From positions 38,930 to 102,929 of the forward strand of contig MU616581.1 in the NCBI GenBank assembly GCA_025201705.1: a DNA stretch of 64,000 nucleotides, given 5' to 3'. Positions within the stretch are counted from its first letter, which is position 1, and each line of letters starts with the position of its first letter. The notes beneath the pieces were generated by a model that saw only the letters and a list, made by a program, of their open reading frames with translations, made no database searches and had not been told where the DNA came from. Source of the stretch: Dissophora ornata. Lineage: Eukaryota; Mortierellomycota; Mortierellomycetes; Mortierellales; Mortierellaceae. Made by a program: the position numbers and the translations under genes. This document shows, in pieces, positions 1 to 64,000 of this stretch.

Positions 1-132
1 GATGAAGCGAGGTACATATCGATTTATTTCGGGTCGCCTACTAATGCGTGGTACATATGTGAACCATTTGAACTAAAGTACATCATGTTTGGGATATGTA
101 CACCTTTTGCGGGACATGATTCCTCATGGTAG

Positions 133-758
133 TGACGATTGCACCACATGAGACGTTGTTCTGGAGACATCAACGGAAAACAGATGACCACCTTGCAACA
201 ATTGAGGCGATCTATTACTTTTTGAGGGAATACCACGAGACTTATCTGTCCACAATGGCAGATCCAGTCTCAGATTCAGTAACAAAGGACACCGCGGTGC
301 AGGTCGCATCTGATTCTGCGCGTTTATCAGCAAAAGTCGATGAGACTGGCGTAAGCAAACAAGAAGATAAGACCAAGGCGATCACACCTCACAAGGAGTG
401 GATCGACTCTCAGAAGCTTGGACCGTACACAAACCAATTTGACGACATGCTGTGGTTCTACAAGTATTTCTACGAACTGATCCAGAAGACATATCGGGAA
501 AGAAAGGATGGACGCGAATTCACGATGAGGCACAAGAAAGGGTATATTCAATACCGTACTGATGGGGAGAAAGGGAAGGGTGATGGGGAGTCAACGGCCT
601 CAGTATCAGCAGCGACAACGTCTGCCCCGGCAGTTGCAGCTTCATTCGCTGCGCCGTCAGCAGTGCCCGGCCCGGTGATTGCAGTATCAGGGGAATCGGC
701 GACTGAAACAAATCTGCATGCAGCGGCCATTGCGCCTTCGAAAGAAGAGACCAAATAA
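133..758 (+). CDS. DTWD1-like tRNA-uridine aminocarboxypropyltransferase, 3' exon (5' partial)
   Basis: C-terminal part of a DTW-domain protein of the DTWD1 type, which in other eukaryotes adds the acp group to uridine in the tRNA D-loop. The visible part starts with ETLFWRHQ followed by ATIEAIYYFLREYH and, after a spacer, MLWFYKYFYELI and MRHKKGYIQY. This order matches the end of DTWD1 proteins as I know them. The DTW motif itself lies upstream of the window. No methionine start is expected here: the reading frame is closed by TGA at 117-119, and a plausible splice acceptor (ATGGTAG) ends at 132. The last ~55 residues are a low-complexity Ala/Ser/Pro tail. Family fairly sure; the exact exon start is an inference. 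Confidence 0.7.
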
Positions 759-983
759 AATGACATGAAAATTGGGGTAGCATCTCTGCGTATCGCTATA
801 GCGCGCATGTTTTACACTTGAGCACAACATTAAAAGAAAATGGCCTTGTGTCTAAAACCTGGAGGAGGCAGATGTGTGTTATTCCGGCCTCACATGGATC
901 TACACCGAGGAGACAGAGGAGACACTCTTGATTTGAACATGCCGCTTTATTACGAGGCACGTGGAAAAAAGAAGAGCTTTAAT

Positions 984-1080
984 AACCTCGGCTTTTTTTC
1001 CCTCTCCCTCTCTCTCTTTCTTTCTTTTCCTCCCAGTCTCCGTTTAAATTCATTCTCATTCTCATTCTCATTCCCTCCAC
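984..1080 (+). promoter_or_regulatory. Pyrimidine-rich tract upstream of the HAD-2H gene
   Basis: A long C/T run (CCCTCTCCCTCTCTCTC..., then repeated CATTCT units) lies 70-170 bases before the likely ATG at 1150. CT-rich blocks are common in fungal core promoters and 5' leaders, so this probably belongs to the promoter or 5' UTR. No TATA element stands out. Between 759 and 1149 no gene is visible. Confidence 0.4.
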
Positions 1081-1149
1081 TCCATTGCCCAGCACCGCAT
1101 CACATACCCAGCACCTCTTTTCATCGCAACGACCGCAGCGCAGACGCTC

Positions 1150-3513
1150 ATGCCGACATTCATAACACACTCCAGTTTGCGCCTGTCGGAGGGGCAAGAT
1201 TGTTTTGGCCGGCCTACAGACCCCGATTCCACATGTACCCATGCCAGTAACCTTGACAGTTCCGAATCCCTCCCCACCCCTTCCCATTCGCCTTCCCTCT
1301 CACCGCCCCTCTCCCCAGTTGCGTCTTGCTTCTCAGAGAGCTCCTCTTGCTCCTCTTCAATCACCCCAGCCGACGACGTGGACGACGAGCAACAGCGAGA
1401 AGAGCCGTTTTCCCTTCTGACTCACCCAGCAGTTGTCTACGCCTCGGCGCGGCTCTCCGACCCAGATTACACTTCACGCCTACGCACAGTCAAGGTCTTT
1501 GACTTTGACCAGACTCTTTTCCAATCACCGCTGCCAAACCCTGCACTCTGGGACCCGTCGTTCGTGGGTATCCTGACGGCGTGGAATTATTGTGGAACAG
1601 GCTGGTGGCATAATCCAGGGACGCTTGAGCTTGGACCTGAACTGGAGGCGAAGTGTTGGGAGGGCTGGTGGAACGAAGAAATCGTAAGTTTGATTCTATA
1701 ATCAGTTTTGTTATGAGTTAATTCAAAAAAAAAAAAAAAAAAAAAAAAGGCCCAACAGATCCCACAAGTAAATATGGATTCAAGCGGCAATATACAAAAT
1801 TTAGTGGGCGCATTACAGCGATTTTGTGATGCAGCCCGCCCATCATAAATTAGGCTAGTGTGTTTGTGCGATCGTGAGCATGCATCTGTTGATGTTGCAA
1901 CTGAATCTGCACTGACCTAATCTTGCCTAATCGTGTCCCTTTTTTATTTTATTTTTCAGGTCAAGAAAGTTCAGGAGTCATCGGAAGATCCAGGATGCTT
2001 GACAGTGCTCCTTACCGGCAGGAACGGGCCTACGTTTGGTTACAAGCTGATCGAGATGGCAGAGCGCAAGGGACTAGATTTTGATATTATCGCCACCAAA
2101 CCCACAACAGTCGCTCGGATAGAGAGCAACGTGCCGTTCACACCAACCTGCAAAATGCCCAAACCTGTGGACCGATACCTCAAAGTCCACACGTTCAATA
2201 CCAAACACGACTTTCTGTACAACCTGTTGTTTGAATACCCCAACATCCGTAAGATGCATCTATGGGACGATCGACCGTGCCAAGTGGCCAAGTTCCGTCA
2301 GGTGGGACAGGAGTGGCTCGATAGGGGGATGCTAGATGACTTTGAGATTACAGTTGTTCAGGAACCGCTGCTCTATATGGATCCCCAACGAGAGGCACAC
2401 TTGGTGTTGGCGATGGTGGAAGCGAATAATAAGCAGGTCGATATCGAGGCGGCTGGTGGGCTGTTCTTGGTACCTGGTGTAGGCCCTTTCCCGAGGACAC
2501 GACCTGAGCTAAAGGATCTCCGAATGTGGGATCCTTATGAGATCTATATTCCGCAAGCAAGACTGAAAGTCGAGGTGACCAAGATTGTGCGATACACGGG
2601 CATTTTGTTTTCAGAGGTAGTGCAGAAGATCATGAGGGAAAAGTTGGGACGACAGAATGCGACTAGTTCTGAGGATCAATGGATTGAGCAGCCGCAAGAG
2701 CTTCGTGGAGAGGACCTTAGCAAATGGGTTGTGCCTGATGACCTGCATGTGACGATTTGCCTTGGGCCTGCACCCGAAGAGCACCTGAAGATGATTGGGG
2801 GACTTGGGGCAACTGCTCTTGTGGAAGTTGAGTCTCTGGGACAGCACGAAGGTCAGATATGGGCTTTGAAAATCAAGGAAATGGACTTGAGTAATGTCCA
2901 AGATCAGCGTGAGCTTCAGATCGTGGCGCCCAATGGAGATATCTACTCGAGCATCGAAGCTTTGCGCTCAGCTTACGCTTCCTTGCAGCCTTCCAGTTCT
3001 CCTTCGTCGCTTTCGAACCAATATACCCATGTGGACTTGGATCATCTAGGCCATGTGGTTCTGAAGAGAGACGTAACGCCGCACATTACCATGGCATACG
3101 ACCGTCTCAATGGCGTTCGGGCCGTGGACTCTGCCAAGATCAAGGGATGGGGATCTCTGATGACACCGATGGGCGCGCCCTTTTATAAGAGACTGATCTT
3201 TGTAGGCACGATTGGCGAAAAGCGACTTTTGGGTATGAAGTGTCGCAAGCCGCCGGGCCAACTCTCTGCGTCTGCGAAGGGCGGAATCAGCGTCGCAAAT
3301 GTCATTAAGAGTCTGACTGGCGACAAGGATATCTCAGGAAGGGAGCTTGGAGAGATGATTAACTCTGTCAAGGAGGAAATGGAGAGAATGTCGGTCGAGA
3401 ACGGGATCGAGAACGAGGAGAGGATTGCGACTATTGCGCAGGAAGTGTGCGATAGGGCGCAGACGAGAAAATCTGCTTCGTCTTCCAGACATCACAGTCC
3501 GACAATAGTATAG
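1150..3513 (+). CDS. HAD phosphatase + 2H phosphoesterase-like RNA repair protein (Swiss-Army-Knife type)
   Basis: Two exons, 1150-1683 and 1960-3513, give 695 residues. The 276-nt intron (GTAAGT...TTTTTCAG) joins in phase 0. The N-terminal half is a HAD hydrolase: motif I DFDQT with Asp118 and Asp120, motif II LLTGR (195-199), motif IV HLWDDR (278-283) with the acidic pair 281/282. The exon junction lies between motifs I and II, so the splice is needed for a working fold. The C-terminal half carries two H-x-T-x motifs, HVTI (441) and HITM (553), the signature of 2H phosphoesterases, which act on 2',3'-cyclic or 2'-phosphate RNA ends. I know this pairing from the fungal Swiss Army Knife RNA-repair proteins (HAD_SAK family). 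The inferred role is healing of cleaved RNA ends. The intron contains a run of about 25 A. Confidence 0.8.
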
Positions 3514-3608
3514 AAACGCAAGCATGGAAGAGATGTTATTTATCCTCCCCCCCTACCCTACCCCCCCCCACTTTCACGAGCTCTGTACTTTTAGAAAACT
3601 GAACTGAA

Positions 3609-3614
3609 AATAAA
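3609..3614 (+). terminator. AATAAA polyadenylation signal of the HAD-2H gene
   Basis: AATAAA lies about 95 bases after the stop codon, preceded by a C-rich 3' leader (runs of C at 3546-3572). Position and sequence fit a cleavage/polyadenylation signal. Confidence 0.5.
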
Positions 3615-3728
3615 GTATGCTGCAGCGTTCTGCCAGCCATGCCATCAAAGAAACTGACAGTGTCATATATTTAATTAGTTAGATATTTACATAATTGAGA
3701 GCGATAGTATGGTTAAGTCGTTTGGTGA

Positions 3729-5627
3729 TCATATTTTCCCAGACGGGGTTTTGCCAGTTTTGTCGATAGAGTAAAGCGAAAAGGGTCTTGGATCGTAGTA
3801 AACGTCTATGAAGTCGTCATCCGCCAAAGGATCTTCATCTACATCGTTTATGCTGGAATCCTCGGAAATGTGCTGCATTGTGTTGGTTGCATCTGGAGAG
3901 TCCTCCTGCAGCATGGAGATGTCGTTCAAGTCACATGGATGCTGAGTGGGAAGTTGTGGTACAACGTTTTCAAGAGCACTTTTCATGATCGCAGTCCTTA
4001 TGACTGCTCGGGAATATTGTGAGATGGGCCGTGCGCGATAAATTCCGAGGAATGTTTCGCCGTTGTCATCCACAGAGCCTGCATGAGGTTCCACCGGGGA
4101 GGGCTGTGCGGAATAAAAACCCTCTTGGAAATGGCTCCTATCCGGCAGCGAGAGTTCACTTGCGTACATTGTCATCGATCCAAGAGTGTCAATTGTAGCT
4201 GGTGGACTATGCTTGACCTTGGCATGGTTGTACAGGGTAGAAGCAGGGCCTTGAAATATCTTGTTTTGGGCAATGGTGTCTTCCAAGGATCCTCGGGTAT
4301 TTATCTTGTCATTTGAGACGTTCAAGAACGGCGAAGCTGGCGCGCTAAGAATCACGCTGGGTGGATAATGCGGCTTCAGGAAGTCGTCGTCAGCGACTTT
4401 GGCGTGATTCGAGCGAGCGTTGAATAGAGTGACCCCTCCCACAATGGCCATCATCAAAAGCAAGGCTCCAACAGACCCCAGAAGCGCGATAACGTGAGGA
4501 CCGGGTTCCGATGTATTTGTTGAAAGGTTCTGTGTTGCTGATGTGTTGGGCGATGCAGAGATTAGGGCAGCGGCAGTAGTTGTGGATACGCTCTGCGTAG
4601 TGCCGGTGGTATTGGGCATGAATGCTGCAATATAGCTCGAAGTCCAGGAGTTGGTCCTCAGGTTGTAGACCATCGTCGCATTAGCCGGTGATGGTAAGAT
4701 AGATCCATCATATCCACCCCACACGATGAAAGCGTCGTACGAAGCGGCACAACTTTGACCAACTCTCGCGTTTGATGGGGACGCATCTGGGCCTCTTGTC
4801 CAGTTCAAGGAGGCAACGTCCAATACGTAAATGTCCCGTGCCGGTCCCAGAGCAGTTGCGCCTCCGAAGAGAACCATTTTCGAGCCTCCGTATGCAGCTA
4901 CAAAGCAGGCGTTGGTGCGTGGTCCTGGGACGGCTCCGCTGGTATTAAGTGAACTCCACAAATTGGTTGGACTATAGGCATGCAAAGCGCCACTCCCGGC
5001 GTTATACTCTATCGCACCCTGCAGAGGTTCGCTCCATGCCATGTAACTTGCTGCTGCTGTAGTGCTGTTGTACATGTTTCCTGAATCCCAGGTTCCGCTG
5101 GTCAGGTTCAACTTGAGCATGTATCGTGCGCTAGTGTTTGGATACTCATATCCGTTCGAAGCATAGATGATGCCTGTTGTTGGGTCGGTTGTCATGGCTG
5201 TTAGACCATCAGTCATGAGGTAGTTGGGTGTATTGATATCTGTCCAGGTCGAGGACTGGATGCTGTAGACAGAGGTGACATTTCCGAGTACTAGCCAATT
5301 ACTTTTGTCGGATGTGATTGTGGCGGAACGAGGTACTGGGGGCCCGTCCGGTAACCCTGTGATGGCAGGGTTACTCGCATTCCACGAAACCGAAAGGTTG
5401 ATCGTGAATGCCTTTTGACTGTGTGTCCAGTTGCCTGACACGAGAAAATCACCGCCGTCGACGTACATGGCTACGCCATCTATGAATGAGCTGCGGGAAT
5501 TCATCGAAGGGGCCGGCAATGAGGTTTGAGCATGGACTGAAGAATTAGGGGATATTGTGATAAGAAATGTAAAAATGCATGCTAGGAGAGGAAAGGCATG
5601 ACTGAGAGATATAGCGTTTTTAGGCAT
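3729..5627 (-). CDS. Kelch-repeat membrane protein 1 (secreted beta-propeller, one TM, long tail)
   Basis: 632 residues with the start placed at 5627 (MPKNAISLSH...). A longer reading frame reaches 5729, but only the inner Met gives a proper signal peptide (hydrophobic LLACIFTFLITI, cleavage near VHAQ). The ectodomain of ~340 residues has kelch/galactose-oxidase-type blades such as MVLFGGATALGPARDIYVLD and FIVWGGYDG, and many N-x-S/T sites. One membrane helix follows near residues 377-400 (IALLGSVGALLLMMAIVGG), then a cytoplasmic tail of ~230 residues rich in Ser, Pro and acidic residues. First of four same-strand paralogues. Topology suggests a cell-surface receptor or adhesin; the ligand is unknown. 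Confidence 0.8.
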   Translation of the reverse strand: MPKNAISLSHAFPLLACIFTFLITISPNSSVHAQTSLPAPSMNSRSSFIDGVAMYVDGGDFLVSGNWTHSQKAFTINLSVSWNASNPAITGLPDGPPVPRSATITSDKSNWLVLGNVTSVYSIQSSTWTDINTPNYLMTDGLTAMTTDPTTGIIYASNGYEYPNTSARYMLKLNLTSGTWDSGNMYNSTTAAASYMAWSEPLQGAIEYNAGSGALHAYSPTNLWSSLNTSGAVPGPRTNACFVAAYGGSKMVLFGGATALGPARDIYVLDVASLNWTRGPDASPSNARVGQSCAASYDAFIVWGGYDGSILPSPANATMVYNLRTNSWTSSYIAAFMPNTTGTTQSVSTTTAAALISASPNTSATQNLSTNTSEPGPHVIALLGSVGALLLMMAIVGGVTLFNARSNHAKVADDDFLKPHYPPSVILSAPASPFLNVSNDKINTRGSLEDTIAQNKIFQGPASTLYNHAKVKHSPPATIDTLGSMTMYASELSLPDRSHFQEGFYSAQPSPVEPHAGSVDDNGETFLGIYRARPISQYSRAVIRTAIMKSALENVVPQLPTQHPCDLNDISMLQEDSPDATNTMQHISEDSSINDVDEDPLADDDFIDVYYDPRPFSLYSIDKTGKTPSGKI

Positions 5628-6324
5628 GTCGAAAGGTGTGTCGTGGGCAATGTGCGGGGAACGTGAAAATAAAAAAATAAAAAAACAAGAACTGGACTTG
5701 ATGATGGAGGGTCGGGTTGTGAATGACAAGTGGAGGGAGTAAGGATGCGAAGTGGAGGGAGTAAAAGATGCAAAGTGGAGAAGAAGTGCAAAGACAACGA
5801 AAAGACGAGAACGCGGTGTAGTGACGCGAAGGAACGGAGCTCAATGGTCATCTCGCTGAAAGTGTGTATTCAGATATTTCTCCCCCCCTGTCTCATTTCA
5901 CCGTAGAACGGGTTGCACAAATTTTTAAGTTTGTTGAGATGTGTCGCCGCCTTGGCTTGCAGCCCCTGTATACCGTCAAACTGTCTGCGACGGTTTTATA
6001 TCTATTTTGCCGACCAGAGGGGTGTCTCGGGCCATTGTCGTGGTCAATGCGTGCATGGGATTTCACATTTTTTAAGAGGTGTTTGCAGAGGATTGTGCTT
6101 GTTATTGTACATTATCTAAATCTAATATTAGACCATTACTATGTATGCAGGGTGTAGTGAAGTGTCATAGAGAGTGAAAGGCATGAATGATATGACATGG
6201 GTATGTACAGAATATGGGTAGGAGGAATCCAACGTGTGTGTGTTTTGACACAGTACATGCAAGGTGAAACGCAGAGCCTGCGTGTGGTCTCTGAGAGCGA
6301 GGTCGACGGAGGATGTGACGGGGG
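5628..6324. other. Intergenic, promoter side of kelch gene 1
   Basis: No coding sequence that I can support. It holds the 5' flank of kelch gene 1 (purine-rich on the + strand at 5640-5830) and the 3' flank of kelch gene 2. Confidence 0.5.
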
Positions 6325-7575
6325 CTACGGCTGTTCGGGACTTTCTTTAGACTCTTTCGCATCTTTGGCCTTCTTGACACGTGTACGGTAGAAAATCGTT
6401 CCACTGATGGAAAGTAGGACGACGGTCACTTTGAAAAGAGCAGTCAAGATTTCGGAGGTGCTGGCACTTGATGGTGATGGTGATGAGGAATCAGGCGCGA
6501 CACCACTGGGAGACTCAGTGGGAAGTGTTGACAACGGTGAAGCCATAGTCGCGGTGGTCGTGGCGGTCACGGAAGGGTGCTGGGTAGAATTTTGTGCAGA
6601 TGCAGCATCGAAATTGGATGTCCATACTCCACTCTTCAAGTCGTAAAGTATAACGGTATCGCCAGTGCTGTTTTTTATGGAGCCACCCCAAGCGATAAAA
6701 TAGTTGTTTGAAACAGCACATGCTGCCCCTGCACGTCGGTTCGCCATTATGACGTCGGGGCCTCGTTTCCAATCCATGGTGACGACGTCGAGCACATATA
6801 TGTCGCCTAGAACTTGCTGCCCCTGATCAATGCCGCCGAAATAAACAGCCTTGGAACCATTGGCTGCCGGGACGAAACATGCCTCAGAGCGAAAGGCGGG
6901 TATATCCCCAGTCATGTTCGAACTGCTCCAGTTCCTGGCTGGACTATACTCGAGAATGCTGGCAGAAGGGGAGCCGTCGAATGCAAGCATTTCTTGCTGA
7001 GACGTACTCCAGATAGCAGAAGAGACGGCAGGAATACCCATGTCTATGGCGATGTTGTCGAATGAGCTGGACTGAAAGTCCACCATCCACATAGCCGAAC
7101 CGTCAGGAACTGTAATAAAGACAAGACCGGTGCCCGGGTCTGTAACCGCTGAAGATCCAGTGAAGTCGTCTGTGCTGTTGAATGATAGCGTCTGGTTCCA
7201 GGTAGCAGATTCGATGCTGTAGGTGTATGCTGTGTCATTTGAGACTACGAACCAACTTTGTCCATCGGATGAGAGTGTGCTTGGACTAAAGGCGCAGCTA
7301 GGTCCATCAGGTAACCTCTGAATGACTGGGTTGCTCGCGTTCCAAGAGATCGAAAGGTCGATCTTGAACGCTTGCGTTGGATATGTCAAGTTTTGCGTGA
7401 TGCCGCCCATGATGTAGAGCCCCTCCCCCACCGCAAAAGCACTAGCAGCGCCAGATGTGATGGATGGCTGGAATGTTTGTGCATGGCAAAACCCACCACT
7501 GCAAACCCACAGAAAAGTTGATATGTGAAAAACGATAGAGGCACGAATTCTAAGATGTAGCGGGCATTGGACCAT
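6325..7575 (-). CDS. Kelch-repeat membrane protein 2 (short tail)
   Basis: 416 residues, single exon. Signal peptide (VFHISTFLWVCSGGFCHAQ), then an ectodomain with kelch-like blades including AVYFGGIDQGQQVLGDIYVL and NYFIAWGG. A Thr/Ser/Pro stalk precedes one membrane helix (ALFKVTVVLLSISGTIFY), followed by only ~20 basic/acidic residues ending ESPEQP. It is paralogous to the other three kelch genes but has almost no cytoplasmic tail, so it cannot carry the same intracellular signalling segment. The gap to kelch gene 1 is about 700 bases, same orientation. Confidence 0.8.
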   Translation of the reverse strand: MVQCPLHLRIRASIVFHISTFLWVCSGGFCHAQTFQPSITSGAASAFAVGEGLYIMGGITQNLTYPTQAFKIDLSISWNASNPVIQRLPDGPSCAFSPSTLSSDGQSWFVVSNDTAYTYSIESATWNQTLSFNSTDDFTGSSAVTDPGTGLVFITVPDGSAMWMVDFQSSSFDNIAIDMGIPAVSSAIWSTSQQEMLAFDGSPSASILEYSPARNWSSSNMTGDIPAFRSEACFVPAANGSKAVYFGGIDQGQQVLGDIYVLDVVTMDWKRGPDVIMANRRAGAACAVSNNYFIAWGGSIKNSTGDTVILYDLKSGVWTSNFDAASAQNSTQHPSVTATTTATMASPLSTLPTESPSGVAPDSSSPSPSSASTSEILTALFKVTVVLLSISGTIFYRTRVKKAKDAKESKESPEQP

Positions 7576-8232
7576 AGCGATTGAGGCCAGAGATATGATA
7601 TGTGTAGTGAGGATAGTAACGGTAAGAAAGTGATGTCAAAGGCAAAAACGAAGACAAAGACAAGAGAGAAAGAGGAGGAGCTCCCCAGAATAAGGATATC
7701 TAGAAGATTTCCTCCCCTGGAATGCAGCTGCAGTTTCATTCTCTCACAGGAGTGAATAAGGATCGGGACATGAATCTTGCTTGAGGATATGCATGTAATT
7801 TGAGGCATCGGTTCCCAGTTACAAATTCTATTGCGGAACACTAGACAAGAAACCAGTCATCTCCTTGGACATAGTGCTTGGAAGCGCGTGGATCTGTCGG
7901 AACAAGTTGCCTTGCCTTCCACTATCGAATATTGAAACGTGATGAATTCATTTTTATTTTCGTGCTTGGATTACCCCTGTTTTATTGTCGTTAAAACATC
8001 GCCACCTCTATTGCTCATATTTGCAATAATTTCTGTACAGCCCCTGAATCTCAAAGTGGCGCATCATATTTCATACATGTTCATTGCATGAAGAATACCG
8101 CCCTGGCAGTGTGACGCCTGGTGATCTGCAGACCGTGCTCGTCCATGGCGACCCGCAAAGCTCACGTTGATGACAATGATGCTATTTTTATTTTTATTTT
8201 GTTTTTTTTATGTTGATGTTGCAAGACATATT
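7576..8232. other. Intergenic between kelch gene 2 and the MFS gene
   Basis: No supported gene. It contains T-rich stretches near 7950 and 8185-8210, compatible with 3' and 5' untranslated regions of the two minus-strand neighbours. Confidence 0.5.
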
Positions 8233-10224
8233 TTAAGCGATGGCAAAGAGTTTCTTGCTGATACGGAAACGGATAACGAGCACAAAGAAGGCAGCCAAGA
8301 CGGGTGAGAGACCTGCGAATATGATGGCACCAATGTAATTGCCGCCTTGAGAACGCATAATGGCCGTCGCAATTGGGGCGCCCAGCAGGTTACCTGAAAA
8401 AGAAGAACTTGTCAGTAACTCTCTCCCATCTAAGCGTTTAATCAGTAATCATGCAGAATAATGGGAATATAAGTCCTACCAACAACGTTTCCAAAGTACA
8501 AGATTCCAAGGGCAGACGACAAGCGCTCGACCCCGACAACTTGAGCAACAACCACAGGGAAAATACTGATGAATCTGTAAAAGTTTGAAAGTGATTAGGT
8601 GCGTCAGCAAGCAAAGTAGTCAACACACCCAATACACGAATTGGATTTACCACATTTTATGGGAATCCCTACCCTCCTCCGAACAGACCATAGACAACCA
8701 TGAAGCTCGTCAATATTTCGATGTTCGAGGATACACTCCTGCAGTACGATTAACAAAACGATTGGTGCCAGAGTTAGCCTCTGTGCCTGTTTGGTGTCTT
8801 TGATGGAATTCACACACTCATGAAAATTTATGTACCAGAGAGTGAGGCAGGAGAGTCCGGCTAAAAAGCAGCAAGTAAATAGGGTGTTTGTTCGTCCTAG
8901 CTTGTCTGCAGCGACCCCCAGGCCCACTCTGGACACGGCATTGATGCCCTTAAAAAAGTATTGGCAGATGATTAGCTCTTCGGGTCCCTGAGATGAATTA
9001 CAGCTGCCACCATTATGAAACCACTGGTATCTTACGGAATAGATGCTGATCAAGTTGGCGCCCGTCGCAGCCGACTGACCGAGCCATACGTTGCTGTAAG
9101 TCGGGATCAAGAAAATTGGTACCATGTAGCCTGCAACAAAAAAAAAGTTAGTATTTCCCAGCTGTAAGAAAAAAAAAGGGGGGGCTCCCGCTCTCATTAC
9201 CAAATGTGACAACGAACGCTGTCAGGAGAAGCCAGCTGAACCCAGGAACCTTGAACAGGCTAAGATCGAAAATCGGTCCTCTCTTCACAGTCTTGACTCT
9301 TGGTCGAATAAACGCAAAGATGGCGGCCATGAAGCCGAGTATCGCGAAACCAACGATTCGCTGGCACCATCGGATGCCAACCTGCGCAATCAACAGTCTT
9401 GTCAAGGGCGCCAAAGCCAATCCTCCGATGCCAGAGCCGGCCACCGCGATTCCGTTGGCAAGTCCGCGACGCTTCTCAAAGTACTGAGCCGTCACTGAGA
9501 TGGATGAAAAGAAGACCAGACCACCACCAATGCCGAACAGCAAACCCTGAGTCATATACAGATGCCAAAGCTGGGTCGCGAAGCTGGCGGTGATGAATCC
9601 CAGAGACGCCAAAATAATTCCGATGGCGACCACAGCCCTCAGCCCTAAGAAACGGGTCATGGGTGCCACAAATGGACCGGGGATGAACATCGCTGCGGTA
9701 CCGATGCTTCCTACCCAGGAGATATCTGTTGCCAGCGCACCGGGAAAGGTACCAGCCTTCAGGAGGTGGGCCTGGTAGACACCAAAGGTGATATTGGGCC
9801 CAAACGACCAAAAGTTGACGACAAAGGAAGCCAGTACCACTAACCAGCCAAATCCGCCTTCAGGGTAGTCGAGCAACTTGCCTTCCATGGCTGGATCTAT
9901 GTTTTGAATATCCGAGCCCTTTTCATCGTTGGTGGTTTCGCTGTCGTCTATATTTGTTGATGATCGATCCTGTTCTTCTGGCTCTAGCTTTTCGGAGATG
10001 ATCGAAGGGGCCTTGGATCTGGGGCAATCATGATGGATATGGCGGCGGTTATGTTCAAGGTCATGTTGATGATGTGAACCCCCTATGTGAGTGACGCTGG
10101 AGGATAGAGCAAGGCTAGTCGACGAAGGATTCTCGAAGGCCATCGCCAGTGTGGAGGGAAGCTCGTCGGCCGGAGTGTATGCTGACGCCTCCGAATGCCT
10201 GGATGGCTCTCTTGATAGATTCAT
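8233..10224 (-). CDS. MFS transporter, monocarboxylate (MCT/MCH) type, six exons
   Basis: Exons in transcript order: 10224-9201, 9130-9036, 8948-8818, 8738-8673, 8574-8480, 8393-8233. All five introns are GT-AG, 70-98 nt, and every join keeps phase, giving 523 residues. The N-terminal ~115 residues are hydrophilic and His-rich. The first membrane segment begins with PEGGFGWLVVLASFVVNFW, the EGGxGW signature of monocarboxylate-type MFS permeases. Loop and helix motifs follow: a helix rich in GGG, ADKLGR (loop 8-9 type), YGLFGGGF, and a last helix before RFRISKKLFAIA. Fungal relatives (MCH, ESBP6) move monocarboxylates, riboflavin or unknown substrates across the plasma membrane; the substrate here cannot be told. 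It sits inside the kelch cluster on the same strand, with no evident functional link. Confidence 0.85.
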
Positions 10225-11774
10225 TTTTAATTAGAAGTATGGGTAAAATGGTGATCGATGATTATTTGGAATGAACTACGGGTGGAGGGATGGGGTCTAT
10301 TGTGGGGTAACCGAGAAAAATGGGGTAACTGAGAAGAGTGTGATAGCTGAGAAGAGTTGGGGAAGAAACTTTGGGTGTAACAGCAAGAGCTGGAGATGGA
10401 AGTGTTTCTTTGGTGAATGCTGTGAAAACGTAGAAAAGTGATATGCAGAGGAGAATGATGAAAAACAAAGAGGCAAAGGACCGTTATTTGTACTTTTTTT
10501 TTTCTCAGAAAGAAAAGCGTGTGGTAAGGAAGCTTAAGTTCAAGCTTCTGCTGTTGCTTTTGCTTGGTGCGGCTATTTTACTTCCTGCACAGTGTTCTCG
10601 GTAACGGGTGGGTTGGTGCTAGAGCAATAATGAGATAAACATCATGCCCATAATTGGGAGCAGCTTTGCCGTTGTTGCTGGGTTAACGTTAAGGTTATTG
10701 GACTGAAGTATTTGCTCAGATAGTCTTTCTTTTCTCCACTGAGGGCGTAAGAAGCATGCATATAAACTTCATGCGGGGGCAGGGTTCTTCTATTGCTGGC
10801 CTAATTTGCTTCTTTGATTTTAAACGTCAAAAGCTTTTTAATGACATAGCATTTGCGGGTCCGTGTCTGCGATCGCTGGTCGAATAGGTGATTAGTTTTC
10901 CATTCGCTATGTATATTGCAAAAGCAGCTATCACCTTTGAATGCCCCAATAACTAAGGGGATCGAGTTGTGAAGGGTTATGATGATTAGCTGAGTTGGGA
11001 TTCAGTGTCCTCGCCATCTCTTGGCGTGCCATGCGCTTGTCCGCAGTGATGAAATGCACGCAACTAGGCGAATAAACAGCGCAGCACGTTTGTTGAGGAA
11101 TAGAACGAGCAACAGCAACGGGTGCTCAAATCATTGACGCCCTTCGTTCCAATTGAGCACTGTTTGATGAAAATCCTCGGGACGAGATGAAAAACCTAAA
11201 ATTCTTACACAACCACTTAAGCAGCGTAGCGGCATCACAGGACAGGCACTGAAACCGATGCTTATTTGATGATGCCTGTTGCCCATTTTGCAAAACTAGA
11301 CATCTGCGCAGCTCGGTTCGACGCATCGAGCGACTTTTTCTTATCAGATCCAAGAATGAAAGTAATCTCTGACAAGCATGGCTTGTTCGGCACGATGCCT
11401 GTGTTTCAATACCATTTCGCCCCAGGACGCTACAAAAAGTGCATCAATAAGCTACAGATCGCGTTGTACTCCAAGTGCGATCTAGCGTTTGAAACGTGTA
11501 TACGCTTGCTTTTGTCTTCAGGATCATCAAATGACATCTACGTTTACACGGGACGGTCTGTTGGGTAAGAGAAGTTATGAAGATGTACGCTCGTCTTATG
11601 CTTCTGGAGAGTAAGAGTAAGCACGCAAACTAGTCTACCGTGGGACAAATTGTCATATCGAGCCTTCTCAAATTCCATTCTTCAATGGCATCGCCACTTT
11701 TTCTAGCAAAATGCACCTTTCTCAAGCTATACATTTTCTTTCGCAGCTTTATAAACTCGACGATAAATGCTGGA
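10225..11774. other. Long intergenic region
   Basis: 1.55 kb without a gene I can support. An open frame of 100 codons at 11266-11568 (+) ends near a GTAAGA that could be a splice donor, but its protein resembles nothing I know and no partner exon is visible. Confidence 0.35.
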
Positions 11775-13406
11775 CTAAATGCTCTGAGGGTTTCTGACTA
11801 AATTTGAATCATCTCCTTCCCATTGGGTGATAGCTTGGGGTCCTCGACCCTGCACGTTGATAATCTCATTTGGTCTATACACACTCTGGTCTCTCTTTAG
11901 CCCGACTTGTTGTGCTCCTGCTAATGCTGCAGAGTGATCCATAATTTCTCCGTGAGCATTACCGGTGAATGCATACACTGGCACCGATGTGTAATTGGCA
12001 CTTCCTGGTGGCAGAAGAGGCAGATGCAAGTTTTGAGACCCCTGCAGAGGGCTAATATCCCCCATATGGTAGGCTTGTCCTGGACCGGCCATATCAGGCG
12101 AAGCGATTGGGCCAGAGTCCCGGTTGTATCTAGCATTTGCCTTCAATCCATCGTTTTCCTCGGAGTCGCTGCTTCCTGACACATTCACGAATGAATTACG
12201 TTGATTCCGCTTCTTCCGCCGATACAGCAGAAATCCTGCAGCAAGAGCGATTAGGCTCGCGCCTCCCACAGCACCCCCGATTATAGGTCCGGGGCTTGAA
12301 GGTGATGGAAGAGGGGAGGTAGAAGACGAGGGTGTCGACGGTGCAGTAGTGGCGCCTGGTTGTGGTGTTGGCGTATATGTCGACTGCCAGGCGTTGGACT
12401 TCATGTTGTAGACGACTGTAATGCTACTTGTCAGAGCTGTGATTTCGCTGTCACATCCGCCCCATGCCAAAAACAAGTCATTGGTGATTGCACAGACTGT
12501 GTTCCCACGCGCCACTATTGCACCGCCATCGACTCCTTTGGTCCAGGTCAGTGTGGCGACGTCAAGTGCGTAGATGTCTCCTAATACAGCACCAGTCTGA
12601 TCGATCCCTCCAAAGACGATCATCTTCGTACCTCCATACGCTGGCACCATGCAATGACTCATCCTTGCTGGTGGTACATCACCTGTGTCCGATAGCAGGG
12701 TCCATCCAGAATTGGGAACATACTCGTAGAGTCCGCGTTGAAGTGTATTCGTAGTGGTGGTTGCTCCTCCATGAACGAGCAGACTTTTCCTGACTGTACT
12801 CCAGGACGCCGCAAAGCTATTCACACCCAATAGTGTGGGTTGCATCGGCACACTGTTGATCTGGTTGCTGACAGGGTTGTATTGTTGCATCGATACGCTT
12901 CCATTGACCTGCCAGCCATTCACAACGTAGACAAGGCCAGACACCGCGTCAGTTGCTGCTGCCAGACCTTTAACGTTGTTCACGTTCCCTGAGACACCGA
13001 TGACAGACCAAGTATCATTGTCTGTGGCGTATTTGTGGGCCGTCTGGTTCGACAACAGGAACCAGCTCTTGTTGTCGCTCAAAAATGTGCTAGCATATTT
13101 GTAGTCGCCAAAGCCATCCGTCAGGTTTTTGAATGCAGGCTGAGAGGTGGTCCAGTTCGTCGATAGGTCGATAGAAAACGTCTGTCCGAGTGGTGTCGAC
13201 GTGGTTGTCGTGGTTCCCCCATGGATATACATGGCTCTACCCTCGACAAAGACCGAGGACATTCCCCAGAGGGAGATTGGCTGAAAAGTCGACTGGGAAT
13301 GGGTATTGGTTGCCATGAGGAAACAGAGGAAGGCACTTAAAGTGTAGGAGGAGCGTCCGGCAGCGGGTTGGGATGACCCTGCTCCTGCTCTTGTCCTGAG
13401 AATCAT
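11775..13406 (-). CDS. Kelch-repeat membrane protein 3
   Basis: 543 residues, single exon. Signal peptide up to about THSQS, with an N-terminal arginine-containing n-region. The kelch ectodomain includes MIVFGGIDQTGAVLGDIYAL and DLFLAWGGCD, closest in wording to kelch protein 2. A Pro/Ser/Thr stalk leads to a Gly/Ala-rich membrane helix near residues 374-397 (IIGGAVGGASLIALAAGFLL) and a stop-transfer RRKKRNQR. The ~145-residue tail contains Tyr-rich and Pro-rich stretches (NYTSVPVYAF). Same orientation as its paralogues; separated from them by the MFS gene. Confidence 0.8.
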   Translation of the reverse strand: MILRTRAGAGSSQPAAGRSSYTLSAFLCFLMATNTHSQSTFQPISLWGMSSVFVEGRAMYIHGGTTTTTSTPLGQTFSIDLSTNWTTSQPAFKNLTDGFGDYKYASTFLSDNKSWFLLSNQTAHKYATDNDTWSVIGVSGNVNNVKGLAAATDAVSGLVYVVNGWQVNGSVSMQQYNPVSNQINSVPMQPTLLGVNSFAASWSTVRKSLLVHGGATTTTNTLQRGLYEYVPNSGWTLLSDTGDVPPARMSHCMVPAYGGTKMIVFGGIDQTGAVLGDIYALDVATLTWTKGVDGGAIVARGNTVCAITNDLFLAWGGCDSEITALTSSITVVYNMKSNAWQSTYTPTPQPGATTAPSTPSSSTSPLPSPSSPGPIIGGAVGGASLIALAAGFLLYRRKKRNQRNSFVNVSGSSDSEENDGLKANARYNRDSGPIASPDMAGPGQAYHMGDISPLQGSQNLHLPLLPPGSANYTSVPVYAFTGNAHGEIMDHSAALAGAQQVGLKRDQSVYRPNEIINVQGRGPQAITQWEGDDSNLVRNPQSI

Positions 13407-15681
13407 TATTATTGGGTGTATGTTGTGACAGAGGGATTGTGACCGCGACCGGAAAAGATAGAGAAGAACAGCTCGGAAGGAGTTTGGGACAGAGGCAGGG
13501 CAAGGAAAGGATGGTGGGGATGGGGCGAGAAAATGAAAGAAAGGAGAGACAAAGGCAAGGATGGGTGAGACCTCTTGAAAAAGTGTTCTCTGTGGCGGTT
13601 GACAACGGCAACCTTAATAGCACACTGATTGTCGCATTGCAACATGTACTCCCTCCCTCGTTTGCCCTGCGATAAAAATAAATCAACCCCTTCAGAGGAC
13701 GTGGCAAGCTTTTTTTTCTAATTATTTTGTCAGCAAAGGTCCAGGCGCCTAAAATATGTCCCCGAAGGCACTTCGCCATGCTTTCATTCTGTGTGAATAA
13801 CAAGCGTTGGTATTCAGTCTTCCCTGTTAACATTCTGCAGACTCTCCTGAGTTGATGATATGTCTCTTCGTTGCATACATAGCCGGGTTTCCAATAGGCA
13901 GTGCACCTTGGCTGTGAATCCCTTTTGACTAACATACACAACTGGGCTGTGCTGCGTCCACAGCGGTCAGGTGACCGCTGTGTAAAAGAACCAGTTTTGC
14001 TGCACCTGGGGGTTACGCGCACTAGCCTTTAACACTTGGATACAAGCGCTGGGTCTGCAGTTTCAACTTCCAAGAGTGGCACCACAATATGGTGCCACAT
14101 GGTCCTTCACCGTAGTGATTACTGGAGTCGAGGCTCCACGATCACTTCAGCTTGGCGCAATGGCGAGTGTTTTTGCTTCGCTGAAATCTGAATACACTTG
14201 AAAAATGAGAGCAGGTTTAGAGCAGAAGTAGACCGCCGATATCTTAGAGAGATCCTGAGCGAGGTTCAACACTATGGACGCGATGCAACAATGCGCGTTT
14301 TTCAGTCTTGGGGTCCCAAAAAAATGTGTGAGGGGGAGTCACACAGTTTTGATGATCATTCGACGACAGCCTTTTTCACTAAAATGTCTCCGTTCTCCAC
14401 CTGCGAAAATAGCAAGCACCGCCTCAACGCTCGATCATTTTTATTTCGACTTGCTGGAAAGTCAAAAAGTGAGTTTGAAGTAAAGTGTATGGAGACCGAA
14501 AAATAGAGCCTGGGCAATCGTGCACTCGATTAACTTTAGTTTCAGGTATTGAAAGGGAGCACTGAAAGTTATCAATATTGCACGGCTTAGAGAGAAGTTA
14601 TTATTTTGACTCATCGATTGAGAGTTAGTTGTTGCAACAGTTGTCAACACTGTCGGATAGGACATCACTAAGAATCTGGCGACCTCGGTTTTGTTTGTTC
14701 TGGTTAGCTACACCCTCACTAAATAACTAAATAACGAGAAATCGAATATGTAAGGTGTTTATTTCTACCGCGTTGTTTAACACGTAACACTCACAGAAGA
14801 CGAAAGATGACAGTTTTTTAGGCAACAGGAATTGTTTACAACGAGCCCGAGGGGATGAGGTAAATATATCCGATCATGCTCGACACCAGCTACAGCAAGC
14901 TCTGGCACGACGTGTTTGTGAAACAATCAAAAATGAAAACATGATTGCCTACAAGCAGGGCCATCGATATTTCAACAATTTTGCGGATGTGTGAAGTTGC
15001 AAACGATAAGGCGGGTGGCATTTTGAAGTCCACGGCCGGTGTTCATCAGATGGGCCTGCTGTGAGTCGGAGTAGGGACTGTGAAGGTTGGGTAGCCTGAC
15101 CTGTATCCAGGTCAAGACAGCATTTTTTTTTCAGTCGCCTGCTCAATGTGTGTTTGCATGGAGAGCCATCTTTCGCATGGATTAGGCTATCTTGTCGATT
15201 GGAATGATGCGGTCGTCAAAGACAAAGGCGTAATAATGCATTTGCCATATCCCTTGAAGGCCACAGCTGAGACTCTGTAAGGTGCAGTTGGTATTCGGGT
15301 GGTCAACACAGCAGCCCCGGTGAGGCAGGCACAGTGACATGGCTTCACAGCTGCGTAACCACGCTTCTCTCTCCCTCCAAAGGAAGAAAAGAAAATTCCG
15401 CAATTGCGGTGTAATCCATGACTGACGGTGATGTTCCTGTGCTCTAAACAACAATAAAGTCGATACCACATGGAGTGATATCTGCTCCATGGACTACTGA
15501 CGGCATTTTTTTCAGATGCTTTGGTGCACACAGCACTTAGATACGCGCTGTTTTCTGAGAATACACTGCTCTCAATACAAGTCGTGTCTGTCCATGCTTA
15601 AGTGTAATGTACCTTATGAAAGGAACTAACAAAACATCCGGTTTTTATTCTCTCTTTTTCTTTCACGGTGACGTTACTTGA
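13407..15681. other. Long intergenic region between kelch genes 3 and 4
   Basis: 2.3 kb. Several short open frames exist on both strands, but none has a recognisable motif, consistent start or splice pattern. I see no tRNA or repeat array. Confidence 0.35.
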
Positions 15682-17415
15682 CTACTGTGTTGGGGTATAT
15701 ACGTTGTGACCTTGAGGGTGAACATAGACGCTGCTTGGGGTGGTAGGTTGCCCAGAATTGTATGACGCTTGCGGGCTTGGGGCATCATACGTGCTCGCGT
15801 AGACACTGCCTGGATTACCTGGAGAGCCGCCTGCCTGCCCAGGCGCTTGCTGATAAAGGCTTTGATTCACAGATGGTACGAATATCTGAGGGCCGTATGG
15901 CTGCGGTTGGATATAGTATTGCGTTTCTGGCCGCGCTTGGTGATGTTGTGGCGACTGGGCCTGGGGTTGAAGCTGAGGCTGGGGTTGAGGCTGGGGCTGG
16001 AGCTGAAGTTGAGGTTGGGGTTGAAGCTGATATTGCTGTTGCAGCTGCGGCTGGAGTTGAGGCTGAGGCTGGGGCTGAGGCTGGGGTTGGGGTTGAAGCT
16101 GATATTGCTGCTGCAGCTGGGGCTGGGGTTGAAGCTGGGGCTGGGGCAGAGGTTGATATTGCTGTTGCGGCTGTGACATTGGATAGCCATACGATTGACG
16201 ACTAGGGTCCGTAGATGCGACAAACTCTGTCGGTTTTGCGACTACCACCGTCGAAGTAGGGTTCGCCACTGTAACGGCTTTGCGCTTTTTGGATCTCTGT
16301 TTGTAGAAAACCAGACCCCCAAGGGCAATGAGGACCACTCCACCTACACTGCAGCCAATGATAAGACCCAGGTTGGATTTGGGTTTGGTCGCGATGTAAT
16401 TGGTTGTCCATGACCCAGTCTTGATGTTGTACACGACCGTGTCATTGATGATGGCATTTGCAGTGGTGTATCCTCCCCAGGAAACGAAATAGTCATTGGT
16501 GACCGCACAAGTGTGTGCCGTCCGCCCTCCCGATAAGCCAGCATCAGAACCTTTCGTCCATGTTAAAGATGCCACGTCAAGAATGTACAGATCGGACAGA
16601 GCAAGGTTATCTGAGTTCAGCGTAGCTCGCTCTCCTTGTCCCCCGAAGAGAACCATTTTGGCACCAGAGTAGGCTGGAACGAGGCAAGCGGAGTAGCGTG
16701 CTGGGGGTATATCACCTTTTGTCACCAGAGTGCTCCAGCCAGTGTTAGGGTCATATATATACATGTTGTTGCTGGTCCTATTGGTATCGGTGTCGTAGCC
16801 TCCAAAGAAAAGCACTCCTTTTCTGACAGGGGACCAAACGACAGAGTGGAGCCTTGTCGACAACAGATTCGATGCCATCCCTGTATAATGAAACTCGCTT
16901 TCTTGAGCAAAGTAGATTAGCTCAGAACGGGTGTTCGAGGTGGCATCGAAGTATCCATTGGGAATGTATATTCGGCCAGAATCTGGGTTTGTGGCTGCAG
17001 AAAGGCCCAGGACGGCACTTAGGATGTTCCCGGAATTGAGGGTGCTCCAGTTTGAGTGTTCAAAGTTGTAGAGGTATGCAGTCTTGTTGTTGATCATGAA
17101 CCAGTTCTTGTTATCGGCGGTAAGCGAGTTTGCTATGGCCGCACCCGCTTTTCCATCCGACAGGGACTTGAAGGCCGGACTGGAGGTGCTCCATGACTTG
17201 GATAGGTCGAGCGAGAACATCTGCCCAACCAAAATGTTGAGGGAATCGTCGGTATAGCCGCCCAGGACATACATCGCCTGGCCTTCTATGTATACACTTG
17301 ACGAAAAGTAGGTGCGAAATGGGGTGTATTGAGCATTGATGGGGATAAGCGTGCAAAGGTGCACAAGTAGGAGTAGAAGGTAGCTTCGCACTAGAGTTTG
17401 AAATTTGTGCATCAT
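15682..17415 (-). CDS. Kelch-repeat membrane protein 4 with Pro/Gln repeat tail
   Basis: 577 residues with the start at 17415 (MMHKFQTLVRSYLLLLL...), which gives a clean signal peptide ending at INAQ. The frame is open to 17709, but that extension is basic and not signal-like. The ectodomain has kelch blades (VLFFGGYDTDTNRTSNNMYI, MVLFGGQGERA, YFVSWGGY). A Gly/Val/Leu-rich helix near residues 347-370 (GLIIGCSVGGVVLIALGGLV) is followed by KQRSKKRK. The ~205-residue tail contains a P-Q-L-Q repeat tract (roughly residues 415-490). The repeat makes long spurious frames on the opposite strand. Confidence 0.8.
   Translation of the reverse strand: MMHKFQTLVRSYLLLLLVHLCTLIPINAQYTPFRTYFSSSVYIEGQAMYVLGGYTDDSLNILVGQMFSLDLSKSWSTSSPAFKSLSDGKAGAAIANSLTADNKNWFMINNKTAYLYNFEHSNWSTLNSGNILSAVLGLSAATNPDSGRIYIPNGYFDATSNTRSELIYFAQESEFHYTGMASNLLSTRLHSVVWSPVRKGVLFFGGYDTDTNRTSNNMYIYDPNTGWSTLVTKGDIPPARYSACLVPAYSGAKMVLFGGQGERATLNSDNLALSDLYILDVASLTWTKGSDAGLSGGRTAHTCAVTNDYFVSWGGYTTANAIINDTVVYNIKTGSWTTNYIATKPKSNLGLIIGCSVGGVVLIALGGLVFYKQRSKKRKAVTVANPTSTVVVAKPTEFVASTDPSRQSYGYPMSQPQQQYQPLPQPQLQPQPQLQQQYQLQPQPQPQPQPQPQLQPQLQQQYQLQPQPQLQLQPQPQPQPQLQPQAQSPQHHQARPETQYYIQPQPYGPQIFVPSVNQSLYQQAPGQAGGSPGNPGSVYASTYDAPSPQASYNSGQPTTPSSVYVHPQGHNVYTPTQ
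15950..16172. repeat. Imperfect 6-bp-unit minisatellite in the kelch 4 tail
   Basis: About 220 bases built from GGCTGG / GGTTGA / AGCTGA-like hexamers (on the + strand), interspersed with longer units ending TGATATTGCTG. On the coding strand it encodes Pro-Gln and Leu-Gln dipeptides. Likely length-variable between strains. Confidence 0.75.
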
Positions 17416-18837
17416 GAAATGATACAGCAAAAACAGGCTTGCGGGGGTGGGGGGTGGATGTGGGTGCAGAAAAAAGAAAGAAAAGGAAAAGCGCCCAAAC
17501 AACTGGGCATGCAAAGCGATTGGAATACCGAGTATTTTATTTCTCCTATTGCTCCTCGGAAGGGCTCTCAATCTCAGAAACCGAGGGTGGCCGAGAACCG
17601 TAGGGGTCTTCGCCTTCTTGAGAGCAAAAAAAAAAATCTTAAATGCACCGCCATGTGCGCCATGTTTGTGCATTGAGTTTTGTGCGCTATGTTTTATTTT
17701 CATGTCCATTCAGATGTGGGCGGAAAAAGGCTGTCCAAAGTTGTGGCGTTGATGGTTGTGACCAAACGTCTCTTGATGACTCTCGGCAGCTCCGCGACAG
17801 CGTCTCTCTGACCATCGAAAACGTCTTAATCTCGTGGATTAACATAGTCTGACTCACTTAGCTCCCTTGTGAACGTCTGAAAGTTCGGATGAGTGGATGC
17901 GGTATTATCAACTGCAGGAAAATCAACTGCAAACTCGAGTTCAAAGAGGACCGCCTGAATTTATCGGAGGCGCTAGTGGTTTTCCCTGCCCAACCTACAA
18001 AAGGAATTTCATACAAGGTCAGCCGCGCGGAAGTACCTGTCCCTCTGCGCCTGTGTCTGCGGCGACCAGTTTCAATCTGAGGAGATCTTTCTCACTGCTT
18101 CTCGGCGTGCAACGGTCTTGCAATCGCGCGTGTTTGTTGGGTTGTCAGATGCTTGCACTCTGTTGAGCAGGGACAGAACATTTAATTCTAAGCTGCAATT
18201 CGCACCTAGGAGAGTACTTGCAGGTTATATTCTGCTGAACGGACGGGAATTGATTGTCAACCTGGTACAGTAGAAATCCATACGCCCTTTATTACTGTTG
18301 ATAATGAAAAGTCGCCATGTAACGCTCTAGTCGCCTTGCCCCGACACCAAGGTGCCTGAGAAATATCAGGATCAAGAATCACTGGATACAGGACTAATGA
18401 GCCAACAAGCAGGCCAGTTCCATCTCAGAACAGTACATCATCTCGCAGGCGCGCAAAGTCCACATCAAGTTCCACAACCTCTGTTTATTTCTTATGATGG
18501 GCTTCGAGATACTTGACCACACATAGGATGTATCTCGTCTTATTGTTGGCCGATTTCTATTCTTGAGGGTCTGGCGCGGAAAATAAGACATTCAGGATAA
18601 ATTAACTCAAAATTACTACACGATGCGCTCAGAAAAGTGTGACGTTTCCAGCGATGTCACTGATGTCATCGGCGATCGAGAAGGTAGGCTACTTTTGTAA
18701 AGGTATATCATATCATCTGTCTGTGTGAAAGTGGCGGAACCCCAAGGCAAGACGCCGTTTATAGCGAAGGGATTTTCGTCCGGACGCCATCAGATGGCCA
18801 GGCCGCGCGCGATACATACATCTAATGCTGTTGGAAA
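17416..18837. other. Intergenic
   Basis: 1.4 kb with no supported gene. It holds the 5' flank of kelch gene 4 and the 3' flank of the LRR-family paralogue. Confidence 0.4.
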
Positions 18838-20841
18838 CTACGCGCACCCATTTACGTACCCTACAATATAAGAAGCTGTCGTCGAAACGACACCGGTATC
18901 CTCAACTTTAAACTCTTGCAGATGGTGGTTCATTGACCTGAGCAAAGCCAAGATCTCGCAACAACCTTCGTCGCCAATCCTTCGATTGCCCGAGATATCG
19001 AGCCGCTTGAGATTAGAACCTTTACTGATTGCCATCATCACGAACGTCTTTGCGGTCTCGGCATCGATATCATTATAAGAGATTTTTAGTTGCGAAAGTC
19101 GCTCGAACCGCTTTCGGACTCTCTCGTCCCTATTCGAGATTAGGATTGCCAGCGCAGGAATCGTGAAACATGCATGTGATATGCACAGTCTCGACAGGCC
19201 TGTGTTGCTCCAAAGGATTTTTTGGAGGTTGTTTGCGGCTACGGCCGTGTCGATTAGAACATCATCCAGCACTAGTTGTGTTAGAAGTCGACAGCTATTT
19301 GAGATATCTCCACTTTGGAGAAAGAGTGGTACTCCACGAATGACGAGCCTCTGAAGGGTGGAGCACTTGAGAACATCCTTTAGGCCGGCATACATCGTGC
19401 CGTCCGTGGAATTGCCCTTGAATTCGAAAAACGTGAGGCGCATCTTGGATAGGGTCTCACCGAGACCATTGAATTGATCGCAGATGGCGTTGAATTGAGC
19501 TCCGGCGGTTCGCTTTGGGGCCTCAAAGTATGCGGGATCGATTTGGATAATAACCTTTTTCGTGTCTCGGCTGCTGGACAGGGTCTTTGTGAATATGATC
19601 AAGGACGCGGAGCAGGTCAGAGTCACGTTAAATTCGGCGCTTTTTGTCGTGAGAAGGGAGTAGTCATCCAAGAAAGTAAGTTACTTGGGTATGATAGGCT
19701 TGCTCGCCAATATTTTGTCATAGCACTCATAACAGACCCAAAGAGTTCGTCCAGTTTTTTGAGAAATAATTCCCTTCAGGTTTCCCGTCAACCCACATGT
19801 CGAGTCCGACACGGTGGCAGCGCGAAGAAGAGTTGTCATGGCTGCTCGCTGATGATTATCAACGACTACGTGCCTTGAGTAAAAGTTGCGGGGTCCAATG
19901 CCTGCCCCGTTCAGGTGGATTCTATTGTGCGCCGTCGTGCGTAGTGACGACATATATTGGTCAATAAGATCTCCAGGAATCCGAGGGTAGCCATGTGTTT
20001 GCATCGCAATAGATGCGCCCTGCAGCAGATAGGTCTGAATGGTGTCCAACAAACTGATAATGTGTCTGTTGTTGTGGACGAAATCTCGTGGATTCTTGAC
20101 AGTGTAACCATCGTGTTCAGTCATGTGGATCGCATCCTCGGCTCCAGTCGTGTACGAAGGAGCTTGACATGGCACCAAAATCCTGAAAGGTTTGCTCGTT
20201 CCTTCGACAAAGGGATCATCCAGTAGCGGAGCAACCAGAAACAATCTCGGCATTCCATCGACCGAATCGGTGAACTCCCTCGGCGGTTGTACCGTGGAAA
20301 CAACAGAGTGTGGGTTACTACCGGTCAACGGAAACCCAATGGGGCTATGAGAACGTTGCCTGCAAGATTCGCTATCCGCGCGCTCTCCTTGAAGGTTGTC
20401 CGCGCTCCTGCTCCTGTGAATTGAGGGACAGCCCTTTTGCAACTTGTCATGTAGACTCAAAGTCATTGCATACTCTAGTTGTGCCGACTCCAAGGCCAAT
20501 AGTTCGTCCTGGTCGTATGCGACAGACGAAGTGTGATTAGCCATCTCGAGGAAGGCCGTGGAACGTGGAGGCAAAGAAGCAGGTCGAAGGGGAGGTACAA
20601 CCGGATGGAAGGGTGCTGGAGGAGGTTGGGGATCCACTGGCGGGTATGGTACTGGCGGCGGGTACCTTTGATTTGCCATAGAGCTGTCATAGTGGGGCTG
20701 GTGATGATAAAAGTTGTTCGGGACTTGTGGGACATGCGGTGGATATTGATGAGGGGTAACCATAAGTTGTGGCGGTGGTTGGTGCCAGAGGATGGTTGTG
20801 TTGACATTTCCCTGTGGATGGGTTGTTATGAAGTATGACAT
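18838..20841 (-). pseudogene. Intronless LRR-family paralogue A, interrupted by an in-frame TAA
   Basis: The reading frame from 20841 (MSYFITTHPQ...) runs to a TAA at 19683-19681 and continues in the same frame to 18838. The parts before and after the stop line up without a gap against the neighbouring paralogue B: PIIPK-stop-LTFLDDYSLL here, PVKDEYQVSLRDYETL there, so TAA stands where B has TAC (Tyr). Domains: a Pro-rich N-terminus; a short charged helix; a globular domain starting near RLFLVAPLLDDPF and ending WVCYECYDKIL; then about five LRR-like units (LKRLDISGNRRIGDEGC). Without readthrough the product lacks all LRRs. A 45-nt intron (GTAACT...AAAAG) could also remove the stop, but it would be shorter than nearly all others here and would break the alignment. 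Function unknown; a fast-evolving, probably lineage-specific family. Confidence 0.65.
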
Positions 20842-21543
20842 TCTTTGCGTGTGATAGAAGAAGAGAAAGAAAACTAAGAAAACTTCAGCTTATATATATT
20901 GGCTCGTTGTTTTCTGCTTGGACCATGCACAAACAGCGTCGGTGGTATCCCTCACCATCTCAAACGCAGCAATTGGCACATAATTTTAGACGCAGTTCAA
21001 GACCAAGCACCGCACAGTTGCCGAAGAAGTTACCAATCGACTCTATGCATTCATGCCATTATTTTCTTCCTTCCCATTCAAAGTCTAGGCATCCAATAGA
21101 TTCTTCCACAGACGGAGTTTTTCTCCCGTCCCCCTGCACGGTACATGCACAATGGCACATTGCCCTCCTCGACACAAGGGCCGAGATGCGCCTATTTGGA
21201 CAAATAAAAAAATTACCTGGGAACAAGACTTTCGAAAGCCAGAATCATCATGCAGTTCATATTACAAGTGAGGCCGCCCTCGGTTCTAAAAAAAAAGCAT
21301 TTTAAGGGTGTGTCCAGACTCTTGTGCCATGTCCCTTGCTCGAAAGCACCCCAGAACCTAGATAGAACGTTCCTGTTCCCCTGCAGAGTATGCCAGAGGT
21401 CGTTTTCATCTTGGAAAACACCAATGTGCTGTTTTCCTTCAAAAGACGGGTTACATGAACCTCTCTCTGAACGCAGCCCGTACAAAGAGAAAACTGCTCC
21501 AAAAAAAGAACTGACGAGGGAATGATTATTAAAAGATGTCGTT
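20842..21543. other. Intergenic between paralogues A and B
   Basis: 700 bases with no supported gene; promoter side of A and 3' flank of B. Confidence 0.4.
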
Positions 21544-24500
21544 CTAAGCGCTACCAGGTTTAGCTAAATAGCGCTGAATCTCTAACCGCGTCTTCTCTAA
21601 AATCCCCGTCCGATCCGTCTTGAACTCGACCAATCTCCGATTCTTCTCCTTCAACAGCGTCAGGATCGCCCGTCCCCCTGACTCCCCAATCCTCGAGTTG
21701 CCCGAAAGGTCAATGTGCGTCAAATTGACACTTTGGAACGCCATGGCGGAGAATTTGGTCGCTGCGATCACATCCAACTGATTGTCCGCCAGATTCAACT
21801 GAGTTAGTTTCTTGAATGACCTCTGCATATCTTTGGCCTTGTCCGATAACAACAGTTCCAGCGCCTCGGCGTTGAAGCTAGCATTGGTCACCCTCAAGAT
21901 CGTCAAGGATGCGTTCGCCACAATTAGAGCTCGGAGATTGTTGGCGGCGTCCTCACTGTCGACCAGAGTGCCGTCCAAAGTCAACTTCGTCAGCGATCTA
22001 CATGCAATATCTCTGTGAAGCTCGGACCCCTGGAGGAACAGGGGCATCCCCGCAATAGCCAGCTGCTCTAGGCTCGGACACTTAAGTATGGTGGACTGCA
22101 GGTCCTTGAAGAGTAGACCCCTTAGCGAGTTGGCAAGGATTTCTAAATGTGTGGGCCTAAGTTTCACTAGGGAACTTCCGAGCTCAAAGAACAGGGATTG
22201 GTAGGATCGCAAGGTCCCGACTGCGCTTCGCTCGGGCGCCTCAAAGTAATCACTCACAATACGGATCGACACCTTTTGGGCACTACTGCTGCGAAGAGCG
22301 TCCGTGAAGATGATAAGCGAGGTCGAGCTTCGGAGTGTAACCTCCAGATTTTTCCCTCTATTGATCAAGGTTTCATAATCCCTCAATGACACTTGGTACT
22401 CGTCCTTGACTGGATCTCCTCTCAACATCCGGTCATGACATTCGTGGCAGACCCAAATTGTCCGCCCGTTCCCCAGCACGATACCCCGCAGCTCTCCCGT
22501 CATGCTCTTTGTCCGATCAGAAGCCGCCGCTGCCTGAAGGAGAATCTTTAAGGCTTCTCGCTGATGGTTTTCGGTAGCGAGATGTATCTCAAAGAGGCTG
22601 CCGGTATCGAGGCCTGTATGATTCAAATAGGTCCTGTTATCTGCATTGGCCTTCATGGTGCCCGCAATGGATGTTGCCGCATCGGTGGCGAGTGCCAATC
22701 CAGGAACGCCTTGAGCTTTTCCTGCCATCGAAGCCGCGCATAGAAAGTATGCAGTAAGGGTCCCTATCAACTTGACCGCCTCCTTGTTGTTGTGCAAGAA
22801 CACACTTGGGTTCATGATCACGTAACCGCCATGGGACGTTATATGGACTGATTCTTCGTTCCCATCGGCAGCAGAGGGTGCCTGACAAGGCAGAAGAATT
22901 CTTGTGGGTGTGTAAGGACCCTTGACGACAGGTTCATCCATGGTGGGTGCAATTAAGAGCAGTCTCGGGGTGTCGTCTCTTGAGTCCGCAAAGGTCCGGA
23001 ACGAGGGAGAGTTTTTCTACAACAGCAAAGTACATTGTGTCAGTGAAGAACGATCTGAAAAAATTATTAATCTTCGTTGCGAAATAGAGCATTTTTACCA
23101 TTGCAGGGCGCGCTCCGCTCTCAATAATTTGGGCGCGCTCCAACTGCTTCCTCAACTTCTCGTCCTCCAGTTCCTCCCTCCTTCGACGCTCTGCATGTGC
23201 CATTCGGTGTCGGGCGACTGCGGAAGCAGTGGAAGAAGTCGTCGCCGATGCTGGCGCTGGTGAGGCAGGGGGAGGACTCAACGATGTCGTTGAGCTAGTA
23301 GAACTATAAGACTGCATGAGTTGCGGTCAATAGGGTTGAGCAACGGTCAGTATTTGCGCGACGGCTGGTTGATAAGGTTTGGGAACGTTTGATTGATTGG
23401 GCAGTGCAGCTACCTGGGTGACCACTGAAGGTTTATATGTCTGCTGAGAGGCTGTTGGTACTGCACTTGATGTCGAGTGGTTATGGACAGGGACTGAGTT
23501 AAGTCGAGTGCTCGAGGAGGAAGGGAGCGCTGAAGAGTATCTAGAATCGGTTCGTGTATCCAATTGCACCGTTCGAAATGACGTGGAGACTACATGGGGA
23601 GCACTTGAGCTCACAAAAGAGGAGGTGGATGATGAGGTTAAGTTATCGTCAAACGTCTGCGGGTTTCTAGCTGCTGTGGAGACGATCTGGGGATTGCGAG
23701 ATTTACTCGCGCTGCTCAGGTGCAGCTGGGTTTGATCGTCCTTTTGAATAATGCTGGAGCTGTTGTGTTTGTTCAGGTGCTGGTGCTGCTGGGTTTGATT
23801 GTCCTTTCCAATAGCACTGACACTGTTCTGTTTTTGAAAATAAGTCGCTGTTGAGGGCCCGGGCATAGGGATCCTGGCAGCGTAAACTGTCTCAACAGAC
23901 ATGGGAAGGATGGGCTTCTTTTTCTCATCAGGGTTGTATGGAGAGGTCAGGACCGATGTACCAGGGGAGGCCTGGGTCGGAAGCTTTTCATGATAATAGG
24001 TATGTGTGGGTGGGTTCGTAGGCTGTGGCTCTGGTGGGGTGTACGCAGGTGGGGCGTGCTCCATGTATGGTGTTGAGGGAACTGATTGATAATGATTGCG
24101 AGGTGTAGATGGCGCTGTTGTGGGATAGGCATGATGGAAATGAGGAGTTGACGCTGCAGCCTGATAGTGTTGCTGTGCAGGTGGACGAGCCTGGTATGCC
24201 TGGTTCACTGGTTGTTGAGCATTAACATGAGGCGAGGGTTGTTGCACAACTTGAAACTGGGGCAAGGGCTGTTGAACCGGGCGCATATGCTGCTGCTGAT
24301 AGTGTACAGGTTGCGCAAGCAGCATAGGACCTACATGGTGCTGAACGTTCTGCTGCATAGGTTGCATAACTACACCTGGGTGCTGTGGGACTTGTTGAAC
24401 CTGGAAAACTTGCTGTCCAGGAACTATCGCTTGCTGACCCTGCTGTACATATTGCACTTGCTGCCCCGGTTGCACTGGTATTGGCCGCCCCGGTTGCACT

Positions 24501-24598
24501 GGTATTGGCCGCCCCGGTTGTCCACCGACCTGCTGGACATAGACGTAGGTTGTAGTCACGGTTTTATTGGCGGTGTAGGGTTGAAACCAATGGCTCAT
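21544..24598 (-). CDS. LRR-family paralogue B, three exons
   Basis: Proposed exons 24598-23414, 23311-23099 and 23016-21544 (956 residues). The second intron (82 nt) is well supported: it joins ...GARPAM to KNSPSFRTF in phase 0, restoring the segment TPRLLLIAPTMDEP that matches paralogue A. The first intron (102 nt, GTAGCT...ATGCAG, with a TACTGAC branch-like site) is proposed because the open frame from 24598 hits TGA at 23329-23327 and then continues in the same frame. The N-terminus is Gln/Pro-rich (VQPGRPIPVQPG repeats) and starts like A (MSHWFQPY / MSYFITTH). Next come a charged coil (RRREELEDEKLRKQLE), the shared globular domain ending WVCHECHDRML, and LRR units such as LTHIDLSGNSRIGESGG. 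Function unknown. Confidence 0.65.
24463..24519. repeat. 24-bp tandem duplication in paralogue B
   Basis: The unit CCCCGGTTGCACTGGTATTG plus four bases occurs twice head to tail, followed by a partial third copy. It encodes the repeated PGRPIPVQ segment. Confidence 0.7.
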
Positions 24599-25098
24599 TG
24601 AAGGAAAGGAAGAAGGAAATACAGGGGGGGGTTTGTTTGTGAGATGAAGCTGGGAGGCAAAGGAAAGGAACGGTTGCAGATACGAGGCACAGAATGATTT
24701 TATGGGGATGGAGAAAAGAGGAAAGAGGAAAGAGAGGGCTGTGAAGAAAAAAAGATTTTGTGAGGCGATGCTGCTGATGACGAATGATCTGAATGGTCCT
24801 TCGACTCAAAGTTCGGCGTGCGCATACAACTCATGTACCACAAAAATGTTTAATTTCACCGACCACATCCCGCCTTTTGTAATCCCATCACTCGGCACAC
24901 TTTCAGGGGCTACACAAGCAGATTCGCACTGCGACACGCTTAAGACAGGGCCAGGACGAAGGAAAGAGAAGAGATGGAAATGCTCTTCCGATCGCGCTGA
25001 GCCCAAGAAAGCAAACAAGAGCCTGGGAGATGCTACAGACGTGCAAGCGGAATAGTGACATTGATGGGAAGCGTTACGTATTGGGGATGAGCAAATAT
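24599..25098. other. Intergenic
   Basis: 500 bases. An open frame on the + strand (24702-25055) has no recognisable motif and overlaps the likely promoter of paralogue B, so I do not call it. Confidence 0.4.
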
Positions 25099-26659
25099 TT
25101 ATTTCGTGAACTTTAGGGAGACACGTCCGGTTGATGTGCGAAGATCAATCTGGGGCTGGTCGGCACTATCGTCTTCATCACTGACTGGCTTCTTGAAACC
25201 CACTATGACCTCGTCATATACGAGATCTCACTATCCGAGCTAGTTGTAGGCTGGACCTTGGCAGATCCCGTCTTCGTCTGTAGCCGGAATCCACCCAGAA
25301 ACGCGTCCGAGACTGACACATCAACTGCGCCTGTCGAAGACCTTGCGGTCAAGTAGAGCTTTTGCGAAGCATCGGTGAGCTGGATAGTGTTGCTGACAGC
25401 TCCAGTGTTGACATAGGTCGTGACCTCTAAATCGCCAGACTTTTTGTCGGAGGGAACTTCGAGTGAAAGTGGGCTGATGTCAACCTTGGCAGAGCCCGTG
25501 AGAGCTGTGACCGAGACCCTGTGCTTTCCTTCCTCGTCCTTATTCAAGGGCGTAGTCTTGACGCCGACATAGGCACGCCCAGTGTCCGTCGTCACAGACA
25601 CATCCAAGGGCCTGTTCTGGGTTGCGACCTGAACAGCATATCTCCACTTTACCGGTCTTGACACGAACCAAAAACTCATCCACCAAGACCAAGTCGTTTC
25701 CAATTACATTCCCTACCGCGGTCTCCAGATCCAACTTTCTGAATCGAATCTTGTCAAGGTTGTACATGTTGATTTTTGTCACTGCTCCATCAATCAAAAG
25801 AATAATCGCGATATCGAGTGTGGCGCAGGCGCGGTACCCGTAGCCATCATCAGCCACGACCGTACGATCCTCAAACCAAACCAACACATCAAACAGTTCT
25901 GGATCCTCCCTAATCTCGATATGAAGACCCAAATGCCAGATCGAGATCGTTCGACCACCATCCTGTTCATTCTTGACCAAGACGGACTCCATGGGTGAGA
26001 TCATTCCCTCAATGCGAAGTGTGGGTTGACTAACGGCACCCTGGTGGACTTGAACATAGGAACCGAATGAGCCTTTGCCAAATTTGAGGTTGAAGTTACT
26101 GGCGTCAGTGGTGAAGATGCTGGGACCATCCCAGTCAATGGCATCGACTTCACAGTGGTTGTAGCCGATTGAGCCTTGAGGCGAGTTAATGTTGCGGGGA
26201 GTTGTATGAGAGTCTACATCAGTGTGATTGCCATGGTGGTGCTTGTAGTTGTCCTTATGAATGAAAGCATAGTAAATCCAGCCGAGAAACATCAGAGCAC
26301 AGAGGCGGCCTAAGAGCTTGCGCCTGCGGGTGTTCTTGCCTACAATGGGCGATATTCATTGCCAGATATCTCATTAGAAAAAAGTGTGCGACGTCTAAAA
26401 GAAGCTCGTTTGATGCAAGTAAGGTAGGGGTAAATAAGGGCAGAGAGAGTTACGTACAAATCAATGGAGAAACTTCTCTTGGGGCGATGTCGCACTTTTC
26501 ATCATGCACATCAACTCGGTATTCGCCCTCATTCTGTTGCTGGTACAGGCTCTGGTGTGGGTGAGAGTGGTGACCGAGGAGTGGTTGGCTCTCAGACCCA
26601 TATACACAGCTGAATGGTAGATATTGCGAGGTTGAATTGTTGTTGCTGTGTGATGCCAT
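25099..26659 (-). CDS. DUF4097-like membrane-anchored beta protein; frame shifted twice
   Basis: Exon 1 is 26659-26458 (MASHSNNN...). A 118-nt intron (GTACGT...TTGTAG) joins to exon 2 at 26339 with phase restored (C-KNTRRRK). A membrane helix follows the basic patch (LCALMFLGWIYYAFI), giving a type II topology with a long outer part. That part has repeated short strands with TGxxxV patterns (VKTGKVE, STGAVDVSVSD, KTGSAKVQ, STGRVSLKF), typical of the DUF4097/adhesin-like solenoid. The frame is open to about 25640, continues in another frame to about 25218, then returns to the first frame and ends at 25101-25099. Both switches lie in ATAT-containing stretches. Either two compensating indels (natural or assembly) are present, or the first switch is a 79-nt intron (GTAATT...TTCAG). 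Function unknown. Confidence 0.6.
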
Positions 26660-28632
26660 GGCGAAGATAGGTTTTGTGTGCCAGCGGTGTAGAATAAGTG
26701 GAGAGCAATCAATCGGCAGACTGCTACCCTCTTTTATAGTCGAGCGAGGCGCGATAAAGTTTAAGGCCAAGCCTCTTGGCAAACTCGTTCGGAACGCCGT
26801 GGAAAGCGTTGCGAGACTGCAGACACATGCTCTTTGCCTCGCTGAATTTTTTTCTGGAATCCCTCATTCACGTCCTTAATGTAATTCATCGTTCGTCATT
26901 ACCAAACTACGACTTACTATTATGTCCTCAACATCGAGTTTCATCAGTGAGCACTCCAGCTATCATTGCCTCACTAGGCTGTAAGTAGATGTTCAAGTCC
27001 AAAGGAACTCTACCAGAGGAATCATATCAAGTTCTACATGAGTACGCTTGATAGCCATCAAGGTGCGGATAAAGCGTTTACGAGAGCATCGCCTCAAGAA
27101 TTAGCAACGCTGGTGGCATGCCGGGCACAAAGAACACAACCTGCTGCTCCTGGAGAATCTGTTTGATACTGCGCAGGGGCCTTGTCGGCCCAGGATGATT
27201 AGTCTGAAGGGACTGTGTACGGATAATCATGCCTCATGTTCGATTAGACAACATGGGATCCTGAATATTCTTGACAACCTTGCCTTCAACGGATATACCA
27301 GCTCATACTTTATTTGTCGCAAGTACTCATTACGGCGCTATTGCAGCTTCCTACAACATACAGACGTGTTACCTTTCTTTGGAGCGCGAAATTCCTTGAT
27401 TTTCTAAGTCTGGATCAGATACATTATCACCTGTGCTGTGGTGCTGAATTGGTCAGCATGCATGTTAAGCAATGTATCAAGTATGTTACATCCACGCTTC
27501 CTTGTCTCGCTTCGCGCAAGTGAGACTCAAGGGTCCTTCTTTTTCAAAATATATAGGAACGCTAGAAGAGGGAGATGAAGAGGTAAGGTTAGTGAGAGGT
27601 CCTCTTGGACACGCTGCTGTTTATTTCAACGTTCAGATATGGCATTACCACTACTATTGCACGTCAGTACAAGTGCGCAAGTGCGAGGCCCCAAGCTCGG
27701 TATCGATAGCTGAATTACATTGTGCCAGATTTTTCACATAGTAGACGCTGCAACTCGAAAGCGCCATGTGGCGGGATCAGTTCTGAGACTGGAGTTAATG
27801 ATGGCAGGACGGGAGTACAGGGTGACATTGTGGCGGAAGGGTGGAGCGGTTTGAGGAAAGAAGATTGGATACCCCGGCAATTGTGATACATACTGCTGCG
27901 TGTGGATCCCTGAACTTGATTGTGAATCCGCACTTGAAAGATGGATACTTCAGGCTTACACACTCTACAGCTCCGCTGACTTTTACTGTCTTGATATTGG
28001 CGCCTATCAGTCGCCGAGAGCGAGGGTGGCAGACCTGCTGGAAGCTCCAGACACAAGACTGGGATAACCGATACTTATTCGTCATCCCCGCCGTGCAGTA
28101 TTTCATGTGCTGCTCACGCACTCTCCCTCGACCCCGACGGACACGACCTCCGATCCTGCCTTTTAGGCCCATTGCTGCTGTGCTAATTAACATTTCCGGA
28201 AGCACCAGGCACACGGTGGGGGTGGTGAAAGGGCCACCAGCAGAGCGAGCGACATGGTGGCACATGCAGTCGAATCCACTGGGAAGAATGGGGAAGAGAA
28301 ACATGGGTCATTTGGACTGTGAAATCAAATAAATACTTTGCCTGATGCTGACGGGTTCGCTACCTCCTTGTCGGTCTCCTTCCGTCTCGCGTGATCTATC
28401 CCCATTTTATGTCTCTCAGCCGCCGTTAGCTTGGCCCAAGTGCTCTCAGTCCCAAGTCGCTGCGTTCAGAGATCCTTCTAGCGATCTTTGGGTACGGAAT
28501 GCAAGTCTTTTGAACGCCGGCTGGATTCGAGCCTAATTTGACACCCAGGTAATTCATTTTCCTAATAGGGCAAGTGTATGTCCGTCGCTATTTGATGCCC
28601 AAAGCTTGTTTGACACAACACAACGTCTTTAA
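26660..28632. other. Long region without a clear gene
   Basis: About 2 kb. Two overlapping open frames on opposite strands occupy 27795-28332 (169 codons minus, 163 codons plus). The minus one has Cys-rich spacing (SCVWSFQQVCHPRSRR) and could be a real small gene, but I recognise no family and cannot choose a strand. The rest shows nothing I can support. Confidence 0.35.
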
Positions 28633-29490
28633 TTACTGGCATTTTCGCCCTGCTCCAACTTGATTCAGGCCCTTGACTTCTAGCAAGGTGCGCTCCAGCC
28701 CCGCAATCGAGCTCTGAAAGTACTGAAGTGTACACTTTCTTCGTTTTATTGCCGCTGCCTCATGGAGAATCGACTTCATAAGATCCTGCAGCTTAGCCTC
28801 GCAGTCCTTGAACTTGAGTGCGTTCTCGGCGTCTCTTGCTACTCTTGCAGCCTCCTGTTGAACAGCCCTGGCCCTTTGGAGTTGAAGAGCGAGATGTGGT
28901 GATAATATTGCCTCCAAAGAGAATGTAGGACCGTTGTCATGGTTGATTGGTTCCAGAGGAAGAGTGAGATTTTCATCATAACAGATCTCCATATTACGAT
29001 AGATTCTGGAAACCAGATACATGTGCTTGCATGGCACCTTGTGTCGGATGTAACTTTCACAAGTACAGGAAAGGAGAACGGTACAATCCGAGTTTGCACT
29101 GATAGAATACTTCACATCAGGCGCAGTGAAAGAACTGACTGAGAACTACATCATAAAAGGCAGAAAAAAAGGTAAAGGCGAAGTTAGAAATAAGTTGGCC
29201 ATCAAATCGTAAAACAGGTTACATTGTACACTTTTAGGTACCTTTCTCTCCTCAATCAATTCAGAGGCCATGACCTTAGCTTTTATGCTCTTGTCATAGT
29301 CCGAGAGCGGCATGGACTGCAATCCATTAACGATCTTGAAGTGACTGGTCCTGAAATCGATATCGACCACTCCCTGCAGCAAGCAGATCAAATCATCAGC
29401 GCGCAAATCACGCTCGTATCCCAAGTGTTGCCTCTTCAAAGTCTTGTGCCAGCTTTCCACCAAGTTGTTGGTGTTTGTATGCTGATAGTT
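28633..29490 (-). mobile_element. MULE-type transposase fragment 1 (catalytic Glu region + SWIM zinc finger)
   Basis: Two exons, 29490-29242 and 29145-28633, joined by a 95-nt intron (GTACCT...ATGTAG) in phase 0. The first begins at a splice acceptor with NYQHTNTNNLVESWHKTLK, the segment that carries the third acidic residue in Mutator-like transposases. The second has a SWIM finger, CTC...VPCKH (C-x-C-xn-C-x-H), and a helical C-terminus. Upstream exons with the first two catalytic Asp residues are missing: the next bases on this strand run into the flank of the endonuclease gene. It is therefore a 5'-truncated remnant, probably not able to move by itself. Confidence 0.7.
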
Positions 29491-29794
29491 CTATTTGTTA
29501 TGATCACGTAGAATGATGGAGAATTAGAACATTTGTTAGTTTAATGGACGCTGATAAAACGATTGTTTTCTATAACATTACTCTCCTCTTACCCACAAGC
29601 TTATCTCTTCCCCCTCTCATTCAACTTTCCTTCCCAGGTCTCAGCTCCAACTCCACTTGCAGCTTCTACAACAGCACCTACATCCCTTCCTCTCAATCGC
29701 AGCTCTCCTCCTCTTCCTCAACTGCGGCTCACCTCACCACTTACATCCCTATCCTCAGCTACGACTCACCCCCTCACTCACAAGCACGGCAGAC

Positions 29795-32700
29795 ATGGGT
29801 TTGAATGGATGGTTCCCATTCATACGACGCATGGGCTACAACCCTGTTCCGTTGTACCAGTCGGTCGTCGCCAACATCGCCACCAACAGACGTCGAAGAC
29901 TCGATGTCCTCGGAACATGCTACTGTGCCATTCGCAACAGTTATTCCAACACTCCACAAGATGTCGCGCACCGTATGCTCGAGCAGGAGGTCAGCCGGTT
30001 TGGGTCTTCTCTTGATATGACTCTCTATATCGACGGCTATCAGGCAGTGGAAAAGAGTGACACGGCCGCCGAGCGAGAAGGACTACGGAAGAGAGCACTA
30101 GAGCGCACCACCACAGCCCTTGGCACCCTCGAGTCCCGTCTGGACCAAGATCTCCGTGTCAGAAAACGTCATTTTGTTGATGTTCGATCGGGCCTGGCGT
30201 CGTCTTTTTACTGGTCTCGAGAAAGTCGATTGGAATTTGCACAGTATATGCAGGACGCGGGCTGGACTGTCAAAGTTGCCGACACTGAGGCTGACTTGGC
30301 CATTGCGATCGATGCAGAGCCAAACGACATTACCATCTCTGGTGACTCGGATATGATTGCGTACGCCTCCATCCGAACTCTATGGCGTCCCGTATCCGGA
30401 GGTTGCATCCTTGTGTACACCGTTCAAGATCTTTTGAGAGCTCTTGATGTCACTCGTTCCCAGCTGACTGCTCTGGCGGTTGTGAGTCGCAACGACTATA
30501 ACAAGAATATTCGCTCCCTCGGCCCCGCGACTAATTTTTCTATTATCAAGTCTATCAAGCGTGCAGGTAATGATCAAATGGGAAATTTTTATCTCTGGGT
30601 ATTCTTGACCGCCTTTCCATTTATGAAATTCTGACTGTGCTAAATATATTACATTATCTAATAGACCCGAAGGACATCGTGTTGGCCTACTATCTGACAG
30701 CCGGGTTGTCTCAAAAAACCCCAACAGTCAGGACTTTGCCATGTCGATCAAAGTCTTTGTGGATCTTCAACAAACCAGGGTTGAAATTGACGGATCCTAG
30801 CCTGGTTCGCAGATCCTGTTCGAGCAACTACAAGGCCGATTTCAGGATTTCTGCACGCGATATGACCAATATAAACAGAGTAAATCGCAGGGAGTTCAGC
30901 CCAGGTAACTATTTATTGTTGGGCCTATCTAAATCAAGCTATATATGTGAATTGTATCTGATCATTTTTGTATTATTTTAAAAAATTGATAGGTCCTCCG
31001 ACGATACTATCGCACGATTGCGAGTTCCAAGATCTTTTAATCGGTATCGGTCTATCGAATCCCCAGCACCGGTTTCCAAGGACTCTGAAAACTTCCCACA
31101 GCAGCCACCCACTGCTGGTTTGGAGCCTACTAGTCCGTCTTCTTCGGATCCGCAAGATCAGAGTCATCCACCATTAACCAGAACACGGATACCTCGACAT
31201 CGTCAGCGATTTTCCTTCAAGGAGCGACAAGGGAAGGTGACTCATGAGCCCCCACTCAAGGCCAAGCAATTGGTTTGGAAACCACCCAAAAAGGCTCCCG
31301 AGTCCCCCAACGACACCTCCACCAGCAGCACCAAGAAGGACAGCAAAAAGAAGGATGCGAAGGCTAAGAAGACTCGGGAAGAGCCGTCACCCGATAAGGG
31401 ATCGAGCTCGTACGCAGAGAAGGGCAAGAAAAGTCTCCTGAGGTCTCTCGGCTGGCACCACCCCATATCATCACTGGAAGTCGGTACTTTGAAGATCAAC
31501 ATCGAACGAGCCTTGTCGGATTGGCCTGATCTACAGCTCGAGGTGATCAAGTGTATCAAAGAGGGTTCCGCGCTTGCAGTGGATATCAAGAGGAAGGCTC
31601 AAGGCCTCATTGGCGGATATCTGGAGAAGTTACGGACTCGTATGAAGGCGGTGGAGGAGTCAAAGCGACGGGACTTGATGGAAGCAGGCAAGACCATGTC
31701 GGAGTCGGAGCGGTTGAAGGCACGGCAGGATGCGGTGACGAAGGATGGGCGAGAGACTCTGGATTATCTGTGTGGGAGGGTTGAGCCCAAGGTCGATAGG
31801 GATGATCACGACGACGTCGACGATAGCCAGGAGGATTCAAACGACTTGGATACAGAATGGAAGGGTAACAAACACCTCTAGTTCCTTCTGTCTTTCCTGA
31901 CCTACTTGTACTCGAGGAACCTTCCAGACAAGAACTCGAAAATCGGAAAAGCCGTCGACACTTTCATCAACATCTTGGTAGGGCTTCAACTCTTCGACAT
32001 TTGTAGGAATCGGAACGAGCTCAACGAAAGAATGCTATTCACAGCGAAGTCTCTGGTGCGGTCCGTCGCTGGACAACTTTCGGTGGAATTGAAGAAGATG
32101 TACAAAAATGGCACCCAGCTTTTGTACGATCAGGTAAGGATACAAGAGCCGTTGACAAGAATGGACCGAAGTTTATTGCTACAAAAATATGTAACTAATG
32201 CTTCTTAACTTTTTTATTATAGGTCAAGGCTTTGAAGGACAAGGGACGACTGGAGGACCACACCGATATCCGGATTCAGGAAAACATCTCGGCTGCGGAA
32301 AACTACATTGCCCTCAACGAGTTGATACCGAGTAGCTGGCGACTCGTTCCCATCACCTCCTTGCAGCAACCGTTTGTGACATATTCGGAGCGAGAGCTGG
32401 CTCTTTTCTTTTGGAAGCGACCCTTGTTGAAGCAGAGACTGGTCGAGCTGGCTCTCTCGGACGAGGACAGTACCATCCTCACTTCTACTATAGATCTCGA
32501 GGCGTGGATCGGGGGGAGAGAGCCCGGGTTTATCATCAAGAGCTTTATCTCAGACATTGATCCTGTTGGACTCTCGAACCGTCAAAAGCGCAAGGCTGGT
32601 AATCGCGGGGCCATCAAGCTGCTCTCCTTGGATCAGATTCAGAATCATTTGCAGTTGGTCGAGGAGACAAAGCCAAAGGACTATCACCGTAGCGGCTACA

Positions 32701-33802
32701 TCCCGCAAGGATCAATACGAACGGACGGGTTCCTGGTCCAGATTTTGGCGTTCAAGATGCGCGAGAGACAGGACGCTAGGTTCAAAAGACTAGCCGAGGA
32801 GGATATGCCCCCAAGACTAACTACAACCGTTGCTGGAGTTGACTATTTCCTTCCGGAGATCCGGAACGTTATCAGGAGCGAGCAGGATATCAAGGAGCTT
32901 TGGCCGGGAAAAGACGTGGATAGGATGAAGATCCTGACTTTGGATGGAGGGCAGGCATGTGTTGTTGGCGCGTTCGCACACCTACCCAATGGCTTGGCCG
33001 AGACTGGCAATGGTAAGGAGAAGGCAGAGGGGGGGTCTTGCATGGACGGAATCATCACCACCAACCAGGAATCGACCGGCGTCGCCAACCAGGGGTCAGT
33101 AACCCTGGATCCAGTGCCCCCATCAACCTCCACCTCCACCTCCGCGCAAGCTCCAGTAATGGATCCGCTCGTGACACCATCTAGACCTGCCTACTATAAC
33201 TTGGCGGTGAAGCAAAAGGCGGTGTACCAGCCAACGTTTCGCTTTAGGAGATGGCTTGAGAACGAGAAGTTGACTATCCCAGAAGGCGAAGAGGTGTCCA
33301 TTACGGACGTCGAGACCCGCCTGCCACCCCTTCGAGGACCAGGCGCGAGCGTTGTTGACTATGTGAGAGAGCTGGAGCAGGTCGAGCAGCGCCTGAAAAA
33401 GTTCTATGCTGGGGACGACCATCGGTATAAGAGGCATCATTGGGACATGAAGCGGGCGAGGCAGGCAGAGTACCAAACCGTGGCGGAGAGACTGCTTGGG
33501 ATTGTTGGTGGTAGTCTAGGCCGGCGCGTGGAAGACAACAAGGACACTGACCCGGTCCTGATTGGCATTGGTCTAGGACAGTTCTCGAGCAAGTCTAGGC
33601 TCTCGTCCCTGCACTCAACTTTCCTGTCGTACTTCATCCAGAAGGTAAGTGTCAGTTGCAGAAAGCCTGTTTTATCAACACCTTGATACAAGGCACCATA
33701 AGTGAATGTTATTGATATGAAACAAACTAACATGATTATTTATTCACAATTTGCAGGCGCGCTCATTGGGATATGTTGTCGTGGGACTTAATGAGTTCTT
33801 GA
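29795..33802 (+). pseudogene. FEN1/XPG flap endonuclease fused to a TnpB/Fanzor-like RuvC half (broken)
   Basis: Five exons with canonical introns: 29795-30566, 30665-30904, 30993-32133, 32223-33644, 33757-~33802. The N-terminus is a FEN1/XPG nuclease: start MGLNGWFPFIRRMGYN, then LYIDGYQAVEKSDTAAER, a metal-binding core ADTEADLAIA ... ITISGDSDMIAY, and the H3TH-type ALDVTRSQLTALAVVSRNDY. A charged Lys/Ser linker and a helical region follow. The C-terminal half has GSIRTDGFLVQ, a RuvC-I-like KILTLDGGQACVVGAF and, at the end, SSLHSTFLSYFIQK-ARSLGYVVVGLNEF, the layout just before the zinc ribbon of TnpB/Fanzor proteins. Lesions: frame change near 30695-30700, in-frame TAG at 30798-30800 and 31879-31881, and loss of the 3' end at ~33802, where antisense transposase sequence begins. 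The FEN1 part is sure; the RuvC assignment rests on motif order and the copy at 63799-64000. Confidence 0.65.
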
Positions 33803-33959
33803 TCTTGAGGTAGGTGACTCGAAAGTCCGTATTTACGATATCGTGTAGTAAGTAGATAAGGTAATCTGCGCGAACATTGCGCTCATGACCCAGATGGACT
33901 TTCTTGAGCGTTTTGTGCCAGCTTTCCACAAGATTATTGGTGTCCACGTGCTGGTAGTT
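33800..33959 (-). mobile_element. MULE-type transposase fragment 2
   Basis: Reads NYQHVDTNNLVESWHKTLKK, matching fragment 1 at the same exon start (acceptor ...CACACAG), then DFRVTYLKI. Homology to fragment 1 ends at KI, at the point where the sense strand becomes the endonuclease gene (NEF). The junction near 33800 is thus an insertion or recombination break. An upstream exon may lie around 34056-34180, but its splice phase does not fit, so I leave it out. Divergence from fragment 1 (KKVHLGHERN versus KRQHLGYERD) shows two separate copies. Confidence 0.65.
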
Positions 33960-34704
33960 CTGTGTGGAGAACGTGAAATAGAAAATGAATTAGGTTTTTA
34001 GGTTTTTAGGTTTCGAAATCTTTGCAGGTACCATCTCCTTGTACAAATATCTTACCCCTCGCCCTCGCCTTTTGCCCATTCGCCAACTGCAGCCTCAAGC
34101 CATTCATCTTGATCACTTGTTTTCGCAGCAGTGGCATCATGAATTACACAACAAGACACGCCAGGTTACAAGTTGAGGTATACGTGTGTGTAGTACGAGA
34201 AGAATTGAAAAGAAATAGTATTGTGTGGCCGCTTTCAAACGAAGGGGCGTGGACATCGTCATTTTATTCTCGTTGTTCCCGAACAGTAAGAAATGAGCGA
34301 TCCCTGTCGCTAACACCTCTCACAATCATAATTATCATGAGTATCTTAGGCTAGAGGAAGATTCATCGATCTTCTCGGACTTATGTGGCATGAGTATGGC
34401 TGCAAACATCCAAACCTTTTCTGCTCCACGTAATATTGTTGCTATTACAGCTGCCGATATGATGCGAGCATAGTTGCCAGTATTGTATTTATCTCGCAAA
34501 TATTGAACATTTTCAATCTACACTATCTATGACACCAAGAGGCGCAAGTCCACCCATGTGTGTACTGTATTTCGCAGGCAGGCCAAAACACGATACATAA
34601 TATTTATTTTCATATAGACAACTGTAGTCGTTGACAAACACGTTGTTGGATATAATAGATGCGCCAGGCTGCCTTTCTCCGTGACGACCTTTGCGCCCCT
34701 CCCC
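33960..34704. other. Intergenic, transposon-derived and 3' flank of the NLR gene
   Basis: No supported gene. It contains a triple GGTTTTTA repeat at 33990-34011 and, at 34603-34608 on the minus strand, an AATAAA about 100 bases after the NLR stop codon. Confidence 0.45.
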
Positions 34705-37700
34705 TTAGTAGCTGTCTGGAGGAGCAGCTTCACCTAAGGCGCCCCGCTGCTTTAGCAGCTGCTTGTTCAGCCGACTTAGACCTTGCGCGTCTTGAATGGA
34801 TGTATCCATCAAAGTAAGCTCGGTTGCTGGAGATCTCCAATGTAACTGGGCGCGGTATTCGTCGTCCTCTTCAGTCACCTGCCACAGCCGAATTACCCCA
34901 TCCGCACATCCAGTCGCCAAGCAATTGTCGTCAGAAGTTACTTTCCAGTCGATGCCGTCGACCCAAGCGTGATTTTGAATTACCGCTCGACACTGACCCG
35001 AGGCAACATCCCAGAGCCGTGCTGTGTGGTCGTCACTGCCAGACGCAATTTGATCGCCTTTCGACGAATACACGACACTACAAACCACGTCGCTATGGCC
35101 GCTCAACATGTAACAACAGTCTCCGGTTGCAACGTCCCACAGCCGCAGTGTCTTGTCATAGCTTCCAGATACAATTTTATCTCCCTTTGGCGAATAGGCG
35201 ATGCCCGAAACCCGTTCGGTGTGTCCGATCAAGGTGCGGTGACAATCTCCGGTTTTGACATCCCATAGCCGCACTGTCATGTCGTCACTACCGGAAGCAA
35301 CATAATCACCTGTCGGAGAATACGCGACACTCCAAACATGCATGCTGTGGCCGCTCAAGATGCGGAGACAATCTCCTGTTGCAACATCCCACAGTCGTAC
35401 TGTCTTGTCCCAACTTCCAGACGCAATCTGACCACTATTCGGAGAATATGCGACTATCCACACATTCTCGCCATGGCCTTTCAAGGTGCGCAGGCAATCC
35501 CCTGTTTCGGCATCCCAAAGCCGTACCGTCATGTCATCATTCCCAGTGGCAACCTGGTCGCCATTTGGTGAATACGCAACGCTTAAAGCAGTCCCGCTGT
35601 GGCCGCTTAAGGAACGACGGCACTCTCCTGTTTCAACATCCCAGAACCTCACTGTCTTGTCACTACTCCCAGACACAAGCTGACCGTACTTTGGCGCATA
35701 TGCAATGGTAGATACCCTGTCGCTATGGGTGGTTGGTATGTGATGGGTGGGGACTGTCTCAACATCCCACAGTCGCACAGTGTTGTCTGAACTGCCGGAC
35801 GCAATCTGATATCCTTTTGACGAATGCGCAACACTTGAAACACCATCGGTGTGGCCGCTCAAAGTTTGGCGACAATCTCCTGTTGCAACATCCCAGAGCC
35901 GCACTGTCTTGTCCCTACTCCCTGATGCAATCTGATCGCCTTCTGGCGAATACACAATACTGGAAACACTGTCGCTATGGCCGTTCAGTGTGTGGCGGCA
36001 ATCTCCAGTTCCAACATCCCACAGCCGTACTGTCGTATCCCTGCTCCCTGACGCAATCTGGTCGCCTTTTGGAGAATATAGGACACTCCAGACACTCCCG
36101 GTATGGCCGATCAACTCGTGGAGGCAATCTCCTGTTCTAACGTCCCATAGTCTTACTGTCGCATCCCAACTTCCAGATGCAATCCGATCCCCTTCTGGTG
36201 AGTACACAACGCTGGAGACACTCTCGCTATGGCCGTTCAAGGTTTGACAGCAAACTCCGGTTTCAGTGTCCCACAACCGCACTGTCTTGTCCCAACCGCC
36301 AGACACAATCTGGCCACCTTTTGGCGAATATGCAACACTCGAAACCCAACGTACATGACCGCTCAAGGTGTGACTGCAACATCCTGATTGGACATCCCAC
36401 AGTCGTATTGTCTTGTCTCTACTGGCAGACACAATCTGACCACCGTCTGGCGAATACACGATGCCGCACACCGGGTCGCTGTGGCCGCTCAAGATGTGGA
36501 GACAGTCTCCAGTCGCAACATCCCAGAGTCGCACTGTGTTGTCCCAACTGCCAGACGCAATCCGATCGCCTTTTGGCGAATATACAACAATCGAAACTTG
36601 CTTGCTGTGGCCGATCAAGGTCTTCGCGTTTTCCCATTTCGAGGTAGTATAGATGCTTATATTGCCACTGTCAAGACCGACGGCGAATGTGTTTCCATCT
36701 GGCGAATATGCGCAGGAGAGCAGTTTGGTCTCTTCTTTGAGAAATGGCAACTCACCAAACTGCACGTCTTTCATTTGCGCCTCGCTCAGATTAGCACCGC
36801 GAAGAGACACACTGCGAAGAATAACCTTCCTCATATCTGCGCCTTGTAGCTTTGCATATTCGAATACACCGTGACTCAGATCCGCTCTTGGGATCTGGAT
36901 ACCTCGCAAATCTACTCCATTAAATTGCACTCCTGCCCTGACCAAAATCGTGATTGCATTGGCTGCCGCCTTGCTCGCCACCTTGCGTGCTGCCTTGCTT
37001 GCCGTAGAAGTATTCGTCTTTTCTGTCTTCGACCGCTCAATGACTGCCAGTAGCTGTTTCTTGAAAAGGCCTTTTTGTTGGACACGTTCTACTAAGAATC
37101 GCAGAATTGATGACTCGCCAACAAGATTCTTCCGACCCAATGGAGAGTCAAGTATCGGTTTTTCAAGGGTGTTGACTACTTCCTGCAAATCTTTATCACT
37201 CTCAACGCTGGAATCCGAACTGACGCTCCGTCGGCGTGACTCCATTGCTGTTGGATCCAGGGTACTTGTTTCATCATTTCCTCCGCTGTTTGGTTCAAAT
37301 ACTGCTCGCGCCAGAGAGTACTCAAGGAGTGACCGATGGAGGAAACGGTATTGGTTGCCACTGCGTGTCAGAGGACAGGCTTCGCGCAAAAGATTTCTCT
37401 CGCTTTCTTGGCTGAAGAATGCTTCCTTCCATGTTCCTCGATCCCGAATGGGCAAGTATTCGACTACTGAGTTACCCTCATGTTTCTCATAGACAGCCGT
37501 AGCCAATTCTTTCAAAAACGTAATGCCTTGCTGTATAAAGCCTTCATCAGACAAGCTGGAAAACGCTTTCCTGTCTTGGGCGCTCACATTCTCGACAAGC
37601 CGCAATTTGCCACGCTCCAACCATTGCTCCACGAATTGGTCATACAGTGCCACCATCGTCACACGAGCCGCCGAGAGGTTTTGTCCTGGATCCACCATTC

Positions 37701-40618
37701 GCGGCAATACATCAAGGGACAGAGTTAATAGGAACGGATTCGTCACCAAGTCTTTCAAGCCGTGGATCCGATTAAGCACCTTCAAGTAGTCCTCGACCTT
37801 CCATTTCGGATGTTTCATTGACACAAATTGCTTGACGTAGTCCTCAATCTGCTCCCTGGAGAATGGTGCAATGGAAGCCTCTTGAAATAAGGGTGACTCT
37901 GCTTGGCGATTACGATCCCCTGGCTGGAAAAGGTCCCGATAGTCAGAGCCAAGATATTCACTGCGACAACCGATCACCATTTGTGAGCGCCATTCTCCAA
38001 ATTGGTTCAGCCGGTTGCTCATGTACAAGTTGTGCGTCTGCCGACTCTCATCATACCCGTCGCAAATTAAAATGAACTCGCGGTGTCTCTTCAACTCTCG
38101 GATTTGTTCGTCGGTGAACCCTTCGATCTGTAGTTGTTTTGATATCAGATCGCGCTCAGGGTTTTGAATTGCTGCCAAGGTGATAAATAAAGGGATTGGG
38201 CCATCCTGTTTCTTGTATTTGATCCACAATTCATATTCGAGCTCCAGGTTAAATGTAGATTTCCCCGCACCAGAATCGCCTAGCAGCAGAAACACCTTTT
38301 GCTCACTACCAAGGAACTCCTTGACCTTATCCATCAAAGGGAATAACTGATCAGCGCGAGCTTTTAGGTTAGCCTTGGCCTGTGGAGAAATATACACGGC
38401 TTTGTCTCTCCTCCCTAGCCGACGCCCTTTGAGCTCGCGCAGACTGCCTTCAACATCAACCTTGTTTTGAACGCGGTCCAGCAGTGATGACGAAAGTGGC
38501 GGATTTAAAGTGGTCTTCAGTGGATGTGAACGTGGGTTCTCGTCTTGACAAGCCCGATAAAGCGCTTGTTTCTTGGCATCTCCATCCTTTTCAAGATCCT
38601 GTAGTAGGGGTTTGGCAGCTACAGCATGTTGATGAGTTGATCCTGTTAGTACTTCAGTACTACGATACTTGTAATGATTCTTGTAATGTTGTCTGTGGTT
38701 ATCGACAGCATCATCGATTCTCACTTAACCATCCCGTCCTCTTACCTTGCACCGTACTTCCAGGTTGATCAGCCAGTTGCATAAGAATGCTGACGATCAA
38801 TTTCTTAATATTGGCTTGCTGACCCCATACTGCGTCGTTTTGATACATCTCTCCTAGAAGCGCAACAGCGCTTTTGCGAGACTCGTCATCGCACTCTGGA
38901 TTTGCGGCCATCTCCCCTAGCCGTTGGCATACTCCCCACTGAAACGCTGGATCTCGTCTGCATGGCGCTTCACGGATGAGCTTCTCGAACTCGATGAGCT
39001 GGCCATTCCGAAGGAGGACATCTGCACCGCGCAATGCTGGATACCACGCACGTTTTCGGCTAAAGCTGAGGCCCTCGTTGAGACAGTCCCAAAATTGCTT
39101 CCCGCTCTTGGCCAGAGTGCTCACATCATCATATGCGTTTTTGACCAATGTGAAGACCTCCGATGCTCCAGCCAGTCCTTCCTGAATACGACTCAAGCCT
39201 TCCACGAGCTTATTGAGATCCAGGCCTTTCACAGCACTGACAAGCCCTGAAATTCCTTTGACTACTTTTCCTGACCGCCGCAATGTCGCTTTCAATGGTG
39301 TTTCATCGTCTGGGACGTAGAGCAATGCTTGAGAGGCGTAAGCGGCTTGGTAGATCAAATATGGGTCAGTATTGGATGCCAGTCCCTTCAAATATGTAGC
39401 GAGAGGCGCATGGAGTTCTTTACGGTCAAGGCCCTCGACCTTGCTGTCAGCCATGGCATCCAAGACATGTGACACCGCTATTGTCAACTGGTTGATGTAA
39501 TCTGGAGATTGGAGGTGAGTGTCTTGTAAGCGCTCACTAGTGAGCTCTAATATCTTGACCAAGTTGTCGGCATTGAGGTAGCCCGGACTAGCGCTTTGGA
39601 CCAGTTGTGCCAATCCTTTGAGTAGATTGGGATCCAGGAGTTTAGATTGTTCGATTCCATGGAACAATAATTGAAGTATTTGTTGAAGATCTTCTCTCTC
39701 AAGAACCGGGACAATGCTCGTGACTTCAGCGACAGCCCTCGCGCCTTTGAGTTTCTCGTGTGCGAATTCTCTAATCAGGTTGGTCGCCAGCTCCTTCAAC
39801 CTCTCCTGTTCTTCTGCATCATGTCCAATTTCTTTTAACCAGGTGCGTTCGGACTGGTCGAGGGATTCCTCAAGCGATTGGGATGATCGTAAAAGGTCAA
39901 GACTGTGAACGAGCTGGGTTACACTCGAGAGGCGCTCTTGTACTCTCGGCAATTCGTTTATGTCAGGAGGCTGATGCATGTCTCTTTCAAAGACATGTGA
40001 AGGGGTTGGTGCGATGTCGCTGCTGGGATTGTCCTGGACCGGAGGCGGGAGGGGATGGGATTCCTGGGTCGAAGGTGGAAGGGGATGGGATAATAGGTGA
40101 ATGACAGAAAGGTTCCCAACTAGATCTGCTGCCGGATCTGCTGCGGGAGGCGATTCAACGCTGCGGGAATGAGTGGATGATTGACTTTGCACCTTGATAT
40201 ACCCTCTGTAATGTATTGATTATATAGGATCGTAGTAGAGTTAGATTAAGAGCTCTACTTCACGCTTTAGATCCTAAAACAAACTGTTGTGATCTACTTA
40301 CCCCCAGTCTTCTGCTTTCTGGTATCTTGCCTTTGTCTTGGAGTGATACCCGAAGCTACCCATGAGCTCGCCAATTTCGAAATAGATGCCGGCAATCTTA
40401 TTACGCAGAGTTTGATCTTCAGTATGCGAGGATGACATAAGATCCTTTTTCACAGATCTTCTTATGCGAGAGATGGCGCTTTCTGCATCCTTGCAAAACG
40501 GCAGAGCCTTTTCTGAAATCTTCGCTCTGCGTGCGTTCTCCAGATGGACAGTAGCCAAATCCAGGGCCTCCTGTGGCGTGAGAACACTTCTCCACGGAGA
40601 GAGTGGGTTGCTGAGCAT
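34705..40618 (-). CDS. NLR-like protein: helical N-terminus, NACHT, pentapeptide linker, WD40 array
   Basis: Exons 40618-40302, 40205-38746 and 38642-34705, with introns of 96 and 103 nt, give 1904 residues. The N-terminal ~130 residues are TPR-like (YQKAEDW); a long helical region follows. The NACHT NTPase has Walker A GDSGAGKS (714-721) and Walker B ILICDGYDE (about 783-791). Next is a pentapeptide-repeat stretch (ADLSHGVFEYAKLQGADMRK, LRGANLSEAQ), then a degenerate blade and 14 clear WD40 repeats of ~42 residues (GHSDPVCGIVYSPDG...LWDV), enough for two propellers. Proteins of this plan act as fungal STAND/NLR sensors: the repeats bind a ligand and NACHT drives oligomerisation. The acceptor of intron 2 (CTAACAG) was chosen because it is the one that keeps phase. 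No known effector domain (HET, Goodbye, patatin) is recognised at the N-terminus. Confidence 0.85.
34870..36690. repeat. 126-bp tandem repeats coding the WD40 array
   Basis: Coding-strand units of about 126 bases (42 codons) follow one another with high base identity; phrases such as TGGCCGCTCAA and CAATCTCC recur once per unit. The unit ending near 35760 (coding VETVPTHHIPTTHSD) is degenerate. Confidence 0.8.
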
Positions 40619-42642
40619 ATCGATTTCTAATCTGCCACTTGATTGTTGTTGTTTTTTCCTTTTGATGGTCTATCCTATTTCTGGCTGTCTTGAAACACAT
40701 GCAGAGAAAAGATGTTAGCGACTCTGCCCTCGACACTAGATCCGCCGTAGTAGCCAGCGGCACCACTTACTGCTGATGGACACGGCTGCAATACGATAGA
40801 GAACCAATAAAGGATGCAAAGGGAGTGGGAAATCGTAGTCCTCCCGACTTTTTCTGTCTTCAAGCAAATAGGTTTCATGTTATGCTACTTTGCTTATAAA
40901 CCGCTATCCACTATTAACGCTATCAAGGGTCAAGAATTGGAAACATACCTCAGACACGCATGCGTTCTCTTGTTGTTCAAGACTGTCGGCACAGGAACGA
41001 GTCAGAGTAACGTTCTCTTGCTTCGTCAATCTAGCAGCGATGGTTGTTATCAGGAAGCACACTGGATTAGCATCTACCATTCAGGCAATATTGTCTTTCT
41101 GGCCTTTATGAACCTTGACCTAGCTATTATACTAGCATCTATGGCTCGAGCATATTTAATGGTCCCGGCATGGAGGGAAACGGACAAATAGTGTTGCTTG
41201 TTACCAATGAGTGACAGTTGAGCTTGGAATTGTCAGGTCGAGCAATTAGGAGTGAGAGGCAGAGAGAAGATGGATGGAGAGGGTAGATAAATGGGAAGGA
41301 AAGATGTGAAGGACAATCGACAGCTCGTAAGAATCGAGCTAAGGGTATACAGTAGCTGGGAAGAGTGAGAACGACACATTACCGTTTACTCATGCATGAT
41401 CGTGTAACTTGAGATGGGCTCATGGAAGAGAGAGCCTCACCTCTCGCCCCTGCCTCTCGCCCTCGCCCTTATACCACGATCAACACCCACAGACTGATCC
41501 AGGACATTGTTTTCGCACAGAGCGATGCGGGAGAGATTAGAGGGAACAGGTGGGAATGCATTCCAAATCATTTTTTGGACTGACGTTAATCACCTTCGGA
41601 CCAACGGTGGTCCATGGGTCTGTGTTGGTTGTCTATCGATCGCACAACTCCCTGGCAGGCTACTCAGCAATTTGACAATTGGCATTTAGTGCCCATAGAA
41701 GCAAACATGCAAATTCCGCTGCTCCTCTCAAGGCACGTACCATTGTCAGCGTTTATACTCATTACTGTACAACGAGAGGATGTGGGTATCGTTGTTTTGC
41801 GATATCTCTCTTTCAGTCTGAAGCACAGAGTCTTCCAAGTCATGATAGTTATCCTGCTGATGCGTATTGGAAATGCACGCGCATATCAATATGCATGTCA
41901 CAAAAAGGGATTAGCTGATTATTTCCAGGCTATGATCCCGAGGAACCAAGTCTACTGGCAATTGTAAGTTGAGTTCAATTCGAGCGAGTGGTCGTCTGGC
42001 GAAGGAAGGTGGGGCAGAAAGTACACGCTTGGGTGTTACATCCAAGCGTACTGTCTCTCGGGAAGGTGTTTGATTGACCGTCTCAATACCATTAAATTGC
42101 ATTACGGATAGAAGAGCGTGCTTGACTTGATGGAACACTGTAAAGATGTAAGGTCATGCCTATTGTCGATGTAGAAATGCTTGAGTGCGACAACAAAGGA
42201 TTAAAGATGATACTTTCATCTACGTATCCGGAGGTCGTTGCTTCAATGATGTGTCGGGCAATGCCTACAATTCTATCACGGTTTAAATGTATGCTCTGTG
42301 TACATGCGCGCCAACTCAGGAACTCACAGAGGAAAAGTAATCTCGGCGCTCATTTAAGTTTGGAATGCTTGGAGCATCTCGGCACAGATCTGCAGAAATC
42401 GATGCGTTTGAACAGCTCCTGCGACTAGTTGCATGAAAGCTCACTCTCCTGTGTGTCTTCCAATACGGGGCCGTGGGAAGTAAACCAAACAACCTAGTCT
42501 TTCTAAACTTCAGAAATTGACCGGGGTCGAAAACTAGATCGACGTCCTGTAGCAAGTCTGTCCGATCGTTGAAACTGTGATGACAAGATAACTTCGTCGC
42601 TACGCCAGAGAACCCCGGATCAACGGTTGCTTCTCCAGGTAA
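40619..42642. other. Long intergenic region upstream of the NLR gene
   Basis: 2 kb. It contains a C/T-rich block at 41437-41475 that could be a promoter element. Short open frames on both strands have no motif I know; no gene is supported. Confidence 0.35.
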
Positions 42643-42903
42643 TTCAAGTCCACCGGATGTCCAGGTCTGAAGCACTTTCTCCTGAAAGAGGCGAAAAAAA
42701 TTGTGGGCAAAGATTGGTTCATTGATGCTCTTGATAGCTACCCCGGTCTGTTAGGGGATAACGCCCGCCTTTTAAACCCGACGGGATATAAGGATGCCAT
42801 TAAGCGCCACATCGGAGCATTCAAAGGCCTAAGACTCTACGACGACGACCACATAATGGATCGGAGATTTGTAACCGGATCCTCAAGTCTTGCACCCGAC
42901 TAA
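42643..42903 (+). pseudogene. Orphan coding-like fragment
   Basis: An open frame from just after a TAA (40-42 before 42643) to the TAA at 42901. It reads STGCPGLKHFLLKEAKK, then KDWFIDALDSYPGLLGD and YKDAIKRHIGAFKGLRLYDD. Its composition is protein-like, and the first Met is internal (42703). It may be an exon or a remnant of a larger gene; I do not recognise the family. The 375 bases after it (42904-43278) show nothing I can support. Confidence 0.3.
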
Positions 42904-43278
42904 CATCCTTCGAGAGTTCGTAATACATTTATCGAGCAGGTGATGTCATAAGAGAACTGGGGCTATCCGGAGTCTCTGGAGTTGCTATCATTCCGCGCGA
43001 TCAACATTATATTTTCCGACCAAAACGGTAATGCCTGACGGCAGAGACGCAGGCAGAAGTTCTGCACAGAGGATGTAAAGTGGATGGAGGATGATTACTG
43101 GAGCACGACATTGCGGTTTCGGAGTTGCTGTTTGCTTTGGCAAAAGAAATCAGTCAGCCCAGGACCATCATTCTGAACGGCGTAGTGTGTAGAAAAGTCG
43201 GCTCGACTTGCTAATCATCTTTCACGTCTTTGGTAGATATTGAAATAAAGCTGTTCATACGGTTTATATTTCATTGAT

Positions 43279-45100
43279 CTATAATGCCCCTTTGTGTCCA
43301 GAGCGGACTCTTTCCTGCGCCTCTCGCAAATACCCTAGGAACCACTTCCACTCGTTGTCATTCTTATTATACAGCGTATATATATTTTCCAGCCTTGGCC
43401 AGTGCCTAGCCATCCAGTCAGCCTCAGGTGCCCCCATCTCGGCTTCCCACCCTGTCACATGTATGGTTTCCAAGTTGCTTAATCCCGACAAGTTGTCAAG
43501 TCCTCTTTCTAACGTCAAGGGTATTCCGCGGCTAAAATTATCCATAGATCCATACCCTGACAGATCCAAAACCTTGAGATGCTTCAACTCTGCCAATTCA
43601 CTGTACATGGCATTAACCTGCCTCTGTTCTGTCTCGGTCACCGGTACATGCAAACGGCGTCCTAGTCTATTCTGTGTAACCTCCTTTGTGGGCGTCAGTC
43701 CAAACCGGGCTTGCAAGCTTTCTAGTCCTAGACATTTCCAAGATCCCAACATCAACTCTTCTACATCGGATCCCCAGAGGTAATCCTCTGACCCTTGAAA
43801 ACGCCTGAGCTTCTTGCAGGATGTGAGGATGGAAAGAATTTCAAGACTGGAGAGTCCCGTTGAATACGAGAGATTGATGCTCTCGAGTGTCATACCATGT
43901 AAGCTTTGGGCTCGAGCCCAAAATCCACCGCCACTCTGGCCAGCTCAAGACAACACGTCAATGCAATTTTCCTCAGTCCCTGTTGTTGTTGAACAGTCAA
44001 TCCACCGTTCGACTGTGCTAAGCGAGGCGGCACTAAGGACGGCGAGGTAGATGACAATGAGGTCCTTAGAATGTCCGAGAGTGCGCTTCGCTCTGAGTAC
44101 TCATTCCGAGCGTCAAACTCATTAGCCTGCCCCGTGTATTGTAGGCTCGCCAATCTAGGGCAACTCCAAGACTCTCCACGCTTGACCAGCCTATTTCTGA
44201 AAGAAGCAAATTGATTGCCATAGCCGGACAGTTGGATCGACTGTGCAGCAGGACACTCAATCAATAATGATGGAGCACTGAAGACGAGGCGATGAAAGCT
44301 CAGTCGGCGAACCTGACCGAAGTTGAGAATAGCACAATGGTCATGTCCATTTAGAGGCTGCCCTGAAGCTGAAGAGGGCACTCCGGAAAATGGCGATTGA
44401 GAGGTAGAGGATGATGGCGAGGTCGTTAGAGGAGACACTGTTGGTTCAACCACCAACCCACGAGCAGTAAGCTCTTCAAGGAATGGGCTATTCTGCACCA
44501 TCATATTAAGATCTTCGACCTGAATTCGCCACTTTGATAGATGTAAAGCGACTAGTCGGTTTGGGAGAAGATAGAGCTGTTGGGCAAATGTGTTTGCAAA
44601 GGCTCGCGGGAAGGCTGCCCACGTGACTTTCAGGGTTAGCAGGCAGGCCTGCTCCCGGACCAGATCGACAAGCTCAAGGACCCTTTTCTCAAGGGAATTG
44701 TTTGGCTGCCAGCCCTCGCCTTCTCCTGATCTGGCTATCACTCCAGCTTCTGATTCATTAGTGTACGCGGTTGTTTCGACGAACTCCTCAAGAGTCATAC
44801 GTCTAGGATGGCTGCTGGTGTTGGGTAGGATCTCGAGGTACCTCAAGTTCCTGCAGCCGTCTCCTTTCCAGTGTTCCGGAAAGGCGCCATGATCGTGCAA
44901 GGTAAGCTTGCGGATTAAATGCTCGTGTTTGTGGAAGGTCTCCTTTGAGAGCGACCTCTGGAGCTGTGCATCAAAGTCTAGCGTTGACCAGAGAAACGGT
45001 ACGAAGTCCACATAAAAAGCGTGGGAAACGAGGATCAGCGAGAGAAGATCATCTTTCTCCGAATCTCAGGCAGGGAAAGCGGGTTCTTCTGTGGGTCCAT
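43279..45100 (-). pseudogene. F-box/LRR gene, broken in the F-box and near the 3' end
   Basis: Starts at 45100 with MDPQKNPLSLPEIRRK, the first helix of an F-box typical for this group. It then loses frame near 45048: the rest of the box (DLLSLILVSHAFYVDFVPFLW) is in another frame, as if a deletion of 3k+1 bases removed about seven codons. A long LRR-like region follows to 43890, where the frame shifts again at a CCCAAA run (EPK|SLHGMTLESINLSYS) and continues to 43279. F-box proteins recruit targets to SCF ubiquitin ligases. With these lesions a complete product is unlikely unless both are sequence errors. It lies head to head with an intact F-box gene starting at 45212. Confidence 0.65.
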
Positions 45101-45211
45101 GGGCTGTGGCTGTTGACAAGATTGAATGGAAGCATGTTTGGGGCCAGATGGAGTCCAAAGCAAATTGTGGTTCAGCCACTCCAAGCCAGTTGGAATAAAT
45201 TACGGTCGACA

Positions 45212-48022
45212 ATGTCTTCCAGCGACTCATCACCGACAATGGCAGACAGCGACACACAGCCCGTCGCCATCACCCTCCCGCCCGAAATCCTCGAGAGGAT
45301 CGGCTCCTACATCAACCGCAAGACGCTCCCGGAGGCGTGTCTGGTCTGCAAGTACTGGCTGGCGTGCCTACGCCCCTCCCTCTGGCGAAATATCCATCCC
45401 AACATATTCACAGGATTTTCATTTGTCCAGCAGTTTCCCTATCACTACGACCACGTCTACGAGCTCATCATCACTGTCCCCTGCATCGGTGGAGAAGTGA
45501 CAAAGCTGCTCGGCTTGCCCGCAGAACGTGAGGACGACCGAGATGCTGAGATATACCAGGAAAGAAAAAGGCAAGCCAATACCTCATTGTCTGCACCGGC
45601 GGTGCCATCGAAGACATTGATGGACTGTCGGCGTCTAGAGCTCTTCAGCATCCATTACAATGCCAATATGGAGGATATGGCGGATATGGCGGGGACTGGC
45701 AGGGGTCCCAGTGATACTCTTGCGCAGAAGCTGGCAGCCTTTGCCGGCGCCATTGACTCGATCATCAAGAACAACGTATCAAGTCTGCGCGAACTGAAAG
45801 TCACGGGCTTGTTCTATCAAATCGATGAACGCGTCCGCGACCTGATTAAGCAGATGCCGCGCCTGGAATCGCTCACATTGCAGGAATGGAAAACCTTGTC
45901 AGGCCCGAGTCTCTGCGAGCTCTTGCAAATCTGCTCCCCTAGGCTCAAGACTCTATCGCTGGAGATGAACGTATTGAGAGAGGAATTCTGGGACTTGCAG
46001 TTGTGGCGTGCACAGTGGGACACGGATCAAAATGCGAAAAAATCTGGCGGCTCGAAGAAAGACAACGAGTTTGAATCCAAGAATCCACTGGACCATACAG
46101 AGCTCACCAAAATCAAGACACTGATCATGGACAGATCAAGTCTTACCTTGCGATCGCTGCTTAACTTTGCGTCGGTCATGCCCGAGTTGAGGGAGCTTTC
46201 GCTCAGAGATACGTCTGGCATTGGGATGGAGAACGAGGACGATGAGAGCGACGGCTTCTTTGATGACGATGAGAGCGACGGCTTTTTTGATGACGATGAG
46301 GAATTGGAGGATCAGGATGGCGGTGGCGGTGAAGAGCTGGATAACGTTCCTAGCGTGATAAATATGGCGTCCGAGAACAGTATCGTTCCCGTTCCCAACC
46401 CCCCAGTATTGACCACCGAACTCCCCGTTGGCGGCACTGAGGAGGAGATCGCTGATACATACGCCGTTTACGATGATTACGATGATTACGACGATTACGA
46501 CGATTACGGTGATTACGACGATTACTACGACAACGGCCACGATTACGACGGTATCGGAACCTGGGGCGACGACGACGGGTTCGGCTACCAGGGCATGGAT
46601 GATCAGGGTGAAATTAACCCCGAGGCGATGCTATTTGTAGAGCCTAGATACATTGCCGCCGCCCATTATTCTGCATTTGACCGATCCAATTCACGAATTT
46701 ACCGCAAAATGCGTCAAATGCAAAAGTACTGCCCACTGATCCAGTCTTTTGATTTCTCGAACTGTCGGTCAGAGGGCTTGGACGAAACATTTTTCGGCTT
46801 TATTTGCGAGCTTTGGGGACCCCTGGCCGGCGCAAGCTCTACCTCAAGCATCCCCACCACCACCTTGTCGAAAGCTCCGTCAGTGTTGTCACCAGGACTG
46901 AAGGCCCTGATGATTGAGAACGTCTGTGCCTTCAAACCTAGGTTCTTTGATGTGGTTCTGCGCCACTGCGGAAACACCCTGACCAAACTGGATCTGTCCA
47001 TGATTCCCGAGCATCGCTGGAAAGACAGATCAGCGGTGTATGAACGTGAGATCAGGGATGGAGTCTACTATGACGGTGTCATCAATATTCTCACAAACTG
47101 TTCAGCATTGGAGCTGCTGCACGTCGAGCCCTATCCTGTCGATGCACGATCTATTGCGTGTCAGAAGGAAGAGTGGGCTTGCACCAGGCTCAAGTCGCTC
47201 CGCATCTGTATAGAGTTTGATAAAACGCCCTTCGAACAAGGACTCGAGTTTAAATCCGAGCTCGAGATGGAGGCAATGGAAAAGGACCGTGAGATTCAGA
47301 TTCAGACGTGTCGTCGTCTTGGATGTCTGAAGCGTTTGGAGGAACTGACTCTTGAAGGCGGGCGTCCCATCACGGCTTGCGGAAGTATAGCTTTGTCTCG
47401 TTCGCTGCTTTCGAATCGCTTCCGTGGGACTTTCGGCGTTGGAAAGCGCCGTTATTTGGCCCTGTCTTTGAATAACGGGCTGAGTGAGCTCGCTGGACTT
47501 GAGAAGCTCGAGTATTTTAATGTAGTCCATTTGGGACCACATGAGCTTAGAAGCACAGCGGAGATCGAATGGCTCGGTACTCACTGGCCAGCATTGAAGC
47601 AGATCGATGGGTTCTGGGATCGTGACATTTTGACGCGAAGGATCAACGAGCTGATGGAAGAACTAGGCCCCATGGAATATGTGTTCCCAAACCACACTCG
47701 GAAGAAAGGCATTCCACTCTATCCGGATCTGGATCAGAACAACGACTCTAAGGCGTTTCAACTTCGGAGACTTCGCAACCAACATACTTTGGTGGACGAG
47801 GGACTTGTGGGCATATTGCTGGATATGAACGGGCTGGAGACTGTTCTTGATGTCCCTGAGGAAGAGCGAGAGGAAAGAGTGTTTGTAAAGTATATGGACG
47901 GTGGGATTCGACAATCTTTATTTGGCCCTGCCGTGGGAGGTCGCCATAGCCATGAACTGATGTCGGATGTGATGCGACCGCGAGATGGACGCTCCCCCCC
48001 CCCTCTTGGGACTTGGTATTAA
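45212..48022 (+). CDS. F-box/LRR protein with acidic repeats
   Basis: 936 residues from MSSSDSSPTMADSD. The frame is open further upstream to 44945, but that part overlaps the divergent gene and lacks F-box features. The F-box is at about residues 22-62 (ITLPPEILERIGSYINRKTL, EACLVCKYWLACLRPSLWRN). Irregular LRRs follow (LRELSLRDTS, LTKLDLSM). A central acidic segment contains a 27-bp duplication (DDESDGFFD twice) and a run of YDD units. The likely role is substrate recognition for an SCF E3 ligase; the target is unknown. Confidence 0.8.
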   Translation: MSSSDSSPTMADSDTQPVAITLPPEILERIGSYINRKTLPEACLVCKYWLACLRPSLWRNIHPNIFTGFSFVQQFPYHYDHVYELIITVPCIGGEVTKLLGLPAEREDDRDAEIYQERKRQANTSLSAPAVPSKTLMDCRRLELFSIHYNANMEDMADMAGTGRGPSDTLAQKLAAFAGAIDSIIKNNVSSLRELKVTGLFYQIDERVRDLIKQMPRLESLTLQEWKTLSGPSLCELLQICSPRLKTLSLEMNVLREEFWDLQLWRAQWDTDQNAKKSGGSKKDNEFESKNPLDHTELTKIKTLIMDRSSLTLRSLLNFASVMPELRELSLRDTSGIGMENEDDESDGFFDDDESDGFFDDDEELEDQDGGGGEELDNVPSVINMASENSIVPVPNPPVLTTELPVGGTEEEIADTYAVYDDYDDYDDYDDYGDYDDYYDNGHDYDGIGTWGDDDGFGYQGMDDQGEINPEAMLFVEPRYIAAAHYSAFDRSNSRIYRKMRQMQKYCPLIQSFDFSNCRSEGLDETFFGFICELWGPLAGASSTSSIPTTTLSKAPSVLSPGLKALMIENVCAFKPRFFDVVLRHCGNTLTKLDLSMIPEHRWKDRSAVYEREIRDGVYYDGVINILTNCSALELLHVEPYPVDARSIACQKEEWACTRLKSLRICIEFDKTPFEQGLEFKSELEMEAMEKDREIQIQTCRRLGCLKRLEELTLEGGRPITACGSIALSRSLLSNRFRGTFGVGKRRYLALSLNNGLSELAGLEKLEYFNVVHLGPHELRSTAEIEWLGTHWPALKQIDGFWDRDILTRRINELMEELGPMEYVFPNHTRKKGIPLYPDLDQNNDSKAFQLRRLRNQHTLVDEGLVGILLDMNGLETVLDVPEEEREERVFVKYMDGGIRQSLFGPAVGGRHSHELMSDVMRPRDGRSPPPLGTWY
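46238..46530. repeat. Acidic coding repeats in the F-box gene
   Basis: A 27-bp unit (GATGAGAGCGACGGCTTCTT...) is present twice at about 46242-46297. GATTACGAC-type 9-bp units run from about 46469 to 46530, coding Tyr-Asp-Asp. Confidence 0.7.
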
Positions 48023-48114
48023 GCTTACATGATTCCATCACAGCGCACGTTTATTAAACTACATAAATATGATTAAATATTGGTTCTGGACTAGGGGATG
48101 ATGGGTTCAGTGGT

Positions 48115-49032
48115 CTACTGGGCCATGGCACCTTCCCGTCTTGTCACTGCACTCTTGTCTGTCGAGGGTGATGTCCACCAATTTGCAAACCAACCACTGC
48201 CGGTTGATTGCGTCGCTTGCTGCTCTTCGCTCTGACTCTTGTTCTGGTTCTGGTTCTGGTTCTCGAGATCCTCTTTTGGCCACATCAGCGGGACAGGGCC
48301 GCATTGAAACTGCCGATGCATGTACTCTTCTTGCTCTTCCGTCAACTTTGGTCTCCCAGCCAACGAGGGTGGAACCGCGAAAAATCCAGAGAAGAACGAG
48401 TTGCTCTGAGTCTGCACTTGCTGTTGCTCTTGCTGTTGCTGTTGCTGTCCATTCTGTGGTTGTAGTCGCTGACAGCCATACTGATTATTTTGTTTCGGGA
48501 TGACGGAGATGTCGATCGAATCTTCTGGGGTCTTAAAGCCGTTGCAAAATCTCTGCATCTCAATCTCAAGGGGACTTTCAAGTACGAACTCGACCTCAGT
48601 CGTGGCGTTGCTAGGAAGCAGTGTTGCGGATGTAGCATTCTTTCTTCCCGCAGTACTGCTGGTAGGCGTGAAGAGCGACGAAACCGCGGATGCCATGGAC
48701 GGTTCTGTTGGAGATGGGGCTACAGCGTTTTCAGACTCAAGCGGGACATCCGTCATAACCGCGGAAGGCGTTGACGGAGAGAAGGCAGCTGCAGATGTAA
48801 AGCTGACGGCAGAGTGGCGACGGGTAGAGATGTTGGGGTGCGAAGGTGCAGGTGGGGTGACGTACCATATCGATCCCGGAACTGAGGTGGCAGCGGGGGC
48901 TGGCCCCATAGAATTGCTATCAACAGGCTCTGTATTGTCGTTGAATGAAGTCTTGATGGTGAGCGGGTGTTTGTGGGTAGGCTGAGTGCTAGAAAGCGCG
49001 ACGGTGCCGGCATCAGTCTTGTTGGCTGTCAT
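48115..49032 (-). CDS. Unknown low-complexity protein
   Basis: 305 residues from MTANKTDAG (an upstream Met at 49080 is possible). Ser/Thr/Pro-rich first half, then a more ordered segment EFVLESPLEIEMQRFCNGFK, a poly-Gln run (GQQQQQQEQQQ), SFFSGFFAVPPSLAGRPKLT and an NQ-rich stretch before GWFANWWTSP. Not recognised. Short aromatic motifs in a disordered chain suggest a scaffold or adaptor, but that is a guess. It converges tail to tail with the F-box gene 92 bases away. Confidence 0.55.
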   Translation of the reverse strand: MTANKTDAGTVALSSTQPTHKHPLTIKTSFNDNTEPVDSNSMGPAPAATSVPGSIWYVTPPAPSHPNISTRRHSAVSFTSAAAFSPSTPSAVMTDVPLESENAVAPSPTEPSMASAVSSLFTPTSSTAGRKNATSATLLPSNATTEVEFVLESPLEIEMQRFCNGFKTPEDSIDISVIPKQNNQYGCQRLQPQNGQQQQQQEQQQVQTQSNSFFSGFFAVPPSLAGRPKLTEEQEEYMHRQFQCGPVPLMWPKEDLENQNQNQNKSQSEEQQATQSTGSGWFANWWTSPSTDKSAVTRREGAMAQ

Positions 49033-50587
49033 TGCGGGATACCTTATTGGAAGTGGATTAAAGGATAGACAGAGGAGCAATTGGTGAGGGGGTGAAGATG
49101 AGAGAAAGGGAAGGAAGAGAGGGGAGAGGAAGCCACGATGAAAAGATGACTGCAGGCCTGGTGATCGCAGTTATGTTATGCGAGGAGAAGTTTGACACCT
49201 TTGGTGCCGTGGAGTGACATAATGTGGAGCGATTCTATTTGCATGGTCGCACACTAAGTCCAGGCAGGAAAGGGCGCGTCTGGGATATGGGGCGCAGAGT
49301 GGGGGCGATGAGCCCACAGCGACGAATCAGAAACCGATGTCTGACTCGGATCTGTTTAAATGGGATAAAAATACGCCTGTGTCACTTGCCGGGGTGAGTG
49401 AGAATCGACAGTGAACGCGTCTTGGACGTGAAAGAGAGTGAGAAAGGGATTCCGCCAATACACGGTCGCTGCACAGCGCAGCGCCCGGGCGATTGCTCAT
49501 ATTACCAAGAGTCAAGAGACTTCGTGGTAGTCTCTCTGTCTAACCTCGGTTAGCGAGCCATGGGTCCTCCATCTAGATCCTACGTTCTAGTTACGATAAG
49601 GTCGTCTCGACAATGCTTGTCTCCCTCAAACTCTCACAGTTTCCCTTGCACCTCGCAAAGGACTTTTTGAATTCTGTCCCGCCGTCCTTCTTTTGTGCCA
49701 ATCTCCCTGATGGCCACGGTGTGTTCACCGTGTTTGATTACTGCTCCAATTCCTGTTTAGCCTGCGCCCGGTTGGGCCTTGGACAAACTCTATCCACTAT
49801 CCAGGTCAAGCTGGCCCTCGCGCATGATCTCGTCCAAAATCTAAGACCACATGTCTGAAGACAGCTGCGCGCTATCGTCAGCACTCCACATCATGCTTGG
49901 CGACCTGGCGATGCAGATATCGAGCTGGTCTCCTGGACGACAGTGTCGGACGTCGCCAGCGGGCCGAGACACTTGACAAGACAATTCAGACGTAAACAAC
50001 CTCCTGGCACGAAGTCATGGAAGAAGAGCGTCCCCTATTAACTGGCTGCTGACATGCGCGGTCGAGAGCTGAATCAGCAACATTGCAGCGGTGGCAATAC
50101 TGGCAACTGCGGCTACCATAGTCTGCTCCAACCGTCGTCAGGGATCTCCGCACGGAAGAAGGGGACATCCTCGCTCGCGGCGGAACATAGCTCAAAGAGG
50201 TCCATTCATTGTACGGAGACGTGGATCGTCGAGAGCGGGGTGGCCTCGCGGTTTCTGGAGCACAGCGTTTCCTGTGCTTTGCGAAATTTGGAGACTCTCA
50301 TGGAACACGGGGGATCAAAGCGGCGCAGGCGAAACAATAAATTCAAAAATAACGGGTCATCCACTCCCATCCAGGCTACCACAACTCATCTCCACACCCC
50401 GGCTTCCAGACGAATCAGTCCCTCAGGCACACACGCACATCAGTCCACGCGCAATCTCATCCCTTGAAGGTCCCTCATCATGGATGAGGAGAGTCTTGAG
50501 TAAATTGACTTTCCTCTCATTACGCTGCGATGCTGTGGATCAGTGCTTCTTCTACAAATAACACGCGCTTATTGATGATACATTGCC
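49033..50587. other. Intergenic
   Basis: 1.55 kb. An 81-codon frame at 49613-49858 (+) and overlapping frames at 50054-50561 (+) show no known motif. No gene is supported. Confidence 0.35.
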
Positions 50588-52508
50588 ATGTCCCGCGTCA
50601 TTGCTATTAACAGGATATTGCGGGAGCAGATTATACAACAGCTTCTCAGTCTGGACGTGAATGCCGCCTCTGACTCTGACGAGGACGGCTACAACGACTA
50701 CTATGATGAGGACGCCGAGCAGGAGTGGTATCAGCCCCAGGACGACCAGGACGACCAGGACAACCAGGACAACGAACAAGACGGGCTGGAGTGGTACCAA
50801 CCTGTTGCATTTCCAGACGATGAAAACGAAGATGCTCAACATGATGGCGATGACTATCAGCGTAAGTGGATGCTCTATCAGTGTCCGATGTAAATGGCGA
50901 ATACTGTGCACGCAATTATAACTGTCCCTGAACCTATGCACTTGAATCTTGCACTACATCTTGCAGCCTCCGAGAGTGCAACCGAATACTCTCTAGAAGA
51001 TCAGCCAGCAGAAGAGGAAACGAAGAAGAAGAAAAAGAAGAAGAAAAAGAAAAATATGAACCTGCCTTTGGCGGATGACGACCAGGTGGAAGCACAAGTC
51101 TCGGATTTGCAAGTGATTGGGGAGCTCTATGATCCGTAAGTCGTTCTTTCCGCTGCTGATGCTGCCTTTTTTTCTTTTTCTTTTTTTTTTTTTTTTTGGA
51201 CGAAACATTTTGACGACCCCCCTGTGTAATTCCCGTGTAAAGCCATCTTCGTCCTCCTTCCCAGCCCCGATGAACTCTATGTCGGGCCAGTGGTGAAGGA
51301 CAAAGTCGTCCAAAGGCGAAGTCGACCAGTTTTCAATGGATTGCCTCTAGTTTGCGCGCATGTGTGAAAATACGTTCCTTTCATTATCTCCCGAAGCACC
51401 ATCCGCGTGGAAGTTGGTGTGGGGACAATGGCTCGAATAGTCAGCGAGTTCCATAGGACGAGGGGTCGTCTATTTTTTTTTTTTCGCGAGCCATGTTTGA
51501 TGTCTAGCCTTTTTGATATTAAGCTTGTCGCCACGGCCCGTCTCCAATAGGTCAACAGATGTGGAGTATAGGTTCAGACTGGCCATGGACATGTTCCGCA
51601 AAGAGCGCAGGTTCACCCCAATGTCAAATCAAATCCTGGAAACTTACTTCACCTATGGAAACATGGACGAGCACAAGGAGGTCAAGGTTCCAAGCAAGCG
51701 CACCACTGGGATCGAGATCAAGCTCGAAATCGACATTCCCTTTGTCGTAGCCTCGTTTCTTTCGTCATACATGTTCACCACGCTCCTGTGGTACGACAAG
51801 GTTTATTTTGAGATGGCTCCAAAGGTGATTATAGCCTTCTTGAGGTACATCCTCGTCCGACGCGCTGTGCCCGAGTATGAAGATGATATCCGAAAAGCCA
51901 TTGAGATTGCAGACCGGGCAAAGACCGAACTCTCCAAGTGCTACGAGTTTAACAAGCTGATGCCCGAAGACGTAAACCAAACTTGCTCTACTCTGTTCGT
52001 GAAAGAGTACGACTTGCATGACATGCCAGAGAACTCTCTTGAGATCATGGAACAAGTCGTGGGAGTGAACTCGGCAGCAAAGGTACAGCTGAAGGATGAA
52101 AGGATGATCTACGCAAGAGTCCTGTGGGTTGAGAGCCCCGCCGTTGATGTTGAGGCAGGAGCGGAAACCGAAGACGCCACCACAACTGATGCATCTGCTG
52201 ATGTACTTGCTAATGTACCTGCCGACGGATCCTCCGATGACGCAGTCAGCGACGGGGACCTTTCAGAGACATATAAACCTGTAGTGACGCTGAAGGTGGA
52301 CCTTGAAGAAATGGCTATTGTGGATGGAGCTCTTGTTCCTGTTGCAGGAAAGGAGTTCTCTATTCGCTTGATATCAGAGGCAGCGACGTTGCTGCAGGAA
52401 GAGGCAATGATATGGGGAAAATTTTATACCCTTTCCAACGGCGTCACCTTTGCGCGACCGCTGAATGCGTTCCCGTCGTTCTATACTGAAGAGGACGAGG
52501 ATATTTAG
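50588..52508 (+). CDS. arb1: Argonaute siRNA chaperone (ARC) complex subunit Arb1
   Basis: Exons 50588-50861, 50967-51135 and 51551-52508; phases fit and give 466 residues. In fission yeast Arb1 holds duplex siRNA on Argonaute in the ARC complex and is needed for RNAi heterochromatin. Recognised by the order: acidic N-terminus, a run of ten Lys before NMNLP, then ELYDP joined across intron 2 to STDVEYRFRLAMDMFRKERR, later IDIPFVVASFLSSYM, RAVPEYEDDIRKA and VNQTCSTLFVKEYD. These match the Arb1 core. Intron 2 is 415 nt, much longer than others here, and has a T-rich tract (51171-51198) plus an open stretch after a CAG at 51266 that could be an alternative exon. AATAAA lies at 52568-52573. Confidence 0.8.
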
Positions 52509-52567
52509 CGATTGCGACGCCTTTTGGTTGCTTCCAAAGATTTTGAGAGGGGGAGGGAGCACTTAGA

Positions 52568-52573
52568 AATAAA
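52568..52573 (+). terminator. AATAAA polyadenylation signal of arb1
   Basis: AATAAA sits 60 bases after the arb1 stop codon. The stretch 52509-52817 holds no gene beyond this. Confidence 0.4.
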
Positions 52574-52817
52574 GAAATGACCGTCAATGCTACAGAGGTA
52601 CATATCGATGTTTAGTCTTGGGCCGTCTCACTAAAGGATAGCGCCAACACTGATGTCAAAATATCATGCAGACATTTTTACCACGGCTCCTCGGTGCATT
52701 GGACGCATTGTGGAATTCCATGCCCAACATTTACTGCTTGCTATTGCTCTATCGTTTTATATATTTGTCCCTCTAAACTTATCTCATGCCCAAAAACATT
52801 AGGTTGTGGCATCCCAC

Positions 52818-53307
52818 CTAGGCGTTTGCTTCCTGCACGACTGCTTGGCACACATCGTCGTCCTCAAGGACCCTGTCATGAATGGCCTTAGTCACCCTCT
52901 TGATAATAGGAATCATCGCAGTGAGTCCGTGCCTCGGAAAACCGAGCCGCTCCGTTTCCTCGATGAGTCCTCGAATAGAGCTCTTGGAATCCAACAAGAG
53001 AGTAGGGTGTCTGTCATGTAGGTACGTGTCGGCAAAATCTTGATTGGCGCCCATGCACGTGGCGTCTGCCGTCAGTGCCTTGATTTCGTCCATCAACTCA
53101 AGCCAAATAACATAATCCTCCGCAACCTTCTCAAGGATGGTATCGATAACCTCGGTTAGATAGTCCTTGACAGCCGTGGCCATATTCTGTGGTGATCCAC
53201 GTAGGAATTGATTCCATTGAGAGCCCTCTATACTTCTTGTCAGAGCATGAATCCAAGACGAAACAAGGCACGCAACGCTCAATTTCTTCCCAGTTATCCA
53301 TTCGCAT
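52818..53307 (-). CDS. Small unknown helical protein
   Basis: A conserved-looking open frame GSQWNQFLRGSPQN...VVQEANA ends at 52818. The frame has no good upstream ATG except an internal one at 53183 (121 residues). A better model starts at 53307 (MRMDNWEEIE) and removes a 49-nt intron (53276-53228, GTTGCG...GTATAG, with a CTGAC branch-like site), giving 146 residues beginning MRMDNWEEIEQGSQWNQF. The intron is short and its donor weak. The protein is largely helical (KDYLTEVIDTILEKVAEDYV). Family not recognised. Confidence 0.45.
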
Positions 53308-53927
53308 TTTGAAGATGTCTATTTGTGGTTCTCGTTTCTTGTGAAATGCCTAATCCGGCAAACATGCTGCTGCGAGACTACTGGCAACGGCTCTGAAGCG
53401 AAGAGGGAACCTTTCATATTGTTCAGGATTGGGATGCGTCGGCAAGACGTAACTATTGTTCAGCCGAACTGTCCGCATTGGTCGTCGACATGTCATGGGA
53501 AAATGTTATTTGTGTGAACTGTAAGGGGAAGTAATGTGTTGGTTTTTGGTTTTTGGAGATGGGTGGGTGGGTAGGTGGGTGGAGAGAAAGAAAGAAAAGA
53601 TTGGTTTACAGCGGAAAGAAACAGTTCCTTTGCCATACGCAGGTCAGTAAGCACAATGAGCCGGCTATCCTCCACTTCTTATCGCCAATGGAAAATCCAG
53701 TCAACAATATTTCTATTCTCAATAGCTCAACGCTTTTATCGAGGTTGGCATGATACTCGTCATGTTTCTATCATTGTCGCGTACACAGTAACGCGTCGCG
53801 TATTTTTGTGAGGCAGTCATTTATTTCTCTGTTTATCGTAAACTGTTGGTTAAATCAAAAACCCGTCAAGGACCTTCGTACAACCACATGCCACATGCCA
53901 CAGGCCTCTCTTTTTCTTTCTGTTCCA
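53308..53927. other. Intergenic
   Basis: 620 bases with no supported gene; GT-rich stretch at 53540-53580. Confidence 0.4.
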
Positions 53928-54248
53928 TCAATCTGAAGAAAAGAGTGCCTCCATCAATTCCCTGATGTTGTTCCAGATTGTGACCCAAATTGGGGAATCC
54001 AACGCGACTTCGTCTTCCACGACACCATCGAAAGTTGACACGACCCACTCAATATACCGTTGCTGGTCCTCATCAAAGCAGCACTTCATGTGATTCAACA
54101 GCGCGCTGAGCCGCTGAACAAGTATTTTCGATTCCGTATCGAGCTCACGGTACACTTTCGAAAGAATGAATGGAGGTGGTTCTATATCCAGCAGTATTGA
54201 CAAACGCAAAATTTCCAGGAGTTCATTACAAGGCTGAGCGATACTCAT
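53928..54248 (-). CDS. Small unknown protein
   Basis: 106 residues from MSIAQPCNELLEIL; the frame is open to 54419 but the extension is His/Pro low complexity. Helical and acidic, with LDTESKILVQRLSALLNHMK and a C-terminus WNNIRELMEALFSSD. Its size and helical character recall the neighbour ending at 52818, but I see no clear homology. Family not recognised. Confidence 0.45.
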   Translation of the reverse strand: MSIAQPCNELLEILRLSILLDIEPPPFILSKVYRELDTESKILVQRLSALLNHMKCCFDEDQQRYIEWVVSTFDGVVEDEVALDSPIWVTIWNNIRELMEALFSSD

Positions 54249-54852
54249 TTTTTGGTGCGCAGTGGATGTGGACTTGTAAGGGTAGGTATGGATTTGCAGG
54301 TTGTGGTGGTCGTGGCAGTGGTGATGGGGTGCTAGAAGTATTGGTGGTGGGTGAGTAAAGTTGGATTTGTCGCAAGGAACGCAGTTTACATAGAAAAAAT
54401 AAATAAATATGTCGGCCACTGCAATGTGCTACTCCAAATACTATTGCGTCCATTATTGTTTTTCTCTTCTGTTGTTCCTTCGAGCTAAATGTTTTTTAGC
54501 CGCAGCTGAGGTCATGACGTGTGTAAATATATGGGCTTTTTTTTTCCTTCCTCCCGGTTGATGTTCTACGCATCGACAACGCTGTCTTGTATATCCATAA
54601 GTTTTCAGAAGCCTTCAACCAGGCTGGAGCCCAGTCTCCACCGATTTCCGTGTCATCTAAGTCGGCCCGCCACGGCTGCCTAAATGCATCTCTGTAGGAT
54701 TACAAGCTTATTCATTGAATTCAAAGGAAATATGTGTGTGCGGATGAGATATGAAGGCAATTTGGAGTAAAAAATAGAATGATACATCATTTTACCACCA
54801 AAAAGGGGCCGTGCGAAAGCAAGTCAGGGAGTAGAAGGACATGTCAAGAGAC
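54249..54852. other. Intergenic
   Basis: 600 bases with no supported gene. Confidence 0.4.
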
Positions 54853-55150
54853 TCAACGTCCACTGGTTACTCTGTGTATAAAGGAGACACCACTGCATGA
54901 CTTGATGCAATGCCCCTCAAGGTCAAATATGCTGGATAGACCGAATGCATGGGAAATGGCCCTGTGGTTGTTTGCGCGGAGCCACATCCTCTGCAAGTTT
55001 GAAAAAAAAGAATTCATGTCTTTCCTAACCGACATGAGGTTCGTGCATATTTCTATTTCTACAGTAGTGAGTGCAAGCACGGCCCTATAATGCAAACGAA
55101 TGGCAAAATCAATGTCCTTCAAGCACCCATTCTCAGCTGTGAGATTGGGT
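54853..55150 (-). other. Possible 3' extension of the secreted protein gene in another frame
   Basis: Directly downstream and overlapping, a shifted frame reads CLKDIDFAIRLHYRAVLALT, then SVRKDMNSFFSNLQRMWLRA to a stop at 54853. It looks like real helical protein. It could be joined by an 86-nt intron with an unusual GAG acceptor (GTAGAA...GCTGAG, phase 0) or by correcting a one-base frameshift. Not resolved. Confidence 0.35.
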
Positions 55151-56068
55151 ATAGACGCCGGCGGGAGCGAGTTTCGTATTCTGTAGAGCATTCGCAAATC
55201 GGTTCACTGGGTTCTACGAGCCAGTTGTCAAGACCACCATCACCTCCTCTCTTTACGTGGTTGGTCGAAAGCAGTTCCACGAACTTGTCGACCAGAACGA
55301 TCTCATAATAGTCCTGCGCAAGGCGTTCTGCATTCGTAATAAGCCATTGCGTATCGACCGTGTACAGGATCTGCTCCAATCGCAAAGACTGCGAATCGAT
55401 CTTTGTAGCCCCTGAGACTTCACGAGTGAGTTTCATCTGGATATACGCGATCTCGAATTGAATGTCCTTTCCAGGCTCAGCACGGATGATCAACTGATTC
55501 AGTAGCCAGTCCCTGGGTGCAGGGATATCCAGATGCGTTGGAATGAGTCTCTGGAAGTTCAGCGCAGCCTTGTTGGCCGCAAGGATATTTGGAATATACT
55601 TGTCCGAAACTCTGTATCCAAAGCTATAGAGATCAACGTCGTCCAACTCGAATCTTGTATAGACATGGCGTGACTCCCGGAACCCTTCGAAGCTTTCGAT
55701 TTTATCCACGAATTGACGGTAGACGGTGCTGTCCGTGACCATGTCCCGGTGATAGGGTCTGAGTCGAGCCTCATCTGCGATCTTATAAAGAATCGTAGCA
55801 AGCGCAGAGGGGTGGTTTTTGATATTGCTGAAGATATCGAGAGCAGGTGCAGTAGGTTCGGTTGAGTCCTTGCCGACAAACACTGCGGTGGACACTAGGG
55901 CATCGTAATTGGTCTGCGCCAATGCAACGGCGGCTAGAGAAATAAAACAGTCATCAAAACATCAATTGACGCGTTCATATTTCGAGTATTGAAATTTGGA
56001 GGACGTGTTGCGGTGTGGGGCGTCAACATACCGGTGCAGAGAATGAGAAGATACTTAATGACGATCAT
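55119..56068 (-). CDS. Secreted protein of unknown function, two exons
   Basis: Exon 1 (56068-56032) encodes MIVIKYLLILCT; a 97-nt intron (GTATGT...CTCTAG) joins to exon 2 (55933-55119) as AAVALAQTNYDAL, forming a complete signal peptide only after splicing. 283 residues. The mature part has helical and strand segments (TILYKIADEARLRPYHRDMV, NWLVEPSEPICE). No membrane anchor, so likely secreted or vacuolar. Family not recognised. The frame that follows (to 54853) also looks protein-like; see the next entry. Confidence 0.6.
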
Positions 56069-56606
56069 TACAGCAATGTGGGGGTAGTAGGATCCGGTGG
56101 AAAAGATGTGAGGAAGAGAGAAGGAGTGTTGGAAATGCCAGAAGAGGCGACACAAAGAGGATATTTATACTCAAAGCAGCATGAAGTCCTTGTGCTTGGT
56201 GTGCTAAAGATTCGGTGGATTTCTCCCGATGTGAATGAGCAAAGCAGCCCCCTGGCTAGAGAAAGTGCAGCACGCTTAAGCTAAAGAAAGGAGTCCAGCC
56301 CCAGGGATGCTTCACGGACCCTGTACTCTTTCTCCAATGTATTGGAGTGTCACAGCGCTGTCAGAGTGGCGAGTCTGCTGTGTAATGCAGTCTTGTGGTT
56401 TACGGTGTGCTGTGTGCGTGCGTGTGCCCTTGAAATCCTGCAGGGTCAGTGCTCCGCCCTTGATTTTCCCGTACTTTTGGGCATGCTCCCCTTCGACAGC
56501 TGTCTGGAATGCGTTGCGTGCACTATAGGAAAGGAGCCACGAGATCTATACGGATATCTGCTTTATGCTTCAATTGACAGAAGGCCAAGACGATGGGGGC
56601 AATGAC
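56069..56606. other. Intergenic
   Basis: 540 bases; promoter side of the secreted protein gene. No supported gene. Confidence 0.4.
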
Positions 56607-56608
56607 AG

Positions 56609-57550
56609 TCAGTCCCTCATATCGGCCGTCTGCGAGCCATGAGCAAGAAATATGCTGCAGACTAGGGCAGCCTCTGCAATTGCATCTCCCAGGCGATCGT
56701 CAACGTCCCGGGACCTTGGGATATCAAAACGCTCCAATTGTGGCACATGACATCGAAAGAGTGAGGCCAACAACGAATTTGGATATCCATAGCCGACGGT
56801 GGGCAACCTGATACGGGATCCCAACAATTCACTGGAATATCTTTGTTCCATATTCGTGTTCTCAAAGGACTCCAGGAACGCCTCAAGCTGCGGACCCCAC
56901 GTTTTGCCAATAATCGGATAGCGGTGACCGCCCATCGTAAAGTCACAGATCAGGTCAATCAATTGATGGCGATAGAAACACGTCCCCCAGAAGCTTCAAC
57001 GCGATCTTGGGATCAACATTGTTTCCAGAGATATGCAATCATTGTAGTTCTAGCAGTGATTTCGTGAGTAGGCCTCGAAAACGTTGCACTAGAAATTGGC
57101 AATCCAAGAAAACAGCCGTTGAATTGCTCAGTTGTGTTGGATTGTGGCCGGGTGCAAGGATCTGGAGGAGGCTGCCGACAGAGGTCGGGCTTCGGACCTT
57201 GTAGCTGTTGTGGATAATCGAGAGTTTTTGAAGTTTAGGCATGCTGTCCAAGGGTGCCAGATCCGATGAAATCTCTGATAGAGCCATGGTTGGAAAGTCT
57301 TCTGGACTTGGGGCCCTAGATTTTGGCAAGGACCCGATGGATTGTGTTTGGTGCCAGTCCCGTCGTAAGGCATCTGACAAGGGGTGCTCTTCCGTGAAGA
57401 CCATATGCCGCCAGAGACACAGCTCCAGTCGATAGTAGAGCGGCTTGCAGGAACACAACATTGAACTATTTCGCGAGGGGACAGATAGTAGGTGAAAATC
57501 GCCACCAACTCTGAAACGTCAAAAAAATAATACGGTTTGGCTGAGAACAT
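56609..57550 (-). pseudogene. Degenerate F-box/LRR gene
   Basis: Begins MFSAKPYYFFDVSELVAIF...SPREIVQC, an F-box start. A one-base shift follows and the box continues in another frame as SCKPLYYRLELCLWRHMVF. LRR-like sequence (LQKLSIIHNS) runs to an in-frame TGA at 57041-57039, continues briefly (LHISGNNVDPKIALKLLGD) and ends in a third frame at 56609. At least three lesions in under 1 kb mean that it is a pseudogene rather than a sequencing slip. It lies head to head with the intact F-box gene at 57748. Confidence 0.65.
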
Positions 57551-57747
57551 GGCGAGGCGAGCAATGATGAGAGTTTTTCGAATGGGAAATGAGAGAGGGT
57601 GATGATCAGAGCGACATCGGGCCCTGTCGCACGCTTGTTGGTGGAAACAGCGGTGTGCGTCAGTGTGGCGGTGCCTCGATGGTCTTGGCCGAAGAGGATC
57701 GATCCAAAGAAGGCGCTGCATCCCCTCTCCTTTGCTTCCCAATTCAA

Positions 57748-59412
57748 ATGAACCTCTCCATCTTCGACATTCCGCTCCTCCAGGATGGGGTCACCCAGCA
57801 CCTTACCAGGCGAGACCTCGCCCGGTGTGCCCTCGTATCCAAGGAATGGTCCGCTTGGTTCACGCCTGCTCTCTGGCGCTGCTTCAACTTCGCCTACCGA
57901 GGAACTGCTGCCACCAGCCAAGAAGGACTCTCAATCCTTTCACGCCACCGGCTTCACATCCAGACCCTGAAGGGCTTTGAGAACTACGCGAACACCCTGA
58001 CCCTTGACGAGCTGCCCGTTTTCCCCAACCTTGTGGCGCTTGAGTGTGTATCAAACATCTTCTACCTCTTCGAGCACAGCCTGATTCAAGTTGTCAATGA
58101 TACTCCTTCGCTGCAAACTCTTTCCGCTGTATTTTCTTACTTCCAAGAGATAACTCAGGAACAATTTCTCAAGATGCTCGAGTCTCATCCCAATCTATCG
58201 AGCTTAGATCTGACCTGGTATAACCTGGATCAAACGCCTCCTATCCAACAAATCATCCAAGCTTGCTCGAACTACGAGTCGCTTCGCCTTAATCTCCGAA
58301 GCAGTGGAGCTGTAGGTTGGGAAACCGATGCTAATACAAATGTTGGGGATGGTGTTGGTGAGAATACCACTGCTGAGACCGATGCTGACGATGCTGCCGA
58401 TACCGATACGAAAGCTGCCGGATGCGAGCCAGAGGAGAATAGAGCAGTGGCAAGGAATGCTATCGAGCAAATGCAGGATACTCGATTACGGGTCCTGTCG
58501 ATCCGACTCTCTTTTGAGTACCAGGAATTCGATATCCTTGTGCCGTTACTGAGACACTGCCCCCAGCTATATCGACTTCACCTAGTCTCTGTCTGCCGAC
58601 CGGAGGCCCTAGAACAGATAACAGACATTTTTCAGAATAAGGGGTGTCCAAGACTGAAGCATTTGGAGCTTGGTCTGATTCTCTCCCTGAGGGAAGAACC
58701 TATTGCAAGACTCATCCGCGCCACTGGATGTAGCAGCGACGATTACCATGGAGGGCTAAAGTCTCTTACAATGACTGATCCGCTTCCGTTTGGCGAAGAG
58801 TGCGTAATGGCCATAACCAAGTATCATGGCGCCACATTGACAAGTCTGAACTTGGAAGTTAATATGCTACCTATGTCCGTTTTCCTGAAGCTTGTGAGCA
58901 ATCTCCCAGGATTGCATTCGCTGGTGGCTGCGGCCAGTCTCACACAAGGAGATGATATTGAGCTCCGGGATTTTGATAAAACAGTTGGCAAGCAGTGGAA
59001 TTGCCTGGGCCTACGGAAGCTGGTCTTGTCCCTGGAGTCTGAACGCGATGATGAGAGTCCTTTGGAAGACAGTTGCATGGATTATGTGTTTTCACAGATC
59101 GGCAAGTTTACAGAATTGGAGAGTTGGGCTATGGAGGTCGCATTCAATGAACTCCTTCTGGAGAATCGTTATTTAGAACAACTTCAAGGACTGAAGGAGC
59201 TGAGAACGTTTGATCTACGAAATTACGCCTGCTTCAGGGTCAGTGTGCGACAAGCAGAATGGATGGTCGATAATTGGACAAGACTTGTGCATCTAAAGCT
59301 TCGTGGCGTATCGCCGACTCTGGTAGATGATCTCGACGACTATTCGTTGAGGGAGACCGCTGAAGTAATGCTGAGAAAAAGACCATGGATGGAGGTTGAC
59401 ATTGAACATTGA
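57748..59412 (+). CDS. F-box/LRR protein
   Basis: 554 residues from MNLSIFDIPLLQDG (upstream in-frame Mets exist, but the F-box begins here). F-box at residues 3-45 (LTRRDLARCALVSKEWSAWF, TPALWR). LRRs follow (LSSLDLTWYNL, LKHLELGLIL, LTSLNLEVNM) with an acidic Asp/Thr-rich insert near residue 200 (DADDAADTDT). Putative SCF substrate receptor. It converges with the next F-box gene with 102 bases between stop codons. Confidence 0.8.
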   Translation: MNLSIFDIPLLQDGVTQHLTRRDLARCALVSKEWSAWFTPALWRCFNFAYRGTAATSQEGLSILSRHRLHIQTLKGFENYANTLTLDELPVFPNLVALECVSNIFYLFEHSLIQVVNDTPSLQTLSAVFSYFQEITQEQFLKMLESHPNLSSLDLTWYNLDQTPPIQQIIQACSNYESLRLNLRSSGAVGWETDANTNVGDGVGENTTAETDADDAADTDTKAAGCEPEENRAVARNAIEQMQDTRLRVLSIRLSFEYQEFDILVPLLRHCPQLYRLHLVSVCRPEALEQITDIFQNKGCPRLKHLELGLILSLREEPIARLIRATGCSSDDYHGGLKSLTMTDPLPFGEECVMAITKYHGATLTSLNLEVNMLPMSVFLKLVSNLPGLHSLVAAASLTQGDDIELRDFDKTVGKQWNCLGLRKLVLSLESERDDESPLEDSCMDYVFSQIGKFTELESWAMEVAFNELLLENRYLEQLQGLKELRTFDLRNYACFRVSVRQAEWMVDNWTRLVHLKLRGVSPTLVDDLDDYSLRETAEVMLRKRPWMEVDIEH

Positions 59413-59514
59413 GGAATCAGGATACTGGTGGCCACGAGTGCAGACAGATCGCTTCGTTGTTCCCGGAAAATCCCATAGAATAAAGACGAAAAAGACATTG
59501 TCCCCAACTAATGG

Positions 59515-61371
59515 TTATTTGATTTCTATCCAAGACCGTTTCGACTTCAACAGGTCGACAGCGGCCTTTGCATTCGGACTCTTCATTCCTAGGATCTCCC
59601 TTAGCCCAGTCCAGTTCTCGCAGATCCATTCCACATCTGTAGGACTCCATTTGATAAAGGTATGGTTCCTCAGATCCAGCACCCTCAACTGCCTCAGTCC
59701 CGCTAGCTTTACCAGCCCCCACTCGACTTGCAACAACAACATCCACCCGCCAAGACTTAGTTCTTCCAAACGCGACAATGCCCCAACCTGAGTGTACATG
59801 TAATCTATGTAATGGTCCGTCAATGTACCATTACCCGGTCGGTACTTTGATTCGACCTCCGTATCCGCTCCCCGATACAACGTCAGATCCAAAACTTTCA
59901 AGCAATTTCGGAAGGGCCAATCGATCGCAAACCGAGGCTGGTAGTCAATCGCTCGACTGTCCTCGTCAGTGCCCACCAGATCCAGCGATGCTTTGAGAGT
60001 TCTAAGATGAGGGCAATGGCTGATAAGATCCAGAAATAAATGGCTCGGCGACCGGTCACTGTGAGACAGATCTAATGTCTCCAGCGTGTTGCTGTGGAGT
60101 CGGATTATTGTCTGGATTGTAAGCTCTTTCATGGGTTGTCGATCTTGAACACTGAAGGACTCTAGACCTGCGACACATGACTCCATGAGCCGAGCGAGCT
60201 CGCTGTCACTCGGATAAGTGTTGCCTAGTTCCAGTTGTTTGAGTTTTCTACAATGGGATCTCAAGATCATTGGCAGACGGCGCAGGACACTGAAACTCTG
60301 GATCCAAGGCAAGCGGAGTTTCTCCAGCTCGGTACATCGCTTCAAGAAAGGCAAAAACAGTTGTTGTTCCCATCGGGCATGAGGAAATGCCATCGTCACG
60401 TCCTTGATCCCGCACTCAGCGAGAAATATATCACCCACACCGTAACTGAGATCGATGATTTGTTCTGCAAGCTCGCCATCATAGTTGTCTTCCTCCTCCT
60501 CACTCTCATCATCAGACGGGACGAAAGCATTCGAGACGTATTGGAAATTCCATTCCTCGAGTGATTCAAGAGGACGCTCACTCTGAGCATTCGTAGTTAA
60601 GGGTTCAACCGCTGTTGCTATTGATGATGATGATGATCTAGAGTACGATGCTGCTGCCTCAAACAGCTCCCTGATCGGATCGTCGAGACTTGAGGTCGTA
60701 TCATTGAACTTTACGCGTAATTTTCGCAGACACATATGGCGATCGCCACGCCGTTGTTGCAGTACATGTTCCTGTTGCAGTACATGTTCCTGTTGCAGTA
60801 CATGTTCCTGTCGCAGGATGCTGGCCAATGTTTGAGCATGTGCTCCCAAAAGTGTGTGCAGTCCCAACACAACTTCTTCCAGTCTAGGATGTCTTGCCAC
60901 CAACTCTAGAGCCTTGTTAGCTTGGTCTATGTGTTTCGATACTGGTAACGCAGGCATGCTAAAGTCTCCTCTTTGACGGGCCCAAGTCCATTCGAACCGA
61001 CGCAGGTTCGGGAAGATAACTCCTTCCTTGATCTCGGAACCAGCTGTCACAGTAGTCAACTTGGTGTTGATAGTGGTCGCAGATGGGAGCGAGGCAGAGG
61101 CAAGGGCTGACGCTGAAAGTATATCGAGGTTGTTGGCTTTAATAGATCGGACATATCTGCGGTTTCGAGCGAGGGCAGCGAGGGCTTCAGGACTATTAAA
61201 GCGCTTGCCCATTAACAGAGTCGTTGTGTCGATCGTCTCGTACGCGTATGGAGTAAACGCGTCGTGCCAGAGCAGACAGACACGTCTGCAGCGTGCAAGC
61301 TCCTCCGGCGAGAGGAATGATGCGAGCACATCCTGAACGGGAGGGATCTCGAAGATGGAGAGCGATGGCAT
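59515..61371 (-). CDS. F-box/LRR protein with short repeat
   Basis: 618 residues. F-box at the N-terminus (SIFEIPPVQDVLASFLSPEE, LARCRRVCLLWHDAFTP). The opening resembles the convergent neighbour (IFDIPLLQD), so the two are likely related. LRR-like units (LKQLELGNTY, LETLDLSHSD, LRVLDLRN) fill the rest, with an acidic insert DDESEEEEDNYDGEL. An 18-bp unit (CAACAGGAACATGTACTG on the coding strand) repeats three times at about 60763-60816, coding QQEHVL. Confidence 0.8.
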   Translation of the reverse strand: MPSLSIFEIPPVQDVLASFLSPEELARCRRVCLLWHDAFTPYAYETIDTTTLLMGKRFNSPEALAALARNRRYVRSIKANNLDILSASALASASLPSATTINTKLTTVTAGSEIKEGVIFPNLRRFEWTWARQRGDFSMPALPVSKHIDQANKALELVARHPRLEEVVLGLHTLLGAHAQTLASILRQEHVLQQEHVLQQEHVLQQRRGDRHMCLRKLRVKFNDTTSSLDDPIRELFEAAASYSRSSSSSIATAVEPLTTNAQSERPLESLEEWNFQYVSNAFVPSDDESEEEEDNYDGELAEQIIDLSYGVGDIFLAECGIKDVTMAFPHARWEQQLFLPFLKRCTELEKLRLPWIQSFSVLRRLPMILRSHCRKLKQLELGNTYPSDSELARLMESCVAGLESFSVQDRQPMKELTIQTIIRLHSNTLETLDLSHSDRSPSHLFLDLISHCPHLRTLKASLDLVGTDEDSRAIDYQPRFAIDWPFRNCLKVLDLTLYRGADTEVESKYRPGNGTLTDHYIDYMYTQVGALSRLEELSLGGWMLLLQVEWGLVKLAGLRQLRVLDLRNHTFIKWSPTDVEWICENWTGLREILGMKSPNAKAAVDLLKSKRSWIEIK

Positions 61372-62489
61372 TGAAGAACAGCGGGGGAGACCGTGGGATT
61401 GGCAATGGGAAGAGGGGAAGCAATGGCAGTGTCATGGCGTTGGGCACTTTCAGTTCCTCGATACGCCGTTCCAACCATGCACTGCCACAATTTCGATACA
61501 CGTGCAAAGTTTATTCGAGACATTCCTTGCTCCGCGCGTAGTTGGTCACAGCAGCATTACCTAGATAGACACTATTGACCCATGCTCCTCCGTTGCGCCA
61601 GTAGGCGTGCCGCACGATGGGTCATCATGAGATACCACGGGGTTCAAGGCAATTAATCCAGGACGGAGAGGCAACGGCAGTTGTGTAACAGGCGCAAAGA
61701 ACAGGAGTTAGAAGCTGAAAGCTCCAGTGCTAAACTACACGCCCACACTGTGTGAAAGAGAAAAGAATGCCATTGAGAACCAAGCGGAGGACAGCCTTTT
61801 TAAGCCGAAAGAAAACTATCGGGCACTACGTCTCACCACTAATGCTATGAGAAAGAGCTAGCAAAGGTCGCGTTTGTCACGAACGAGACAGTCAAGGCCC
61901 CAGTGTTCTCCACAAGAACCATGGCTCAACACCACAAAGCCTACAGACAGTATGATTTACCCTCCTCTCAGTTACCCTACACCAACACCAATGATGCTGG
62001 GAACTAGTCATTCGCAAAACCTACAGTCGGTTTCTTTTTCTCCTAAAACCGCTCCTGAGCATGCTGCTTACCATGGCGTGGAGATTAATCAGGATGATGC
62101 AAAGTGAATGTCCATGAATGAAAACAGCCTAAATTACGTCTCTGTATTGATTTTCGATAACCATGACCACTACCCGCTGTTTGCGATCTTGCAGCTTGCA
62201 TCCAAGGGTACGTGCCGTTCTCGTCCATGGGCTTAATATCCCCTGGTTTGTTTGTGATGCCACATTTTTTTTCGAATTATCCAGGTTTCCAACAAAACGG
62301 GCTAGGAGACCGACCTAACTCTTGTAATGAAAACGACACAGCACTCTTTTCTGTGTTGGGGAGTGTCCTGGTCGACTTTGTCTCATTCCATTATCACTCT
62401 CCCTCATCATCATCCCACAACCCACTACCCTTTTTTTCTCACATATCGACTTCGCGGACAACAATAACGATGATGACGAGGAAGTTGAG
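61372..62489. other. Intergenic
   Basis: 1.1 kb with no supported gene; short open frames lack recognisable content. Confidence 0.35.
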
Positions 62490-63017
62490 GTGGAGGACGA
62501 GGATCCCTCAACAAGTTTTCCAACAGGACATATCTATCACTGGTGGCGACAAGCAACCCACCTCCCTTCTTGGGCACGTCCGGTCTTCTGTCTTCGTCGC
62601 CCTTCCAAGAGCTGCTTCGTCATGTTGGAGGAACGAGCCTTGCCACAGATCCTTTGGGGAACGAGCCAGAAGTTCCCAAATCCTGCGTACCCATCGGCCC
62701 TCAAGGTTATGACAGCAGACAAGGCGCGCAGCTTGGTCAAAGAAGAGTATGGGAGACTGATCAAGATCCTTTTTTATGGCGATCGGCACAAGATACGAGA
62801 GTCAGGCATTGTCTGGCAGACCACATATGGCAAACGGACCGCGACGATGGACCTCTCGAACGCCAATAACCGCGTTTACGGCACTGCGTCTTTGGAGACC
62901 TTTCGTACTCTCAAGTTCGACTATCTTCAGTATTCCAAGCTGTGCTACGACCAGGGTGTCACGAACAGCACGCCTGATGATACTTACCTGGTCCGCATGA
63001 GCAAAAGGATGATGTAG
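62490..63017 (+). CDS. Unknown protein or exon
   Basis: 175 codons from MEDEDPSTSFPTG. The frame is open upstream through an acidic stretch (FADNNNDDDEEVEVED), so this may be the last exon of a longer gene or the remnant of one. Content is protein-like (SWARPVFCLRRPSK, DRHKIRESGIVWQTTYGKRT, RVYGTASLETFRTLKFDYLQ). Not recognised. It may be transposon-derived, given the TnpB/Fanzor-like gene nearby, but there is no direct evidence. Confidence 0.4.
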   Translation: MEDEDPSTSFPTGHIYHWWRQATHLPSWARPVFCLRRPSKSCFVMLEERALPQILWGTSQKFPNPAYPSALKVMTADKARSLVKEEYGRLIKILFYGDRHKIRESGIVWQTTYGKRTATMDLSNANNRVYGTASLETFRTLKFDYLQYSKLCYDQGVTNSTPDDTYLVRMSKRMM

Positions 63018-63798
63018 TGATTCGGACCCGACACCAGGAGATGAGGAAAAGAGATGTGATCGAAATAGTCACGTGATGTGTGCTCTCTCTCTCTCTCTGA
63101 CATCGCGCCCTCATCTCCCTGCCTTGCCACCACGACCCTGTCCTAGCAACCTTATTACGAGCCCCAGCGAGTAACAAGGAGTTCTGTCCGCACGCCATGA
63201 ACCTTACGATTGCTAATGAGTAAAACTGGAAAAGCTCATCTCATAGCGCCGTCCCAGTTATAATCGGAGCGTCCATAGCCAATCGTGCTGACATGCATGT
63301 TTATTACTGCGAGCTACCAGAACCTTACCCGGAATGTATATAAACCCATGTCGTCCCTCCTCTAGTCTAGTCCTCCGTTCTGCAATAAAACCATTCCTTG
63401 CCTATTACCTTTCGAATACTCCTGCCACTGATTTATCTTGCCTTGTTTCCTGACACAGGGCCGACCATGCGATCGACCACGCCCACCTCTTCCAACCGAC
63501 CCGACGACTGAGCGCTGTGCTCTCTCCAACATGATATCGACTAATGGACTGCAAATACACGCGCTGTGCTTCGACACCAACAAACCTCATAGGTCGCAAA
63601 CCTCCCTCACCCCTCTTTACCGGATCGAGCGACGCTTTCCGGACCTGCAGTCCAGGTTGTTAGCCGTCTTGCCATATACAGTATATGTCTAAAAATCAGA
63701 GTATAAATTGTTCATGTGAGCATTCGTAATACCAAAAGGGAAAGACATTTGGTCAACAAACTAACAAACTTACAAATTTTGTAAGGTGGTTCCAACCC
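63018..63798. other. Region downstream of the TnpB/Fanzor-like gene
   Basis: 780 bases with no supported protein gene. A (CT)n run lies at 63083-63098. A perfect 8-bp inverted repeat around one base (CTTACAAATTTTGTAAG) is at 63769-63785, 13 bases past the stop codon at 63799. In TnpB/Fanzor loci the guide RNA often overlaps this end of the gene, so the stretch is a candidate site, not a demonstrated one. Confidence 0.3.
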
Positions 63799-64000
63799 CT
63801 ATGATGATGGCATAAACTTGGCCGGTCGACACTGGTGTTGGATTTGCGACAGGCACACAGTCGCAATGTTCTCAGAGCCGACAATGTCCCGGTCAAAGTA
63901 CATCTGACAACTTCTGCAGTACTTTGACCGGCGCTTGTCGTTCTCCAGGAACGCCAAACACTGATCCCTGGGACACCGAGCACTCGTGTAGTACTCGTGC
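63799..64000 (-). CDS. TnpB/Fanzor-like RNA-guided nuclease, C-terminal 66 residues (5' partial)
   Basis: The gene enters from beyond the window. The visible part reads HEYYTSARCPRDQC, then KYCRSCQMYFDRDIVGSENI, and ends at TAG (63801-63799). This is the end of the TnpB/Fanzor fold: the E-Y-x-TS lead-in, a zinc ribbon with CP-x3-C and CRSC pairs, and the last RuvC motif with the catalytic Asp in FDRD, followed by the conserved Asn-containing helix (ENI). Fanzor proteins are eukaryotic TnpB relatives that cut DNA guided by an RNA encoded at the transposon end. No frameshift is visible in this piece. Whether the protein also carries the FEN1 half seen at 29.8 kb cannot be told here. Confidence 0.7.
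   Translation of the reverse strand, partial: HEYYTSARCPRDQCLAFLENDKRRSKYCRSCQMYFDRDIVGSENIATVCLSQIQHQCRPAKFMPSS

Follow-up and report, generated by a model that had tools for sequence, protein, structure and literature searches.

The locus described here raises the question of whether a flap endonuclease and an RNA-guided type of nuclease have been joined in a single fungal protein, and what such a pairing might do. It lies in the window, by which we mean the whole 64,000-nucleotide stretch of Dissophora ornata DNA that was analysed. The original prediction read the locus as five exons encoding a FEN1/XPG nuclease in front of a TnpB/Fanzor-like half. We conclude that the gene is almost certainly a pseudogene of a multicopy Mortierellaceae family, whose members are single proteins of about 1,150-1,350 amino acids with an N-terminal FEN1/EXO1/XPG-type nuclease and a complete Fanzor1-type nuclease. 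This identification is based on predicted folds, conserved catalytic residues, the shared inheritance of the two halves and the many relics.

The decayed five-exon gene spans positions 29795-33813 of the forward strand and encodes an N-terminal FEN1/XPG/EXO1-type nuclease, a linker and then a Fanzor1-type half. Its parts, together with the other features of the window mentioned below, are as follows.

28633..29490, reverse strand: transposase-like frames by the 5' end, with a SWIM zinc finger (PF04434, E 1.9e-4 on 28636-29145) and an NLVESWHKTLK motif
29795..30566, forward strand: exon 1, FEN1/XPG-type nuclease core; open frame from ATG, with TEADLAIA, GDSDMIAY and NDY
30567..30664, forward strand: intron 1 (GTAATG...TAG), at the same position as in copy L039
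30665..30904, forward strand: exon 2, broken, encoding the C-terminal end of the FEN1 half; frames compared with copies L041 and L039
30905..30992, forward strand: intron 2 (GTAACT...TAG), junction of the halves; phase 2, as in 6 of 6 copies examined
30993..32133, forward strand: exon 3, linker plus the start of the Fanzor half; tblastn matches to L039, L041 and others, with L039 coding throughout
32134..32222, forward strand: intron 3 (GTAAGG...TAG), at the same position as in L039
32223..33644, forward strand: exon 4, Fanzor half with RuvC-I LTLDGGQ; from genome matches and the fold of homologue P0109
33645..33756, forward strand: intron 4 (GTAAGT...CAG), at the same position as in L039
33757..33813, forward strand: exon 5 remnant, ARSLGYVVVGLNEF to 33798, then a tail LILR and a stop; exon 5 is complete in L039 and L044
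33744..33989, reverse strand: second NLVESWHKTLK frame, overlapping the cut 3' end; found by eye, no Pfam match
63805..63999, reverse strand: second Fanzor lineage, C-terminal 65 aa with relocated Glu, zinc ribbon and RuvC-III (PF07282, E 4.9e-7); cut by the contig end

The five exons, the GT-AG introns and the motifs TEADLAIA, GDSDMIAY, LTLDGGQ and FIQK followed by ARSLGYVVVGLNEF all lie where they had first been placed, but the exons do not form an open gene. Comparison of its frames with those of L041 and L039 shows that exon 2 is shifted in frame and that the frame corresponding to the relatives is interrupted by a TAG at 30798-30800; exon 3 has a TAG at 31879-31881, and the end of the gene falls at 33813. 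A GT-AG pair at 31865-31927 was considered as an intron and ruled out, because the intact L039 codes at the matching place (GDRHMQFLESFLRYLYSGNYP); the TAG at 31879-31881 therefore lies in frame inside exon 3. The codon for the RuvC-I aspartate (32943-32945) is kept in exon 4, as is that for the glutamate (33793-33795) in the exon 5 remnant. Homology stops at 33798, after LNEF, and gives way to a short unrelated tail with a stop codon at 33811-33813, so the zinc ribbon and RuvC-III are missing. The sequence that had first been read just before an expected zinc ribbon keeps the glutamate, but the ribbon itself is lost in this copy and survives in relatives. With its exon 2 frame shift and TAG, its exon 3 TAG and its 3' loss, the window copy is a dead pseudogene. 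Exon 1 is 40% identical to exon 1 of L039, 62% to that of L041 and 36% to that of L044, and its XPG_I match (18 bits, E 0.004) falls under the cut-off of 24.9 bits. The public annotation of the locus (P0145, EDD21DRAFT_79589, 526 aa) covers the C-terminal part only. Frames that share the transposase-like NLVESWHKTLK motif flank the window copy on both sides, with a SWIM match in one of them.

Many further copies are present in the 31.4-Mb genome. Exon 4 (474 aa) has at least 103 matches and the FEN1 exon of L044 has 48, each count including its own place; merged by position, these give 69 Fanzor-half loci and 41 FEN1 loci. At 14 of the 41 FEN1 loci, a Fanzor part follows on the same strand in the next 6 kb downstream, the spacing being 1358-1701 bases in 11 of them. 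No partner was found nearby for 27 of the 41 FEN1 loci or, as a FEN1 match in front, for 55 of the 69 Fanzor-half loci; many of these are fragments or lie at contig ends. When the best FEN1 loci were tallied by hand (E <= 1e-20 and a match reaching at least residue 250; n=19), 13 were linked to a Fanzor part, including C134, which is linked to the second lineage. Three others are no more than 2 kb from a contig end, one is a cut relic (C425), and C454 and C158 make up the remaining two. Copies L042 and C549 lack exon 1 and keep the rest of the L039 type, with similarity to L039 beginning near the end of that exon; we read them as truncated copies. The most complete picture comes from L039 (contig C298), with an uninterrupted five-exon model of 1178 aa, and from L044 (C141), with a 1300-aa model whose splice sites were picked by script. 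Thus, on the question of whether the halves are always separate genes, fused predicted proteins were found, but so were many one-half copies, as fragments or at contig ends.

When the Fanzor half of L039 was searched against 5.8 billion proteins (8000 candidates scored), 97 hits came back, and the named organisms among them belong to genera that we take to be Mortierellaceae. Precomputed annotations place PF00867 and PF07282 on the same protein in P0006, P0014 and P0020, and P0066 and P0092 have the source name 'Rad2 nuclease'. The best 120 of the 189 hits in a second protein search add P0099 from Mortierella alpina (1148 aa with both domains; 13 member sequences); some of the hits listed come from sources without an organism name. 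Homologues combine FEN1, RuvC-I, the relocated glutamate, the zinc ribbon and RuvC-III in a single predicted protein, which upholds the proposed fusion of FEN1 with an RNA-guided type of nuclease.

The first reading had leaned on a second locus at 63.8 kb. That locus does encode a zinc ribbon and a RuvC-III end (PF07282), but it belongs to a different lineage and is cut by the contig end. A relative of this piece, L088 on C134, is 77-85% identical to it, has a FEN1 frame 2.8 kb upstream and carries a GIDPG motif. FEN1 and GIDPG recur in a third lineage (C228, L089). Searching with a joined reading of L089 found ten proteins from Mortierella alpina, Entomortierella, Modicella, Benniella and Linnemannia; FEN1 motifs are present in P0156, P0157, P0158 and P0161-P0164, and partial or absent in P0155, P0159 and P0160. 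The E158 position is occupied by Q in P0158, P0163 and P0164. P0163 and P0164 start with a partial piggyBac-type transposase domain (PF13843, reaching position 109 of 349). Because the fusion occurs in three or more divergent lineages of a single fungal family, it appears to be old.

To describe the two halves we used two alignments (A1, 59 of 97 proteins; A3, 58 of 154) with gaps excluded; as their rows were picked partly for recognisable halves, the residue counts describe the chosen rows. Counts cover the rows that contain both halves (37 of 59), and carboxylate positions follow human FEN1 numbering. The carboxylates of the FEN1 half are nearly invariant: D34 in 26/28, D86 in 33/33, E158 in 37/37, D in place of E160 in 37/37, D179 in 35/37, D181 in 37/37 and D233 in 37/37. 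Mean identity among rows is 39% for the FEN1 halves and 47% for the Fanzor halves. A FEN1/EXO1 fold was found in the predicted structure of the FEN1 half. Compared with FEN1, EXO1 and XPG (RAD2), the present family is about 16-20% identical in structural alignments, has Asp at the E160 position and is predicted to be fused to an RNA-guided type of nuclease. XPG_I is above its cut-off in P0099 (26.6 bits) and at loci C661, C298, C21 and C425. The L039 protein matches it at residues 163-236 (4.2e-5) with 24.3 bits against the cut-off of 24.9, and P0051 has no XPG_I match at E 0.01.

A structure search with the whole protein matched only FEN1/EXO1/XPG/RAD2/GEN1 chains, so a separate model was made without the FEN1 part. 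This C-terminal model, of homologue P0109, is predicted to have a Fanzor fold across the length of the half, and its seven best structure matches are Fanzor1 structures, in keeping with the suspected RuvC fold. In rows with both halves, the RuvC-I aspartate is present in 36/36, the relocated glutamate in 30/31 and the RuvC-III aspartate in 31/31. The glutamate stands six residues ahead of the first CxxC (NEYYTSKKCxxC); the window copy has the E and no ribbon. This is the placement given for Fanzors in PMC10711439, where the relocated RuvC glutamate lies six residues before the zinc ribbon. TnpB and Cas12, which are prokaryotic, score lower than PpFz and SpuFz against our model, whereas the present family has the relocated glutamate, is eukaryotic and bears introns. 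The label 'TnpB/Fanzor-like' therefore narrows to Fanzor, and TnpB is set aside on the relocated glutamate and the structural ranking.

The Fanzor1 motif given in PMC3627910, D-X(125,275)-[TS][TS]-XX-C4 zinc finger-X(5,50)-RD, is found in intact relatives and not in the cut window copy. The D-to-TS distance is 182-256 in 20 rows; two more rows, in which D.GQ matched too early, gave spurious distances, and other rows lack some part of the pattern. Compared with Fanzor1 (PpFz1 of Parasitella parasitica, SpuFz1, GtFz1), the present family adds an N-terminal FEN1 nuclease and a linker. It also differs in part at RuvC-I, where DPG is described as near-exclusive in Fanzors (PMC10711439). The window copy has DGG and most main-lineage rows have DLG or DGG, whereas DPG occurs in P0032, P0046 and P0109; in the deep lineages, GIDPG occurs in P0155-P0158, P0163 and P0164, and DLG in P0161 and P0162. 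L039 matches Cas12f1-like_TNB (PF07282) at residues 1080-1142 (1.2e-12). Sequence searches of solved structures were weak on the RuvC side: L039 matched L79 at E 0.024, profile A3 matched L79 (4e-4) and LaTranC (4.5e-4) in the zinc-ribbon region only, and P0156 had no match on that side.

Because the junction of the halves is an intron, we considered whether they might be two separate genes. Intron 2 is in phase 2 with a fitting acceptor in all six copies (L039, L040, L041, L042, L043 and L044). L044 has a stop before exon 3 and no ATG ahead of the conserved FNRYRTID and RPRY motifs, so this exon is reachable only by splicing. Of the 37 proteins that contain both halves, 36 have the linker, and identity in one half correlates with identity in the other (r 0.68; 0 of 2000 permutations). 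From gene models, intron phase and reading frames, we infer that both halves share one mRNA. Between L039 and L042, dN/dS is 0.38 for exon 2, 0.34 for exon 3, 0.16 and 0.25 for exon 4, and 0.06 for exon 5, the last with one frame-breaking gap. Exon 4a gave 0.23 with L019 and 0.45, with 11 frame-breaking gaps, with the relic L025. The value for the FEN1 exon 1 is 0.60, its sole comparison partner being a relic that holds a stop.

Several features bear on mobility. Short copies (C791, C231, C421, C14, C569 and C890) join the L039 5' leader straight to inner or 3' parts, and so resemble internally deleted elements of the kind that mobile elements produce. The ends of C791, placed approximately and about 1.6 kb apart, have no terminal repeats of at least 10 bases and one 9-base inverted repeat. 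No transposase was found for FEN1-Fanzor copies in the neighbourhoods examined. A tyrosine-recombinase-like gene (NDC10_II, GCR1_C) adjoins C824, and Crypton-type mobility was considered; this gene is not common to the other copies and was taken to be a nested neighbour. Its 34 match rows in total (several each for C824, C443 and others) were placed relative to the copies from coordinates, and the placement is inconsistent. Fanzor1 genes occur in several types of transposon, some without their own transposase, according to Bao and Jurka (2013, PMC3627910). The present copies are likewise repeated elements with a Fanzor gene, but differ from those transposons in that no terminal inverted repeats were found here. 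In several copies the stop codon is followed by a conserved tail of some 100 bases; the aligned tails are too few and too alike for covariation, so we claim no guide-RNA structure.

Based on these findings, we propose a model for the fused protein. The Fanzor half would load a guide RNA from its own element and cut a chosen double-stranded site. The tethered FEN1 half may then remove 5' flaps, or chew back 5' ends, where the break is staggered or a strand is displaced, and repair might in turn favour copying the element into the cut site, or its retention there. We hold this mechanism, a guided cut with 5'-end processing, to be slightly less than an even chance; identity and mechanism taken as a whole stand at about even. 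Counted against the whole are the lack of a transposase or terminal repeats among our findings, the partnerless loci, and L042 and C549 without exon 1. To these are added Q at E158 in P0158, P0163 and P0164, the exon 1 dN/dS of 0.60 against a relic, and DLG or DGG at RuvC-I in much of the main lineage. More tentatively still, the family could be a self-spreading element that encodes a single-chain, two-nuclease, RNA-guided machine, in which the tethered FEN1/EXO1 remodels 5' ends and steers repair to insert or restore the element without a transposase, the fusion being old.

Other roles for the FEN1 half can be imagined. FEN1-family nucleases can act on RNA-containing 5' flaps, and the half might act on RNA or R-loops, trimming the guide RNA from the element transcript or clearing R-loops, with target DNA left to the Fanzor half alone. 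The conserved 3' tail could encode a guide scaffold for such a role, but known Fanzors use a guide RNA without a FEN1 partner (PMC10432273, PMC11423790), and we consider this role unlikely. Somewhat less probable again is that the FEN1 half is mainly an anchor, which would place the Fanzor half by recognising nicks, flaps or bent DNA, with catalysis secondary; the Q at E158 in three deep-lineage proteins would fit an anchor, but the near-invariance of the carboxylates in the main lineage argues against it. It is improbable that these are host genes co-opted for genome defence or DNA repair, with mobility lost: the transposase and terminal repeats not found would agree with this, but decayed copies number in the dozens, and in short copies a shared 5' leader runs into varying inner or 3' points, both of which speak for a mobile element. 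Weakest is the idea that neighbouring FEN1-like and Fanzor genes co-travel and are joined by gene prediction only, which we regard as very improbable in the face of the shared intron phase, the L044 exon 3 and the linker, even though an unspliced junction donor gives an in-frame stop in L039, L041, L042 and L043, an in-frame ATG lies just upstream of exon 3 in L039 and L042, and one-half loci exist.

If the proposed fusion acts as a guided cutter with end processing, it bears on the service that Fanzors perform for their elements. A fused partner whose action on 5' flaps and 5' ends is well established is a direct clue to the relevant DNA intermediate, and makes the question of the Fanzor role testable in a multicopy family found in cultivable fungi. 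The pairing in intact relatives would likewise make a two-nuclease, possibly self-spreading machine testable, and a natural RNA-guided nuclease with built-in flap or end processing offers a starting point for designing editing tools in which repair is controlled.

Fanzor1 itself is already known; what appears to be new here is a Fanzor1-type nuclease with an N-terminal FEN1-type nuclease. Among the open-licence papers that our searches brought up, no title or abstract describes such a fusion; most subscription papers lie outside that scope, and priority is unproven. 'XPG' is absent from the main text of PMC10711439, PMC10432273, PMC11423790 and PMC3627910, as is 'FEN' from that of PMC3627910. 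The terms 'TnpB' and 'flap endonuclease' co-occur in PMC11237433 and PMC12719977, and 'Fanzor' and 'FEN1' co-occur, once each, in PMC12719977, a review of large-cargo integration.

The glutamate E158 (human FEN1 numbering), a catalytic carboxylate of FEN1, is replaced by glutamine in three predicted proteins of a lineage that carries the usual Fanzor RuvC-I motif DPG (P0158, P0163 and P0164), and the Fanzor motifs are kept in all three. From the residue change, it is possible that FEN1 catalysis has been lost in these proteins. Two of them, P0163 and P0164 of Linnemannia hyalina (16 and 6 member sequences, respectively), are predicted to contain, from N- to C-terminus, a partial piggyBac-type transposase domain (PF13843), the FEN1 motifs and a DPG Fanzor. 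Each could be a genuine three-part protein or a gene model that was wrongly joined.

The copies on contigs C791 (L052), C824 (L042) and C298 (L039, intact) share a perfect hairpin, GTGTGTT-CGCC-AACACAC, in their 3' tails, approximately 50-60 bases past the stop codon; this hairpin was absent from the other copies whose 3' tails were compared. It is possibly an element end or a guide-RNA element. In addition, the 5' leader of the short C791 copy contains two 38-base inverted repeats that are 97% alike and spaced 85 bases apart:

L052 ~755-792 and ~878-915, reverse strand, 38-base inverted repeat pair

The same pair is found on contig C235, and it looks like a small nested element. On C824, a Crypton-like tyrosine recombinase gene (NDC10_II, GCR1_C; L042 1-2490) lies immediately before the FEN1-Fanzor copy, which is without exon 1.

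Other frames in the window include the following:

34708-40192, (-), 1339-aa frame with many WD40 repeats; P-loop GDSGAGKST identified by eye
51513-52505, (+), frame with a Pfam match (PF09692, 2.7e-28) to the Argonaute siRNA chaperone subunit Arb1
1933-3510, (+), frame with a Pfam match (PF10307, 3.7e-23) to a HAD domain known from Swiss Army Knife RNA repair proteins

The WD40/P-loop frame is adjoined by an ARM-like-repeat frame, and by their repeats and motif the two appear to be NLR-like genes beside the decayed FEN1-Fanzor remnant. A WD40 frame is also found near another FEN1-Fanzor copy, on C450 (L047).
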